Source: Paraniabella hibiscisoli (GTDB lineage: Bacteria > Bacteroidota > Bacteroidia > Chitinophagales > Chitinophagaceae). From it: 64,000 nt of DNA. The stretch covers positions 558,001 to 622,000 of the forward strand of contig NZ_JAKWBK010000001.1 in assembly GCF_022512515.1 (NCBI RefSeq). Direction: 5' to 3'. Both the position numbers and the translations under genes were made by a program. Below the pieces are notes generated by a model. The model was not told the DNA's origin. It saw only the letters and a list, made by a program, of their open reading frames with translations, and did no database searches. Below, in pieces: positions 1 to 64,000 of the stretch (positions are counted from its first letter, which is position 1; each line of letters opens with the position of its first letter).

Positions 1-311
1 ATAAAAAGAGGCCTCGCCATTATCGATCCATTTTTGATTTGTATGCCTCGCTGCATCCATCATCAGCTCCGACATCTCCAATCCTGAGTATTTGAGACGA
101 CTGGCCGTTTTAATAAATATCCGACATGACCACCATTACCGTGGCCCAATTCCAATACACGCTGCCCATTGCCTAGTTCGAGCTTATCGATAGAATGATG
201 TGTCATCCCGATATTATTCTCGTTCATCATATTGGCTACATCTATACCAGCAGCACCATTAGGCTGCCTAAGCTGACCCGCTAATTGTTCCAATTCCTGT
301 TGAGTTGCCAT
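1..311 (-). CDS. SAM-dependent class I methyltransferase, N-terminal part, frameshifted and cut by the window edge
   Basis: A Rossmann-fold methyltransferase that would use S-adenosylmethionine; the acceptor cannot be told. The SAM-binding motif I (VLELGHGNGG) lies about 50 residues after an ATG at 309-311 that gives MATQQELEQ. The frame closes near base 63, but moving one base at about 104-108 continues it as SGLEMSELMMDAA, the expected region after motif I, and that frame stays open to base 1. I therefore read one gene with a one-base indel whose C-terminus lies outside the window. A longer start at 362 is open but reads as non-coding AT-rich sequence. Confidence 0.7.
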
Positions 312-471
312 TATTTCTGTATAGTAGTATGTTAGATAAACTTTACATCGCGCATATATCAATAATGCATTATCATCTGCAAATTAGCTATTGTAACGAT
401 TTTCATTGTCACAGTTTAGCCATCTATATCTTTGCCAAACGATCTAAACTATTACTAATCTATGATGAACT

Positions 472-1121
472 TTAAACAACCGTTCTAATAATGTTTCCGA
501 TCTCCTTTGCCTTATTTACCGTCATAAAATGTCCGCCGTCCTCTATTACATAATCGGCTTTGACATTCTTTATAGGTATGATGCGGTCTTTGTTCCCATG
601 GATATGAATACTATTTGCCGGCATCGTTTCATTTTCCCAATTGATGATTTCCTTGATGGCCCATTTAAAGAACTGAGGATCGGTGTCTTTTAAAATTTCC
701 CGAAGCAGTTGTTTTTCTTTTTTTCCTTTACACCAAAAAACCAATAAGCAATGCGATTAGGGCGGGTTAAACTATACTCGGGAATGAACCTTCTAATTCT
801 CAGCAACCATTTCATTAAGACGCCCCGCGGTAACTCATCCTTTGTTTTTGCAGAAGCTATTAATACGATCTTATCAACGGGAATCAGTTTAGCTATTTCG
901 ACAGATAACATTCCCCCAAATGACAAGCCGATTAAAACAGAATGAGGCGCTACCCTATTCTCCGCAATGCGTTCCGCGTAGTGAACCAGTGGTTCATTAG
1001 GCTCTGGTTTTATCCATTCTACATGGGTGATATCCAGGTCGCCAAAATCAATTTCATTGAAAACGCGCCGGTCAACGCCCAATCCGCTGAATATGTAGAT
1101 CTTACTCAAAGTTTCATTCAA
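472..1121 (-). CDS. Alpha/beta hydrolase, frameshifted
   Basis: Alpha/beta-hydrolase fold protein of about 215 residues with unknown substrate. The N-terminal piece holds the nucleophile elbow GLSFGG (Ser) near residue 66, and the C-terminal piece holds the His of DGGHFM after the GNKDRIIP segment that normally carries the Asp. The two pieces overlap and lie in different frames. Moving one base inside an A7 run near 720 joins RIAYWFFGVKEKK to EKQLLREILKD, so this is one gene. The start is uncertain: the open frame begins with TTG at 1121, while an ATG at 1117 would fit if one A were missing after it. Confidence 0.75.
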
Positions 1122-1190
1122 TTAAGAACATGAATGTACAATAAGCCCTGTAAACATAGCCCAACCTCTCTGTAAAATCTATACTCCTGT

Positions 1191-2114
1191 TTAATTAAAA
1201 GATTGTCGGAACTCTAACGGCGAGAGGTTAGTCTTATTCTTAAATAATTTACTGAAGGATTGAGCATGCTCAAAGCCCAGCTCATAAGCAATTTCACTAA
1301 CTGATAAGGCGGTAGTCGATAGCTTCTCTTTTGCCTTTTCGATCAGCTTGTTATGGATATGCTGCTGTGTAGTTAGCCCTGTTAATGCTTTGAGCAAACT
1401 GCCCAGGTAATTGGGGGTAATATGGAGCTGGCTGGCAATGTGCTGCGCTGTTGGCACTCCCTTGTTGATCAGATCATCACTGGCAAAACATTCGTCCAAT
1501 GCCTGCTCCAACCGTTCCAGGATCTGGTGGCCGCTTTTCTTGCGGGTGATAAACTGGCGCTGATAGAATCGCTCACAATAATTCAGCAACACTTCGATCT
1601 GGGCAATGATAATATTCTGTGTAAACTGATCGATACCCGATTGATACTCCTGCTCTATACCTTTAAAAATACCCATTAATAGTGCTTCTTCTTTTTCCGA
1701 CAGGAACAAAGCCTCATTTACATCATACCCAAAAAGTCGTAATTGTGAATGGTTTTAGCCAATGAAGTATTCCACAAAAAGTCAGGGTGAAATGCCAATA
1801 GGTAACCCGATGGTTTTGTAACATTATCAGCAGGCTTATCAATATGTACATGAATCAATTGCTTGGGCGCTACAAAGCAAACCAGCCCTTCATCAAAGTC
1901 GTATTGCTTTTGTCCATACCGGAACTTGCCCTGTATATCGCGTTTCAGACCTATAAAATAAAGGTCCTGTATCCAGCCTATCTCTTCCTCTTCCACCTGG
2001 TATTCGACCTGGCTGTAATCTACGAGGCTTACCAAGGGATGCTGTGGACCCGGAAGGCCGCAAATAGCATGAAAATCATTGATCGTATCTATTGTGTAAA
2101 GCTTGTTTTTTCAT
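1191..2114 (-). CDS. AraC-family transcriptional regulator, frameshifted twice
   Basis: A DNA-binding regulator with an N-terminal cupin-like sensor half and a C-terminal pair of helix-turn-helix motifs (about the last 100 residues, with the ELGFEHAQSFSKLFKNKTNLSP signature). The frame breaks at about 1715-1725, where LGYDVNEALFLSEKEE is restored by a one-base shift, and again in an A6 run at 2106-2111. Repair of the second gives a start MKNKLYTIDTINDF at ATG 2112-2114. It lies 52 bases downstream of an SDR gene on the same strand, so it could be cotranscribed with it or regulate it. Confidence 0.85.
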
Positions 2115-2166
2115 TTTAAATGATTTAATGTGCGGCAGCGATATTAGTGCTGCCGCATGTTATTCA

Positions 2167-3003
2167 CTAAAAATCAGTTGACCTGCTAATACTTTCATAC
2201 TGCGCTATTTCCTGACCCAATGCTTTCAGCGTTTTACCTGCCAGCTCAAAGGCATCAGAACCTAAGAGCAAATGTACAGGAGGATTTTCCATTTTTGCTA
2301 ATGCGATCATGGCATCGGCTGCTTTATCCGGATCGCCGGGCTGGTTACCATCAATCTCCTTTTCATGAGCCGCCTGTATTTTCCTTGCTACGGAGTATGC
2401 CTCAATTTCGTTGGCAGGTGTATTTAAAGATCCACCCGATAGGAAATTAGTGCGGAAATAGCCTGGATACACTACTGTTGCTTTAATACCAAACTCTTTT
2501 ACTTCTGCGGCGTAAGATTCGGTAAAGCCCACCATGGCAAACTTTGTGGCACAGTATACGCCCCAGCCGGGAAAATCACCTGTCAATCCACCTATAGAGG
2601 CAATATTAATTACAATACCGCTTTGCTGTTTGCGTAAATAAGGAGTGGCTTTACGTATTACATTCAATGCGCCAAATACATTGGTGTCAAAGTTAGCACG
2701 GGCTTCTTTATCGCTTAACTCTTCAAGGGTACCCAGTTGTCCATAACCCGCATTATTCACCACCACATCAATGCTGCCCAATTGCGCTACTGTTGTATCA
2801 ATGGCACTACCCACACTGGCTTCGTCTAATAAGTCAACTTCCAAAGGCAACAGACCTGAATGCTCACCCAATGCGGTTTCAAGGCTTTGTAAAGAGCGGG
2901 AAGTTGCGGCTACTTTGTAACCTTCATTTAATAATTTTTTTACCAGGCTTAGTCCTAATCCTTTTGAGGCGCCTGTTACTAACCATACTTTCTGTGTTTT
3001 CAT
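2167..3003 (-). CDS. Short-chain dehydrogenase/reductase
   Basis: A classical SDR oxidoreductase of 278 residues that uses NAD(P)(H); the substrate is unknown. Seen in the sequence are the dinucleotide-binding motif TGASKGLG (residues 10-17), the NNAG motif, a Ser in NIASIGG and the catalytic YCATK tetrad motif near residue 150. Its length and intact frame fit the family. The AraC regulator follows directly on the same strand, a common pairing for stress- or xenobiotic-linked SDRs (inference). Confidence 0.92.
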   Translation of the reverse strand: MKTQKVWLVTGASKGLGLSLVKKLLNEGYKVAATSRSLQSLETALGEHSGLLPLEVDLLDEASVGSAIDTTVAQLGSIDVVVNNAGYGQLGTLEELSDKEARANFDTNVFGALNVIRKATPYLRKQQSGIVINIASIGGLTGDFPGWGVYCATKFAMVGFTESYAAEVKEFGIKATVVYPGYFRTNFLSGGSLNTPANEIEAYSVARKIQAAHEKEIDGNQPGDPDKAADAMIALAKMENPPVHLLLGSDAFELAGKTLKALGQEIAQYESISRSTDF

Positions 3004-3114
3004 TATTTACTTTTTAGTTTTTAATAATTGACACAGCAAAGTTGATATAAGTAAAAGGCCGAAAGGTGACGAAAACAACGGATCTTGTAGCCAAAACAAC
3101 GATTAGTTATTTTG

Positions 3115-3895
3115 CTACAGCCGCTCCGTTAATGGCTGTAGCATATACCTCCGGATGGCTTTTTTAGCGACTCATTATTTTTTATAAAGCGGGCGACGGA
3201 TGGTGAGATGTAATAATACAAACGAACCAGCAAGCGACCTCCTGCTGTTTGCTGCAGCACATTATCCCGGTAACGTCTCAGCACCAATACTTCCTTGGCA
3301 TCGTAGCTGCCATAACAGGCGGTTGCGATAAAGCAGCCTTCTGTTTTTTAAAGGTACCTGGTGGCACTATCTTATCTATATACTCCAGCGATTCTTTTAA
3401 GCCCTTCCCGGTTTGATCCTTGTAATATTTAACTGCATGCAGCTTACCTTTTGTACGGGCTATTTCAATAATCTGCTGATCCAACCTAGTTGTAGGAACT
3501 GATGCTTCTATTGATTCAGCGGTATTCCACTCTTCAACTATGCCATGGTCTACCAAACTATCCACATGCTTCTTACATTGATCCAGGCTCCATCCTGTAA
3601 GGTCTTTACAGTATTTAATTGCACCTAATTTGCCGCTTGCCTTTGCTACTTCAACAATCTGCTTATTGAGCATAGGCAGATCGGGTATAGCGCTGACCGG
3701 GGTATGATGTAATACTGGTGGCGTAGCCTGCGATGGCTGCTCGACGGCTTTTCGAGGCGTTTCATCTGTATCTATCGCTTTAAAGCAGTAACCACAGGAC
3801 AGGCAGATTAAAGTTAGCTTGTCTCCGGTTTTCTCCGCAGTATTTAGCTGCTTCGATTGGCAGGAAGGACAGCGGATATCTAAAATGTTGCTCAT
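3115..3895 (-). CDS. Zinc-ribbon protein with two L7/L12-like repeats and a CFI-box C-terminus, frameshifted
   Basis: The N-terminus has a CxxC...CxxC zinc ribbon (IRCPSCQSK and LICLSCGY). Two related repeats follow, each with the pattern KLxAIKYxKDxTGxxL, resembling the C-terminal domain of ribosomal L7/L12. The frame as read stops at 3278, but a one-base shift near 3345 continues into GCFIATACYGSYDAKEVLVL, a CFI-box C-terminal domain (CFIATA..YGS, LRR.RD). A second shift in an A6 run near 3163 ends it at TAG 3115-3117 with RRYMLQPLTERL. Function is unknown; the domain assignments rest on motif recognition. Confidence 0.65.
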
Positions 3896-3904
3896 ATATC
3901 TAAG

Positions 3905-5308
3905 TTAGACAGTACGGGCAGTTTTACCAAACTTAACCCTCCGTATCTGCAATCCCGGTGTGGCTCGATGTAATAACAACATCTTTGCCTTTGCTAAACT
4001 TTTTACTACCCATGGCAACGTTAAACCCTGACCTAAGAGTGATAAAAGTACGACTGCAATAGACAGAAAGATAATCTCGTTACGCATAGGAAAAGCTTCA
4101 TGATTCGTAAGGCTTAAGGGTAAACCTAACGCAATAGCCAGCGATACAATACCTCGCATACCGGCCCAGGAAATGATCAGGCTGGTTTTGGAATCGAAGA
4201 GTGCCTCTTCGCTGATACGACGCTTACCCTCAAAAGCCTTTTGCAGGTTAAATTGCTGCATAAACACTCTTATCAGCCTGATCAGAAAAGTAATAACGGT
4301 GATAATACCTGCGTATCCGATATAGGTCCATATCTGATTGGTCTCCATCCGTTTTAGCACCAACGGGAACTGCAACCCAATTAAAACAAATATCAACCCA
4401 TTCAATAAAAAGATATTGACGTCCCAGAAATTACGTGATTGCTGCTTTATATGTTCGGGGAACCTGTTCTTGCTTAACCAGGACATATTTAATCCCAATA
4501 CAACCACTGCGATCACGCCGGAGACTTCGAAATGCTCGGCCAGCAGGTACGTTACAAAAGGCATCAACAACATCAGGCTGATCACAACCATAGCATTGTC
4601 TCTAAAAAAGCGCAGAACAAACCCTAATAATTTTGCGATGATAATACCCACCAGGAAACCACCACCTAAAACGATCAAAAAGTCGAATAAGGCTTTCCAC
4701 CACACAAAAGCCACGCCTGTTACTGCCGCAACCGCAAAGCGGTAAGCCACCAGCGCTGAAGCATCATTCACCAGGCTCTCTCCCTCAAGTATGGTAATCG
4801 TTTTATGAGGCAAGCCCAATCCCTTGGTTATACCCATTGCTGCAACAGCATCGGTTGCCGAAAGTGTGGCACCCAATACGAAGGCCAGGGGCCAGCTCAT
4901 ACCCGGGATTAAATAATGCGCTACTGCTGCAATACCCGCTGTAGTAATAAAAACCAGCCCTATAGCCAAAGAGCTAATCGTATTAATATTAGTCTTGAAA
5001 TCTTTGGCAGAGATATTAAAAGCTGCATCATATAACAAGGGTGGTAAAAAGATCAGCATAATGATCTCGGGGTCCAGTTCGATAGCCGGCATGCTGGGTG
5101 TAAAACCAGCTATCATGCCTACAACAATTAATAATACTGGTACAGGCACTTTCAGCTTTTCGGCAAAAGCAGAAGCGCCTAACATTAGTGCCATGATGAC
5201 CAGTATAATTGTATAATAATGCACTTCTATAAAGATACTGTTTGCAGGGAATAAACAAATGGCAATTGTTTCATGTTGGCTATATATTATACACCAGGAT
5301 TCACCCAA
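3905..5308 (-). CDS. CPA1-type Na+/H+ antiporter
   Basis: An inner-membrane monovalent cation/proton antiporter with about 12 hydrophobic segments. The family's ion-binding region is visible as TLSATDAVA followed by LEGESLVNDASALV. The first 30 residues of the open frame do not look like membrane protein. A GTG inside EVHYYTIILVIMALMLGASAFAEKL, near 5222, may be the true start, giving about 440 residues. The C-terminus ends soon after the last membrane segment without the long cytoplasmic tail seen in some relatives, so an undetected indel there is possible. The next gene starts 9 bases downstream. Confidence 0.85.
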   Translation of the reverse strand: MGESWCIIYSQHETIAICLFPANSIFIEVHYYTIILVIMALMLGASAFAEKLKVPVPVLLIVVGMIAGFTPSMPAIELDPEIIMLIFLPPLLYDAAFNISAKDFKTNINTISSLAIGLVFITTAGIAAVAHYLIPGMSWPLAFVLGATLSATDAVAAMGITKGLGLPHKTITILEGESLVNDASALVAYRFAVAAVTGVAFVWWKALFDFLIVLGGGFLVGIIIAKLLGFVLRFFRDNAMVVISLMLLMPFVTYLLAEHFEVSGVIAVVVLGLNMSWLSKNRFPEHIKQQSRNFWDVNIFLLNGLIFVLIGLQFPLVLKRMETNQIWTYIGYAGIITVITFLIRLIRVFMQQFNLQKAFEGKRRISEEALFDSKTSLIISWAGMRGIVSLAIALGLPLSLTNHEAFPMRNEIIFLSIAVVLLSLLGQGLTLPWVVKSLAKAKMLLLHRATPGLQIRRVKFGKTARTV

Positions 5309-5318
5309 CCAAAGCGAA

Positions 5319-5899
5319 CTATTTTAAACGGGTACCCATTTCCCTTACCGTTTGCAACCATTGTGAGCGCTTTTCTTCAGTAGCTGTTTTCACAATGCCA
5401 ATATAGCTTACTTTAACCGGACTGATCCCACAGAACTGCAATACCGATTTCCGCAACTGGTTCACACTCGGCCTGCCGAAAGCCAGCCTGTAATAAATAC
5501 CCGGTTGATCTAATGTAGTAATGATATGTGCTGTTTTGCCCTTGAGCAGCTTGTCCCACCACACCGATCCTTCGCGGTACTTAAAGGCATACCCAGGCAG
5601 AAAAACCCGGTCGATAAAGCCCTTGGTAATTGCAGGCAACCCGCCCCACCAAACAGGATGTACCCACACCAGGTGATCAGCCCATTGAATGCTTTCCCAG
5701 GCTAAGGCTAAGTCCGGCTCCCAATCCATTCGTTTACGATAACCATACTGCAGGTTAGGGTTGAATTGAAGATCAGCAATAGCCAGTTCCCTAACTGCTG
5801 CACCCGATTGAACGGCACCTTCTTTATAGGCAGCAGCCAGTGCGAAGCATAATGACTCTTTATTAGGATGACCATTAATGATCAGTATTTTTTGGACAT
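5319..5899 (-). CDS. NAD(P)H-dependent quinone oxidoreductase, flavodoxin-like fold, frameshifted
   Basis: A flavodoxin-fold FMN/FAD enzyme of about 190 residues in the NAD(P)H dehydrogenase (quinone) family. The main open frame carries WADHLVWVHPVWWGGLPAITKGFIDR, the family core. The N-terminal strand and FMN phosphate loop (KILIINGHPNKES) lie in another frame. They are joined by one base in an A6 run near 5890, giving a start at ATG 5897-5899 (MSKKILII). It ends 10 bases before the first possible start of the antiporter gene, so the two are probably cotranscribed. Confidence 0.85.
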
Positions 5900-5982
5900 A
5901 TTCCAGGCTTTTCCGGGAAGACGGATCAACCGGCGATTTATTTTAAATTTTGCTGAATAGGTCAGAAAAAAAGGAGTAGTTA

Positions 5983-6371
5983 TCATTCTGTTATTTCAAC
6001 CAGGTTGCCTTCCGTGTCCAGTACTACACTTTCATAGTAGCCATCGCCTGTTGTTCGGGGCTCTCCTGCTATAGTAAAACCGTCTTCTCTTAATCGTTGA
6101 GTAAGCAGGTCTACCATTTCCTTAGAGCCTACTGAAATAGCCAGGTGTGCAATACCTGTGATCAATCCTCGCTGGCTTGTTTGAGACACAATATCCGGGC
6201 GATGCATTATTTCAATGCGGGCACCCCCTCTTTAAAAGAAAGAAAATAAGAAGTGAAATTTTTTATAGGGTTATGATAACGATCACTGGCTATCATATCA
6301 AAATAAGTACAATAAAAATCTTTTACTTTTTCAAGATCTGCTACCCAAAAGGCAGTGTGTTCAATTTTCAT
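5983..6371 (-). CDS. VOC-superfamily (glyoxalase/bleomycin-resistance-like) protein, frameshifted
   Basis: A small vicinal-oxygen-chelate fold protein of about 129 residues. The N-terminal half starts [20 protein letters not shown] (ATG 6369-6371). The C-terminal half carries [16 protein letters not shown] and ends [15 protein letters not shown] one-base shift in a G5 run near 6225-6230 joins them through [11 protein letters not shown], the usual sequence at this point. The glyoxalase-type metal ligands (His near the N-terminus, Glu at the end) appear present. The substrate cannot be told. Confidence 0.8.
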
Positions 6372-6458
6372 GGCCTAAAAATAGCCGGTTTGATTGATTC
6401 GCTTTTGTTAAAACGGCAAAACCTAATGAAGAGGATTGTTAACGGAGTGGAATTGACA

Positions 6459-6705
6459 TGTCGCCGCTACGCGGCTAAGTACATTTGGGGTATGATTGTT
6501 ATTGATATCGCACCGCTACGCGGTGCAGAAGATTGCATTTCAATAACTCCAGCTCGAAGAAAACGGCGTAAAGTTACTGTATCCCATAGCTGTATAATAA
6601 CATATCGCCGCTACGCGGCTGAGTACATATAAGGCACGACTGTTATTACTGATATTGCACAGTTACGCGGCGCATATAAAGGAAGCATTCCAATAACTTT
6701 GGTTG
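6459..6705. repeat. Degenerate tandem duplication with GC-rich hairpins
   Basis: About 135-150 bases are present twice. Each copy holds a hairpin around GCCGCTACGCGGC followed by AGTACAT, about 35 bases of GATTGTTATT-like sequence, a second hairpin of the form GCACCGCTACGCGGTGC, and then CATTTCAATAACT. The first hairpins are at 6471 and 6605; the second-copy version of the second hairpin is decayed (6656-6672). This fills most of the 394-base gap between 6372 and 6765, where I see no gene. Confidence 0.7.
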
Positions 6706-6765
6706 AAGAACCAGCTTAGTGTATTCCATCGCTATTTAAGAGTAACCAACTGAAAACAACAAAAA

Positions 6766-7814
6766 TCACTTCATCTTTTCCAGCCACTGATTCAACTCAT
6801 CTTCACTCAACCAATTTTCAATATTGATGGATGCAGGCAATGTAGAAAAACTACGCTGCACATATAAGCCTCTTTGATACGAAGGCTCTTTTAAAAGGAT
6901 CACCCTGCGGCCATCCAGCTGCTCAATATCTGCTGGATTCCCTTCGCTCCATATCCAGTGATCGCTATCACTGTTGCCAGTTTCCTTATGCGATGCCGAA
7001 AGTACGGGCCAGGTACACATATCCCATCTGCCTGCAACTGATGCTTCTCCGTCCTGGGGACCCGTGCCATTTACTACCGCAGTAAGCTCTGCATCGATGG
7101 TATCTCCCAGTTGGGGTATACTCATTAATAACAACTGTAATTGAAAATTATCGGCAATACCACTGATAGTCCCTGTAAAAGCTTTTTTCTGAGACAGTTC
7201 AACCACGAGTACCGGTTCGTTGAAAAGCACACTGAACAAAATGCTCAGCCAGCTGCAGGCATTGCTTACCTGAATATAAGGTTGCACCCGCTCGTACAAT
7301 AAATTTTTGCCTGTATTAAAAAGCCCCTGATCGCTGCTGTAAGCAGACACCAGGCAGGGATAAATTTTCTCTAACCAATCGTCAGCCTCAATTTGTTCGG
7401 GATGTTCTGTTGCCGCAGCCTCCCGCATCTTATCCACTGCTTCATAAGGGTCTTCGTCCTCATCATCCGTAGTTTCCATAACACTTACAGATGTCTTCAA
7501 TAATGGCTCAGCTATACCCAGCTTTTTAATAGCGAGCCGTTCCAGTTCATTTATAAAATATTTCCCTTTGTATCCTTTCTCTACCAGGTAGCCACATAGC
7601 ATAATGGCATGTATAGCATTCACTTTCTTTGCTGTTTCAAATATACCAGCTAAAGATTGCATGGCTGCAGCCACTTCTTCGGGCTTTGCCGCTGGTAGCC
7701 GGTCAAAAAAAGATTGATGGCTTCTTTTACATCGTTATTATTGGTGGTGGCAGATGCAAGTACATCCGCTAGCGATTGCGCAGCCTGGGAAAAAGTTCGC
7801 TTTTGAGACGTCAT
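6766..7814 (-). CDS. Hypothetical protein, frameshifted
   Basis: A soluble protein of about 350 residues that I do not recognise. The N-terminal 47 residues start at ATG 7812-7814 (MTSQKRTFSQAAQSL). They join the rest when one T is added to a T7 run near 7704-7710, restoring LFFDRLPAAKPEEVAAAMQ. An acidic stretch (TTDDEDEDPYEAVDKM) splits an alpha-helical N-terminal half from a C-terminal half rich in predicted strands. No signal peptide or membrane segment is visible. The upstream neighbours on the same strand are an archaemetzincin-like lipoprotein and a SUKH-like protein. Confidence 0.6.
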
Positions 7815-7889
7815 GGAATGTTTTATATGAGTTAACAGTAAATGTAACTAAAGTGATTGTACAATAAACATGATGAAATATATTCTTTT

Positions 7890-8513
7890 TCATAATATCC
7901 AATTTCTCTCAACCAGATACGATTTGCATTTTTCACAAAATCCTGTTTCCTCATTTAACGGATTGCCCCCGTCAGCATTTCGCATGTAACAGGTTTTCAG
8001 CTGGCAATGCGGCAGTCCGGATGCATGCCCTAATTCATGAACAGCTACTTTATATAATTGCTCTTGTACCTGCGTTTTTGAGAGCCTGAAAGTTGAGACT
8101 ACAGAAGAGCGCCCGGGCCGGTAGCTTAGTCCCATCACACCCCAATCGATAATATCATTTTTACCAACGCTAATGTCCTTATCGGTCACACCGAGCACTG
8201 TTACTTTTTGGTCCGGCTCGTTTGTTAACAAAAAGCTCAATAGAGAGTCTGCCCGGTATCTTTGTCGTGGCGGATAAAAAGCAGACTGAGGCAAATCGAT
8301 TTCCTTACTAATTTTGACGGTACGAAAATGCTTCCTCAATTGCTTCGAAACATTATCTACCTGATTTTGAGAAATCCCCGAGAATGGCTGTATCACCAGG
8401 GTTTTGGCAATAGAAGGCGCTGCTTTCTCTTTTTCCACGCAGCTCGTTAATAACAAAGTCATTGCTGTAAATAAGATAAGTGTCCTTTTTATTGTGGATT
8501 GATATATTGCCAT
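7890..8513 (-). CDS. Archaemetzincin-like (M54) zinc metalloprotease, predicted lipoprotein
   Basis: A predicted secreted metallopeptidase of 207 residues. A signal peptide ends in the lipobox LLLTSC, so it should be lipid-anchored. The zinc site is HELGHASGLPHC, followed by a four-Cys arrangement (HCQLKTCYM ... GFCEKC), which is the archaemetzincin pattern: three His ligands plus a second structural zinc on Cys. Its ATG overlaps the stop codon of the upstream gene (TAATG at 8513), so translation is probably coupled. Most archaemetzincins I know of are cytosolic; a lipid-anchored version is less usual. Confidence 0.85.
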   Translation of the reverse strand: MAIYQSTIKRTLILFTAMTLLLTSCVEKEKAAPSIAKTLVIQPFSGISQNQVDNVSKQLRKHFRTVKISKEIDLPQSAFYPPRQRYRADSLLSFLLTNEPDQKVTVLGVTDKDISVGKNDIIDWGVMGLSYRPGRSSVVSTFRLSKTQVQEQLYKVAVHELGHASGLPHCQLKTCYMRNADGGNPLNEETGFCEKCKSYLVERNWIL

Positions 8514-9237
8514 TATTTCGTAGGATTGGTCAATGCCTGTTCTAATAAACCATTAATGTAATTCATAATTTCTACTGCCCTCTCTTTAACCGAAGTTTGA
8601 TACTTTACCCTAATGGAGCTACCTGAAAGACAATCAAAATACACCCATCCCCCGATCTTCCGCATGATATATTTCGGCTGAGTAGCAGCATTTAAGACTT
8701 TATCTGGCTGATACTTTTCTAAAAAACCTTCATGTATTTGCCGAATGATTTGAAGATTCATTATCATATCTCTGCCGACACTAATGTTCTTTTGCTCCCA
8801 TTCAAAATAAGGGTCAAAATAAAGATTGTCTACAAAATCATATTGCCGCTCATAAAAACTTAGAACTGATGACAAATCCGGGAACTTAAGTGGGCTCTCA
8901 GCATGCCTGGGTAACATCAGGAAAGGTGTTGAGATATTGTCGATTATTGCTACTATGTCCCCGTCAATGGATCGGGCAATAGTAAGCCCATTTAATGCCT
9001 GCTCTTCTTCATCATTTTCCCATTGCCAAAAATCCATATAGTCTGCAAAATTGTTCCGGATAAAATAGGGATCAGGCTCCTCAACCATTAATAGCTCATT
9101 GATGGAGCCAAAACCTAATTGCTGCAAAAAGGACCTATAATCTGCAGGTATAGGAAAGCTTACTAATTGCTCTATTTGTTCGAGTTGCTTATCGGAAAGC
9201 GGTTGTAGCTTCCTATAGCAAATACATTTCCGTTCAT
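8513..9237 (-). CDS. SMI1/KNR4-like (SUKH) protein, frameshifted at the N-terminus
   Basis: About 240 residues. LGFGSINELLMVEEPDPYFIRNNF resembles the SMI1/KNR4 (SUKH) core, a fold common in immunity proteins of bacterial toxins and in some regulatory proteins. The frame is open from TTG 9127 and upstream to a stop near 9263, but without an ATG. An ATG at 9235-9237 in another frame (MNGNVFAIGSY) joins by a one-base shift around 9205-9220 through PLSDKQLEQIEQLV. It is translationally coupled to the metalloprotease gene by a TAATG overlap. The SUKH assignment is by motif only. Confidence 0.6.
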
Positions 9238-9265
9238 AGAATTTATTCGATGAAGTTGAGTGAAG

Positions 9266-10105
9266 TTATTGATCTGGTGTGTCGCCCTTTTCTTCAATAT
9301 AATTTTCAGGAATATAAGTTACCCTGGCAAAATTTTTTGTTATGAGCTCGGTTGCTATAACCTGGCCACTTTTAAACTTCAATATTTTATCCCGCCAGAT
9401 CTCGTTTTTGCGGTAAAACTGCCCGTCTATTTTTAAAAATTGGTGATCCTTTTCTATGACATGATACGCATAGTCTAATTCAGCATCAATCCGGAGTTCC
9501 CCTTCCAGGCATTTATCTGTAAACCACAAATTGATCTGAAAAGTATGATCGGTATTATTAGTGAATTGATAATCGCGATAGTTATAAAAAACGGTAGCCC
9601 CGCTGCCGAAAGGTAAAACCCGCCCATCATCAGGAAAAGGATCAAAGGAATGATGATAACGCTCCGTAACTGTCAACGGGCTATGGATCACCAACCAGTG
9701 GATAAGGTTGGATATCTGGCAAATACCCCCACCAATGCCTGCCCGCGCTTCGCCAAAGGACAACTCCATTCCCAATAAATATCCCTTTCGCCTGGTAGGC
9801 AAACCCACTAATTTACAAAAGGAAAAAGTTTCGCCCGGCCTTATCAGGATGCCATCAATGCGCTTTGCTGCAATTTTCAAATTAGTTACTTTATTTACCT
9901 GCAACTGCCTGTCGCTGTCGCCCAGCTTTTTTAAAAGAACGGACTGATGTTTTTTTATTCTAAAAGGAAGTTTTTCAGTTGAATGTTTATGAGTATATTT
10001 TTTATGGTCGGAATACCATTGGCTATAACGCCTCAACCGCCTGGCCCAAACGGCCAGGAAGTATAATATGGGATGTCGCTGACTAATTAATTTCCTTTTT
10101 GTCAC
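9266..10105 (-). CDS. VanW family protein
   Basis: A 279-residue VanW-domain protein. The family core is visible as RPGETFSFCKLVGLPTRRKGY followed by GIGGGICQISNLIHW. VanW occurs in some vancomycin-resistance clusters but is widespread outside them and its biochemical role is unknown. No vanA/B/H/X-like genes are nearby, so resistance should not be inferred. No clear signal peptide is seen; the N-terminus is basic. The stop lies 28 bases before the upstream start of the SUKH-like gene on the same strand. Confidence 0.88.
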   Translation of the reverse strand: MTKRKLISQRHPILYFLAVWARRLRRYSQWYSDHKKYTHKHSTEKLPFRIKKHQSVLLKKLGDSDRQLQVNKVTNLKIAAKRIDGILIRPGETFSFCKLVGLPTRRKGYLLGMELSFGEARAGIGGGICQISNLIHWLVIHSPLTVTERYHHSFDPFPDDGRVLPFGSGATVFYNYRDYQFTNNTDHTFQINLWFTDKCLEGELRIDAELDYAYHVIEKDHQFLKIDGQFYRKNEIWRDKILKFKSGQVIATELITKNFARVTYIPENYIEEKGDTPDQ

Positions 10106-10145
10106 AGTAATATTGCATTAACAGGCTCATGAATCCTGGCTCACC

Positions 10146-10633
10146 TTACTCAATTTTCTTCCGCTGCTCATCATACAAGCCTACCAGCAGGCTATTGCCA
10201 TTCCTGTCTACCCTTATCCCCCATATCGGGCGCTATCATATTTTTCGGCCTGCCCTTCTTCAAAAAAGAAAGATTCAGCTCCAATATTTACATTCCAGTA
10301 ATCCGGCGCCGTATAACCGATAAGATACTCCCCTTTATGTAATGGAATTACATTTTTCTGAAACCGCACCCGGTTGGCAACACCATCAGCATCCAACCGC
10401 ACTACACAATAACCACGCTTCGGCATGCTGTCGGCATTGAGGTTTTCAGAAATAGCATATCGTAATGTCATGTAATCGCCCTGCATTAAAGAGCGCGGAT
10501 CAACGGGCGCCAATGCTAACAAAACCAGTTGTCCATCTTTTAATAACTTTTCCTTCTTTACAACTGAATAATTAATATATACCAGCAGCAAAGCGAGGTT
10601 TACCAATATAATGATCCATTTAAATTTTTTCAT
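10146..10633 (-). CDS. GDYXXLXY-motif membrane-anchored protein, frameshifted at the C-terminus
   Basis: About 162 residues with one N-terminal membrane segment and the family motif GDYMTLRY near residue 52. The frame as read stops at 10214. A one-base shift in a G5 run near 10215-10220 continues as IRVDRNGNSLLVGLYDEQRK to TAA 10146-10148. The gene overlaps the end of the DUF4401 gene by 14 bases. DUF2157, DUF4401 and GDYXXLXY proteins usually occur together in this order; the function of the set is unknown. Confidence 0.85.
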
Positions 10634-11707
10634 TCGTTATCCATTTCTTATGGGTGAACAGGTAGATGATAATAAAAAGAATACCCGACGAAAACAACAG
10701 TATCGACTTGGTGAGCAGCGTAATATTAAGGTCGTAATAAAACCGCGAAATAAAATAGATAAATGCCATAATGCCCAGCACCAACCCTGTTTTATCGTTT
10801 ATAAAAAAGCTTAATAAAATGATCAGAATAGCACCGGAGATAGCGGGTGAAGAAACCGTAGGCAACAAAACCAAAACCGTAAAAACCCCAATTAAAATTT
10901 TATGCTGCAGGTTAAAGATATTGAGCACTTTGAATAGAGTAGTGACCACATATACAACCGCTGCTATAATTATGATAGCAGACAGCCAACTGTAATAGAA
11001 GTAAACGGGAACGAAACCGCCTTCACCCGCCAACACCAACCCCGCAAGAAAAGAGAAAACAAGCCCCGTTCTTATTGGATTATAGAGTTTGGGCAATATT
11101 TTACCACTGGTAATAATGGTGGCTTCATTCAAAAAGAAATAAGTCATTGCCAATGCCATTATCGCTACATATACATTAAGCAGATAATGCTGATGATTGG
11201 TCAGGATAAGGGTTAAGATACTTCCACTGATGATCAATACACATACAAAAGACGGTATATGGGTTTGAACAAAAACCAGTGCACAAAATGCGATAATGAT
11301 GAAAAGCGTGAAAATGATATTCGCATCTACATGCATTCTATCCAACCCCAGCCCCATTAAGGTAAATCCAATAATAAAGAACGACACACTGATGGTATCC
11401 ACTATTATGGTGTCCGCCTTTTTACTCAACAAAGCAGATCCGGCGGTAGCAGCTATCCCTAAAAGCAATAAGCCCATTTCAGAGTCGTACAGGCCTACCA
11501 AAAAAGAAACCCGATAAATGCCAGGCTTGCCAGTATACCACCTACCACAGACAATATTTTTACAGCAATGGACTGATGGCCGTGATCATTCTTTTGATAG
11601 GTAGCGGCAATAGCGTCCACATCATATTGAACGTTGTCATCTCCGTTAGCCATCTGTGTTAATAATGCTTCTATATGCTCCTTAGTTTTCATTTTCATTT
11701 TTTTCAT
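10620..11707 (-). CDS. DUF4401 polytopic membrane protein, frameshifted
   Basis: An integral membrane protein of about 360 residues with roughly 10 hydrophobic segments. A hydrophilic N-terminus of about 45 residues (MKTKEHIEALLTQMANGDD) precedes the first membrane segment. The frame changes at an A6 run near 11500-11505, joining ASLAFIGFLF to LVGLYDSEMGLLLLG. Alternative ATG starts occur at 11707, 11698 and 11692. The gene overlaps the end of the DUF2157 gene and is followed by the overlapping GDYXXLXY gene, so the three form one operon. Confidence 0.85.
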
Positions 11708-12686
11708 GTTGATCTGCTAAAACTTTGTGAGATGTTTCAATAGCCCATTGCCGCTGCAGAGAAAGGAGCCCCCTTATTACCAGTGTTACACTGCCAATAA
11801 TAAACATACAGACAAACAGGAGCATGGAACCATCGTCTGAGGTTTTGAGTAGTAAAGCAGATAATATGATGATGCTACTGAGAGGAATGATGGAGAGATA
11901 AACCAGTTTCCTGGCTTTTAATCCATACAGTATACCGGCCGCAAAAGCTATTATGGTGAATAAAACCAGGAAAGGAAAAGAACCAGCGTTTCCTTCAAAA
12001 ACGCCTATTACCATGCCGATGGTGGCATAGGTTAACGAAGCCAATGCTATGGTGTTTAAAAACCAGCCAGGTGTATGCAAATCTTTTTTATACTTATACA
12101 GTAGGATGAAACCCAATAGCACCAGGGTATTCACAACAAAGAGCAGGGTGAAAATAAAAATCTCGTCCCAGTCTTTCGCCACTTGCTGGGTATATAATAT
12201 GATGGTGGTGTTAACCAACAAAAGGTACAGCAGCCACAGCGGCGCAAAGTTCGACACTACCGTCCACAGGGTTATAAACACTACCCAGGCTAAAAAGAAA
12301 TCATAGGCATTGGCTCCTGTTTGGTACACCTGTCCGAATACCGCAAACAATACACCTACCAAAGCGGCTGCACCGGTCAGTATAATATTCCTGGTATTCG
12401 TGTTGAGTTTAGGCAGAAATATTAAACCAGTCGTTACCAGGATCAGGGCCTCCACTAATCCTATTTTGGCAAACTTGTGCAGGCTGGCCCAATTATACGC
12501 AAAAAAGAAAATCACCCCGGCTACTGTAAACCCAACGCCCAGTGTTATAAAAAACAACTGCAAAAACTTTTGCCATGCTTCTTTATTATTATAAATATTA
12601 GCTTCTAATATACCCGCGACTCTCTTTTTGCCCAGGTTACTATGCCGGCTAACAATATGTACATCTTCCCGTTCTATATGGTTCAT
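11682..12686 (-). CDS. DUF2157 polytopic membrane protein
   Basis: A membrane protein of 334 residues with about 10 hydrophobic segments after a soluble N-terminus (MNHIEREDVHIVSRHSNLGK). Its sequence FAYNWASLHKFAKIGLVEAL is the hallmark start of the DUF2157 domain. The ATG at 12684-12686 is preferred over a TTG two codons upstream. It is the first gene of the DUF2157-DUF4401-GDYXXLXY operon, with a 26-base overlap into the next gene. The role is unknown; an envelope function is likely from topology alone. Confidence 0.88.
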   Translation of the reverse strand: MNHIEREDVHIVSRHSNLGKKRVAGILEANIYNNKEAWQKFLQLFFITLGVGFTVAGVIFFFAYNWASLHKFAKIGLVEALILVTTGLIFLPKLNTNTRNIILTGAAALVGVLFAVFGQVYQTGANAYDFFLAWVVFITLWTVVSNFAPLWLLYLLLVNTTIILYTQQVAKDWDEIFIFTLLFVVNTLVLLGFILLYKYKKDLHTPGWFLNTIALASLTYATIGMVIGVFEGNAGSFPFLVLFTIIAFAAGILYGLKARKLVYLSIIPLSSIIILSALLLKTSDDGSMLLFVCMFIIGSVTLVIRGLLSLQRQWAIETSHKVLADQHEKNENEN

Positions 12687-12889
12687 ATACAAATATGTTT
12701 AAAATTCAGGACAACGCTTGTCTTAATGCCATGAATGCCCGCCTGAACGGAGGGGCAGGCACAAATGATTAACAATATCCCTGATTAGCTGTCTAAATTA
12801 TAGGGATCGCAGGTATGATAGTTTTGATATTTGTCAAAAAATGCCAGAGAGACATTCGGATAAATTTGAATTGACTGCTAAAATCTCTT

Positions 12890-13735
12890 TCAACCACCTT
12901 TTTGAGCATACTGTCTGAGTTTTTCCTTCTCTCTGGCGCTCAAACTATTCATCCCTTTCTTATTTATCTTGTCCAAAATGGCATCGATCTCCTTTTGTGC
13001 ATTATTCCTTTCCTCATTATACCGGTGATCGATCGAATAATAATTTTTATGACTTCTGAAATAAAAGTTGTCGACCCATAAAATATGTGGCCTTGTAACG
13101 ATCAGGTAAATAAACGCAATTGTTGGAACCGCAATAATTAAAATAGTCGTATAATTTTCCAACAAAGCAGAAGGTACCATTATCAAAGCTACCAGCATTC
13201 CTATTAGGGCTCCTCCCAAATGCGCTTCATGCCCGATATTACCCTTGCTGGATTTAACTCCATAAATAGAGAATAATACATATACAATCCCATACAACCA
13301 GGCCGGAATTGAAACCGGAATGCCCCAGAAACCGATACTCATTCCAGGAAATAAAGCAATAGACGCGAAGATGATACCGCAGATAGCGCCCGATGCGCCT
13401 ACAGCGCTATAGTCTCCATGATTTTTATGCACCAACAGGGAGAACAGCCCGCCGCCGATCAGGCTCGCAAAATAAACAATCAAAAAATTTACCCCTCCAA
13501 GGCTGCCTTCAATAAGCCCGCTAAAAGCATAAAGACTTAGCATATTAAATATAAGATGCGTCCAGCCCAGATGCAGGAAGCCCGAAGTAATAAAGCGTTT
13601 ATAATCTTTATTAATAAGGATCTTATCGACTTCAAATTTATAGCCGTTAAAAAATAGCTCGTTATTAAACCCTTTGTAGGAGAAGGCGATGTTTACAATA
13701 ATGAGTATTAGTCCTATAATTCCTGTGTCCGTCAT
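12890..13735 (-). CDS. Rhomboid-family intramembrane serine protease
   Basis: A polytopic membrane protease of 281 residues that would cleave transmembrane substrates within the bilayer. The catalytic Ser is in GASGAICG and the His in GHEAHLGG, with HLGWTHLIFNM in the first loop, all standard rhomboid motifs. About seven membrane segments are followed by a hydrophilic C-terminal tail of 60 residues (SIDHRYNEERNNAQKEIDAIL). The frame is intact. The RDD protein gene lies 55 bases upstream on the same strand. Confidence 0.92.
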   Translation of the reverse strand: MTDTGIIGLILIIVNIAFSYKGFNNELFFNGYKFEVDKILINKDYKRFITSGFLHLGWTHLIFNMLSLYAFSGLIEGSLGGVNFLIVYFASLIGGGLFSLLVHKNHGDYSAVGASGAICGIIFASIALFPGMSIGFWGIPVSIPAWLYGIVYVLFSIYGVKSSKGNIGHEAHLGGALIGMLVALIMVPSALLENYTTILIIAVPTIAFIYLIVTRPHILWVDNFYFRSHKNYYSIDHRYNEERNNAQKEIDAILDKINKKGMNSLSAREKEKLRQYAQKGG

Positions 13736-13790
13736 TTGTAGGGTTGTTTAACTTCCATTAGTTGGGAATGATAATAACCTGGTACCATTA

Positions 13791-14213
13791 TTACAATTTA
13801 ATCATCACACTCCCTGCTACCATATCGTGTATCGCTCTTCGTTTTTTCGTAAAAAATATAGCGAGAAAAGAAATACCACCCAGGGCCAGCTTAAACACGT
13901 AGCGCAAAAGTGCCTGTAAAAAGTTGATCTTTTTATCACTATTATCAAATTGCCGCACCCTGATGCCTTTTATATAATTACCTACAGTAAAACCCAGGGT
14001 GGTGCATAGTGGTTCATACACCACCACTAAACCTACAAATAATCCAATTCTTACCCAATCAGGCACACGTTCGTACCTGTCTAATACCATAGCGATAACA
14101 AACATGGAAATAACAATAAGAGCAGCGTCAATAGCGGTTGATTGGATACGTTCTGTTAATAAGGGGTAATTTTCAGGTGATTCGTTACTTATAGGTTCTT
14201 TTACTTCTTCCAT
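13791..14213 (-). CDS. RDD family membrane protein
   Basis: A small integral membrane protein of 140 residues with an RDD domain. The family residues are visible as RIQSTAIDAALI in the first membrane segment, GFTVGNYIKGIRV in the middle and RRAIHDMVAGSVMI at the C-terminus. Members are thought to take part in transport, but the substrate is unknown. It probably sits in one transcription unit with the rhomboid gene. Confidence 0.88.
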   Translation of the reverse strand: MEEVKEPISNESPENYPLLTERIQSTAIDAALIVISMFVIAMVLDRYERVPDWVRIGLFVGLVVVYEPLCTTLGFTVGNYIKGIRVRQFDNSDKKINFLQALLRYVFKLALGGISFLAIFFTKKRRAIHDMVAGSVMIKL

Positions 14214-14441
14214 AGCAGTTTTTTGATTTTTCGGTTAACAGAATTGATTGTTTGCAAAAATAGGAAAGAGCATACAAAAATGAATAAGCCGTTCATTCTG
14301 GTGATAACTGTTACTATTATTCGTCATTTCGATGAGGTTTTCCTTAAAACCGAAGAGAAATTTGCCCAAAAAGCGAAGACCTCTCACTCCACTTTGCTTC
14401 GTTCGACGTGACGATTCTATTTCATCATTATCTTAATAACG

Positions 14442-15455
14442 TTAATACACATTATCCAACTTCACCTTTGTCAGTTTTTTCAAACTGCCTTTTTGTGTTT
14501 TAGTATCACCCTGCCAATGATAGGTTTTACTATTTATTTTGGTAATGATGCCAACTTTCCCCGCCTCCTCATATACCCGGTATACGGCACTCTCGTTTGT
14601 AAAATTAACCGCAAGATGCCCGGCACCATTTTCAAAAGTAAAATCATGGCTTTGATAAACTGCATCCAGCGGGTAAGAAAACTCTACCTCTTCATTCTTT
14701 TTTAAAACAGCATAATACAACATACGATCATTGAGATTGAAAAGCACTACCTGTTTTCCATTTTGAGGCACTTTAAAAGAGAGTATCACATCAACGCCCT
14801 CCTCACCCAGATCAATGCTCTTAGAAGTCGATGCTACCATTCTTTTGCCATTCCATTTTTCGATGGTGCTGATGTAAAAAGGTGTATGATATTCTTCTGT
14901 AACAATACTGATCTCTTTAGGTGTGTTATTTACTACGCTATATTCCGAAGACTGGTGCCAGCAGCAGCCATCCTTAGTCATGGTGTAGATCTTCTTTTCT
15001 TTTGCATCCACGCTAAACATGCCGCAGTTTTCCTGTGCCAGTTTGGTAAAAGCCTCATTGAAACGAAAACCCTCACCAACAGCCAGGTAAATACGAAACG
15101 ATGGACCATGATAGCAACTGTTCTGTCCATCGCAAATAGCAAAGTCCTTTTTACCATCAAAATTATAATCTTCGTACATTATAAGGCTTTGCTCACCATA
15201 GGGCAGCGATTTTATATTAGCTTTTGCCTTGCCATCATGTAAGGAAAGCGCCAGCTCTTCTGCTGCTACTTTTATAAGCTGCTTATTAGTTTTAGTATTA
15301 TAGATTGCTACCCAACCTTTACTAAACACTTCAGAAGTATCGCTGATAAAAATCTTGCCATAATAGTCTTTTGAGAAATGATCCACTTTAAAAACCGTTT
15401 GGCTCCAACAAAACGTGGAGATCAATAAAGCAGCCAGGGTAGCAATTATTTTCAT
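14442..15455 (-). CDS. Secreted XAC2610-related protein
   Basis: A secreted protein of 337 residues with a signal peptide (MKIIATLAALLISTFCWSQ). The segment MYEDYNFDGKKDFAI followed by SFRIYL matches the calcium-loop-like D-x-N-x-D-G motif of XAC2610-related proteins. A conserved Cys pair (KDGCCWHQSSEY) follows. The function is unknown. It stands alone: the next genes on either side lie 228 and about 340 bases away. Confidence 0.7.
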   Translation of the reverse strand: MKIIATLAALLISTFCWSQTVFKVDHFSKDYYGKIFISDTSEVFSKGWVAIYNTKTNKQLIKVAAEELALSLHDGKAKANIKSLPYGEQSLIMYEDYNFDGKKDFAICDGQNSCYHGPSFRIYLAVGEGFRFNEAFTKLAQENCGMFSVDAKEKKIYTMTKDGCCWHQSSEYSVVNNTPKEISIVTEEYHTPFYISTIEKWNGKRMVASTSKSIDLGEEGVDVILSFKVPQNGKQVVLFNLNDRMLYYAVLKKNEEVEFSYPLDAVYQSHDFTFENGAGHLAVNFTNESAVYRVYEEAGKVGIITKINSKTYHWQGDTKTQKGSLKKLTKVKLDNVY

Positions 15456-15794
15456 ATAAAATAGTTCTGTTGCAAATTTAAAGAGCCGTATCGAATTTAA
15501 GTATAGTTGTACACGACAACGCCCCTCGAAGTGAGCTTAACAATCAGAGAGCGCAGCAAATGCCACGAATACACGAATTTAAAAATCAGTGTAGTAACCG
15601 TACAATCAAGAAAAGAATATAAAATACTGGTACCCTTTGTCTTTTCTTTTTAACCCGCTCTGATTCTGATGCGATATAAAGTTGATAGGTTAAAAAATCA
15701 TTTTCACCAAGTTTACAGCTTACGATCATATATTATTAAAATTCCTGTAGCTCATTATAGTTGTTGTAATGAACAATGCAGCACCGGCTTCTTT
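15456..15794. other. Gene-free interval
   Basis: About 340 bases between two minus-strand genes. I see no plausible coding region or terminator. A dispersed fragment reading GCCACGAATACACGAAT at about 15560-15576 recurs as GCCACGAATACACTAAT at about 20941-20957, so it is a short interspersed repeat of this genome. Confidence 0.5.
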
Positions 15795-16397
15795 TTATTT
15801 CATCAAAATCATTTCTGCAAAATTCCTGTATTTCGAGTTAGGCTCCAGTGCGAGAAACTGTTTTACATTGGCCTTGGCGCTGTCGATATTATTTTGCTTA
15901 TCATATGCTAAAGCAAGCCCCCAATAGCAGTCGGGAGATTTGGGATTCATCTTCCTGGCATAGTCGTAATGCTCTATTGCTTTTTTATAATCTTTAATGC
16001 TAAAATAGGTTGAACCTAAACCGATATAGCTGTTAAAATTTTTCCCGTTCAACTTAAGCGATTTATTGTAATTCTTAATAGCCTCTGAATAATTAGCCAG
16101 CACTAAATAAGCAGATGCCAAACCCATATAGCAATATGTCTTTAAACGCTCATCTTCTATTTTACATAAATGCTTATACACCCGGATCGCTTCTAAAGCT
16201 TTTCCTTCCTGAAGCAACTTCGACGCTTCCTGGTATTCAGCGTAGTGGGTAGAGGATTCCACTGTAACTGCTACAAGCCCGCTTTGGCCCATCTCTGTTC
16301 TTTCCCCATCTTTTTGCTTCTCTTTAGGAGCGCATGAAAAAATTGCAGTCAGAAATACGAAGGCAATTAAAGTGATAAAATTCAGCTTTGGAGTCAT
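15795..16397 (-). CDS. TPR-repeat lipoprotein
   Basis: A predicted lipoprotein of 200 residues. The signal peptide ends at the lipobox IFSCAP. Residues 55-190 form four tetratricopeptide repeats, with typical motifs such as EAIKNYNKSLKLNGKNF, KAIEHYDYARKMNPKSP and AKANVKQFLALEPNS. TPR lipoproteins act as protein-interaction scaffolds in the periplasm or at the cell surface; the partner is unknown. Its start lies 29 bases beyond the corrected end of the next gene upstream. Confidence 0.85.
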   Translation of the reverse strand: MTPKLNFITLIAFVFLTAIFSCAPKEKQKDGERTEMGQSGLVAVTVESSTHYAEYQEASKLLQEGKALEAIRVYKHLCKIEDERLKTYCYMGLASAYLVLANYSEAIKNYNKSLKLNGKNFNSYIGLGSTYFSIKDYKKAIEHYDYARKMNPKSPDCYWGLALAYDKQNNIDSAKANVKQFLALEPNSKYRNFAEMILMK

Positions 16398-16425
16398 TAC
16401 AAGTAAGTATTATTAACAGGCATTA

Positions 16426-17561
16426 TTATTTAGCAAAATCTACTTTATACAGTTGAAGGTACTGCGCAGGCAAATGCAATGCCTGAGCTGATCTTGAAAT
16501 AACACAGCTCGAACTATCTCCCCGCTTTTAATGGTAACTTTATCGCCTGACACTTTCACTTCGGAAGGTGTTTTAAATAAGAAAACATATTGCTTATCTT
16601 GATAAACACTTACGATATTTAAATCGTTTTGCTTTTCCACTTTTAAAAAATCCGGTGCGCGGCCTCCCATGGATGGAGGTATGGCATAATTGGCTGTGTT
16701 TATAACGAAACGCTTATCCTTGTTCAATGCAGTTAATGCCTTCGCTATTGGCTCATCATAATCGTACGAGCTCCCGGTTGATTTAATATTGGTGATCAGC
16801 TTCCAGTTCTTGTCATACAGGTTAAAAGCATCGCCATCTTTCACTGCTATATAATCAAAGCTCTCTTTGTAAAAATGATCCCAGGGCTTTACATCCTCCT
16901 TATATTGATATTGTTTCTCTGAAGAGTAATTAGTTGCGGCAGTATTATTATAAATACTAAACGGGAAGTCGTATTCGTTTGAACTAATCTCTTTCACCTT
17001 CACCAATTTTTTATCATTTTTAAAAACATAATAATTAGCATACTTTAAAGATTCCATCTGCGGTGCTCTGACTATTTGCGGAGGCGTCAATCCGTTTTTG
17101 TCTTTTTTAGGAGCAGGTGCAGGAGCCTGTTTTACAGGTTTGGGTACTTTTTGAAACTTTGCAACAATATAATCAGGACCCAGATTCTTAAACTCATAAA
17201 ATTTTTCTTTCAGCGGAATTTGCAGCCCGGATACTTGTCCTCGCAAATACTCTTTCTTATTGTTGTTGATGAATACAAAATATTCATCCTGTATGTAAAC
17301 ATGATTGGGTTGAAATTCATCATATTCATTTTTACTGCCATTATATAAATGAAATACCAGGGTTTTACCCTTCTTATTTTCAAGTATGGCAAGACTATCA
17401 ATAGTATTATAATCCTCCCAATCGGTGTAAATAGCATTAACTACATTATTACCTTTTAAGTCGGTAATGCCATACAAGCCGTTGTGCTGATACGTAAAAT
17501 ACTGTTGCTGGGCCCAACTAAATAGCGGTGCAATAAGAAGCAGGAATAATAACTTTTTCAT
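16426..17561 (-). CDS. Secreted hypothetical protein with WG-like repeats, frameshifted at the C-terminus
   Basis: About 378 residues with a signal peptide (MKKLLFLLLIAPLFSWAQ). The opening YQHNGLYGITDLKGNNVV resembles a WG/beta-repeat protein, but I do not recognise the family. A proline- and lysine-rich linker (KVPKPVKQAPAPAPKKD) lies near residue 140. The frame as read ends at 16440 in an implausible Cys-rich tail. A one-base shift near 16500 gives SRSAQALHLPAQYLQLYK and a stop at 16426-16428, which I prefer. It is followed closely by the TPR lipoprotein. Confidence 0.6.
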
Positions 17562-17702
17562 AAGGGGTTTTGAATATTGAAATTTATTTTTTACACAGGT
17601 TATAATGTAGCTCTGGTCATAACTACCGGCAACACCAATGTCATTTAAGTAACTTGAGTACTCCTGCGCCGGTTTGCTTTTTACTTGTATATATAGGTTA
17701 TT

Positions 17703-17761
17703 TTACTCCTTCCGCAGTACCAGCAGTTTGCATACTTCACTTCAAATACTTCAGCAATTTT
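17703..17761 (-). pseudogene. Remnant of an XRE-type HTH gene, 3' end only
   Basis: These 59 bases match the last 60 bases of the HTH gene at 19291-19506 with one base missing and about ten mismatches. Both run from AAAATTGCTGAAGT (17761 leftward) through CTGCTGGTA to GTAA at the stop. The rest of the gene is not recognisable, so this is a decayed paralogue fragment. It sits downstream of the zeta-toxin-like gene. Confidence 0.6.
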
Positions 17762-17779
17762 ACTGTGGCTGTTCAGATG

Positions 17780-17932
17780 TTACTGAGGTTTAATTCTTAC
17801 AATTTTTTCATCCTTTATGATTACCAGTTCGCTGTTCTTTTGTTTTTTAAATTCTATAAGCTTCTGATAAGCCATTTCAAGGCCTTTTAAAATCTTTAGT
17901 TTCTCCTGCTGTTGAACTTCAATTGCCGTCAT
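17780..17932 (-). CDS. Small 50-residue protein overlapping the zeta-toxin-like gene
   Basis: An ORF running from ATG 17930-17932 to TAA 17780-17782 encodes a charged helical protein, MTAIEVQQQEKLKILKGLEM and onward, ending ELVIIKDEKIVRIKPQ. I do not recognise a family. In the repaired reading of the upstream toxin-like gene, the toxin ends at TGA 17919-17921, so the two genes overlap by 14 bases and are probably translationally coupled. A small charged partner next to a zeta-like kinase suggests an antitoxin, although antitoxins more often precede the toxin (inference). Confidence 0.55.
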   Translation of the reverse strand: MTAIEVQQQEKLKILKGLEMAYQKLIEFKKQKNSELVIIKDEKIVRIKPQ

Positions 17933-18502
17933 GGTAATTTTTTAAAAGATTATACTGATTCCCATTTATGATACTCAAAAGGCCATCGGTTTTTTTTCAG
18001 CAATCAAACGATGCACACCCTCTGAGTTATCAAAAATATATGCACCATCTACAATTGGCAAATATAATTCAAAAAGATTTGAGATACCTTTTAGATACCG
18101 TCGCCTGATAACATCATGGTCAATATTATGCCCTCCTTCTAAAACTCTGGTTCTTACCCGTTCTATTGCCAATTCAATAGATTGAAGCCAAAAGAACAAT
18201 AATGTAACCCTATACCCTTGCTTCTTCGCCTTCATTACTGTATGTGTATAGCTCCGGGTAGAAAGCGTTGTTTCAAAAGCAAAGTTTTCATTGTTCGCTA
18301 ACAGCTCTTCAATACGCTTTAACATTAACCTACCCGACTCAAACGAAACTTTTTCTGGCTGAAAAGGAGAAAGCCCCTTAGCAATTTCGTCCGCATTTAC
18401 AAATTCCTTACAATCTAATATTTCAGGTAGAATAGTAAATGATGCCGTAGTTTTACCTGCACCATTACAACCTGCAATTATGTAAAGATTTTTACTCGCC
18501 AT
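17919..18502 (-). CDS. Zeta-toxin-like P-loop kinase, frameshifted at the C-terminus
   Basis: A P-loop NTPase of about 194 residues related to zeta toxins, which phosphorylate UDP-N-acetylglucosamine or other small substrates. Walker A is AGCNGAGKTTAS (residues 9-20), followed by EFVNADEIAKGLSP, the zeta NADE-type motif, and NFAFETTLSTRSY. The frame as read stops at 17975 right after an A8 run. Adding one A gives GLLSIINGNQYNLLKNYHD and a stop at 17919. The alternative shift gives a less family-like end. It is flanked by HTH sequences and an unknown gene. Confidence 0.8.
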
Positions 18503-18614
18503 AATACAAACTTAATATCTTTTAAAATGCCTAGCGCTCATATACCCACCTCTGATATCTCTGGCAAATAGTTTTGAACCATTTAGGTATTAAGGTAGTT
18601 AAGAACCGGCAACT

Positions 18615-19192
18615 TTACTCAAATAACCTAATCATCTGCTCATCATTTGCATCTTTTGCTATTCTCTTACCCATTGCCCATATTTCAGCCTCCCACTTTT
18701 TCCACTTTTCAGTATTGGGGTTACTAACATGTACATAGGCATCAATATTAGTAGCTATAATTCTTATATTATATTCCACTCCATCTAAAGCAATGCCACT
18801 GTTAGCTTCAAAGAGATCAATATCAAATAAATGTTCCAAACCATCGAGCCCGTCAAGAGGTAATTTATCTATATAAACCTCATCAACGCCGTCTGGTCCC
18901 AAACTAAAAAGACCGCATATTTGTTCGTTTGGATTGGAATGTTCACGAAACTTATTTTCTTCAAACTGAATAGCGAAAAGACCGCCCCAGCCAACAAAAG
19001 AACGGGAGATGGTAACTATCCAGATGTATTTAACTAACTTTTCATTTTGCCTCCCCCATTCTCATCTCTGATCAACTGAATGCCGCTATCTAAGTCAGTG
19101 AGGCTTAATTTTGTGGCAAGCGATTTTTCAATCCTCTCAAAATATTCGAGGCTGTCTTTACGCACATTCGTTTTGTCATGTCTTCGGCTCAT
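18615..19192 (-). CDS. Hypothetical protein, frameshifted
   Basis: About 192 residues, function unknown. The frame as read begins at an arbitrary internal codon near 18902. Following the frame upstream gives VKYIWIVTISRSFVGWGGLF with no stop. It joins a separate N-terminal frame (ATG 19190-19192, MSRRHDKTNVRKDSLEYFER) when one G is added to a G5 run near 19056-19060. The protein is soluble, acidic in the middle (EHLFDIDLFEANSG) and has no signal peptide. It lies between the HTH gene and the zeta-toxin-like gene on the same strand. Confidence 0.6.
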
Positions 19193-19290
19193 CTTAGTTG
19201 ATATTTAAATTGCGCGCTCCCCGTTACCCTTAACTCTTTGAACCATTAAGGGATTAAGAGAACTCTTAATAATCCTTAACTCCTTAATGT

Positions 19291-19506
19291 TTACTTCTTC
19301 CCCGTTACCAGCAGCTCGCACACTTCTACTTCCAACACTTCAGCAATTTTAAATAAGCTCTCAACGGTAGGTTGATTATCATTGGTGCACCATTTGGAAA
19401 CAGCAGCTTTACTAACACCCATTGTTTCAGCCAACCAAATATTGGTTTTCTCCTTTTCGATAAGGACAATTTTTATTCGATTGAAACGCCGTCTTTGTTT
19501 TGCCAT
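19291..19506 (-). CDS. XRE-family helix-turn-helix regulator
   Basis: A 71-residue Cro/C1-type DNA-binding protein consisting of one HTH domain (KTNIWLAETMGVSKAAVSKW, recognition helix VSKAAVSKW). I take ATG 19504-19506 (MAKQRRRFNRIK); the frame is open 13 codons further upstream but that part does not look coding. It is transcribed away from the structured element and toxin-like pair at 19.7-20.9 kb and could control them (inference). A decayed paralogue of its 3' end lies at 17703-17761. Confidence 0.85.
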   Translation of the reverse strand: MAKQRRRFNRIKIVLIEKEKTNIWLAETMGVSKAAVSKWCTNDNQPTVESLFKIAEVLEVEVCELLVTGKK

Positions 19507-19629
19507 TGGCTTGATTTGATTAAGCAAATAAGTAATAGAAAGCAACTAACGGAAAAAAGGCGAATAAGAGCTAAAAACAAAAAATAAATATAACTATAAT
19601 TAATTAGTTAACTTTAAGTAAACTTTTCG

Positions 19630-19637
19630 TAATTTTG
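19630..19637 (+). promoter_or_regulatory. Promoter -7-like box (TAATTTTG)
   Basis: The box fits the Bacteroidota consensus TAnnTTTG. It lies about 60 bases before the structured element at 19698-19878 and 268 bases before the ORF at 19905. No clear TTTG is seen at the usual -33 spacing, so the call is tentative. Confidence 0.4.
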
Positions 19638-19697
19638 TTAGACTTAAATAAAGATAAAATGATTCATGTAGATACTTCTTAATGATCATCTAAATTT

Positions 19698-19878
19698 GCA
19701 AGCACATAAGTAATTATAGCGTGTTTGCTTTATTCTCGTTCTCCGAAACTACGACCTTCGAAACGAACCGGGAAATAAGGTAAATCGCTCACGTTTTGCG
19801 TGGGCGTTCTTATTCTGGTTCAGGGTGTCGTAGCCCTCGGAGACGGTAAGGACTAACCCACGCATTTTTTTGCGGGGT
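19698..19878 (+). ncRNA. Candidate structured RNA or leader upstream of the toxin-like pair
   Basis: Three nested or successive stems can be read directly. A first hairpin pairs 19698-19705 with 19721-19728 (8 bp, one G-U). A long imperfect hairpin pairs 19740-19746 with 19837-19843, 19749-19755 with 19827-19833, 19765-19769 with 19817-19821, 19774-19779 with 19809-19814, and 19786-19793 with 19799-19806. That is 33 bp in five blocks in correct nested order around a loop of five. A third stem pairs CCCACGCA at 19857-19864 with TGCGGGG at 19871-19877 over a T-rich loop. It does not match any riboswitch I know. It could equally be a DNA-level palindrome used in recombination. Confidence 0.5.
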
Positions 19879-19904
19879 ATCTTACTCACTTCAACACACC
19901 TGCA

Positions 19905-20369
19905 ATGAACTACACCGCTATCCCACCCAACACCACTTTTAACGAAGCCGAATGGCTGCGCGTATTGTTTTTACTAAGCGATACAGAGCAATGGCTGCAA
20001 CAACAGCATACCCAGCATTTTTACCAATTGCCGCTAAAGCAACATAAAAAGCTTTTGCGTAGTAGCTGGTATTTAAGCCCGGCCGCGCTGGCCCATATTA
20101 TAGAGCGCCATTATTATAAAATAAGCCGCCACCCCTGCGCCGGTAAGTTTACCATTAACATACCTGAGTTGGTGGCTTATATACGCGAAGCTTTTACTGT
20201 AGCGCCCACGCCCGTACCGGATAGCGTTAACCTGCAACGCACATTAACTACGGCTACACCTATTGGCTTCGACAACCAGGGCAATACGGTAGCAGCGCTT
20301 ACCATAATCAGCAATGCCGGAGGCCGCATTATTACTGCGTTTCCGGGCTTTATCTATTCACCGCTATAA
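19905..20369 (+). CDS. Hypothetical protein resembling BECR-fold RNase toxins
   Basis: 154 residues with no signal peptide. The central AHIIERHYYKISRHPCAGKF and the later IGFDNQGNTVAALTII ... GGRIITAFPG follow a pattern I associate with C-terminal nuclease toxin domains of the barnase/EndoU/RelE-like group: a histidine helix, then strands ending in IITAFPG. No family is confirmed. A second gene starts 10 bases downstream. A long structured element lies immediately upstream. The whole could be a stand-alone toxin with its immunity or antitoxin partner, possibly left over from a polymorphic-toxin cassette. Confidence 0.5.
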   Translation: MNYTAIPPNTTFNEAEWLRVLFLLSDTEQWLQQQHTQHFYQLPLKQHKKLLRSSWYLSPAALAHIIERHYYKISRHPCAGKFTINIPELVAYIREAFTVAPTPVPDSVNLQRTLTTATPIGFDNQGNTVAALTIISNAGGRIITAFPGFIYSPL

Positions 20370-20379
20370 ATTACAACCT

Positions 20380-20910
20380 ATGAACCAGCAACAGCTTTGC
20401 GGCTTACTCAACCGCACTACGCTCTTTTGCAAAGGCAATCCTTTAAAGGCCGATGCGTTTGCATTGATCAAAGAATTTTTTAGTTACGCTTCACCACAGG
20501 AGCATTTAAAAGCTATTGATGACTTTATTAAAGCAGCGCTACAGGAAGACAGCTACTGGCCGCATGGCAGTCCGGCTAACGGCTTGTTTTATAGCGAGCA
20601 GCTGGAGCTGTTAATAGAATCGGCTTATCTTATTAACATCAAACCTAAAAAGTATTTTTTGAAAAAACGTGCCGTTGTTAACCTACCCATAAAAGAGCTG
20701 CCTGTATTACTGTCTGCCGAAGAATACCAAAACCCGTTGCTGGTGATACAGCAGTTCTTTCAACAGTCCTTACTGTATTGGAAGCAGTTGTTATATGCCT
20801 GTACACATGGGGCGTTGTCGAATAGTTCTGTGGCGGAGGAAGTGGAGGCGGCGGAGGTGTTGGGGTTGTGTAATGAGTTGAAAAGGTTAGTATGTGCGTT
20901 GTCAGGCTGA
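20380..20910 (+). CDS. Hypothetical protein, possible immunity/antitoxin partner
   Basis: 176 residues from ATG 20380-20382 (MNQQQLCGLLNRTTLFCKGN), mostly helical, with no membrane segment or known domain. It follows the BECR-like gene by 10 bases on the same strand, the usual place for an immunity gene. The C-terminus is acidic (SVAEEVEAAEVLGLC). The role is inferred from position only. Confidence 0.5.
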   Translation: MNQQQLCGLLNRTTLFCKGNPLKADAFALIKEFFSYASPQEHLKAIDDFIKAALQEDSYWPHGSPANGLFYSEQLELLIESAYLINIKPKKYFLKKRAVVNLPIKELPVLLSAEEYQNPLLVIQQFFQQSLLYWKQLLYACTHGALSNSSVAEEVEAAEVLGLCNELKRLVCALSG

Positions 20911-21008
20911 GCTTGCCGAAGCCTCGAGCATGGGCGCCAAGGCCACGAATACACTAATGAATTACCAATAGCGACAAATAATATCGTATGTTTAATGTAT
21001 ATTGAATT

Positions 21009-21819
21009 ATGAATAATCGAACTTCCTTGTTTTTTATTTTGCTATTTTTTAACACAGGCGTTTTTGCTCAAACTCAACAAGCTAAAATAAATTACATGCT
21101 GGATATATTGGGATGGACAAAAGCGATAACAGCCGAATTGAATAATTATAAAGATTACTACAGTCAGCTAGAAGTAAATATCGCAGACAAAAGAACTATA
21201 GATTCAGTAACTCAAAAATTGAGCAGTGAAGAAATAAGCACTAGATTAAGCAAAGATTTTAAACGACGTTTTACTCAAGGAGAGATTGATACACTTTATC
21301 TTTTCTTTAATTCACCAACCGGCAAAAAGTTTAAGAAAGAAGAATACCAGACTTTTGGGGAAATGAATGCTTTATTTACGGAAGAATACAAAACACTCAA
21401 AATTATTGAAGAGAGAAGCAAAGGATCAGCCTCTAAATCACCGGCTGATTTTTCTCTTGTAGACAGAGAAGATGGCATTTACGTAGTTAAACGAGGCTTA
21501 TCAGAAGATCATATGAAGTATGATCTCGAAAAACGCCAGTATTAAAACTGGATATTTTTAAAGATATCAGTACTTATAGGACCTCGACCTACGATATGCA
21601 AATAAAAATCGAACTTACACAGTCCGGTCAAACTCAGTTTTACGAAATCTCAAAAAATATGTCGGGAAGCAATTAGCAATTGTTGCAAGTAAAACAATTA
21701 TTGCTGCTCCGGTCGTAAATGAAGCGATCAACTCTAACGAATTGATTTTATCCGGTAGTGGAGATGTTAATGAAACAAGTGCTATTGTACAAAAGATTAA
21801 AGAAAAAATTTCTCAATAG
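21009..21819 (+). CDS. Secreted protein with a DUF2059-like N-terminus and a SecDF P1-head-like C-terminus, frameshifted twice
   Basis: About 270 residues with a signal peptide (FFILLFFNTGVFAQ). Residues 85-135 (FKRRFTQGEIDTLYLFFNSPTGKKF) resemble DUF2059. The frame closes at 21545. One-base shifts in A runs near 21529 and 21657 continue through IELTQSGQTQFYEISKKYVG and LAIVASKTIIAAPVVNEAI to ISQ and TAG 21817-21819. The last 70 residues follow the SecD P1 head pattern (G+xLAIVxxxxIxxAPVVxxxI ... ISG). This is a periplasmic domain without the SecD membrane part, so it is not a translocase. Confidence 0.6.
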
Positions 21820-21866
21820 TATCTATAATAACGTAATTAAGTTTGAAATTCTTCTCCAAGCTAGTA

Positions 21867-23034
21867 TCATTTACTGTAATATGATTTCATTTTATCTAAA
21901 ATGATGTCTAATTTCTCTTTTACGTTCCTATCTGTTTTTAAAATTAGTTGTGCATTAACTTTTCCGCTTTGACCTAACAGAAGATCTTCACAAGCTTGCA
22001 TGGTCTGCTTATATATATCATAAGGATAGCCCTCAATTTGTTTACTCGGGTAATAGGCAAACTCAGCTAAAGCATTTTTCAAATCTTCAAAATCCCCCCT
22101 ACAATATATGTACTTTTTGTAGCTAAAATCCAATTCAATAGTTGGTCATATAACTCAGCATACTTCATCGCCACATAATAAAGACCTTTTAAATCCGAAG
22201 GAACTCCCTCCTCTTTTAAAAACTTCGGCAACGCTATCTCGACTAAGCTTTTAAAGCCATCAAATATATTTGTAAAAGAAGATAACCGTTCTTGCCCCCA
22301 GTTAGGTACATTTTCATGATTATGAATTATATGTCTCGGCTCAATTAATATAGAATATTCAATATCATTCTTTCTAAACTCTCTTTTTCCATCTCATCTA
22401 CAAATACCTGAGCAAAAAAAGCATACTCATATCCTGGATTTTTTTGAATTAGAATTTTCAACGCTCTCTCAGAAACATTAAGTTTAAAAAAATCAGGGAT
22501 TTCGTCATCATATATTTGCCTAATTTTCAAACTCTCTTTAAATAAATAAGACAACTGAATTTTGAGAGTGCTTATAATTTCCTGAGCTCTTTCAAATGTA
22601 AAATTCCAAATCTTAGAGTTATTTCTTATTTCGTCAATAAACTCAAATACTTGTACATTATCTACTATACCATTAAAATTTCCATCCTTGTTGTTTTTCC
22701 AAAAATTCAATGCGATTAACACGCTTTTTTCAATAAAGCAAAATATAGGTATCCCCTTTTGCTTTGCAACCAAGAACTCGTTATTGGTAATTGACTTCCC
22801 GTTGCCAATAACGCTTCCGTATCGGCTTCCAATGATAAGTACGAGTATGTCGGCATGATCTTTTACTATTTTAATACAATTCTCCACAGTACTTAACTCG
22901 GGGGAAATAGGAAAATTCTCCGACTCCGAAAGAATAGGATTATGCCCCGAATTAGTAATAAATTCAGATATATCCGCCCGTATTTGAGCCAAGTCATAAC
23001 AGGTTGAACTTACAAATATGTTGATGTTAGTCAT
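21867..23034 (-). CDS. DUF4062 protein, frameshifted
   Basis: About 388 residues. The N-terminus INIFVSSTCYDLAQIRADIS, with LVLIIGSRYGS and KSITNNEFLVAKQKGIPIF, is the DUF4062 domain, a TIR-like fold often found at the front of NTPase or repeat proteins in defence and signalling. Here it stands without a visible NTPase. The frame changes near 22370 and near 22120-22140; the joined C-terminal half is helical (NWGQERLSSFTNIFDGFKSL, then LLLGQSGKVNAQLILKTDRN). It lies between a secreted protein and the nrdA terminator. Function unknown. Confidence 0.7.
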
Positions 23035-23072
23035 ACTTTTATAATTCTTACTGAGGTTACTTTGTTATAAAA

Positions 23073-23104
23073 AAGCCCGAACCACTTTGCAATGATCCGG
23101 GCTT
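23073..23104 (-). terminator. Rho-independent terminator of the nrdB-nrdA operon
   Basis: A 7-bp stem (AAGCCCG at 23073-23079 with CGGGCTT at 23098-23104) is followed on the minus strand by a run of T. It starts 17 bases after the nrdA stop. Confidence 0.8.
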
Positions 23105-23120
23105 AATCTTATTTAATTCT

Positions 23121-24806
23121 TTACGCTTCGCAGCTCACACAGGTAACCAAACTCGTTACCAGCTCTTTACTCACGCTTTGGCTGCGCTGGTAGTACAGGG
23201 TTTTTACACCTAGCTGCCAGGCTTCAATCATCAGCTTGTTTACATCTTTCACCGGCAGGTTGCTCGGTATGTTCAGGTTAAGGCTCTGTGCCTGGTCTAC
23301 ATACTGCTGGCGGATGGCGGCTTGCTGAATAATTTCCAGCTGGCTTATTTCTTTAAAGGTTTTAAATACCGATTTTTCTTCGGGCGTTAAACCCTCTACC
23401 TGCTGCACGCTACCGTGGTTGAGCATGATATTACGCCAGGTGTCTTCATTATCCAGTCCTTTATATTCCAGTAATTGTTTCAGGTATTTGTTCTGGCGCA
23501 TAAAGTTACCTTTTGCCAAACCTGCTTTATAATAGTTGCTGCTGAATGGTTCAATACCTGGAGAGGTTTGTCCTAATATAGCGGAAGAAGAAGTAGTAGG
23601 CGCAATAGCCATGGTAGTGGTATTGCGGCGGCCATAGCCTTTTAATACTTCAGGCTCACCATAAATCCTTGCCAGGTCCATAGTAGCTTTATCGGCTTTC
23701 TCTTTAATGTCGGCAAATATTTTAGAAGTCAGTTGCTTTGCTCTTAACCCTTCAAACGGAATCATATTACGCTGCAGATAAGAGTGCCAGCCTAATACAC
23801 CCAGACCTAAAGCACGGTGACGCTTAGCGAATTTATTGGCGCTTGCCAGGTAATGGTTGCCTTCTGTTTTATTAATGAACTCCTGCAATACCGCATCCAG
23901 GAAGAAGATCGCCAGGCGAACTGCATCTGTATCTTTCCACTCATCATACAGCTCCAGGTTCATAGAACTCAGGCAGCAGATGAACGACTCATCGTTGGTA
24001 GAGGGCAGCATGATCTCCGAGCAAAGGTTGCTGGCATTGATCATGTAGTTCAGATCTTTATATACCTGTGGTTTGTTACGGTTTACGTTATCGGTAAAGA
24101 AGATATAAGGCAATCCTTTCTGCTGGCGGCTTTCGAGCAACTTGGCCCAGATCTCACGTTTTTCTTTATCGCCGTCAACCATATCCTGCATCCAGTAGTC
24201 GGGTACGCATACGCCGGTAAACAGGTTTTGTATAGGGTGCCCAATGCTTTTGATCTGTAAAAATTCGCCGATATCCGGGTGGTCAATATCCAGGTAAGCT
24301 GCAAACGCGCCGCGACGCACACCACCCTGAGAGATGGTATCCATAGCCGTATCGAACAAACGCATAAAGCTTACCGCACCGCTACTTTTACCATTGTCGG
24401 TAACCGAGCTGCCACGGCCGCGCAGGTCGCCAAAATAAGCTGATGTACCACCGCCTATTTTTGTTTGCATGATCACTTCGCCCAGCTTATGGGTAATGCC
24501 TTCTATATGATCGGGTACGTGTACGTTAAAACAAGAAATAGGCAACCCTCTTTCGGTACCCATATTGGCCCAGATAGGCGAGCTCAGGCTCATCCAGCCA
24601 CGCTCTACCATTTCCATAAACGCTTCTTTCAATTCCGGCTTATACAGGCGTTGCGCTGCTGCTGCACACACACGCTCAATAGCGCCTTCTACGGTTTCTC
24701 CCTTTAACAGGTAACCGCGATTGAGTATTTGCTCACTTTCTTCGTTCCTCCACCACATTTTCTCTGTGATGGGCGTTTTTTGTATCATTGGGTCCATTAC
24801 TTCCAT
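23121..24806 (-). CDS. nrdA: Ribonucleoside-diphosphate reductase, alpha subunit
   Basis: The catalytic large subunit of class I ribonucleotide reductase, which makes deoxyribonucleotides from ribonucleoside diphosphates. It is 561 residues. Visible are the substrate-site region with SCFNVHV, the radical-site motif NASNLCSEIMLPS, and the C-terminal redox pair CVSCEA that accepts electrons from thioredoxin or glutaredoxin. It lacks the N-terminal ATP-cone of E. coli NrdA, so dATP feedback through that domain is not expected. The frame is intact. The gene follows nrdB by 112 bases on the same strand, and a terminator follows. Confidence 0.95.
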   Translation of the reverse strand: MEVMDPMIQKTPITEKMWWRNEESEQILNRGYLLKGETVEGAIERVCAAAAQRLYKPELKEAFMEMVERGWMSLSSPIWANMGTERGLPISCFNVHVPDHIEGITHKLGEVIMQTKIGGGTSAYFGDLRGRGSSVTDNGKSSGAVSFMRLFDTAMDTISQGGVRRGAFAAYLDIDHPDIGEFLQIKSIGHPIQNLFTGVCVPDYWMQDMVDGDKEKREIWAKLLESRQQKGLPYIFFTDNVNRNKPQVYKDLNYMINASNLCSEIMLPSTNDESFICCLSSMNLELYDEWKDTDAVRLAIFFLDAVLQEFINKTEGNHYLASANKFAKRHRALGLGVLGWHSYLQRNMIPFEGLRAKQLTSKIFADIKEKADKATMDLARIYGEPEVLKGYGRRNTTTMAIAPTTSSSAILGQTSPGIEPFSSNYYKAGLAKGNFMRQNKYLKQLLEYKGLDNEDTWRNIMLNHGSVQQVEGLTPEEKSVFKTFKEISQLEIIQQAAIRQQYVDQAQSLNLNIPSNLPVKDVNKLMIEAWQLGVKTLYYQRSQSVSKELVTSLVTCVSCEA

Positions 24807-24918
24807 TTTGCTATAGGTTTTAACAGGTTTTAGTATTTATTGTTTAGGGGGCGTATTGTTAAGTTTACGGTTGATGGTTGACGGTAGCACCCGTCATCTG
24901 CCATCTATCCTCTGTCAA

Positions 24919-25891
24919 CTAAAAAAGATCATCCGCCGTAATACTCTTATCGTGCTTGGTATAATCAACCGGGCGTTTTGCAAAGAAATCGTCCAGGCTA
25001 TTGGCAAACACTTCTTCTTCAAACCAGCGCATGGGGCGATATTGCTCAGCGCTGATAAAATATTGTGATGGCAGACCAATTTTATTCAGGCTCTCATCTA
25101 CACGGAACTTGATAAAGTTGCTCAGGTCTTTTTATTCAGGATGTCTACATCCCCTCTTCAAATATCCAGTCCAGTATCTGCTCTTCAATGGCAATCGACT
25201 CTTTTACCATATCGGTAATGCGCGAAAGCGTTGCTTCGTTCAACACCTCCGGATATTCTTCTTTTATTTTATTGATGAGGTAGATACCGGCATTCGCATG
25301 TATCTGCTCATCTACCGATGTCCAGGCAATAATATTACTTACATTCTTCATCCAGCCTTTAAAGCGGGTAAAGGAAAGAATAATAGCAAACTGGCTGAAC
25401 AGCGATACATTTTCAATCAGGATGGTAAACAATATCAGCGCAATACTATACTCCTGCTTATCGTTCGACTTGGTATTTTTTAAAACATTAGATAAGTATT
25501 CGATACGTTCTTTAATTACCGGCACTTCTATCAGGGTTTCAAACTCATCGTTATAGCCCAGTACTTCTACCAGCCTGGAGTAAGCTTCGCTGTGACGAAA
25601 CTCACATTCTGCAAAAGTGCTGCCCAATCCGTTCAGCTCAGGTTTAGGCAGGTGGTTGTACAGGTTACCCCAGAAAGATTTTACGGCCACTTCAATTTGT
25701 GCAATGGCCAGTAAAGCGCGCTTTACAGCATTCCGTTCAGCCGGTGTAAGGTGGCTATGGAAATCCTGCGTATCGGCAGTGAAATCCACTTCTGAGTGCA
25801 CCCAGAACGATTTATTGATGGCGCTGGTAAACTGCAATACCTCCGGGTATTCAAAGGGCTTATAGTTTACGCGTTTGTCGAACAATCCCAT
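24919..25891 (-). CDS. nrdB: Ribonucleoside-diphosphate reductase, beta subunit, frameshifted at the C-terminus
   Basis: The small subunit of class I ribonucleotide reductase, about 324 residues; it holds the di-metal centre and tyrosyl radical. The ligand helix FAECEFRHSEAYSRL carries Glu, His and the radical Tyr at the spacing of E. coli NrdB, and a later ligand helix reads WTSVDEQIHANAG. The frame stops at 25145. One-base shifts near 25143 and 25128 restore LSNFIKFRVDESLNKIGLPS and the C-terminal tail ending DKSITADDLF (stop 24919-24921), which docks into NrdA. I take ATG 25889-25891. nrdA follows. Confidence 0.93.
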
Positions 25892-26639
25892 GATCAAAAA
25901 TTTTTAAAATAAGGTTCTATAAATTAGAAGAGAGACAAAGGGCCTTTAGTATTACCGGTTAAGTAAATGACTATCAAGCATTTCTGCCTTTCTTCTCTAA
26001 AAATATAATTTGGATTTTAACTTTCCGTTGTTAATGGCCTGGCTTACATCCGCCCCACTCATCTAACATCTTCCGGTTAAGCAATTGTTAATCACAATCC
26101 GCAAAACCGAGTACAAATTAATTCAATAAAAAACAGAAATAGTAAAGTTGTTATTCACACGATGTGCGAAACTTTGGTTGGATTTTTTGAAGGGTTGATA
26201 ACCTGTTTTTTATAAATTATAGGTGCCGCCAAAATATAATTATACATTGAAATACTGATACTTATGTTGTATTGAATCGCTTAGCATACCGCGCGCAAAC
26301 ACAGTGCAGCAAAGGGTTTCAGGCTATTTATTCAAACGCTGTTAATACAGCCGCTGACCCTTGGTATTTAGGCTTTCAAAGTCCCTAAAACCCGCTACAG
26401 CGGCAGGTTTAATGCACATGCAGGCGTTAATAACCGGATGCACCTAAACTTCACATGTTTAAAGATGATTGGAGCATCATTATCAGCATTACATATTTAT
26501 CCAGCGGGGCTTGCAATGCTTTATTATCGATAAACCGCCATTCCGTTTGGGTAAAGTACAGCTTTGTCGATTCGATCTATAGATTATAAGCTGTGTTTTA
26601 TACATCGGCTGAAGTGTACCGGACCGCCGTCTGTATTAA
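25892..26639. other. Gene-free interval upstream of nrdB
   Basis: About 750 bases with no convincing coding region on either strand. It must hold the nrdB promoter, but no clear TAnnTTTG box close to the gene or NrdR-type paired box could be assigned by eye. The sequence is ordinary single-copy DNA before the minisatellite begins. Confidence 0.5.
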
Positions 26640-26915
26640 AAACTTATCGGTTGGGGTCGTACAACCGCAATTTTGAGGTTCGGAACCACTCGGTCAGGGT
26701 TCTAAACATATCCGGCAGGGTACTAAACATATCCGGCGCGGTGTTGAATATATCTGAGGGGGCTATTTATATGTTTGAAGGGGTTGTAAACTCATTCGCT
26801 GAAGCTGTGAACCTGTCCGTTGAGGTCGTACAACCCCAATTTTGGGGTTCGGAACTGCGCGGTCGGGGTACTAAACACGTTGGGACAGGTTGCAACACCT
26901 ATCCGGATATATAAA
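26640..26915. repeat. Degenerate 21-bp tandem repeat (minisatellite)
   Basis: About a dozen consecutive 21-base units can be read in register, for example GTACTAAACATATCCGGCGCG, GTGTTGAATATATCTGAGGG and GTTGTAAACTCATTCGCTGA. Because 21 is divisible by three, a plus-strand frame stays open and shows a seven-residue repeat (VLNISGR, VLNISGA, VLNISEG). I see no start context or family and treat it as repeat DNA, not a gene. Confidence 0.75.
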
Positions 26916-27025
26916 TAACCGCGTGGGGCCTATGTTTTAAAGACCTGAACCTGTTTTCAACCTCGCTGCCGGGGTGTTGAACTCCATAAACGAAGCGATA
27001 AACCTTATTACATATAGCTTCAGCC

Positions 27026-27415
27026 TAGGCTCTGCGTGCTCATTCTCTGCGGTTAAATGGTTAGAGATTGTATTAACCGCGGAGAAAAGGAGAAATAGAG
27101 GTAGCGCAGAGCAAGAGCAGCATTACGTCAATTGCATTTTATCGGCTTGGCTGTATCAATTCAATTTTGAGATTAGCGACCCAGGTGTAAAAATTCCAGA
27201 CTCAGCGTAGGCTCCGCGTGCTCATTTCTCTGCGGTTAAGTTGTTAGAGATTGTATTAACCGCGGAGAAAAGGAGAAATAGAGGTAGCGCAGAGCAAGAG
27301 CAGCATTACGTCAATTGCATTTTATCGGCTTGGCTGTATCAATTCAATTTTGAGATTAGCGATCCAGGTGTAAAAATTCCAGACTCAGCGTGCTCATTCT
27401 CTGCGGTTAAGTTGT
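27026..27415. repeat. 182-bp tandem duplication with internal inverted repeats
   Basis: A unit starting TAGGCTCTGCGTGCTCAT at 27026 is repeated almost exactly from 27208, and a third partial start (TGCTCATTCTCTGCGGTTAA) appears at about 27391. Within the unit, CTCTGCGGTTAA faces TTAACCGCGGAG and GCTCTGCG faces CGCAGAGC, so each copy can fold into a two-block hairpin. Short open frames over it repeat the same peptide and are not genes. Confidence 0.85.
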
Positions 27416-27469
27416 TGGTAGCATCTTAATAGATCTGGGAAAGACATTATGTATTTGTAATATTGCCCT

Positions 27470-27949
27470 ATGAATCTGAGAAAAATACAGGCAGCCGATA
27501 ATGCTATATTGGCAACTATTATACGCAGTGCGTTTGAAGAATTTGACGCTCCCAAAACAGGCACGGTTTACTCTGATGCCACAACCGATGACCTGTTTAC
27601 CTTGTTCCGCCAGGAACGATCGGTATTATGGGTAGCAGAGATAGATGGTGCAGTAGTTGGCTGCTGCGGCATTTACCCTACACCGGGACTTCCGCCTGAT
27701 TATGCCGAGTTGGTAAAGTTTTACTTAAGCAAAGACGCGCGTGGTTTAGGTGTAGGCCGCGCGCTGATGGAGCAATGTACACAATCGGCTGTAGAACTTG
27801 GTTACACTCATCTATACCTGGAAAGCCAGCCTAAATTTGGTAATGCTGTTCGCATTTATGAAAAGCAGGGCTATCAGTTGCTGGATCAGCCCTTGGGTCA
27901 GTCGGGACATACCTCCTGCGATATATGGATGGTGAAGGAGTTGGGGTAA
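27470..27949 (+). CDS. GNAT-family N-acetyltransferase
   Basis: A 159-residue acetyl-CoA-dependent acyltransferase; the substrate is unknown. The acetyl-CoA-binding motif A reads KDARGLGVGRALMEQC (the R/Q-x-x-G-x-G/A type), after strand beta4 (ELVKFYLS). Motif B with YEKQGYQLL near the C-terminus is also present. The frame is intact. The stop lies 9 bases before a REP-like palindromic repeat. Confidence 0.9.
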   Translation: MNLRKIQAADNAILATIIRSAFEEFDAPKTGTVYSDATTDDLFTLFRQERSVLWVAEIDGAVVGCCGIYPTPGLPPDYAELVKFYLSKDARGLGVGRALMEQCTQSAVELGYTHLYLESQPKFGNAVRIYEKQGYQLLDQPLGQSGHTSCDIWMVKELG

Positions 27950-27958
27950 AGGATAAGA

Positions 27959-28065
27959 GCGAGTCTCTCAGGGCGAGTCCGCTATCGCTGAGACTCGCCT
28001 GCAGACTCGCCCGTAGACTTAGACTCGCCTGTGATGTCCATAGCCGAGTCTCAAAGCCGGCTGCG
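27959..28065. repeat. REP-like palindromic repeat, copy 1
   Basis: It opens with a block of about 41 bases (GCGAGTCTCTCAGGGCGAGT and onward to GAGACTCGCC) that is identical in copy 2 at 29133. It closes with about 26 bases around AGCCGAGTCTCAAAGCCGGC that are also shared. The block contains inverted GCGAGTCTC/GAGACTCGC arms and can form a hairpin. Confidence 0.85.
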
Positions 28066-28108
28066 TGCGTTATGAAAATCTGTAAACGTTTTAATAAAAA
28101 AGCTACAC

Positions 28109-29127
28109 ATGAGTACAAAAGCCGAAGTTTTTTCCATACTGGAAAGAAATGTACCCAACTATTTTCTGAAAGATTATATCAACGGCATACTGAACGAAGA
28201 AGAAAATATGTTTTATGCATTTAGCGTTACTGACGTAAACCCTGAACGGCATAATGACTATCCACATATCAGTTAAATGGGCGGCTACTCTTCGTGGGGT
28301 GTCGACGAAGAAGATTGCCGGATTTATAGCGAGGATGGTAATAGCTACCAGTATAAAGATGTAAACCAGTGTTTGCAAGAAGGGATTTTTAAAGCATTTT
28401 CTATTAGTTTTTATGGATGTCTTTTCAATAATCGTTGGTTTGTAATGAAGGAGCTTAGCGTTTATGGGAAATTGGCAAATCTTATGGAAAGAACAGATGA
28501 GCTATCGGCGTTAACCCAAACCACTAATATATTCAAGCATTCTTATTTTTTGCCTATGGAGCTTCAGATCTTGCCTGATGGAGGAAACGGAAAACCCTTA
28601 TTACGCGGCGAAGAGTTTCACGAGTTTATCGGTTATCCATCACTTGTAGGGTACATTATGCAGGAGGAAAAAATGAATGTAATGCAAGCCCATCAAAGAT
28701 ATCTTATTCTTGATGTTGTAGAACCCTTTATACGCAAACTACGCGCAACCCGCTTTAGCGAATTTAAGCGCATTAGTACCCGTAGTTTTATCCACCCGGA
28801 AATGATCTTCTCTACTCACCGGGACTATGCCCTCATACCATTAATTGTCGTAAATCAGCAAAACGAAGGACATTTATACTATTTTTTTGGCATGCTCAAA
28901 AAAACAATGTACAGATGGAAATATTTTGACTTAAAAAAGTAGATGACGATTATAACTATGATGAAGATATTATTGAAGACCTTTCTAAATTAACCTATTG
29001 GAATACAACTAATTTCTTGCAAAGCTTTTGCACTTTAAATGATGATACTTTTTGGAAACATCACGTGTTAGCAAAAGAAAACAGCACTTACCAATACTTG
29101 GAAGAAGTAGTTGTTGGGGCATTTTGA
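28109..29127 (+). CDS. Hypothetical protein between two REP-like repeats, frameshifted
   Basis: About 338 residues, no family recognised, no signal peptide. It starts at ATG 28109-28111 (MSTKAEVFSILERNVPNYFL). An in-frame stop at 28274-28276, just before MGGYSSWGVDEED, looks like two nearby indels, because a neighbouring frame gives HISVKW across it. A further one-base shift in an A6 run near 28935 continues into VDDDYNYDEDIIEDL and ends at TGA 29125-29127. It is bounded on both sides by copies of the same palindromic repeat (ending 44 bases before, starting 6 bases after). Confidence 0.55.
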
Positions 29128-29132
29128 CAAGG

Positions 29133-29240
29133 GCGAGTCTCTCAGGGCGAGTCCGCTATCGCTGAGACTCGCCCTAGGAACTCGCCTCGATGCTGAAACT
29201 CCCCCAATGTCCCATAGCCGAGTCTCAAAGCCGGCTGCGC
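29133..29240. repeat. REP-like palindromic repeat, copy 2
   Basis: The same two conserved blocks as copy 1 (27959-28065), in the same orientation, with a diverged middle. The opening block is identical over about 41 bases. It lies between the hypothetical gene and the RAYT-like transposase. Confidence 0.85.
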
Positions 29241-29279
29241 GTTGGCGTGGACTCGGTGCCTAACGGTATGCGCCAGGTG

Positions 29280-29860
29280 CTAACGAGTCAGGTCGATATC
29301 TGCCAACTCTAAATAATGTAATACCTCATAACACCCCTGCTCACCGGTAGTATAGAATTTAGCAGAACAATGTAAATAGTTTACAGGATCATCGGCCAGC
29401 ATCCATTTCCCTTTGCAGGGGTTAGCGTTGGTATAATTGAGTTTCTGCCGCAGGAATGCGTTAGTTCTGCACTCTTTCCAGTTAAAAGAACCTTCCCCAC
29501 TTCATGCAGTTTATTTCTTTGCCTATCAGACATATTAACGTTCCATTCCAACTTTCGCAATAGTGTTTCCTCGCTCATTGCTTTCAAACGTTTTACAATG
29601 CCATAAGCCATAAATCGCTTACCATTTCCTACTATCGTGTTAATAGATTGAATTGTATTTCTGAAAGCTATCAAAACATGTATATGATTGGGCATAATAA
29701 CATACCCTACAATGTAATGTCCTTTGTTTTTCAGATAATCAAACCACTTATATACTAAATCATAACCATCAACAATTTGAATAAGCGGACGTCAGTGCAG
29801 GCATGTGAAGGTGATAAAATACACGCCTTCGGGTTCGGTGATTTTTCTTTTGGTTGGCAT
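29280..29860 (-). CDS. REP-associated tyrosine transposase-like (Y1 transposase, IS200-like), frameshifted
   Basis: A single-strand DNA transposase of the HUH Y1 family, about 193 residues. The HUH motif is MPNHIHVLIAF, preceded by DLVYKWFDYLKNKGHYIVGY. The start is ATG 29858-29860 (MPTKRKITEPEGVYFITFTC). An in-frame TGA shortly after it, at the TC-rich CTGCACTGACGTCCG, and a frame change near 29480 leading into LRQKLNYTNANPCKGKWML, break the frame. The end is TAG 29280-29282. It is RAYT-like: single copy, no IS ends seen, and palindromic repeats on both sides. Activity cannot be judged because of the breaks. Confidence 0.75.
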
Positions 29861-29879
29861 AGCATAAAGTTACGATATA

Positions 29880-29911
29880 ATAGCCGAGTCCTGCGAGACT
29901 CGGCTGCGGAC
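29880..29911. repeat. REP-like hairpin, copy 3 (short form)
   Basis: A perfect 8-bp stem, GCCGAGTC with GACTCGGC around six bases, with an AGCCG...CGGCT core like the closing block of copies 1 and 2. It lies 20 bases upstream of the RAYT-like start and at the 5' edge of the ParE remnant. Confidence 0.7.
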
Positions 29912-30115
29912 GAAACGCAACAGGATATCATTGCAGCCTTTCTCACGCTGGCCAACTATCCCGACAAACACAAAGTTGATCAATACAAGACCCAGAACGA
30001 CGGATCGTGGCGGGCATTCGAAATACATCATTGTAGAATTTCTTATCGGGTTAGGGGAAATGAGGTCAGGATTATAAGACTAAGGCACACGAGCCGCTCG
30101 CCATTGAAATATTAA
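29906..30115 (+). pseudogene. RelE/ParE-type toxin, N-terminally truncated
   Basis: The C-terminal 70 residues of a ParE-like toxin are clear: QQDIIAAFLTLANYPDKHKV, then WRAFEIHHCRISYRV and EVRIIRLRHTSRSPLKY. The first 25-30 residues of the family are missing. The upstream sequence is the REP-like hairpin and the 5' end of the transposase gene. No antitoxin gene is seen beside it. It looks like a gene cut by arrival of the RAYT/REP unit. The frame is open further upstream, but only as a shadow of the transposase. Confidence 0.65.
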
Positions 30116-30152
30116 TTGAGATTATCTCTCAAGAAATTTTTCGTCCATAAAA

Positions 30153-30176
30153 AAAGGAGCTATTTACAGCTCCTTT
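30153..30176 (-). terminator. Rho-independent terminator of purH
   Basis: A 9-bp perfect stem (AAAGGAGCT at 30153-30161 with AGCTCCTTT at 30168-30176) is followed on the minus strand by TTTTTT. It lies 24 bases after the purH stop. Confidence 0.85.
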
Positions 30177-30199
30177 CTATTTGTAAACCAATTTGTTTC

Positions 30200-31726
30200 T
30201 TAATGCTTAAAATGCCTCATACCTGTCAACACCATGGCCAGGTTATTTTCCTTACAATACTCGATAGAATCTTTATCACGGATAGAACCGCCTGGTTGGA
30301 TAAATGCGGCTATCCCCGCGCTATGCGCTATTTGTACGCTATCATTAAAAGGGAAAAATGCATCACTCGCCAACACAGCACCACTCAGATCAAAACCAAA
30401 CTGTTTGGCTTTTTCTAATGAGTGACGAACGGCATCTACGCGGCTGGTTTGCCCGGCGCCCTTGCCTACTAATTGTTTATTTTTTACCAATGCAATGGCA
30501 TTCGATTTCAGATGCTTGCAGATGATATTCGCAAACTCCAGGTCGGCTTTTTCTTCGGCAGTTGATGTGCGGCCACCTTCTTCTTTCCACTCCGTATAAG
30601 AGCCTTCGTCGGTGGCTTGTTGCAATACGCCGTTCAAAACCGATTTGAACTGCACTTTTACCTGGGGCAATTCTTTCAACTGTAATAAGATCCTGTTCTT
30701 TTTAGATTTTAAGATGGTTAAAGCAGCTTCGTCAAATGCAGGCGCAATCAATACTTCAAAGAATATCTCATTGATGGCATTAGCAGTAGCTTCATCAATC
30801 GTACCATTGGTAACCAATACACCACCAAAAGCGCTTTCAGGATCACCGGCTAAAGCAGTAGCCCAGGCATCCGCTGTGGTACTGCGACCACCTACACCGC
30901 AAACATTGGTATGTTTAATGATAGCGAATACGACCTCATCATTTTTAGGAAACTCGGCAATCAGCTGTACCGCTGCATCCACATCTACCAGGTTATTATA
31001 AGAAAGTTCCTTTCCATTTAATTTTTCAAAAAGTTTATCATAGTCGCCGTAGAAAATGCCCTGCTGGTGCGGGTTTTCGCCGTAACGCATAATTTTAGGA
31101 TGCGTTTCTGAATGGAAGAAATATTCCACGTCAGCATTTGTAGTATTGAAATATTTAGCAATAGCTACATCGTAATGTCCTACCGTTTCAAACGCCTTTG
31201 CAGCAAAGCCTTTACGCTGCTCGATAGATGTTTCGCCATTCTGCGTTTTTAATAAATCTGTAATAGCCGCGTAATCTTTTTTGGCAGCAACTACTAAAAC
31301 ATCTTTAAAATTTTTAGCAGCTGCACGTATCATCGACGGACCACCAATATCAATTTTTTCAATGATCGCCTTCTCTTCAGTTGTAGCAGCTACTGTTTCT
31401 TCAAAAGGATACAGATCTACAATCACCAGGTCAATCTCCGGAATATTATATTGCTGCATTTCCTGCACATCGCTTTCCAGATCTCTCCGTCCCAAAATAC
31501 CGCCAAACACCGATGGATGCAGGGTTTTAACACGACCGCCTAAAATAGAAGGATAGGTTGTAAGGTTTTCAACCGGCACCACGGGTATACCCAGGTCTTC
31601 AATAAATTTTTGTGTACCACCCGTGGTATAAATAGTAATACCCAGGCGATCTAACTCTCTAACAATAGGTTCCAGGCCGTCTTTATAAAAAACGGAAATA
31701 AGGGCTGATTGAATTTTTTTGTTCAT
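30200..31726 (-). CDS. purH: Bifunctional AICAR formyltransferase/IMP cyclohydrolase
   Basis: Catalyses the last two steps of purine synthesis: formylation of AICAR with 10-formyltetrahydrofolate, then ring closure to IMP. 508 residues, intact. The N-terminal IMP cyclohydrolase (MGS-like) domain has YTTGGTQKFIEDLGIPV and RVKTLHPSVFGGIL. The C-terminal transformylase has MRYGENPHQQGIFYGD, IIKHTNVCGVGG and the end QPGGSIRDKDSIEYC. The racemase gene lies 26 bases upstream on the same strand, and a strong terminator follows. Confidence 0.96.
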   Translation of the reverse strand: MNKKIQSALISVFYKDGLEPIVRELDRLGITIYTTGGTQKFIEDLGIPVVPVENLTTYPSILGGRVKTLHPSVFGGILGRRDLESDVQEMQQYNIPEIDLVIVDLYPFEETVAATTEEKAIIEKIDIGGPSMIRAAAKNFKDVLVVAAKKDYAAITDLLKTQNGETSIEQRKGFAAKAFETVGHYDVAIAKYFNTTNADVEYFFHSETHPKIMRYGENPHQQGIFYGDYDKLFEKLNGKELSYNNLVDVDAAVQLIAEFPKNDEVVFAIIKHTNVCGVGGRSTTADAWATALAGDPESAFGGVLVTNGTIDEATANAINEIFFEVLIAPAFDEAALTILKSKKNRILLQLKELPQVKVQFKSVLNGVLQQATDEGSYTEWKEEGGRTSTAEEKADLEFANIICKHLKSNAIALVKNKQLVGKGAGQTSRVDAVRHSLEKAKQFGFDLSGAVLASDAFFPFNDSVQIAHSAGIAAFIQPGGSIRDKDSIEYCKENNLAMVLTGMRHFKH

Positions 31727-31751
31727 GATTGATTGGTAATGTGATGTTGTT

Positions 31752-32439
31752 TTAACTTAAAGCAAATGCCACCGCGGCGTTCGAATGGATCTTTGTAGTG
31801 TCAAATGCAGGGATGTTTAAATGCTCCTGTTTGATCAATAACGGAATTTCGGTACAACCCAGTATTACACCTTCTGCACCTTGTGCTACTAATTGATCAA
31901 TAATTTGTAAAAAGCCGGCTCTGGTTTCATCTGTTACAATTCCTTTATACAGCTCAGCTTCCAGCTTTTGGGCAATATAATTTCTGCCTTCCTCATCGGG
32001 TATGAGGGCCTCGATGCCCTTTTCCAGCAACTTGTTTTTAAAAAGTCTCGCTCCATGGTAAATTTTGTTCCCAGCAATGCCACTTTTTTAAGATTTTTTC
32101 CCTGGATGGCTTCAGCAGTTGCCACAGCTACGTGAATCAGGGGCACATCAATAACCTGTGCAACCCTGTCCGCCAGCAAATGCATAGTGTTGGCACCCAG
32201 CAGAATAGCTTCCGCACCAGCTTTTTGAAGGCTGTCGCAGGCCTGGGAAAGGATGGAAAATGTTCCGTCCCAGTTATCAGCAAGGTTATTATTGTGAATT
32301 TCTTGAAATTAACAGAGTAAATGATGCATTCAGCATAATTAAGGCCACCCAATTTTGCATTGATGCCCTCGTTGATATAACGGTAATAATCAGTTGTGGA
32401 GACCCAGCTAATGCCGCCCACCAGTCCCAGTTTTTTCAT
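31752..32439 (-). CDS. Aspartate/glutamate racemase family protein, frameshifted
   Basis: About 230 residues of a PLP-independent amino-acid racemase. It starts MKKLGLVGGISWVSTTDYYR and contains ILLGANTMHLLADRVAQVID and, near the end, GVILGCTEIPLLI. The second catalytic Cys (GCTEI) is present, but the first position, usually Cys in GCNT, is Ala (GANT). This suggests a one-Cys racemase or a changed reaction. Three frames are needed, with shifts near 32040 and between 32180 and 32290. It probably shares a transcript with purH. Confidence 0.78.
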
Positions 32440-32472
32440 TTAAATTGATCTGAATGAGTGCGCAAATGTACG

Positions 32473-34546
32473 CTAATACAGGCTCATTACAAAAGCGCCG
32501 GATGTGGCCACATTATGACAGGCAATTTGCAGGGAGTCGCAGTCCCGCACCCAATAACGGGCTTTCCAGGCCGGAACCGAGCCGTCAATTACGATTTGTG
32601 AGGGTTTGGCAGCTTTTACCAGGTCGGATATGTACAATCGCGGGTTACCTGATAGAATCACCAGGTCTGCGGATAACGGAGCTATTTCAACAGATTTTTG
32701 GAGAGGCTGGTTGATGCGTATCACCTTCTTATTATGAAAGATCAGCGCATTATCTAATTGCTGATCAACCGCAGGTTGCGGTGCCGCAGTTACCCGGTGC
32801 AAAATACGCGAAGGATTCAGCACATAATTCATCACTGAAGTGTTTGCCAAAGCTTCTGCATCTCCATAATAAGAATAATTTCTCCCGTTTATAATATCCA
32901 TAGCAGCGTACCGGTTGGCATTATATACAATCAGTTTTTGCTGTTTAGCGGCATTGTAAAATGACACCGCTCTTATTAAAAAGAAAATGAGTAATCCCGA
33001 TAGAGCCCACCAAAGGCCGGCTTTATACCGCTCCATTAAGCAAAATGCTATACCAGCAATACATACAAAGAGTAATACCGATTGAGCGAGGTTGATACTA
33101 ATGCCCGACCATACTGCCAGGGGAAAATCCTCCATCCTTTCAATAAAAGTATTGAGCCACCAGATCAGGCCGTTGAGTAACGAGCCGATAAAAGCTGCAA
33201 TAAATTTTATGGGAGATAGCAACACTAAAACCAGTGTTGCTACTAATACTACCGTAGACACCGGCACTACTACCAGGTTGCTCAATAGAAAGTAAACCGG
33301 GAACTGGTGAAAATAATATAAGGACAAGGGTGTGGTTAATATCTGCGCCGCTATACTTACTGCAGCCAGCTGCCATATAGCATCGAGTATTTTATTCTTA
33401 ATGAATAGTAAGTTATAGATAGATTTATAAAACACAACAATGCTTAACACCGCCGCGTAAGAAAGCTGGAAGCCTACATCCCAGAGCCAGTAAGGGTTGT
33501 AACACAACTGGCAAAATGCTGATGCCGCCAGTATATTGTAAATAGAAGCATTGCGGTTGATCTGCTTGCCGACAGTAATAAAAGTAAACATTACGCAGCG
33601 CGTACAATGGAGGCGGCACCACCGGTTATAAACGAAAAGAACCAAAGCAAGGTGAGTACTAGCACAGCGTGTAACCATTGGGTCCTTTTCTTCCGGAGAA
33701 GGGGCGCAAACAACAGGTTCAACAGCCAATATAATAAGGCCAGGTGCATGCCTGATACGGCTATTACATGCACTACGCCGGTATTGGTGTAAGACTGCAA
33801 CAGGCTTTTATCCAGGTCGTCTTTATAGCCGATTAACATCGCTTCCGCAAGGCCCTGCTCCTTGGTTCCTTTGATATGTGATTTAATAGCTTTCAGCACA
33901 TAATTCCTGGTTTGCAGTAACCAGCTGCGATACCAGGGAAGATCATTCCCGGGCAGTTGATAATAATCTTTATGTGTTAAATATACCTGGTGCGTAATGC
34001 CATTAAACAGCGCATATCGTTTATAATCGAACCCGCCCGGATTACCGGCATTGCGTATTTCCTGCAGATCTTTTGTAATAAGCACCAGGTTGCCCGCCTG
34101 CAGTGAGGCATTGATGCTGTCTTTTTGAAATAGATAATAATGTTTCCGCTAATGGGGCTCTTGTTTCCGCTTTTAAGAATATGGGTAAGGTCTGCAACTG
34201 CTTTGTAAGATCGTTCTTTAGCTACCAGCGGCTCCGCCAACCTGGCAACCAGCATATCTCCGGCCTGATAGCTTTTCCCCAACCAATAGTGTTGATGCCG
34301 CACATCTTTTAGCCAGGTGAGCATCATACTAAATGCAATCAGGGCTATTATCAGTAGCCATCCCCTGAGAGGCGCCCATTTCCAGCTTTGAAAATTGCGG
34401 AGCGCACCTATGCTAAAGAATACTGCTCCTGAAATAATGAAGATGCCCATGCTAACAACAATGGAAAGTTGCAGATACCATTGCAGTATAATGCCGGTGA
34501 TCATTGGTAGCAAAAGCCTTATGATAGGATTGTGCTTTAAAAACAT
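32473..34546 (-). CDS. comEC: ComEC/Rec2-type DNA uptake channel protein, frameshifted twice
   Basis: About 690 residues of a polytopic membrane protein that would carry single-stranded DNA across the inner membrane in natural transformation. The N-terminus (DUF4131) has membrane segments and a small OB-like part. The competence core is VVHVIAVSGMHLALLYWLL and FITGGAASIVRAAVMF, followed by further membrane segments. Frame shifts lie near 34130 (A run; FKKDSINASLQAGN) and near 33595. The last 100 residues form a soluble end without a complete metallo-beta-lactamase HxHxDH motif, so nuclease activity is not expected from this copy. Confidence 0.88.
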
Positions 34547-34693
34547 AGTTAGCCTATACCTGATGTTTTAGGTTATATCGTAGGTTATAGTCATTACTAA
34601 GTTACAATAAAAATGAATCATTTATTATATATAACAGCAAATTATTATAGGCTAATGAATGTACAATCAGGCCAGTAAAACATACATGTAAGC

Positions 34694-34981
34694 TCAGGGC
34701 CTAAAACCAAGACCTTTTTGCCTTAGAGCATCTCTTAACAGGGGTAATGATGCTTTCCCCATACCATGTAATTTCAAAATATCTTTTTCAGAATAAGCGG
34801 ACAGCTGCTGGATGGTTACAATACCGGCTGTTTCCAAAGCCCGGCGGGCGGGCGCGCTCAAAGCGGATAAGAAACCACCCGGCTTGTTCTGCTTTTCGCA
34901 TTCAGGACAAACCGGGCAGTCGCTGCTTTTATAGTACTGGTGACCGTTTGGACAGGTTCTCAATGTTTTCGATGAAGGCAT
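34694..34981 (-). CDS. Small zinc-ribbon protein with RNA polymerase alpha C-terminal-like domain
   Basis: 95 residues. The N-terminus CPNGHQYYKSSDCPVCPECE has four Cys for a zinc ribbon. The C-terminal 50 residues (ALSAPARRALETAGIVTIQQ, then LHGMGKASLPLLRDALRQKG) form a helix-hairpin-helix domain like that of the polymerase alpha subunit. Such proteins are usually annotated as RpoA-CTD-like; their role is unknown. It lies 32 bases before the SRPBCC gene start region on the same strand. Confidence 0.8.
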   Translation of the reverse strand: MPSSKTLRTCPNGHQYYKSSDCPVCPECEKQNKPGGFLSALSAPARRALETAGIVTIQQLSAYSEKDILKLHGMGKASLPLLRDALRQKGLGFRP

Positions 34982-35012
34982 TCCGTTCTCGTTAGCGGGT
35001 TAAAACAATTAA

Positions 35013-35435
35013 CTAAGCTTTCTCTGCATAGGCTTTAAAGTTGTTGAGAATAGCCTGCCAACCGGCCTGCTGCATTTCTTCCGAATTTTGAGATTCTGCT
35101 TCAAAATGCTCATCAATTTGGGTGCCGCCGTCAGCTTCTGTAAAATGAACCTTCACCTTTCTTCCATCGCCCAATGTATATTCGAGATACTGAGCTTCAG
35201 TAACTACATCAAAAGTGCCACCAAAATCAAAACCAAAACTGCCGTCTTTAGCTTCCATTCTGTAAGAGAATTGACCACCTGGTTTTAAATCATGCTCCGC
35301 TCTTGGCGAATGCCAATCAGGAGATGCCGTATTCCATTGCTGTATATCGGATGGGGTTGTCCACAACTTCCATACTTTCTCTACAGGAGCATTAACTAAT
35401 GCTGATACGGTGATTACATTTAATTTTGTTTCCAT
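35013..35435 (-). CDS. SRPBCC (AHSA1-like) protein
   Basis: 140 residues of the START/Bet v1 fold, activator-of-Hsp90-ATPase-like subgroup. ALVNAPVEKVWKLWTTPSDI at the N-terminus and GWQAILNNFKAYAEKA at the C-terminus are typical, as is HLKPGGQF-like DLKPGGQFSYRM. These proteins bind hydrophobic ligands; no catalytic site is evident. The frame is intact. There is no signal peptide, so it is cytoplasmic. Confidence 0.88.
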   Translation of the reverse strand: METKLNVITVSALVNAPVEKVWKLWTTPSDIQQWNTASPDWHSPRAEHDLKPGGQFSYRMEAKDGSFGFDFGGTFDVVTEAQYLEYTLGDGRKVKVHFTEADGGTQIDEHFEAESQNSEEMQQAGWQAILNNFKAYAEKA

Positions 35436-35533
35436 AATAATTTTGCTTTGTTACACAAACATACAACGGCTAATCATCTGAGAAGATAGATATTAGCGAC
35501 TAATTAAAGGTATTTTGCGACAGCCGTATTTCG

Positions 35534-36180
35534 CTAATCTTCTCTTACAAAAGGGTTGTTACGCTTCTCAAAACCAATACTGGTACCCCCACCGTATGGC
35601 CAGAATACACCTTAGTCTCGTCAGGTAAAGTATATAGCTCGGTCTTTATTGATTGCTCTAGCTGATCATAATCGCCACCCGGTAAATCAGTACGCCCAAT
35701 GCTGCCGCTGAACAACACATCACCACTGATCACATAACCGTCTTTTTCGTTATAGAAACTTACACTGCCCGGTGAATGCCCGGGTGTAAATAGTACTTTT
35801 AACTCATTGTCGCCGATCTTTATAACATCACCAGGATTCAACCATTTCATTTCGCCGTTATAATTCTCAAAAGGCAAACCATACATATCCGCCGATTTAG
35901 GTGCGAAACTCAAAACCATTTTTTCAGTTTCGTGCAGGTATAAAGGCAACTGCCAGGTTTCGCTTACGAACTTGTTTCCAAAAACATGGTCCAAATGACA
36001 GTGGGTATTCAACAGATATACCGGTTTCAGATTTTTAGACTGTATAAAGCGAACCAACTCGTTGCGCTCCTCGTCAAAATAGCATCCGGGATCAATAATG
36101 CAGCAATCGCCATTTTCGGCGTAAAGCACGTAGGTATTTTCCTGTATCGGATTAAAAGTAAATTTATGTACGGATAACAT
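35534..36180 (-). CDS. MBL-fold metallohydrolase (glyoxalase II-like), frameshifted at the C-terminus
   Basis: About 212 residues of a di-metal hydrolase. The metal site is THCHLDH, with further His/Asp ligands in FTPGHSPGSVSF and SGDVLF and a final His in VYSGH. The frame as read ends HTVGVPVLVL. A one-base shift at a G run near 35585 gives GGTSIGFEKRNNPFVRED and the stop TAG 35534-35536, which is the family-typical end. Its start is 95 bases from the divergent DUF5686 gene. Confidence 0.88.
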
Positions 36181-36206
36181 TTTTTGTTAAAATTTTTGAT
36201 TTGAAG

Positions 36207-36214
36207 CAAAAGTA
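36207..36214 (-). promoter_or_regulatory. Possible -7 box of the MBL hydrolase gene (TACTTTTG)
   Basis: The reverse complement of CAAAAGTA fits TAnnTTTG and lies 26 bases before the ATG at 36180. No convincing -33 partner is seen. Confidence 0.35.
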
Positions 36215-36260
36215 ATTGATGCAACTAAGACGACTACATATTTAGAATTTAAAACAATCG

Positions 36261-36268
36261 TAAATTTG
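36261..36268 (+). promoter_or_regulatory. Possible -7 box of the DUF5686 gene (TAAATTTG)
   Basis: It fits TAnnTTTG but lies only 6 bases before ATG 36275. If it is the promoter, the transcript would be leaderless or the true start is further in. Confidence 0.35.
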
Positions 36269-36274
36269 CGTTCG

Positions 36275-38742
36275 ATGAATCTTATCCTGAAGTTTTTAAT
36301 CCTGCTTATCGGACTGACCACCTGTACCGTAACATTTTCGCAGAAAACATTAAGAGGCCTGGTAAAAGACGCTCATAGTGACGAAGCTATTGCTTTCGCC
36401 TCCATTACTTTCAAGGGCACTTCCATGGGCGCCATCACCGACTCGTTGGGAAAGTTTGCATTCTCGGTTAATGACTGGCCTTCAGATACGCTGATCATTA
36501 GCTATGTAGGTTATGAAACTTTTTTCTTACTATGGATCACGCTAAAAGTGAGTTAGATATTACTATTCCTATGGAGCGCGGCACAACCGACGATGTAGTA
36601 ATTGTAAAATCTAAAATTGACAAGGGACTCTGGCTCTGGAAAAAATAGTGGAACATAAACCACAAAACAACCGGTACAAGTTTGACAATTTTTCTTACGA
36701 ATTATATAATAAGCTGGAAATAGATCTTAAAAATTTCAAAAGCCTCCAGAGAATAACCCGGTTTAAACCACTACGGCCCATTAATGATCTGATCAATCAA
36801 AATATAGATACTTCGGAAGGTATCAAAATTTTACCTACCTACCTCACCGAAGCGATCAGTAATTATTACTACCAGAAAAAGCCGATGAAGCGAAGGGAAG
36901 AAATTATGGGCGCCAATACCAATGGTATTAAAAATGAAAGCATGGTCAAATTCCTGGGGGCATGGACCAGGTAATTAACGTGTACAACAACTTCATTAAT
37001 GTTTTTAATAAAGAATTTGTAAGTCCTGTTAGTGACAACGGCGACTTTTATTATAAGTATACCGTAGCCGACACCCAATATATTGCCGGCGAGCGTTATT
37101 ACCATCTTTTATTCAGACCCAGGCGTAAGGGCATGAACACATTTGAGGGGGATTGCTGGGTGCATTTTGGCAGTTTTGCCATTCAAAAAATGAACCTGGC
37201 TTTGGACAAAAGCGCTGACGTTAACTTCATGGAACGCTTCAGCTACATACAGGAATATACGCGGCTGGCTGATAGTAATTGGTTTGTAAGCCGCGAGAAA
37301 CTGGTGGTGGATGTTGCTCCCGTAGGAGACAAAACACCGGGTATTATAGGCCGTAAAACCAGTACCTACCGCAATATAATAGTCAATGACAGTTCCGTGG
37401 TTGCCCGGCTAAAGCTCAATAAAGAACTGGAAGAAATCGTTACTGCTCCTGGCGCACAACAAAAAGACAATACTTATTGGGAAACAGCCAGGCATGAGGA
37501 ACTCAGCAATACGGAAAAGAACATCGTAAAGATGATCGATACCATCATGAATGCCCCGGTATATCAAAAGCTAACCAAACAACTGGAATTTATGGGCACG
37601 GGCTATTTCGATGTGGGCAATGTGAGACTGGGATCTGCCTACAACTGGTTTTCAGGAAATGCCTGGGAAGGATTCAGGATGCGGTTTGATGTGGCCAGCA
37701 ATAAGCATTTCAATAGAAAATTCATGTACCACACCTACCTGGCTTATGGCTTTAGCGATAAAAAGCTAAAAGGCATGGGCGAGCTGTTCTACCTGCCTAA
37801 AAAGATCCCCGTCAGTACTTGGCGCTGACTTATAAAAATGACCTGGATTTCGGGCAGCGCTATTATGGTGAAATTTCATCAGATAATATATTTTCCTTCG
37901 CGGTGCGCAAGCCAGGTGTTCCCATGAAATTTATGAACCTGGCCGAAGGCAGCTTTGAATTTTTCAATGAATTGCCTAACGGGTTTTCGGTTAAAGCTAC
38001 TGCTGCCAATAAAACCTATACACCACTGGCGAATCTTTTACCTGCAGACGCATTTGGTGAAGGTTTAAAAAGATTAACGACTACAGAATTTTCGGTGCGC
38101 CTTCGTTTTGCTTTCCTGGAAAAATTCCTGGAGTCCACTTTTTACCGGGCGAGCCTTGGCAGCCCCTATCCTATTGTAGAAGCCACATATACCAAAGGCA
38201 TATCAGGCGTTCTAAATAGCAGGTACAATTATTCAAAAATATTGGCCTCCGTTTCAGATTATATCAAAACACCGCCATTCGGCATTATCAACTATCAGCT
38301 ATATGCAGGAAAAACCTTTGGCACCGCTCCTTATATGTTTTTAGATGTGGCACCAGGCAATGAAATGTATTATTACAACAAATATGCATTCAATACCATG
38401 ATCCGTTACCAGTATGTTCACGACCAGTTTGCTGGTATCAACTATGAGCATAATATTGGTAACGGCATTTTTAAGTTAATCCCTAAATCAAAATTCAGGC
38501 AGTTCTACACCATCAAAGCCCTTTGGGGGTCGCTTTCTGATGCTAATAAGGCGCTTAATTTTCAACCTGGCCATAGCTTCTTGTCGCTCGACGGAAAAAC
38601 TTACCTGGAGTTAGGAACAGGTGTAGATAATATACTGCGTGTATTACGCGTTGATTTTATCTGGCGGGTACTACCAGGAGAGCAGCCCGCATCTTCCATT
38701 AAGAATTTTGGTGTGTTTGGAAGCCTTCGCTTTAATTTTTAA
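36275..38742 (+). CDS. DUF5686/carboxypeptidase-regulatory-like outer membrane protein, frameshifted about four times
   Basis: About 820 residues. A signal peptide is followed by a carboxypeptidase-like beta-sandwich (KTLRGLVKDAHSDEAIAFAS, then LIISYVGYE), then the DUF5686 region (IVEHKPQNNRYKFDNFSYEL and onward) and a C-terminal outer-membrane barrel ending NFGVFGSLRFNF. Frame changes occur near 36525, 36640, 36955 (a G5 run, KFLGGMDQVINV) and 37800 (an A6 run, LPKKDPRQYLALTY). These proteins resemble TonB receptors without a plug. The role is unknown. ATG 36275 is preferred over TTG 36266. Confidence 0.82.
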
Positions 38743-38835
38743 GAGACTTTGTTTCAACTTATATTGAAACACATAGTAGTGTAGCGTTAGCATTTGTCTG
38801 AAAAAATTAGCTGTACAATAGTCCTGTCAAAAGTT

Positions 38836-39119
38836 CTACAAAGCTCCGGACGAACTTGCTGTGGTTTTGCCGAATTTAAGTTTCAGGAAGATCATCGTCA
38901 ACGACAATACCAATATTAGTACATTGGTCAAAATAATTACCAGGTCTTTTTTAGCACGCCATAAATCACCCACAATACCTGGTTGGCAGCTGCTATTAAA
39001 AACATATTCAATGATACATCTTTGGCCGACTTTTCTTTGACCGTTTTGATAACCTGCGGCAAAAAAGTAAGGGTGGTTAAAAGACCAGCTACGTATCCGA
39101 GTATATCAACAAATTCCAT
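38836..39119 (-). CDS. SemiSWEET-type sugar transporter, frameshifted
   Basis: About 94 residues with three membrane segments, the half-size PQ-loop unit that dimerises to carry sugars. It starts at ATG 39117-39119 (MEFVDILGYVAGLLTTLTFL), with the PQ motif in LPQVIKTVKEKSAKDVSL. The frame stops at 38937 after GVLKK. A one-base shift in an A6 run near 38947 adds the third segment (VIILTNVLILVLSLTMIFLK) and ends at TAG 38836-38838. It is transcribed away from the histidine kinase gene. Confidence 0.85.
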
Positions 39120-39160
39120 ATCAGTGGGTTTAGATTGCAAAAATAGATATACTGCTTCAG

Positions 39161-39191
39161 TTGAGCACTTTATCAATTTGTTTTATATTTG
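39161..39191 (+). promoter_or_regulatory. Promoter of the sensor kinase gene
   Basis: TTG at 39161 and TATATTTG at 39184-39191 are separated by 20 bases, matching the Bacteroidota -33/-7 pattern. The first in-frame ATG is at 39213 and the second at 39219. Confidence 0.6.
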
Positions 39192-39218
39192 AGGGTAGCC
39201 CTGCATGGCCAAATGCTT

Positions 39219-42200
39219 ATGACCACTTCTAAACTATTGCTTTTTATAGGAGCATTCTTTATATGCCAGTTTTCGTTTTGCCAGCAGCAAAGCAGCTTTA
39301 GACGATTAGGTGTAAATGACGGCCTCAGCCAGAACTCAGTGAGAGAGATTTTCCAGGACCGGCAGGGATTTATCTGGATTGGCACAGGAGACGGATTAAA
39401 CCGGTATGATGGTAAGCAAATAAAAAAGTACCGCGAGAGCTTTCGTGATAAAAGTGCCAAACGCTTTCCGGGAAAAATCATCAACGGTAAAATTATACAG
39501 GACGACTATCAAAACTTATGGATGATTGTAGATGGCCAGGTGGTTAAAATGCACTTGACTACCGAAACATTTTCTATCATCAAAAGAGTGGGACGAGACC
39601 TTGATTGCCGTATTTTAGGAATACAGCAAAATGAAATTTTTGTAGCTACGCCTAAGGGTATTGTAATCATAAATGTCCGGGACTATACCCATCACGTAAT
39701 TAATATCGGATCGGTATTTGGATTATACCTGCCTAATAGCAAAGACGTCTGTCTTTTATATACAAAAGAAAATAGCATTTATTTATACGATACAAAAAAC
39801 AGGAGTAGTTCCCTGCTACTCAGTACCGGGAATCGGCTCCTCCAAAATCCCAACATCTGCAACAGTGCAACGCTTCTGTTTGTATCGGAAGGAAGCCTGC
39901 ATGAGTTTAATATTGACAAGCGACTCATTACGGCATCTTATCCTATTCCCCGTCATTAATACAGAAGGGATTAATTCCGGTTCCTACTACCAAATTGCCC
40001 GGAGGAAAGATCGTTGCCAACCTCATCAACAATGGCTTTATGATCATTGACAGTGTTCAAAAAAATCTGAACATTACACCAATATTGAAAATGATCCGTT
40101 TAGCCTTTCATCCAACCTGGTATACATCTCCATTATTGATCACTCGAATAATTTATGGCTGGGTACTGAAGGCGGCGGTATTAGCATCCTAAACCTGAAA
40201 CCGAAGCTCTTTGATGCCTTCCCCTGCATGCCATTGCTAACCGGGAGAGCTCCTTATTGATGGTAAAAGCCATTTATCATAAAGATGGTTGCATTTATAT
40301 AGGCACCTATTCGAAAGGCCTGTTAAAAGTAAACCGCTTTACCAACACGTATGAAACCCTATTTGATCCGGTAAAAGCCAAAGACACCAGTTTTCATGGC
40401 ATCTTCATTATAAAAGAAGACGACCAGAAACGAATATGGATGAACAAGGGCGCCCGTATTGGCCTAGCGGATCTTGAAAAGGGAGCTTTTATTAACAGCA
40501 TTGATATTGGTTATAACAGAAAAGGCAGAACTCATAATATACCCCAATGCTTTAACCAGGTAGCACCCGACAGATTTATCCTTGGCACATTTTACTACCT
40601 ACCTGATCCAATATACAAACGGGCAAATAAAATCTACTGACCTTGGTCTTTTAAACAAGCAGCTTGAAGATGATATTCAATCCATCTATACCAAGGACAA
40701 TGGTGATATTATTATTGGAAAAGGAGAAGGCAAGGGCTATATCACTATAAGAATAGACGTTAACAATCAACCGCAAATAATTGAAGAAGGGCTTAATCAA
40801 CTTACGGTGAAACATATATACCGGGATGAGCTGAGAAAAGCATTCTGGTACGCCACCAATGTAGGTATTGCTATTCAAAAAGACGGCAATAAAAAACTAC
40901 AGATCATAGATGAACAGGACGGGCTAAGTAATGACTTCATCTATTCCATTGTTAAAGAGCACGACCATAGTTTCTGGATTAGCACGAACAAGGGTTTAAA
41001 CAAATTAGTACTATCGAAAGGAGATAGCCTTGCTGTTCAATCCATCGAACAATATGGGCTGCAACATGGGCTCCAATCCAATGAGTTTAATACAGGCGCT
41101 TATTTCAAAGACGATCATTTTATTTTTTTCGGAGGAGTAACGGGTATTAACTGGTTTGATGAAAGAAAGTTTTTCAAGCGCTCTTTTATACCAAGGTCTT
41201 ATGTCACTGATGTGTTGATTAATGAAAAGCCATTGGCTATTGACACGAGCATCAATTTCCTTAAACATATTCAGCTAAATTACGATGAGAATAATCTATT
41301 CATCAAATTTGCAACACTGGATTATACCAACCCGGATGTTAATCAATACCAGTACCGGCTAAAAGGATACGATGCGGAATGGATCAACACTACAACATTG
41401 CCCGAGGCACGGTATAGTAAGCTTAGCTACGGGAACTATTTATTTGAAATAAGATCCGCTAACAGTGAAGGTATTTGGTCAGCACGGCAACCCTTATTGT
41501 CTATTGTAATTAAGCCTCCTTTTTGGCTCACCTGGTGGTTTAAAATAGCAGCCCTGACAGCGTTTACTGCTATCCTATTCTTTAGTACCAGGTACTACTT
41601 AAAAAGAAAGCTTGAAAAGCAAATACGCATCATGGAAAAAAGCTGGCCGTTAATAATGAACGCTTGCGTATTTCCAGGGACATGCACGATGAGTTGGGCA
41701 CAGGACTTAGCAAAATAGCCCTGTTATCTGAAGTAGGCAAGAAAAATAACACGTCGAACGAAGAGATCATTAATGAAATAAGCACCACCTCCAGGGGCTT
41801 AGCCGACAAAATGGGGGAAATCATCTGGACCTTAAATCCACACAATGACACCCTGGGCAATCTCGCTGCCTATTTAAAGGAATATGTATACGAAACCACC
41901 GAAAGCCTGCCGGTGCAAATAGAATTTAATTTTCCGGATGAGGTGCCCGACATAACACTTAGCCATTTGTACCGCCAGCAGCTTTTATTGGTAACGAAAG
42001 AAGCGCTCAATAACGCATTGAAGTATGCACAGGCTACGCGTATAGGCTTCAGCCTTGCCGTCACTGACCCACTTGTATTATTTACCATACAGGACGATGG
42101 TGTAGGCTTTGACTCAACCCAAATACTCAATCAAAAAACAGGAAAACGTAATGGACTGGTAAATATGAATGCACGTATGGAAAGCATAGGAGGTTATTAT

Positions 42201-42257
42201 GAGTTGGTTGCCCGAAAAAAACAGGGTACAAAAATCACTTACGGATTTTACCGGTAA
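39219..42257 (+). CDS. Two-component propeller sensor histidine kinase, frameshifted
   Basis: About 1010 residues. After a signal peptide comes a periplasmic beta-propeller of Reg_prop repeats (GFIWIGTGDGLNRYDG, NLWLGTEGGGI, FWISTNKGLNKL), then a Y_Y_Y domain (YQYRLKGYDAEWINTT), one membrane segment (FKIAALTAFTAILFFSTRYY), a HisKA_3 dimerisation domain with the phospho-His in SRDMHDELGTGLSKIALL, and an HATPase (TIQDDGVGFD, NGLVNMNARMESIGG). Frame changes lie near 39955, 40200-40260, 40600 and 41640. The response regulator follows 61 bases downstream. The ligand is unknown. Confidence 0.85.
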
Positions 42258-42318
42258 TACTACTTTTTTACCCGGTAGGCAAGCAGAAAAAGGTTTTATA
42301 TTTATTGATCAACATTCA

Positions 42319-42957
42319 ATGGAGCATTACACCAAAATCAAAATCGCCTTAATTGAAGACGAAGAGTCTATCAGAACTTCACTGCTTACTTTGCTGTACC
42401 TGCAGGATGAGCTTGAAGTTGTTGATGCATTTGAAGATGGCGAATCAGCTTTGGCTTATCTGCAGCAAAAGCCTACAGATGTGTTATTATTTGACATCAA
42501 CCTTCCGGGTATATCAGGTATAGAAACGGTTGCTAAACTTAAAACCATACATCCTGCTATGCAGTGCATGGCGCTCACCAGTTACGACGATGCAGAAAAT
42601 GCTTTTAATGCCTTAAAAGCCGGCGCCACAGGATACATCCTTAAAAATACAGAGCCGGCAAAACTGGTTGAAGCCATTACAGACATTTATAACGGAGGGT
42701 CGCCCATGAGCAGCCAGATTGCAAGAATGGTGGTTTCAAATTTTGCCGCTACTAAAACGGCGCAAGTGCATTCAGATGCGCTCTCCCGCAGAGAGAATGA
42801 AATATTACAACTACTATCTAAGGGTTTCAGGTATAAGGAAATTGCTACACAGCTATTCATCAGCATAGAAACCGTACGTACACACATACGCAATATTTAC
42901 GAAAAGCTACAGGTAAAAACCAGGGCAGAGGCATTATCAAAAATAAACAGGCAGTAG
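42319..42957 (+). CDS. NarL/FixJ-type response regulator
   Basis: 212 residues. The receiver domain has the acidic pocket (LIEDEES), phospho-acceptor Asp in LLFDINLPG, Thr in ALTSYDD and Lys in YILKNTEP. The C-terminal LuxR-type HTH is SRRENEILQLLSKGFRYKEI and IETVRTHIRNIYEKL. It is the obvious partner of the kinase just upstream. I take ATG 42319-42321 (MEHYTKIKIALIEDE). The frame is open further upstream, but that part is a shadow of the kinase end. Confidence 0.92.
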   Translation: MEHYTKIKIALIEDEESIRTSLLTLLYLQDELEVVDAFEDGESALAYLQQKPTDVLLFDINLPGISGIETVAKLKTIHPAMQCMALTSYDDAENAFNALKAGATGYILKNTEPAKLVEAITDIYNGGSPMSSQIARMVVSNFAATKTAQVHSDALSRRENEILQLLSKGFRYKEIATQLFISIETVRTHIRNIYEKLQVKTRAEALSKINRQ

Positions 42958-43036
42958 TAAAGAATACTACTTTTTCACATCCCAAGGCAAAGGGTTGCTC
43001 ACTAATTTTACGCTCACACAAGTAAAACAACTCTGT

Positions 43037-44084
43037 ATGAGAATTGCCCTCTCTATTCTTCTGGCAGCATTCAGTGCTTCCATTTGTATCGCGCAAACCC
43101 TTGGCGACTTCAAACCAAAAGATCAATCCTATGGATTGAATAAAATCAAATCTAACCGGCTTTATATTGCCTCGTTCACCGTAAATTACCAGGTGTATAA
43201 TGAGAAGGAAGATTTTAAACAAGGCGGCAGTATGCTGGGTGGTGGTTATAAAGGTGATGCAAAGTCATCTTTATCCGTAGGCCTTGAAAACATCACAGAA
43301 GCAGGCGTACAAAGCATTACAGACAGACTATACCAGGCTTTTGTAAGCCAGCTCAAAGCAAAAGGTATTGATATTATCACAGCTGATGAAGCAGGCAAAA
43401 CCGAAACTTATTCAGATTTTATAAAGATGTCAGGAGGTAAGATCAATGAAGCACAGTTTCCCGGTATGCTGGCATCGAGCCCGGCGGGATATGAGTACTT
43501 TGTAAAGAAGGTTGAAAAATCGGGAAAAGAAAAAACCGGTGGATTTTTGAATAACCCGGCTTTTGTTCATGCTAAACTATCCAAAGACCTAAATGATGCC
43601 ACCATTGCAGATATTGACCTTTTTGTGCTTTTTGTACAGGATAAAGATGCCTGGGGTGGCGCCGCGCTAATATCAAAGTGAAAACAAATATGCGCCTGGC
43701 AGCTAATGAAGCCATTATTATGACCAAAAATGCCAAAATAAAACTGAAAGGTCAGAATGATGTCGTAGGCGTTAATAGCCAGGTAGCATTTTACTCTGGT
43801 AAGATGGGGGCGGGCATTGTCAGCAGTTATGTAGGAACCATGGGTAAGTCACTCGGTATAGACGGTGTTATTGAGGACAAGAAGCTACAGGCATTTGCAA
43901 AGAACAGCGCCGATTTTGTGGGCGTGAAAACCATCTATGGCACCTGGTACAATCCGTCTAATACCAGTTCTAAGTCTACTACTGTTATACCGGTTGATGA
44001 AAAAAGTACACAGACGGCGCTTATGCCGCCGGTAAAAAATTCATTGAGTTTCATACCGATGAGTTTCTTAAAAAGCTAAAATAG
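43037..44084 (+). CDS. Secreted hypothetical protein, frameshifted
   Basis: About 348 residues with a signal peptide (MRIALSILLAAFSASICIAQ). I do not recognise a family. A Gly-rich stretch GGSMLGGGYKGDAKSSLSVG lies near residue 60. The frame changes near 43675, where the two halves overlap (NMRLAANEAIIMTKNAKIKL continues). It changes again near 44020, giving GAYAAGKKFIEFHTDEFLKK and a stop at 44082-44084. It is followed after 29 bases by a lipoprotein gene on the same strand. Confidence 0.6.
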
Positions 44085-44113
44085 TACTCCTCTCTTAACC
44101 CAATTCAATAATC

Positions 44114-44674
44114 ATGACACAAACCCAAACTACATTTAAAAGAATTTTCGCAACAATCATTTTATCGGCATTCATATTTGCTTCCTGTAAAAAAGATAGC
44201 AGCGGTGGAAGCAGCGATAACCTGGCATCAGGCGGTGCCTCTATCCAGTTTAATACCAGCAGCTCTTTCGGAGGTAAGAACGAATTCAAGTCCAACGCTA
44301 AAGAGCAATCTAAAGTAATCAAAGTAAATAACATGAGCAGAACCCAGATTACTTTTACCTGTGTGGAAACTAACCTACCTCGCCTGAGCACAGCAACCCT
44401 AACATTAATTGTAGCTCAGGGCTCCAGCACCATTAGTGGCGCTATTTCCGGGAAATTTGAAAACGGAGCCAGTGCTGCTACCCAGGGACAACTATTAATT
44501 GGAAGCTCTAATGCAGGTTCTGGCGCTGAATCTTATGCTTCCAGCACCGGCAATTTTACCATTACCAAATTAACAGATTCAGAAATCGAAGGAACTTTTG
44601 ATGCAGCATGTATTAATAATACAACCAAAACCAATATCAGCTTAAGTAGCGGGAAATTTGCGGGGAAATTTTAA
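44114..44674 (+). CDS. Hypothetical lipoprotein
   Basis: 186 residues with a signal peptide ending at the lipobox FASC, a Ser/Gly-rich linker (KKDSSGGSSDNLASGGAS) and a C-terminal beta-rich domain (GNFTITKLTDSEIEGTFDAAC). The pattern of a low-complexity linker and a strand-rich domain is common in small Bacteroidota lipoproteins, but the function is unknown. A terminator follows 46 bases after the stop. Confidence 0.75.
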   Translation: MTQTQTTFKRIFATIILSAFIFASCKKDSSGGSSDNLASGGASIQFNTSSSFGGKNEFKSNAKEQSKVIKVNNMSRTQITFTCVETNLPRLSTATLTLIVAQGSSTISGAISGKFENGASAATQGQLLIGSSNAGSGAESYASSTGNFTITKLTDSEIEGTFDAACINNTTKTNISLSSGKFAGKF

Positions 44675-44720
44675 TTATTCGCTCCGAAATAGGTTAACCA
44701 TTTCAAACACAACACTCAGG

Positions 44721-44737
44721 GCCTCATTTTATGAGGC
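44721..44737 (+). terminator. Rho-independent terminator
   Basis: A 7-bp stem (GCCTCAT at 44721-44727 with ATGAGGC at 44731-44737) is followed by TTTGTTGTTTTT. It ends the transcript of the lipoprotein gene. Confidence 0.8.
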
Positions 44738-44797
44738 TTTGTTGTTTTTGGTGCTTTCATAGTTTTTTATGTGGATTATCGTTACTACTTTTCCGGC

Positions 44798-45157
44798 ATG
44801 AATCAATTGATCCCAGCCCTTTTATTATGCCTTATCGCCTTCAGCAGCTGTAGCAGAAAGGTAATAGAAACCGGTAAGGCTTCTTTTTATGCTGATAAAT
44901 TTGTAGGACGCAAAACTGCCAGTGGCACGGTATTTAAACAAAATAAATTAACCGCAGCGCACAAAACGCTACCCTTTGGAACCAGGGTAAAAGTGAAAAA
45001 TCAGGCCAATGGCAAAACAGTTAAAGTGCTTATTAACGACCGGGGACCATTTGTACAAGGCAGGATCATTGACCTCAGCAAAAAAGCCGCTCAACGGCTG
45101 GATATGGTTAATGCAGGTGTTTCTACTGTTACCATCAAATACAAGAAAAAGAAATAA
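44798..45157 (+). CDS. RlpA-like double-psi beta-barrel lipoprotein
   Basis: 119 residues from ATG 44798-44800. The signal peptide ends at the lipobox AFSSC. The double-psi beta-barrel shows GKASFYADKFVGRKTASGTV, LPFGTRVKVKN and VLINDRGPFVQGRIIDLS, the RlpA signature. RlpA proteins bind or cleave denuded peptidoglycan at the septum; this one lacks the SPOR domain of E. coli RlpA. An in-frame start 9 codons upstream adds non-signal-like residues, so I reject it. Confidence 0.88.
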   Translation: MNQLIPALLLCLIAFSSCSRKVIETGKASFYADKFVGRKTASGTVFKQNKLTAAHKTLPFGTRVKVKNQANGKTVKVLINDRGPFVQGRIIDLSKKAAQRLDMVNAGVSTVTIKYKKKK

Positions 45158-45200
45158 TACCGGCTGTAATAATTATTGAAACCTGAAACAAAATATTACG

Positions 45201-45661
45201 ATGAGCAAATACCAGGGTAAAATATTAAGCAGTACATCCTACATGGATGATCCTAATTTCGACAGCTCTGTTATTTTTATTGCAGAGCATAACGAGCAGG
45301 GAGCTTTAGGATTTATGATCAATAAAACTTTCGATCGTTCGCTAAACGAGCTGGTTGAATTCAGCAGCAGCCCTGCTTTTCCCTTATATGAAGGCGGACC
45401 GGTAGACCAGGAGCATCTATACTTTGTTCACCGCCGCAGTGACCTGATACCGGGAGGTGAGTTAATTACCGATACTATTTATCTTGGGGAGATTTTCAAA
45501 AGACAATTGAACAGATCAACAATGGCAATCTTACCTCAAATGACATTAAGATCTTTATTGGCTACTGCGGCTGGGATACCGGCGAACTGGAAGCAGAGAT
45601 AGCGGAAGGTAGCTGGGACGTAAAAGAGCTGAACTTAAACGACTTATTTGTCAGTAAGTAA
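45201..45661 (+). CDS. YqgE/AlgH family protein, frameshifted at the C-terminus
   Basis: About 153 residues of the UPF0301 family, unknown function. The first 110 residues (SSTSYMDDPNFDSSVIFIAE, then LGFMINKTF and LYEGGPVDQEHLYFVH) are typical. The frame as read turns non-family-like after 45490. A one-base shift there gives EQINNGNLTSNDIKIFIGYC and GWDTGELEAEIAEGSWDV to TAA 45659-45661. The neighbouring RlpA gene is 43 bases upstream. Confidence 0.88.
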
Positions 45662-45679
45662 GCTCCTATAACTGAGTCG

Positions 45680-46486
45680 CTATTTACTGTGCTTTCTAAT
45701 CCAGTCTACAATCAGGTAACAGGCTGGAGCATATACATTACCATGATTAAAACCCTGTAATTCATACAGCTGCACCTCTTCAACGCCTATTCCTTTTAAA
45801 ACGGAATACAAATGCGCGTTTTCTTCGTACCGCGCCATCATTTCCAGGTTTTTATCGCCGGTAATCAACAAGGTTGGAGGTATATCCCTACGAACTACAT
45901 TCAACGGCGCCAATGCGTCTACAATAGGCGTTTCCATCGGCAAGCCACGTTCCTTCCTGATAGTGTAATGCGTATTGGTTTGCCCACTTATGGGCAATAG
46001 TCCGCGAATACGATTTGCATCTATTCCAAATTGAGCTAAATACTTTTTATCCAACCCTACCATTAAAGCCAGGTAACCTCCCGCCGAATGTCCCGAAACG
46101 TAGATATCATCTGCGCTGCCGCCTAAAGAATCGATATGCTTAAACGCCCAGGCTACTGCTTCGGCAGCATCATCTATATAGGCAGGGCTCTTTGCTTTAG
46201 GACTTAATCGATAATTAGCTGCAATTACTGCAATGCCTTTATTCTTTAACTCCTGGGGTATCCCCTTCTCGCCGCCTTCCAGCCCTCCCCCATGAAACCA
46301 CACTACAGTACCAAAGTCTTTCTTATCTTTAGGATAATAGATATCCAACACACAACGAGACTTTTTATACGCATCCTTTTCAGTTTTAGACACATAAGAG
46401 ATATTTTCTTTAAGAATATACTCCTGCGCAAAAACACCAAATGTGATGCAACATAACAACACTGAGAGGACAAGCTGACGTAACAT
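45680..46486 (-). CDS. Secreted alpha/beta hydrolase (esterase/lipase-like)
   Basis: 268 residues with a signal peptide (LVLSVLLCCITFGVFAQ). The oxyanion-hole motif HGGG (WFHGGGLEGG), nucleophile GHSAGGY, acid LLITGDKN and His in GFNHGN match the HSL/BD-FAE-type carboxylesterases. It may remove acetyl or feruloyl groups from polysaccharides, a common role in this phylum (inference). The frame is intact. It lies 34 bases after the methionine synthase C-terminal gene, same strand. Confidence 0.9.
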   Translation of the reverse strand: MLRQLVLSVLLCCITFGVFAQEYILKENISYVSKTEKDAYKKSRCVLDIYYPKDKKDFGTVVWFHGGGLEGGEKGIPQELKNKGIAVIAANYRLSPKAKSPAYIDDAAEAVAWAFKHIDSLGGSADDIYVSGHSAGGYLALMVGLDKKYLAQFGIDANRIRGLLPISGQTNTHYTIRKERGLPMETPIVDALAPLNVVRRDIPPTLLITGDKNLEMMARYEENAHLYSVLKGIGVEEVQLYELQGFNHGNVYAPACYLIVDWIRKHSK

Positions 46487-46520
46487 ATTGTTCTTTTTAT
46501 TTTGCCGGCAATGTAAAAAA

Positions 46521-49204
46521 TTATTCCAACACAGGACTCAACCATCTTTCTGCATCTTCTATACTCATACCCTTCCTTTTTGCATAATCTTCCAACTGGT
46601 CTCTACCTATTTTACCTAAGCCGAAATAATGACTTTTAGGATGTGCAAAATACCACCCGCATACGGATGCCGGTGGATCCATCGCCAGGCTTTCAGTCAT
46701 AGTTATACCTATATTATCCGTTACTTTTAATAAATCAAACAGCTTATGTTTCTCCGTGTGATCGGGGCAGGCAGGATACCCCGGAGCAGGTCTTATACCA
46801 TCGTACTCCTCCCATATCAGGTCTTTATTGGTAAGATGCTCTTCCTTGGCATAACCCCAATATTCTTTCCTTGATTTTTCGTGAAGGCATTCTGCAAATG
46901 CTTCTACGAAGCGGTCAGCCAAAACCTGCACCATTATCTTATTGTAATCATCAAACTCAGCAGCAAACTGATCAATGTGCTTTTTAGCACCATGAATAGT
47001 AACCGCAAAGGCGCCCATATAATCCTGTCCTTTCTCCTTCGGCATTACAAAGTCCGCTAAAGAAAAGTTGAAATGTCCCGCCGCCTTCTTCGACTGCTGC
47101 CGCAATGATTCCAGCTTTACCTCTGCTCCATTAGCCTCAATAGTAATGGTATCAGCATTATTACTGGTGGCAGGCCAGAAACCGATAACGCCATCGGCTG
47201 TAAACCATTTCTCGTTTACAATACGTTCCACCATCTTTTGCGCTTCACCTAAAAGCTTGGTAGCTTCTGCTCCAAACTTCTCGTCACTCAATACCTGTGG
47301 ATACCTACCTGGCATTTCCCAGGCAATAAAGAAGGGACTCCAATCCAGGTATTTTGCTATTTCTCCCAGATCAAAGTCTTTAAATACCTGAACACCGTCT
47401 ACAGCTGGCTTAGTGGGTATATAGTTATCCCAATCCAGTTGTTCTTTAGCAGCAATTGCATCTTTATAAGCAATGAGATCTTTTTTGTTCTTATTCGCAA
47501 ATTGCTGACGTAGTCCCTCGTATTCGTCATTTGTTTTTTGAAGTAGTACACTTTTTTCTTTACCCAATAAAGTACTCACCGCCGTTACACTTCTTGATGC
47601 ATCCAGTATATGCATCACTCCATTATCGTACTGAGGAGCGATCTTCACTGCAGTATGCATACGGGAAGTAGTAGCACCGCCAATCAGCAATGGCTGCTTC
47701 ATATTACGGCGTTTCATCTCGTGGGCTACGTGCACCATTTCGTCTAAAGAAGGAGTAATCAAACCACTTAATCCAATAATATGAGCACCCTCTCTCTCGG
47801 CAGTGTCGAGGATTTTATCAGCAGGCACCATCACGCCCATATCTATTACATCATAGCCATTACAGCCCAACACAACACCTACGATATTTTTCCGATATCG
47901 TGCACATCCCCTTTTACCGTTGCTAACAATATTTTACCAGCTCCTCCCGCCTGTGCTGATGGATTCGCCAGTTTTTCTTCTTCAATAAAGGGTGTTAACC
48001 AGGCAACAGATTTTTTCATCACCCGCGCACTTTTTACCACCTGTGGCAGGAACATTTTACCCGCACCAAACAGGTCTCCTACAACATCCATACCGGCCAT
48101 TAAAGGACCTTCAATCACTTCCAGTGGCCTGGGGTATTTCTGCCTGGCTTCTTCTGTATCTGTATCAATATAATCTGTAATGCCATTTACCAGGGCATGT
48201 TTCAAACGTTCTTCTACAGTGTTATCCCGCCATGCATCATTCTTCTTTTCTACCTTACCTTCAGACTTAACGGTCTCTGCAAAAGTGATCAGTTTCTCGG
48301 TGGCTTCGTTATTATCGTTATTTCGATTAAGAATAACATCTTCACAAAGCTGTCTTAACTGGGGTTCTATTTCATCATACACCACCATTTGCCCTGCATT
48401 TACAATACCCATATTCATACCCGCCTTAATAGCATAGTATAAAAAAACGGAGTGCATAGCTTCACGCACCGGCTCATTACCTCTGAAGGAGAACGAGAGG
48501 TTACTTACGCCACCACTTATTCCTGTAAGGGGCATTAACTGCTTAATGCGGCGCGTGGCTTCAATAAAATCCACGCCATAGTTATTTATCTCTTCCAAAC
48601 CGGTTGCTACTGCAAATATGTTAGGATCAAAGATGATATCCTGTCCTTTAAAGCCCAATTGCTCGGTTAGTATTTTATAAGCGCGATGACAAATTTCTAC
48701 TTTTCGATCTTCTGTATCAGCCTGGCCTTTTTCATCGAAGGCCATTACAATAACTGCCGCTCCATAGTTTTGACAGGTTATCGCCTGCTCAATGAATTTC
48801 TGTTCTCCTTCCTTTAAAGAAATAGAGTTTACAATACATTTACCTTGTACACATTTTAAGCCGGCCTCAATAATTTCAAACTTTGAAGAATCGATCATCA
48901 ACGGCACTTTACATATATCAGGCTCACTTTGTAAGAGGTTAACAAAGGTGGTCATAGCCTGTACGCCATCCAGTAGTGCATCATCCATGTTAATATCGAC
49001 CACCTGGGCGCCGTTCTCTACCTGCTGGCGTGCTACGCTTAATGCTTCTTCATATTTGTTTTCACGAATAAGACGCGCGAATTTCTTAGAACCCGTTACG
49101 TTCGTTCTTTCACCAATATTGATAAAATTTGTTTCAGGACGTACTACTAACGGCTCTAAGCCTGAAAGACGGAGATATGGTTTGATGTAATTAACTTCTG
49201 ACAT
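46521..49204 (-). CDS. metH: Methionine synthase, C-terminal part (pterin-binding, cobalamin-binding and activation domains), frameshifted
   Basis: About 895 residues. Transfers the methyl group of 5-methyltetrahydrofolate to cobalamin and onward to homocysteine, together with the separately encoded N-terminal part. The pterin-binding domain starts [20 protein letters not shown]. The cobalamin domain has the His ligand in GDVHDIGK. The SAM-binding activation domain ends with [16 protein letters not shown] one-base indel near 47878 splits the gene inside the cobalamin motif ([18 protein letters not shown] after repair). It follows the DUF1016 gene by 11 bases. Confidence 0.93.
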
Positions 49205-49215
49205 GCGCTGTATTC

Positions 49216-50309
49216 TTATTTATTTTGCGGGTATTGTTGTAATAATTTCAATACTTGTTTTTCAGGGAAAAACATTTTGTATTTGCTGGCAAATATTTGT
49301 GTATTCTCATTACCCAAAGTATATCGTATTGTATTTTCTTTTTTGCTTTTGCATAGGATAATTCCTATCGTCTTATTTTCTTCTTTGCTTTTTATTTCCT
49401 GATCGTAATAATTAACATACATCTGTAATTGTCCTAAATCCTGGTGCTTTAAAGAACCAATTTTAAGATCGATTAATACAAAGCAACGCAATATCCTGTG
49501 ATAGAAAACAAGATCTATATAATAGTCTTCATTATCTACCCGTATACGTTTTTGCCTGTCAACAAACAAAAACCCTTTGCCTAACTCTTTTAAAAAATCT
49601 TGTAGTTTACTGATGATAGCGGTCTCCAGATCGCTTTCCGTATACACGTCCTGCTCTTTGAGCTCCAGGAAATCAAGTATGTAGGGATCCTTGATAATGT
49701 CTGCCGGGGATGTTATTACATGACCTTTTTACTTAATTCTTTAACCCTTTTCTTATTGCGACTGAGAACAAGACGCTCGTATAATGCACTATCAAACTGC
49801 CTCTGTAACTCGCGCACGCTCCAACTTTCATTATAAGCTTCAACTGTATAAAAGCTTCGTTCGTTTAAATCGCCGATTTTCATTAGTAAAAGATAATGCG
49901 ACCAGCTAAGTGTAAAAACGGATTTCCGAGACAGTGTCTCGGATTTTGAAACTGAAGATTGGGGTTTTCTTAATTTCCGAGACACTGTCTCGGATTTCAC
50001 CTGCGCTTCAAGAAACTCAACATACGTTCTTTTATATTCATTATAAAAGCGGCGCATATTCTCCAAATTATCCACTGAAAAACCCTTTCCAAACTCCTTT
50101 GTAAGCTTTAATGAAATAGTTTTTAACACGCCGGAAGCATAACCTGCCCTGGTGCTGCCCTGTTGCTCAAACTCCACAATTAATCTACCTATATGGTAGT
50201 AGGTTTCTACCAGTGTAGTATTAATGATCCTGTACAGTTCTTCCTTAGATTGCTGTACCAGGTTTTTTATACCAGAAAATAATGACGTTATTCCAGGCTT
50301 GCTATTCAT
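49216..50309 (-). CDS. DUF1016/YhcG-type PDDEXK nuclease, frameshifted
   Basis: About 364 residues. The N-terminal helical domain has [20 protein letters not shown] and [19 protein letters not shown]. The C-terminal PDDEXK nuclease core is visible as [35 protein letters not shown] and [13 protein letters not shown] one-base shift near 49728 joins them through [20 protein letters not shown]. Between the domains lies a repeat-bearing linker encoded by two palindromes. DUF1016 proteins are linked to restriction-type and defence loci. Here the gene is squeezed between the two halves of methionine synthase with gaps of 9 and 11 bases. Confidence 0.85.
49925..49943. repeat. 19-bp palindrome inside the DUF1016 coding region, copy A
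   Basis: TCCGAGACA-G-TGTCTCGGA: two perfect 9-base arms around one base. On the coding strand it encodes SETLSRK. Copy B lies 51 bases away at 49976-49994 with the same arms and the opposite centre base. Confidence 0.9.
49976..49994. repeat. 19-bp palindrome inside the DUF1016 coding region, copy B
   Basis: TCCGAGACA-C-TGTCTCGGA, the same arms as copy A. On the coding strand it encodes SETVSRK in the linker before the nuclease domain. Confidence 0.9.
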
Positions 50310-50318
50310 AGTAATAAC

Positions 50319-51334
50319 TTACAAAACTTCCTCCACTACAGGTAGCACTCTTGGTTGTACAGTTTTTACCGCCTTCGCAATTTCCCTGATATGATCGGGT
50401 GTAGTGCCGCAGCACCCTCCTACAATGTTCACAAAACCCTGGTTGGCCCAATCATCGAGAAAAGCGGCCGTTTGTTCAGGCAATTCATCATACTCACCCA
50501 TTGCGTTGGGCAAGCCGGCATTAGGATAAGCAGATACATAACAACCCGCAATCTGCGATAACTCTTCTACGTGCGACCTCATTTCCTGGGCGCCTAAGGC
50601 ACAATTAAGGCCGATACTTAATGGATTGGCATGTGCTACAGAAATATAAAAGGCCTCCAGTGTTTGTCCGCTTAAAGTACGGCCGGATGCATCTGTGATG
50701 GTACCGCTGATCATAATCTCACACTCCGACCCCGGATGTTCTCTGAAGTATTTCTTTGCCGAAAATATAGCGGCTTTCGCATTCAGCGTATCGAAAATGG
50801 TTTCTATTAAAAGAATATCTGCACCTGCTTCTATTAATGCATTAATTTGCTCAGTGTAAGCCACTACTACTTCATCAAACGTTACTGCACGATAACCCGG
50901 ATTATTTACATCGGGAGAAAGACTTAATGTCTTATTCAACGGTCCTATTGCCCCGGCAATAAATTTCGAGCATTATCGCCGGTCTCCTGTTGAAATTCGG
51001 CAATGGCATCTTTTGCGCATTTTACAGAAGCGATATTGAGCTCATGTGCAAAAGCCTGCATATCATAATCTGCCTGTGCAATAGAAGTGCTGCTAAAGGT
51101 ATTGGTTTCGATAATATCAGAACCCGCCTGCAAATATTCTTTATGAATGGCCTTAATAATATCAGGGCAGGTAATACTTAAAAGGTCGTTATTGCCCTTC
51201 ACGTCTGTATGCCAGTCTTTAAAGCGATCGCCCCTGTAATCTTCTTCGGTAAGTTTATAGCGTTGAATCATGGTACCCATAGCACCATCAAGTACTAATA
51301 TCTTTTCATTCAATAAGTTTCTTATTGTACTCAT
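50319..51334 (-). CDS. Homocysteine S-methyltransferase, N-terminal part of split methionine synthase, frameshifted
   Basis: About 338 residues. The homocysteine- and zinc-binding barrel of methionine synthase: [15 protein letters not shown], the first zinc ligand in [11 protein letters not shown] and the paired ligands in [12 protein letters not shown] one-base indel near 50955 breaks it; repair gives [20 protein letters not shown] 51332-51334 ([15 protein letters not shown]) is preferred over the TTG at 51358. It acts with the C-terminal part encoded at 46521-49204; the split arrangement is known in other Bacteroidota. Transcription seems to run through the DUF1016 gene. Confidence 0.92.
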
Positions 51335-51404
51335 TCGTAACCATTTAAATTTTTGCAATATTGAACTAGCTGTAAACGCTGGAACCAGGAGATTGGATCT
51401 TACG

Positions 51405-51442
51405 TTTATTAGTTCATTTTTTTACGCAGGGTGAACAATAAA
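51405..51442 (-). promoter_or_regulatory. Hairpin in the 5' leader of the methionine synthase operon
   Basis: TTTATT-A-GTTCA (51405-51416) pairs with TGAACAATAAA (51432-51442), 11 bp with one bulged base, 63 bases before the gene start. It is not followed by a U run on the coding strand. I do not recognise a SAM or cobalamin riboswitch in this 250-base gap. Confidence 0.4.
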
Positions 51443-51558
51443 CAAATCCGCCTGCGGTATGCAAAGTTACGGCAAAAGTCAAAAATTTGGGCAGTGTGGT
51501 AATCTATAGATTAAAACACTAAAAATTATTTAAGTAGTAGTGCAAAACACTAAAAACC

Positions 51559-51588
51559 AATAGCCAGGTGCATACGCACTTGGCTATT
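51559..51588 (-). terminator. Terminator of the TonB-receptor operon
   Basis: A 13-bp stem (51559-51571 with 51576-51588, one G-U) with a four-base loop, followed on the minus strand by GGTTTTTAG. It lies 21 bases after the receptor gene stop. Confidence 0.75.
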
Positions 51589-51609
51589 TATCTATCAGGA
51601 AAAAGAAGT

Positions 51610-54560
51610 TTAGTTACGGCCCCGCATACCGCCGCCACCACCACCGCCAAAACCGCCGCCGCCTGAGCCTCGCCTTTCAAAGTTGCGGCGCTCCCCGCCT
51701 CCGCCTTCACCTCCTTCTCCACGACCTCCGCCACCTCTTCTGCCACCACCGCCAAATTTTCTTGGATAGTAAGAAAGCGTTACCATAAAGAATTGCTGCA
51801 AACTATTTGACACAGTAGTGCTCACATTATTTAAGCTTGACGTTGTTGTAATATTTTGATTCTTCTTCAATATGTCCATTGCAGACAACTTTACTTCGGC
51901 CTGTTTGGTTTTGAGGAAACGGTAGGTAGCGAAAGCATTCCACAAAGTGGAAGATTGACTAGTTGTATTATTAGTTACGTAGTTGATTGTAGTGCTGAAG
52001 GTAAGATCTTTTATAGGAGATAAATTCAGGTTACCTTGCGTGATATAGTTAATGGTATTCTGAGACTGCAAACTTCTGCTGCTCTGCCGGCTACTATTAG
52101 AATTAATAGCCTGTGAGGCCTGTATATTCCCAATGTCGCCTAACGTGTAAAAGACACCAAAATTATGCGTAAGATTGTTTGCAGTAGCAACATTCGGCAG
52201 GCCGTTAACGAAGTTGGGTGAAGTAGTGTTGGAGTAGTTGAGAGAATAGTTGAATTGTAATACCTTGTTATTTTTGAGCTTAAACGAAGCCCGTCCTATA
52301 AAGCCTGAATTATAGTTTCTACGGCCATCCATATTGATCAGATAAACAGTTCTTACACTCGAGCTGTCTACGAAACTACTGTCTATTATACCCCGGTTAA
52401 CCTGACTTGCGCCACCATTTAACTCAAAACTTAGGTCGGCCTTACGCGAGGGCTGTTCACGTCTGTAATTGAAACTAAAATTCAATCCATTAGTTACAGA
52501 TGGCTTCAGATTTGGATTACCTAAATTAATATTATATACATTGGTACTGGTATCAATAATGGGTCTTAATTGGTCTATGGATGGAATGGAAGGATTGGAT
52601 GAACCATTCAGATTTGCTTCTACCGTATATTTATTGAAGCGTTGATAATTATAACCCACAGATGCAGATGGTGTAAAGAAATTGAAAGAGCGGTCAATGT
52701 TCCTGTAGTCAAAATTAGATTCATTACGCTCGGTAAGGAACTGCCCCTGCACATTCGCAGCTACGTTAATATATCGGTTAAAGCGATCTGACAAACGCCT
52801 TGAAAAATTCTTAGATAAACGAAGCGATGGACGGTCTTCAATTCGGGTCACCCGGTTATTATTAGTAAGCGAATCATTGATAATATATTTTGCTGTAAGA
52901 GAGTCAAAATCACTCACTAACGTATTAGATGCTGAATTAGAAAAGGACACGTTATTGTTCAATACCATATTAATATTCCACAGACTGAAATTGCCAAATA
53001 GTAACCGCTTTAATGCGTTGTAGTTCATTCCAAGACTAGTATTAAAACTTGAGGCATCATTATTATTTTTTCTGTTATAGTACCGGCTCGCAGTGGAGGG
53101 TTCATTCGAGATAAAATCTGTTATATTTTTACTTTCACCTTCCGAACTATTAAAACTCATATTATAGTTCACTCCAAAACTTTTCAGATTGCGATCATCG
53201 TCATCCTTGTTTCTGAAAGAAGTTGAAAAGTTGAGCCCATTACTGGAATTTACAGAGTTATTTGCATTGTTACTCGAACTTACCAGGCTACCGTCGCTCT
53301 CTTTAAACCTTTCCGTCAAACCTGTTGAATTTCTTTCGCTGTTAGCAGAACTAAGATTAAGGTTTACGGAAAAATCCTTATCCTGGTCTCTTTTATTATA
53401 ACTCAAGCCGGCACTGTGGGTATTATTCTCCGATGTGCTTTGTTGTTCAGCATCCTGCAAGTACACGTTGTTTGGAGCTATAATGCGCGAATCGGTGCTG
53501 GACGTTGTCAGGTTTTGTGTGCTCCTAAAATCATAGTTTGCTCTTAGTTGATTATTAAAGCGGCTATTATTCGCCTGTGAAAAATCATATTGAAATTCTC
53601 CTCCTAAAAACAATATCCGGTTAATACCGTTACTGCCGAAGTTTGCTACATAACGGTTATTGGGGTTATAATTACGGTAAGTACTTTGCTGAAACATCTC
53701 GCGTAAACTCGCTGATTTATTGATATTATTCAAACTGGCGGCTATTCCTCCCCTCATCTTTTTGTTGTATGCCAGCCCCGACCCATCGAATTCATACCGG
53801 TCATCTGTTCCAATACCGGCTCCTGCTTTACCAAAGTACCCGAACTTCTTATCCTCTCTTAACCTGATATTCATCGTCAACATGGAGTCGGCAGGGTTGT
53901 CATCAATATTATCCTTACTATAATCGGTCTCTCTATATACCTGTATTTTTTCGATAGCATTCTTCGGCAGGTTTTGCGTAGCCATCGCAGGATCTCCAAA
54001 AAAGGTTTCCCATCCACATATACATTGTTTACTTTTCGTCCGTTAACGGTAATTGTCCCATCGCCCCACATGGTAACACCGGGAACCCTTCGCAGCATAT
54101 CCTCCACTACAGCGTTAGAGTCGAGCTTAAAAGCAGCAGGGTTGATCTCGAGGGTATCCCCGTTCATAGTAATGGGAACCACCGCTTTAACCACTACCTC
54201 ATCCATGGTGCCCTGACTCTTGGCCAGCATCAGGTTTTTAAAATTGAAGCTGCGATTGGAAGTATCTAAAGTGATCGTTTTAGAAAAAGGATTATACCCT
54301 GTAAAAGAGAAGTTGATATTAACCGGCGTAAAGAAAGGTATATCATTAAACGTAAAAGCACCATCCTCCCCTGTTATGTGATAATTCACCAGAGAAGAGT
54401 CTGACTTCTTATACAATGTTATTGTTACAGATTGCAGCGCATAATCATCGGCTGAATCTTTTACAATACCTGTGATAGATCCGCTACGCGTAGAATCTTT
54501 TTGAGCTGATAGTAAAGAGGGCAAAAGAGCTATAAGCATTGCAGTTAATAGTATCCGCAT
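51610..54560 (-). CDS. TonB-dependent receptor-like outer membrane protein with Gly-rich tail, frameshifted
   Basis: About 980 residues. Signal peptide, carboxypeptidase-like domain (GSITGIVKDSADDYALQSVT), plug-like domain (MLRRVPGVTMWGDGTITVNG) and a 22-strand-type barrel of the outer-membrane beta-barrel 3 family. The frame changes near 53995, joining the plug (VDGKPF) to the barrel part (MATQNLPKNAIEKIQVYRET). The barrel is followed by an unusual Gly/Arg tail of about 45 residues (GGGGRRGGGGRGEGGEGG and beyond). The ATG overlaps the stop of the propeller gene (TAATG), so the two are coupled. The substrate is unknown. Confidence 0.85.
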
Positions 54561-55804
54561 TATCCGATTTTATTTTTAGGTTTTAACTGAATGATAACCG
54601 GATTATCTGTACGGGTACCCTTTTCAAAATATTGTTTGATGGCTGGCTTATACTCCGGATTTTTAGCCTGGTTATTATCTCTGTTCTGAAACATGGTTGA
54701 TGACGAAGCGCTCGTATATAAATAGTCGCCATCGCTGTATTGAATACTGCCCGACAGTACTGGTAAAAAAGCATTGGTACTATCAGCGCTTATTTTACCC
54801 GTTGCATAAAACCGGTTGGTAGATTCATCAAACAGGAAGTTGCGGTCTCGTGGGCTACGGTTGTAGTCGAGCGAGAAAAACAGGTAATGTTGCAGCTGGT
54901 AAACTCCGTAAAGCCGCCATACAAAGCTCCCGTTTTGCTCACGATATAGATCAAAGTCATTTTTAGACCGGAAAGGATTCGCAAAGAAAGCTTTCGACAA
55001 AGAGTTCTCAAATGGTAATATCAATGTATATAAAAGGGATGTACTGTCCGTTGTTAATTTATATATACCATAGTTGTAGGGGCGGGTAAATAATAGCGAT
55101 CCAGGGTCACTGGTAGGAAAAAAGACACTTGTTCGGGCTTAAAATAGTAAGCATCGTTTCTTTTATTGTAAGGAAAATACTGGTTGATATTTCTTTCTCC
55201 ATCATAGATCTTTAGCTCATATTCGGTTTGATCAGCAAACTTACGATTCGCAAATATGTAGCTATAAGCCCATTGATTTCCATTAAATATCGTAGGATCA
55301 ACAAGAGACAGGCTAAACCCTTTTAACCGTTGAATTTTTTCCTTATGAATATCGTCCAGGTCATAGTAAGCCGACCAGGTGAATCTTGCAAAAGATTTGT
55401 TTGTTGGATCCTCCATCATTTTCTCTACTTCGGCGGGTGAGAAATTGTAATTCTTATTACTGCCGGAGATGAAGATGGCATTCCTTGATTTGTCTAACTG
55501 AATCGACTTAATGGTACAGTTAGGTGGACGGTATTTTTTATAAACTTCCCCTTCTTGTCAAAAAAGTAAATAAAGTTCGTATCGGCATCCCAAATAATAA
55601 AATATTTATCAGATACTAATAACTGTTTTATCCGGCCAAAAATACTTTTTTGGTTGTTTCGAGGGGTATATAGTCTATTTCCTCGAATACCTTCGATACA
55701 TTAGCCCCCGATGCAAAACCTGGCTGAAAATACAGTTCCTTTCCGTTTTGGCCCATAGCGGCATAACATGCAGCCAGGCAAAAAATCGTTATCCATTTTC
55801 TCAT
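54560..55804 (-). CDS. 6-bladed beta-propeller protein, frameshifted several times
   Basis: About 410 residues with a signal peptide (MRKWITIFCLAACYAAMGQ; ATG 55802-55804). The opening SKVFEEIDYIPLETTKKVF is the signature start of the Bacteroidota 6-bladed propeller family (BF3222-like). The later segments (MMEDPTNKSFARFTWSAYYD, then YFPYNKRNDAYYFKPEQVSF) and C-terminus (MFQNRDNNQAKNPEYKPAIK) are also typical. At least three frame shifts are needed (near 55625, 55540 and 55040). Its stop overlaps the start of the TonB-receptor gene. It is likely a surface partner of that receptor (inference). Confidence 0.75.
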
Positions 55805-55912
55805 AACCCCTTTGACGTTGGAAAAATCAATTTCCTGCAATTTTTAATTGAAAAACCGATATTAATTATCAGTTTGACTATTAAAAGATTAAAAGGTTTA
55901 AAAAAATAAAAA

Positions 55913-55938
55913 AGGCCCGCTGTAAAAACAGCACGCCT
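55913..55938 (-). terminator. Terminator of the second TonB-receptor gene
   Basis: An imperfect hairpin of AGGC..GCTGT with ACAGC..GCCT around AAAA, followed on the minus strand by a long T-rich run. It lies 60 bases after the corrected receptor stop. Confidence 0.7.
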
Positions 55939-55997
55939 ATAATCGATTGCCAAAATAAAAAATATATGAAAAACCTAAAAGGTAATAAACGATGCTA

Positions 55998-58582
55998 TTA
56001 GTTAAAAGCATAGCTCAGGGTCACACCGAAAGTACGGGGATCACCCAAAACGCGGCGTAATGTCCTGCGTTACCACCTGCAGGTAACAATTGTTCAAAAT
56101 AGCCTTTATCTAAGAGGTTACGTCCCCAGGCGAAAGCAGAGAATCCTTTTGTAGCTCTAAATCCAAGTCTCGCATTCACCAGTCCATAACCGGCTACATT
56201 TAAATAGGCCGATGGAGAAGGGCTGGAAGAAAAACCTGAACGGGCAAAGAAATCAGCTCCTATAAAGAAACGGTTAGCTCTTCCGAATAAAGACGATGGT
56301 GTGGAATATTCACCGCCTAAAGAACCTGCCCATTTGGAAATACCTGGTATTGCACCACCAGAAATATCCTTAAATGCTACCTGTACATTTTCTGCATTGG
56401 TAGCTCCTGTTTCCTCCAATGGTAAAGGGGCATTTGTGAATTTTACATAAATACCTTCAGAATAAGCCAAGGCCCCGTAGAAATTAAAGTGATGATTCAG
56501 GCGGTAAGATGCATCTGCTTCGATACCTCTTACACGCACTTTATCTGCATTAGCAATATACCCCCTGTTTACACCCAGCTCAGCCGATTGTACGTTGGTC
56601 TGGTAATCTTTAATATCAGAGTTATAAGCTGCTATATTGAAGGTAAGATCTGCAGTCAGGCTCGTTTTAACACCCACTTCATAATGCTTGGTATATTCAG
56701 GTCTGATAACCGCCAGGTCTGTTGCAGGTTGTCCGTTCACTGTTGGCAAACCTGCCACATTTACACCTACCGGTTTATAGCTGGTAGAAAAAGTACCGAA
56801 AGCATTTATTTTTCTTGAAGGCCTGTAAGCCACTGTTACCTGGTAGGTAGCATTACGCTCATAAGCATCTGCCTCATAAAACTGGTTGCTGTATACTCCA
56901 TTTTTTAATGCCAGTAGCGCAGCATCTGTTGTTTGTAAACCACCGTAGGTTTTACGATCATATACAACCTGTTTTTCATCATAATTCAATCGTATGCCTG
57001 GCTGAATATGGAAATGATCAATAAACTCCCAATCTACGTTAGCGAATACCGCAGCACTTTTAGAGCGAATAGATGAATTCGTTTTTATACCATAGCCTTC
57101 GAAGAGACCCGGAGTTTTCCAAAGTGCGCTGGTAGAGCTTTGTGAAAAGCGCCACTGATCGCGACCAGACTCTTCTGTTCCGTCAATTTTCACCTCCTGC
57201 CCCAGGTAAAACACCCCAATAACACCGCTCAGCCTGTCTGTAATATCGCCGGCATACCTGATCTCCTGGGAGATATTTTTATGTTTGGCAGGGTTTTGAG
57301 ATTTAGCCAAAGCCTGTAGGCCTGTAAAATCCCTGTCATTAGATGGATCCCAGTTCCAATAACGCCATGCTGTAGTAGCAGTAAGTGTACCTGGTCCTAT
57401 CTTACTATCGATATTAACAGATGCGCCTCCGATTTCATTACCTGAGTTCCATGGTGTATCATGATCGATCACGCGCATAAAAGCGTCTACCTGACCTGCT
57501 TTATTAATGTTGGGCAAGGTATAATTCAGGTCAGAAGTTATCGCGTTAAACTGCCTGTAAGCTGGTCTTTTTGTTGTAACAACACCTGCTACCACCTGTG
57601 CATAACCATCAGGTCTCTGCTTATTATATTCACCCGCTAAAGTAACAGATGTATTGTCTGAAACATTATACAGGAACTGTGTACGTAGTCCTAAATTGTT
57701 GATATCATTTGTATATTTATCCGTGGCGATATTGTGCACTGTTCCGTCTCTTTGTGTTCCGGAGAAAGACACCCGGGCTGCCAATCTTTTGGTTAGTGGG
57801 CCTGTTACTGAGGCTTTAGCCTGTATAAATCCGAAGTTACCGTAGCTTACTTCGAGATTACCGCCTGGTACAAAACTTGGCTTGCGTGTAGTAATATTAA
57901 TAGCACCGGAAGTAGTGTTTTTACCAAATAATGTTCCCTGCGGACCTCTCAATACCTCTATTCTTTCAATGTCTACAAAATCAAGTGTGGCAACCGCAGG
58001 ACGTGCATAATACACTCCATCTACATAGTAACCCACACCCGGATCCAAACCGTCGTTAGTAAGGCCGAACGGAGAACCTAAACCACGTATATTAATACCG
58101 GTATTTCTTGGGTTGGAAGTATACATCTGTAAAGAAGGTACAATCTCTTTCACACGGGTAACGTTAAATGCACCCGATTCCTCGATCTGTTTACCACCTA
58201 CTACTGATACATTAATAGGCACATCCTGTAATACCTCGCGGCGACGCCTGGAAGTAATAACAACGGTATCTGTCTGGTATAATACCTGCAGTTTCACGAT
58301 AAGCGAATCCTGAAGATTTCTGACTGCTATATTTCGTATTGCATAATTAACTGATGATACCGTAACGGTGAAAGGCACTTTAGGAACCTGTGATAAAGTA
58401 AAAATACCTGCACCATCAGTTGTTGTACCCTGTGTAGTACCTTTAATTACTACGCTCGCCCCTGGAAGAGGATCATTATTTTCGTTGACTACTTTACCAG
58501 CCAGCTGTGCATTTGCCAGCAACGGCAGAAAGGCTAAAATAAGTAATGTTAGTTTTAATTGGCTCGATTGTTTTTGTTTCAT
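55998..58582 (-). CDS. TonB-dependent receptor, frameshifted at the last strand
   Basis: About 860 residues from ATG 58580-58582 (MKQKQSSQLKLTLLILAFLP). Signal peptide, carboxypeptidase-like domain (AGKVVNENNDPLPGASVVIK), plug with YYVDGVYYARP and IEVLRGPQGTLFGKNTTSGA, and a C-terminal barrel. The frame as read ends at 56021. A one-base shift there gives VLGDPRTFGVTLSYAFN, a proper last strand ending in an aromatic-Asn, with stop 55998-56000. The barrel resembles FecA-like siderophore receptors, but the upstream poly-Cys leader and nearby cysteine genes suggest that a sulfur compound is imported (inference). Confidence 0.9.
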
Positions 58583-58663
58583 TGTTCTGTGCTTTGATAA
58601 ATTCTGGTGATATAGAGCTTGCATGCCCGGCGTATCGATTATTAAAAAAATGGGCTTTTACAA

Positions 58664-58684
58664 AGTCTATTATTTATGTAGACT
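58664..58684 (-). promoter_or_regulatory. Palindrome 2 in the leader of the TonB-receptor gene
   Basis: AGTCTA at 58664-58669 and TAGACT at 58679-58684, nine bases apart. On the minus strand it reads ATTAGTCTAC at its 5' side, the same ten bases as one arm of the promoter palindrome at 58820-58845. It lies between the leader ORF and the receptor ATG and is followed by CCCATTTTTTT on the minus strand, so it could be an operator or part of a weak attenuator hairpin. Confidence 0.5.
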
Positions 58685-58712
58685 AATATTATAAAAAATA
58701 GTTGGTCTTGTA

Positions 58713-58784
58713 TTAACAGCAACAACAGCTTTTACCTGAAAAGGCGCTACAACAACAACTCTTATAATACTCTTGTGTGTACAT
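58713..58784 (-). CDS. Poly-cysteine leader peptide (candidate cysteine attenuator)
   Basis: A 23-residue ORF from ATG 58782-58784 to TAA 58713-58715. It encodes Met-Tyr-Thr-Gln-Glu-Tyr-Tyr-Lys-Ser, three Cys (10-12), Ser-Ala-Phe-Ser-Gly-Lys-Ser and four Cys (20-23). Seven of 23 codons are Cys, the last directly before the stop. It begins about 12 bases after the expected transcription start of a promoter with a perfect TATATTTG box and lies 131 bases before the TonB-receptor ATG. The layout is that of an attenuator leader that stalls ribosomes when charged tRNA-Cys is short. Similar poly-Cys short ORFs act this way in mycobacteria (established); the role here is inference. Confidence 0.6.
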   Translation of the reverse strand: MYTQEYYKSCCCSAFSGKSCCCC

Positions 58785-58801
58785 ATTTTTTAAACTGAGT
58801 G

Positions 58802-58835
58802 CAAATATAGGGGCTCTAAATTAGTCCACAAAAAA
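58802..58835 (-). promoter_or_regulatory. Promoter of the leader ORF and TonB receptor
   Basis: On the minus strand TATATTTG (58802-58809) matches the Bacteroidota -7 consensus exactly. TTTTTTG (about 58829-58835) lies 19 bases upstream as the -33 element. The -33 element sits inside the palindrome at 58820-58845. Confidence 0.65.
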
Positions 58836-58845
58836 GTAGACTAAT
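58820..58845. promoter_or_regulatory. Palindrome 1 overlapping the -33 element
   Basis: Minus-strand ATTAGTCTAC, six T, GTGGACTAAT: two 10-base arms with one mismatch. It overlaps the -33 box and shares ATTAGTCTAC with the palindrome at 58664-58684, so it is a good candidate operator for a dimeric regulator. Confidence 0.55.
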
Positions 58846-58992
58846 TTTTAAAAAATTCCTTTTTATAGGATAATAAGTCCATATGCATCTCCAACTGCTC
58901 AAAAGCTAGCTTTAGTTTCTTTTTCATGTACGTTAGATTTAATGTTATTTGATGTGATTGCAATCGTTGTTTTACAAATTTGTTGAATTAAA

Positions 58993-59253
58993 CTAAATTA
59001 TCCTTTCCATCATTAAGTTCTTTTTGGCGTTGCGAAATAGCCATTGATAAAAAAATAGAAATAAAGGAACTGTTAGAAGCCCTTTAGCGCCTTTTAAAAT
59101 AAATATACACATAAATAGTCCTATCAAAGAGCCACCAATAATAGTATAAAGTCCTTTTTTGTTGCGAAAAATCCATAATTTCTTTCAATTTTGCCCTCTA
59201 TAGTTGCGTTATATTTATTTATACTCTTTAGAATCTGCCTGTAGCCTTCCGTG
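58993..59253 (-). pseudogene. 3' part of a membrane-protein gene interrupted by the IS3 element
   Basis: On the minus strand, beginning directly at the left IS end, TEGYRQILKSINKYNATIEG and ERNYGFFATKK lead, after a one-base shift in an A run near 59158, into membrane segments (GLYTIIGGSLIGLFMCIFIL and LLTVPLFLFFYQWLF) and end MMERII at TAG 58993-58995. The 5' part is at 60511-60953 on the other side of the IS. Together they would encode a membrane protein of about 235 residues with four hydrophobic segments and a PH-like middle; no family is recognised. Confidence 0.6.
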
Positions 59254-59307
59254 TTTTTAGGACAGTTGAAGATTAGACTTGAATAAGTTAATTTTAAACT
59301 GTCAGAT

Positions 59308-59573
59308 ATGAAAAAGCAAAGATTTAGCGAGACGCAAATAGCGTCGATTTTAAAGCAGTACGAAGGTGGCCGCGAGGCCCTGGAGCTGTGTCGGGAGCAT
59401 GGCATAAGCAAAGCAACATTGTATAACTGGCGTAAGAAGTATGCCGGCATGGATTCCAGCCATATCAGAGAGCTCAAGGCTCTTCAGGACGAGAACCGCC
59501 GCCTTAAACAAATGTATGCAGAGTTGATGCTTGATCATCAGCTTGCCAAACACATTATCGAAAAAAGTTATAA
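59308..59573 (+). CDS. IS3-family transposase OrfA
   Basis: About 88 residues. An HTH of the transposase-8 type (FSETQIASILKQYEGGREAL, CREHGISKATLYNWRKKYAG) followed by a leucine-zipper-like helix (ELKALQDENRRLKQMYAELM). As read, the frame continues to 59613, but adding one A to the A6 run at 59561-59566 gives the usual OrfA end IIEKKL with stop TAA 59571-59573. That change also places orfB in the -1 frame across an A7 slippery site, the normal IS3 programmed frameshift. Confidence 0.88.
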
Positions 59574-60496
59574 AGCCCTGTCAAAAACGAGAGCTGGCGG
59601 AATCTGTAATTAAAGAACAATCCATTAGTGTTGGCAGGGCTTGCAGAGTAATTCATTTGCAACGCTCTCTTTGGTATTATCGAAGTGGTAAGGATGATAG
59701 CGCCATTATCGATAAGCTTAGTTCTTTGGCGGATCGTTTTCCAACACGAGGTTTTGATAAGTACTATGCGATCATCCGCATTGAAGGAAACAAATGGGCC
59801 AGAAGCCGTGTGCTACGTGTGTATCGTGAGATGAACCTGTGCAGGCGCAGAAGGCATAAGAAAAGGCTTCCCTCACGAATCAAAGAACCGCTTCAAAAGC
59901 AATTACTGCCCAACCAAAGTTACAGTATGGACTTCATGTCTGATAGCCTGGTGAGCGGTAGAAAATTGCGCATATTTAAGGTGGTGGATGACTGTACGAG
60001 AGAGTCACTTGCAGTATGGTGCGATTATTCTATCACCGGTCAGAAAGTAACTGAGATACTGGAGCAGATCACTGCAGAAAGAGGAAAGCCTCTTCAAGTA
60101 AGAGTAGACAATGGGCCAGAGTTCACCGGAAAAGCTTTTAGTGAATGGTGCAGTGATCGATCAATAATTATTAAATACATACAACCCGGCAAGCCGATGC
60201 AAAATGCCTATATAGAAAGATTAAACAGAACATACAGAGAAGATGTGCTAGATGCGTATTTGTTTGAATCATTAGAGGAACTCAGAATACTCAGCGATGA
60301 GTGGCAGCATGGCTACAACCACCTAATGCCGCATCAATCGTTAAACAATCAAACGCCGGCAAAGGCCCATCAGTCGGCCCTGCCGGGGGCACTTCATTTA
60401 AAACATATGACTGAACGGCAACAGCAGAACCCTGATCAACCATTTAACCAACAATCATATATTTTAAATGAACAATCACCAATTTGTCTAACTTAG
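59567..60496 (+). CDS. IS3-family transposase OrfB (DDE integrase)
   Basis: About 310 residues, made as an OrfAB fusion by frameshifting. An HTH_21-type region (RFPTRGFDKYYAIIR) precedes the rve integrase core. The catalytic acids are in SYSMDFMSD, RVDNGPEFTG and, 35 residues on, the Glu of YIERLNRTYREDVLDAY. The frame is intact, so the element may be active. No ATG is needed because expression is through OrfA. Confidence 0.9.
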   Translation, partial: VIKPCQKRELAESVIKEQSISVGRACRVIHLQRSLWYYRSGKDDSAIIDKLSSLADRFPTRGFDKYYAIIRIEGNKWARSRVLRVYREMNLCRRRRHKKRLPSRIKEPLQKQLLPNQSYSMDFMSDSLVSGRKLRIFKVVDDCTRESLAVWCDYSITGQKVTEILEQITAERGKPLQVRVDNGPEFTGKAFSEWCSDRSIIIKYIQPGKPMQNAYIERLNRTYREDVLDAYLFESLEELRILSDEWQHGYNHLMPHQSLNNQTPAKAHQSALPGALHLKHMTERQQQNPDQPFNQQSYILNEQSPICLT

Positions 60497-60510
60497 ACCT
60501 GTCCTAAAAA

Positions 60511-60953
60511 TGATAAGGCTTCATGCCCTACAGCTTCGGAAATAGGAGCTTGCCCTTTCTGTACTGTTTTATCATGGAAATTAAAATAGTGTGCCTGCTT
60601 GTCGTCCATTACGAATTCTACAGAACATGCCCTGGTATTCGAGTATAGTATTGAATACTTAGAAATCTTCGAAAACGGAACAGTAATATCTATATATTGA
60701 CCATTCTTCAAAGTATTAAAGATTAGTGCTTCATCGTTAAATAATAGCTCCACCCTTGATCTTTTTAAATGAACATTAATAAGCCATGCAAAAAACCATA
60801 TCGTTAAGATCAAGAGTAGATAAATGATGCTTTTTTGAAAATGTAATTTGTATCATATATAAAAGCCATAGCCCCTATTATAACCGTCAACAAAATAGCA
60901 ATTAAGAAATGAAAAGGAGTATACCTTTTATAATTGAGCGAATACAGTACCAT
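60511..60953 (-). pseudogene. 5' part of a membrane-protein gene interrupted by the IS3 element
   Basis: It starts at ATG 60951-60953 (MVLYSLNYKRYTPFHFLIAI). The first two membrane segments are in one frame, and after a one-base shift near 60815 the frame goes on through LILTIWFFAWLINVHLKRSR and a strand-rich part (FNDEALIFNTLKNGQYIDIT) to EAVGHEALS, where the IS begins. It belongs with the 3' part at 58993-59253. Confidence 0.6.
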
Positions 60954-61035
60954 TGACTAAAATGATTATGATGACAAGATAATAAAGTTAGCAAAGTAAT
61001 TCATGTGTTAGACCTCCTATTTTAATCCCTTCTAT

Positions 61036-61206
61036 TCGAAAGTCATTACTATTGAATCAGCCTGCCACAACCTGCAACTTATAACAAATTATGGAAAATC
61101 TATAGAGTTCAAACACGAAGCTAAAGGTACTGTCGAAATTATTATCAAAGAAAGGAGACTGATTGAACGATTGTTTGACAACTTGAAATATGCAGTCAAT
61201 CAATAG
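61036..61206 (+). pseudogene. Open fragment without a start, unknown
   Basis: A plus-strand frame free of stops from a TAG near 61009 to TAG 61204-61206 reads ESACHNLQLITNYGKSIEFK and ends ERLFDNLKYAVNQ. It looks protein-like but has no start codon and no recognised family. It may be the tail of a gene whose front was lost, in the roughly 300-base gap between the interrupted gene and the CysG/TauE fusion. Confidence 0.3.
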
Positions 61207-61254
61207 ATTCGCAAAATAAGTCGCCTGTTCTGAAAATTTATTTTACATTCTCTT

Positions 61255-62823
61255 TTACAGAAACAATGCCTTGCAAATAGTAATAAGGCTCATTACTATA
61301 ACCAGAACACCTACCACCAAAAACATTTTCCTTACCGGTAAGCGGGAGGTAAGCATTGCAGAAAAAGGAGCAGTGATGATGCCCCCTATCAGAAGGCCGG
61401 CAACAATATTCCAATGATGGATACCGATGGTAAAAATAAAAGTAACAGCGCTGGTAACCGTAAGAATAAATTTAGCAACAGTAGAACTGCCTATTACATA
61501 ACGGGGTGTTCTGCCATTTTTGATAAAAGTGCCTGTAACCAACGGTCCCCAACCGCCGCCGCCAAAGGAGTCGATAAAGCCGCCCACTAATCCCAGCAAA
61601 GGAATATTTGTTTTTTTCTTTTCGATTTTCCGCTCCTTGCTTTTAAATACATTGGTCAGAATTCTTACCCCGAGATATAATGTATAAGCCGCGATAAACG
61701 GTTTAGTAATTGCAGCATATTTCTCCCCTACATAACTCAACAACAAAGCGCCTATTACAGCGCCTATAATTGCCGGTAACGCCAGCGCCTTGATCAGCTT
61801 TTTGTTGACATTACCTAACCTGAAATGGCTGATGCTGCCCGCTGCTGTAGTAAAAGACTCAGCAGAATGAATGCTGGCACTTACTACAGGTGGAGGTACA
61901 TTAAGCATCAACAGGATAGTGGTGCATATCACGCCATACCCCATGCCCATAGAGCCGGCCACTATTTCGGCCAAAAAACCCGTGAGCAACATCCAGTAAA
62001 ATAAATGATGATCTTTATTTAACGCCAGCAGAATATCATCAACAAGATCAAATGCATATAACGCATATATGCTTAAACCAACCAACAATACGATTCCTAA
62101 TATGATGAGGTACCAGTTGGTACTCTTTTGCGCTTTAGCGACTACATCAGCAGACTCCACTATTTCCGCAGCCGGCTCCGTTTCTGATTCAAATGCTTTT
62201 AAAGCTTCGTCCGGGTTTTCAACCAAAGAGCGTGTCACATTATTCAACACTTTTACCTTATGATCAAAATCGCCTGATAGCTTATTACGTAAGGCCTGCA
62301 TATTATCCAGCACATCATCTATCTCATCAGGTATTGCTTCATTTAGTGTTTCCTTCAAACGCTTGGCGATAGTTGGGGATTTCCCATTGGTAGAAATAGC
62401 TATCTTAAGATTACCTTTCTTTACAACAGAGCCCAGGTAAAAGTCGCAAAGCTCAGGCTTATCAGCCACATTCACCAGTTTCTCAAAAGCTATGGTATCT
62501 TCTCTTACCTGTTGCGCTACCTGTAAATCGTTTACTGCCGCAATTACCAAATCAGCGGCTTCTATATCTGCTTTTTGGTAAGCTCTTTCTTCCAATACGA
62601 TAGTTGAATAAGGTGCTACAAATTCACGAACAGCATCGCTTATTTGGATGGCAACAAGCTTTATTTGCGTTGCAGGCGCATTCTTAACTACCGCCTGCAG
62701 TTTTTCTAACCCAATATTACCACCACCAATAATTAAAAGCTTCAATTGTTCCAGCTTCAAAAAAACCGGGAACAGATTGTTTCCAATATCAGCCTTATCA
62801 TTAGTATGTGAAGATTCGCTCAA
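61255..62823 (-). CDS. Fusion of siroheme-synthase N-domain (precorrin-2 dehydrogenase/ferrochelatase) and TauE/SafE (TSUP) transporter
   Basis: 522 residues, intact. Residues 15-210 match the CysG N-terminal part: PVFLKLEQLKLLIIGGGNIG (NAD-binding), NVADKPELCDFYLGSVVKKG and IAISTNGKSPTIAKRLKE. They would oxidise precorrin-2 and insert iron to make siroheme for sulfite reductase. Residues 235-522 form a TSUP-type membrane transporter with about eight segments and the motif GSMGMGYGVI. TSUP proteins export or import sulfite and other sulfur compounds. The fusion couples siroheme supply to sulfite traffic. It follows cysE on the same strand in a sulfur-assimilation cluster. Confidence 0.88.
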   Translation of the reverse strand: MSESSHTNDKADIGNNLFPVFLKLEQLKLLIIGGGNIGLEKLQAVVKNAPATQIKLVAIQISDAVREFVAPYSTIVLEERAYQKADIEAADLVIAAVNDLQVAQQVREDTIAFEKLVNVADKPELCDFYLGSVVKKGNLKIAISTNGKSPTIAKRLKETLNEAIPDEIDDVLDNMQALRNKLSGDFDHKVKVLNNVTRSLVENPDEALKAFESETEPAAEIVESADVVAKAQKSTNWYLIILGIVLLVGLSIYALYAFDLVDDILLALNKDHHLFYWMLLTGFLAEIVAGSMGMGYGVICTTILLMLNVPPPVVSASIHSAESFTTAAGSISHFRLGNVNKKLIKALALPAIIGAVIGALLLSYVGEKYAAITKPFIAAYTLYLGVRILTNVFKSKERKIEKKKTNIPLLGLVGGFIDSFGGGGWGPLVTGTFIKNGRTPRYVIGSSTVAKFILTVTSAVTFIFTIGIHHWNIVAGLLIGGIITAPFSAMLTSRLPVRKMFLVVGVLVIVMSLITICKALFL

Positions 62824-62868
62824 TTAATGTACGATGTATAAATTGTACGATGTACGAGTTAAAACTGT

Positions 62869-63806
62869 TCAGCTATGTTCTGCAAAACAAAAATCTGACA
62901 CTCTCCTGAACGGACGGGCAGATAGCAAAACGATAGTAGCAGCCAGCCGGCCTAATAACACTATTTCTTTTTTAGTGGTCTTTAAAATTTTGCTGACAGA
63001 ATCCTTATGCGAAAAGCTGTCTTTATCGGCTACTTCACTTTGATTATATACCAGGGAATTGGGTGGTACGCTAAAAGTAACCCAGGCGTTTCCTCCAATA
63101 ACACAATCTCTCCCGATAGTAATATCACCCAGAATAGTAGCTCCTGAGTAAATAATTACATTGTCTTCGATAGTCGGATGCCTTTTGGATTTTTTTTTTG
63201 TTTTTGCCGAATTCAACGCACCTACGGTTACGCCCTGGTACATTCTAACATCATTGCCAATTACCGAAGTTTCCCCGATAACAACGCCGGTACCATGATC
63301 TATAAAAAGTTTTTCCCAATAGTTGCATACGGATGAATATCGATGCCCGTTTTACTATGCGCGTATTCAGCAAAAAGTCTGGGTAAACCACGTATACCTT
63401 GTTTACGTAACTGGTTTGAAATACGGTAAACCGCAATGGCATAGAAACCTGGGTAGGTTTGCAATATCTGGCTTACATTCAATGCTGCAGGATCATTTGC
63501 TACGAACGCTGCTGCATCATCCTGCAGGGTTGCGTAAATATCAGGCAATGCGGCAAAGAAAACTTCAACAGCTTGCTGAGACTTAGCTCCATCATTCACC
63601 ACATCGTATATTAATGTGGCCAGGTGACTTTGCAGCGAATAAAAGCCTTTCTCCAAATCACTTTCTTTCTGATTTACCCCTGTTTTAGGTATAAACAGAA
63701 ATTGAAAGATATCATCGATAAACTGGTGTGCCAGGTCCTTATCAGGCAGGTTACCTAGTTTAGCATTATTTTGTAACAGGAGTTTTATAAAATTCTTACT
63801 GCTCAT
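62869..63806 (-). CDS. cysE: Serine O-acetyltransferase, frameshifted
   Basis: Acetylates serine to O-acetylserine, the carbon skeleton for cysteine. The N-terminal helical domain is followed by left-handed beta-helix hexapeptide repeats. The catalytic region is [20 protein letters not shown], then [15 protein letters not shown] one-base indel near 63300 separates [14 protein letters not shown] from FIDHGTG. The last 25 residues run into a common genomic repeat and may not be real; another indel near 62960 could end the protein at TTKKK. The sulfite reductase gene is upstream and the CysG/TauE gene is downstream. Confidence 0.88.
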
Positions 63807-63894
63807 TTCTTAATAGTTAAATGTTGATGAGTTGAAATGTTGACAAGGAAAATACTACTTTTTAATTAACAAACATATCAACTTTTTAACTCTA

Positions 63895-64000
63895 TTATAG
63901 AATCCATTTCCTGTGAGAAAAATCGCCGAAAGTTTCGTTATCTTTTTTCTCTTTGCTGTAAACTCCAAACAATTCATCGAGCGTTGTAAGTATCTGGTCT
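63895..64000 (-). CDS. Sulfite/nitrite reductase family protein, C-terminal end only
   Basis: The last 34 residues of a gene that continues past the window edge: DQILTTLDELFGVYSKEKKD, then NETFGDFSHRKWIL and stop TAA 63895-63897. The LDELF...E...GETFGDF-type ending is, as I recall it, that of siroheme-dependent sulfite reductases, and the following cysE and siroheme-synthase genes agree with that. With only the tail visible the call is tentative. Confidence 0.55.
   Translation of the reverse strand, partial: DQILTTLDELFGVYSKEKKDNETFGDFSHRKWIL

Follow-up and report, generated by a model that had tools for sequence, protein, structure and literature searches.

A candidate cysteine-responsive leader attenuator upstream of a TonB-dependent receptor gene in Bacteroidota

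According to the accessible parts of the published papers, poly-Cys leader ORFs are found at the cys operons of Actinobacteria (Seliverstov 2005, PMC1262725), and those of mycobacteria have been reported to act by translation attenuation (Canestrari 2020, as cited in PMC13236596). In Rhodobacterales, the leader uORFC-8-2 carries tandem Cys codons before cysS, the cysteinyl-tRNA synthetase gene (PMC8632094), and the E. coli tna operon has been named among the cases of leader control linked to Rho (PMC1262725). Leader peptides are mentioned in general terms in the accessible text of flavobacterial and Bacteroides transcriptome papers (PMC9723704, PMC7366714), and the accessible portion of the open-access literature yielded no account of cysteine leaders from Bacteroidota or upstream of TonB receptors.

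The DNA examined here (the window) is a stretch of 64,000 nt from Paraniabella hibiscisoli, whose features of interest are collected in Table 1; peptides are written up to their stop codon throughout. A sequence-only reading of the window had put forward a candidate cysteine attenuator composed of a 23-codon ORF with Cys at codons 10-12 and 20-23, a promoter in front and a TonB receptor behind. Translation bears out this arrangement, and the ORF occupies the coordinates then given, on the minus strand, which had been left unstated. The attenuator is supported by the present analysis as well, whereas the inverted repeats and the wider set of leaders had been overlooked. With considerable confidence, the locus can be regarded as a putative cysteine-responsive, ribosome-mediated attenuator (responding to Cys and Met in Flavobacterium) that is layered on a transcription switch.

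Like the actinobacterial and mycobacterial leaders, the leaders described here have Cys runs near the stop codon of a short ORF preceding cysteine genes, and they share with the actinobacterial ones the lack of a conserved terminator hairpin, for which Rho was proposed by Seliverstov (accessible part of PMC1262725). Unlike the actinobacterial leaders, they occur in another phylum, have targets that include TonB/SusC-like receptors, PhyH, metX/metY, and cysS, combine Met with Cys codons, and are accompanied by promoter inverted repeats and, in Mucilaginibacter, by a SAM riboswitch in tandem. Those preceding cysteinyl-tRNA synthetase genes resemble uORFC-8-2 in being Cys-codon leaders, whereas uORFC-8-2, from alphaproteobacteria, combines an intrinsic terminator with a consensus structure and is described as exclusive to the region upstream of cysS (accessible part of PMC8632094).

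Table 1. Positions of the leader, its promoter, and neighbouring features in the window
Feature	Position	Strand	Basis
Leader ORF MYTQEYYKSCCCSAFSGKSCCCC	58713..58784	minus	translation; 23 codons
First Cys run, leader codons 10-12	58749..58757	minus	sequence and translation
Second Cys run, leader codons 20-23, abutting the stop	58716..58727	minus	sequence and translation
-7 element TATATTTG (TAnnTTTG)	58802..58809	minus	sequence; Bacteroidota consensus
-33 element TTTG	58829..58832	minus	sequence; 19 nt from the -7 box; Bacteroidota consensus
Inverted repeat TTAGTCTAC-TTTTTT-GTGGACTAA over the -33 region	58821..58844	minus	sequence; likely operator
Weaker second inverted repeat, located between the leader stop and the receptor ATG	58663..58686	minus	sequence
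TonB-dependent receptor (CarboxypepD_reg, Plug, beta-barrel)	56021..58582	minus	domain search and orthologue comparison
IS3-type transposase pair, between sulfur cluster and leader	59308..60496	plus	HTH_Tnp_1 and rve domains
NAD_binding_7/Sirohm_synth_M and TauE sulfite-exporter fusion, sulfate-assimilation cluster	61255..62823	minus	domain search
Serine acetyltransferase (cysE), frameshift at about 63243-63300	62869..63806	minus	domain search

The TTTG and TAnnTTTG elements upstream of the leader are presumably a typical Bacteroidota promoter. As expected of an attenuator, and as judged from sequence only, a short ORF lies between a putative promoter and the receptor gene. Its Cys codons are mostly TGT, and its stop is separated by 130 nt from the receptor ATG at 58582, which is the start fitting the orthologues; the ORF list gives an upstream in-frame ATG at 58624. 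The final residues of the window receptor are unlike those of its orthologues, and an indel near 56021 is likely to lie behind this deviant C-terminus. The best solved relatives of the receptor are mainly plug-region matches to siderophore, colicin, and metallophore receptors, and no cut-off was reached by any of the 25 NCBIfam models listed out of 26.

A sulfate-assimilation cluster is located upstream of the leader on the same strand, extends partly past the window end, and has genes broken by frameshifts. Beyond cysE, it comprises ORFs resembling sulfite reductase, its flavoprotein, a tetrapyrrole methylase, and the GTPase subunit of sulfate adenylyltransferase, whose families were confirmed by intact homologues in L140, a named Niabella MAG locus in which the intact cysE homologue matches cysE/EpsC; two genes with a PAPS_reduct domain (cysD and cysH by resemblance) were also found. 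The sequence-only reading had counted sulfite reductase, cysE, and siroheme genes within 5 kb of the leader, which holds for the cysG/TauE fusion and for cysE (within about 5 kb), whereas sulfite reductase starts at about 63895 and overruns the window end. The transposase pair between cluster and leader is one that we take to be of the IS3 family, and the TauE gene of the sister genome G004 extends right up to the promoter of the leader. Compared with relatives, frameshifts were observed in cysE, sulfite reductase, and the receptor tail, as well as in cysM elsewhere in the genome, and the assembly looks indel-prone. At 46521-51358 of the window, methionine synthase is spread over several ORFs, with a gene pair that is presumably DUF1016-like (49216-50309) between two of its pieces; the methionine synthase of L140 consists of two adjacent ORFs.

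The sequence-only reading had tied its proposal to conservation of the ORF and its Cys codons in relatives, and both are indeed kept within the genus. The receptor is present in 12 of 17 genus genomes (broken into pieces in G003), and a Cys-bearing short ORF was found between promoter and receptor in all 11 orthologues with a readable upstream region, G003 being left out. The direct orthologue of the window leader in G004 is MYTQKYYRTCCCRAFPGVSCCCG, and the weakest leader of the genus is MHRSLFFSIMRSATRCIPAAGFRCCR, whose genome is also without a clear promoter repeat. The leader of L140 is identical to that of G001, a genome of the window's genus.

By using a profile of the 11 genus receptors, the best 80 of 297 named loci were selected, covering Chitinophagaceae, Sphingobacteriaceae, Flavobacterium, and Cytophagales, and 74 of the 80 receptor genes with usable upstream sequence were compared with 583 other genes of the same loci. 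The search in relatives that had been proposed by the sequence-only reading yields a clear enrichment of sulfur-residue tails before receptor orthologues of other families. Upstream ORFs with at least two Cys per six residues precede 57/74 receptor genes vs 109/583 other genes; the counts are 36/74 vs 13/583 for at least three Cys, and 15/74 vs 0/583 for at least four. When each of the 20 amino acids was examined for at least three occurrences in the last six residues, Cys (27/74 vs 5/583, p 3e-23) and Met (10/74 vs 1/583, p 2e-9) were followed by Asn (3/74 vs 0/583, p 0.0014) and Ile (8/74 vs 20/583, p 0.0085), with none of the remaining amino acids below p 0.3; these p-values and the one given below overstate independence because the species are related. 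The two sulfur residues, Cys and Met, stand out by far among the 20 amino acids. Tails with at least four Cys plus Met were found in 29/74 vs 1/583, and those with at least two Cys in 51/74 vs 35/583; the 47 of 74 receptor genes without a Cys-rich tail by this test include many with RCC or CMC tails. Receptor leaders end in ACCCC, KCCCCCC, and GYMCCCC in Mucilaginibacter, in HCCCCCCC in a Chitinophagaceae strain, in PLCCCCC in a Sphingobacteriales MAG, and in MMCMC(W) or CMCMC in Flavobacterium.

Several side observations were made at these loci. An Arg codon CGA directly 5' of the Cys run (CGA TGT TGT or similar) was seen in Chitinophagaceae, among the loci listed in L089, L090, L097, L102, L103, L105, L110, L124, and L137. 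In a groundwater Bacteroidetes MAG (L165:6435-6555, minus strand), the short ORF MKHTVLKTSKPKQGYLSVTLHSITPFFMMACMCCCCCMC has a dense Cys/Met tail, and the next long ORF is 442 nt away downstream. A DUF2490 gene is present near the receptor in 35 of the 80 loci, mostly downstream (e.g., L157:12909-13643), in Flavobacterium, Cytophagales, and Chitinophagaceae, and its product is a candidate partner of the receptor; in L163, a YeiH/PF03601 gene follows the receptor in place of DUF2490.

Conservation was also examined column by column in equal-length related leaders, the groups being hand-picked. Cys columns were kept in 95/126 pairwise comparisons vs 394/636 for other residues (p 0.004), with the corresponding counts being 12/12 vs 14/30 for cysM leaders, 15/15 vs 5/18 for PhyH leaders, and, a modest difference, 33/63 vs 77/187 for the largest Niabella group. 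A silent TGT/TGC change was found in 20 of 95 conserved Cys codons; therefore, it is the residue that is kept and not the letters. As expected of an attenuator, a conserved run of codons for amino acids of the pathway is present.

A gapless poly-Cys pattern, TGYTGYTGYTGYTRA, occurs at four places in the 6.1 Mb genome of the window and at none in the reversed control. Three of the four (the window leader, MLALPTCICCCCC, and MNILLAFTPLYCCCCC) share the promoter inverted repeat and a short ORF, and the fourth has neither. Matches were found in 53 of 59 relatives, with individual places unsorted, and eight further genomes gave 45 places, 30 of which were fetched. Eleven of the fetched places are outside long ORFs and correspond to three receptor leaders, four leaders of O-acetylhomoserine (OAH) sulfhydrylase, one each of a metX-like gene, cysS, and PhyH, and one of unknown target; a twelfth place (L191) is the receptor leader of L127, overlapped by a mis-called start. 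The other 18 fall within long ORFs and were discarded as chance matches; as a stand-alone detector, the pattern was rejected. These 18 poly-TGY matches, together with the prevalence of TGT in the window leader, would fit a reading in which the Cys runs stem from (TTG)n repeats that arose by chance, or from TGT triplets that act as a DNA or RNA signal; its probability is close to negligible, considering the mixtures of TGT and TGC with their silent changes, the interrupted runs (CCSCCC, CICMC, and CMCMC), and the position-specific enrichment. It is also extremely unlikely that the leader peptide is a small functional protein, such as a metal or thiol binder or a redox sensor, as its high Cys content and the fact that short ORFs can have a function might suggest. 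Only the sulfur residues recur, whereas length, start, and other residues vary freely; with the last ATG as the start, leaders would be as short as MCCC or MCCCC; and for 34 of 38 intergenic ORFs of the CCC type across the 80 loci, a gene (mostly the receptor) is found on the same strand and at most 400 nt away.

Cys leaders were also found before genes of cysteine and methionine metabolism. In a survey of 57 genomes, 53 of which could be parsed, leaders with at least three Cys in six residues were detected 56-122 nt before cysS in seven of the 53, such as MFFLSHTCCCCCCC and MKKYFHTCCCSCCC, and the one target checked (L193/L238) scored above the cysS cut-off; no such leader was found in the other 46, among them all 15 that belong to the genus of the window (a set that does not contain the genome of the window itself). 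The window's genome has a Cys leader before cysM, followed by cysE; this cysM is frameshifted and below the cut-offs of its models, and the serine acetyltransferase EpsC is just above its cut-off. OAH sulfhydrylase (metY) leaders were identified in four Mucilaginibacter loci (L192, above the cut-off, and L184, L196, and L207, 85-88% identical to it), and one locus has a metX-like gene just under the cut-offs behind its leader. Each of the five metX/metY leaders (L183, L184, L192, L196, and L207) is located 3' of a SAM riboswitch (RF00162), with mixed Cys/Met tails such as GCICMCCCCC. Behind the leader stop, the same five loci have a CACGT...ACGTG-like hairpin that lacks a U-run. PhyH dioxygenase is a target in two clades, the window's genus and Mucilaginibacter (L203); it was confirmed behind leaders in L017 and L068, and a short-chain-dehydrogenase-like gene comes after this target. 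Further targets include SusC-like receptors, two of which are followed by SusD genes, and a short ORF without a Pfam match that we take to be DUF2147-like.

Because leaders precede cysS, cysM-cysE, and metY, charged tRNA-Cys would be the natural signal, and the cysS leader is the strongest pointer to it. A different signal would act in an arrest of the TnaC type, in which the nascent peptide itself would capture a ligand (cysteine in its free form, sulfide, or a metal) inside the ribosomal tunnel and stall when this ligand is abundant, so that the response would be opposite or ligand-specific. The TnaC peptide of E. coli is conserved and senses free tryptophan. Similar to tna, the critical codons here are beside the stop, where a halted ribosome could cover a site for Rho; in contrast to tna, uncharged tRNA would be the signal, and the peptide lacks conservation. 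Many leaders have their Cys run immediately next to the stop, a feature of peptides that stall during termination, and the recurrence of CGA right before the run in Chitinophagaceae also fits such an arrest. On the other hand, the residues before the Cys run are unconserved across targets and clades, unlike those of arrest peptides; Met joins Cys in Flavobacterium and Mucilaginibacter; and the cysS leaders fit charged tRNA, not a free ligand. An arrest of this kind is thus considered unlikely, and sensing of charged tRNA-Cys is preferred.

The promoter inverted repeat has a spacer of 6 nt in the window and 7 nt in G004, the T-run being one base shorter in the window. On visual inspection, a similar copy was recognized in 10 of the 11 orthologues from the genus, L084 being the exception, and such repeats are also present at other leader loci. 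A dyad search of the window's genome with a 7-nt spacer, which the window's own site escapes, returned seven places. Five of these have a Cys ORF after the repeat (MLALPTCICCCCC, MNILLAFTPLYCCCCC, MLIPLKYCCC, one ending in SLCCCCS, and MTSCCSPIEAK), and two have none (C2:241545 and C1:123106). Exact repeats were detected in 12 of 30 genomes (the window's own counted), in two of 14 genera. As judged by eye, 18 of the 27 exact repeats outside the window's genome have a Cys ORF, three are doubtful, and six are without one, two of which are second repeats before a receptor. The second repeat itself was seen by eye in at least 10 of 11 genus orthologues, and also in Chitinophagaceae loci, among those listed in L089, L090, L097, L102, L110, and L137. 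Homologues of Rrf2 regulators were identified in 24 of the 80 receptor loci and not found in the other 56, many of which are short; in 15 of 17 Flavobacterium-type loci, the Rrf2 gene is directly upstream of the leader, for example in L157 (PF02082, E 5e-33). The window's genome has three Rrf2 loci, one adjoining the sulfate cluster (C1:630757-631151, in two pieces) and another 2.5 kb from the PhyH leader (C1:117101). The promoter repeat is probably an Rrf2-type operator, to which an Rrf2 protein would bind. Since six Cytophagales loci (L116-L119, L121, and L122) have an inverted repeat near the receptor start and no Cys leader, the operator layer seems to be more general than the leader layer. 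These Cytophagales repeats, together with the presence of one repeat on the promoter and another ahead of the receptor start, might suggest that regulation is left to operators alone, the short ORF serving for standby or re-initiation or being a by-product, with no role in sensing. Such a reading is very unlikely, as it leaves unexplained both the excess of Cys and Met among the 20 tail amino acids and the Cys leaders before cysS and behind SAM riboswitches. A leader that senses cysteine on top of the operator is therefore favoured.

With regard to the step after stalling, a classical attenuator with an intrinsic terminator was rejected: no terminator-like site exists in the window between 58400 and 59000, and none was obvious by eye among 26 folded relatives. 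In Chitinophagaceae, the T-run after the leader stop is not preceded by a GC-rich hairpin. The folding of the window leader is ordinary (z 0.33), no Rfam match, including the SAM riboswitch RF00162, was detected in the window between 58300 and 59100, and the cysS leader of L193 has no Rfam match at the gathering threshold. For the Flavobacterium leaders, base pairing is possible between the Cys/Met tail and a conserved ACTAATTACATATA-like stretch immediately upstream of the receptor ATG. Own tail-start pairs beat swapped partners at 0.05 or below in 13 of 16 Flavobacterium rows and in one of 41 rows elsewhere, a set that keeps L163, whose ORF was wrongly picked. The helix alignment contains eight consensus pairs, in which changes affect one side only and none is compensatory, and the ACTAATTACATATA-like stretch may instead be a second operator. 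Sequestration of the start site was rejected as a general mechanism, the pairing holding for Flavobacterium only, and may apply in that genus. The C-over-G skew after the leader stop is 0.36 (n 30 of 31, two from Flavobacterium) vs 0.02 in 199 controls, whose transcription is unproven, and the C-rich, G-poor stretch outside Flavobacterium would suit Rho. Given such a stretch without an intrinsic terminator, either masking of Rho by the stalled ribosome or translational coupling would fit.

In the mechanism proposed, transcription would start just 5' of the leader, at a promoter overlaid by the operator for a sulfur regulator that is probably of the Rrf2 family, and a ribosome would begin translation on the leader. 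If charged tRNA-Cys is plentiful, the ribosome would pass the terminal Cys codons, terminate, and leave, and receptor levels would stay low; if it is scarce, stalling at the stop-proximal Cys codons would allow the receptor to be made, which would bring in a source of sulfur. What follows stalling is probably not the same in every clade: in Flavobacterium, the tail would pair with the receptor start region and stalling would free the start, and in other clades the stalled ribosome would mask Rho-dependent termination or act through translational coupling. In view of the results on terminators, folding, pairing, and C/G skew, we settle on ribosome stalling at Cys codons as the proposed sensor. 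Support at the level of sequence comes from the ORF, its position, the conservation of Cys, the recurrence at other targets, the repeats, and the Rrf2 genes near some loci, from which we infer translation, stalling, the direction of the response, Rrf2 binding, and the sulfur cargo. On balance, we also lean towards a widespread Bacteroidota sulfur regulon in which leaders gauge Cys (Cys and Met in Flavobacterium and Mucilaginibacter), act on top of an Rrf2-type operator or a SAM riboswitch, and govern biosynthesis, cysS, and TonB/SusC-like uptake, with Rho or start-site sequestration as the last step.

In the literature found, leader-peptide control by cysteine has so far been confined to Actinobacteria and to cysS of Rhodobacterales, and Bacteroidota would be a further phylum, with new kinds of targets (TonB-dependent uptake, transsulfuration, and a dioxygenase) and a two-layer design. 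The Cys+Met tails of Flavobacterium would sense both sulfur amino acids at once. Moreover, Cys leaders may offer a sequence-based way to pick sulfur-supply receptors among the many TonB receptors of Bacteroidota, by which the sulfur cargo of leader-bearing receptors becomes directly testable. If the proposed mechanism is true, these receptors would form a class of sulfur-source receptors.
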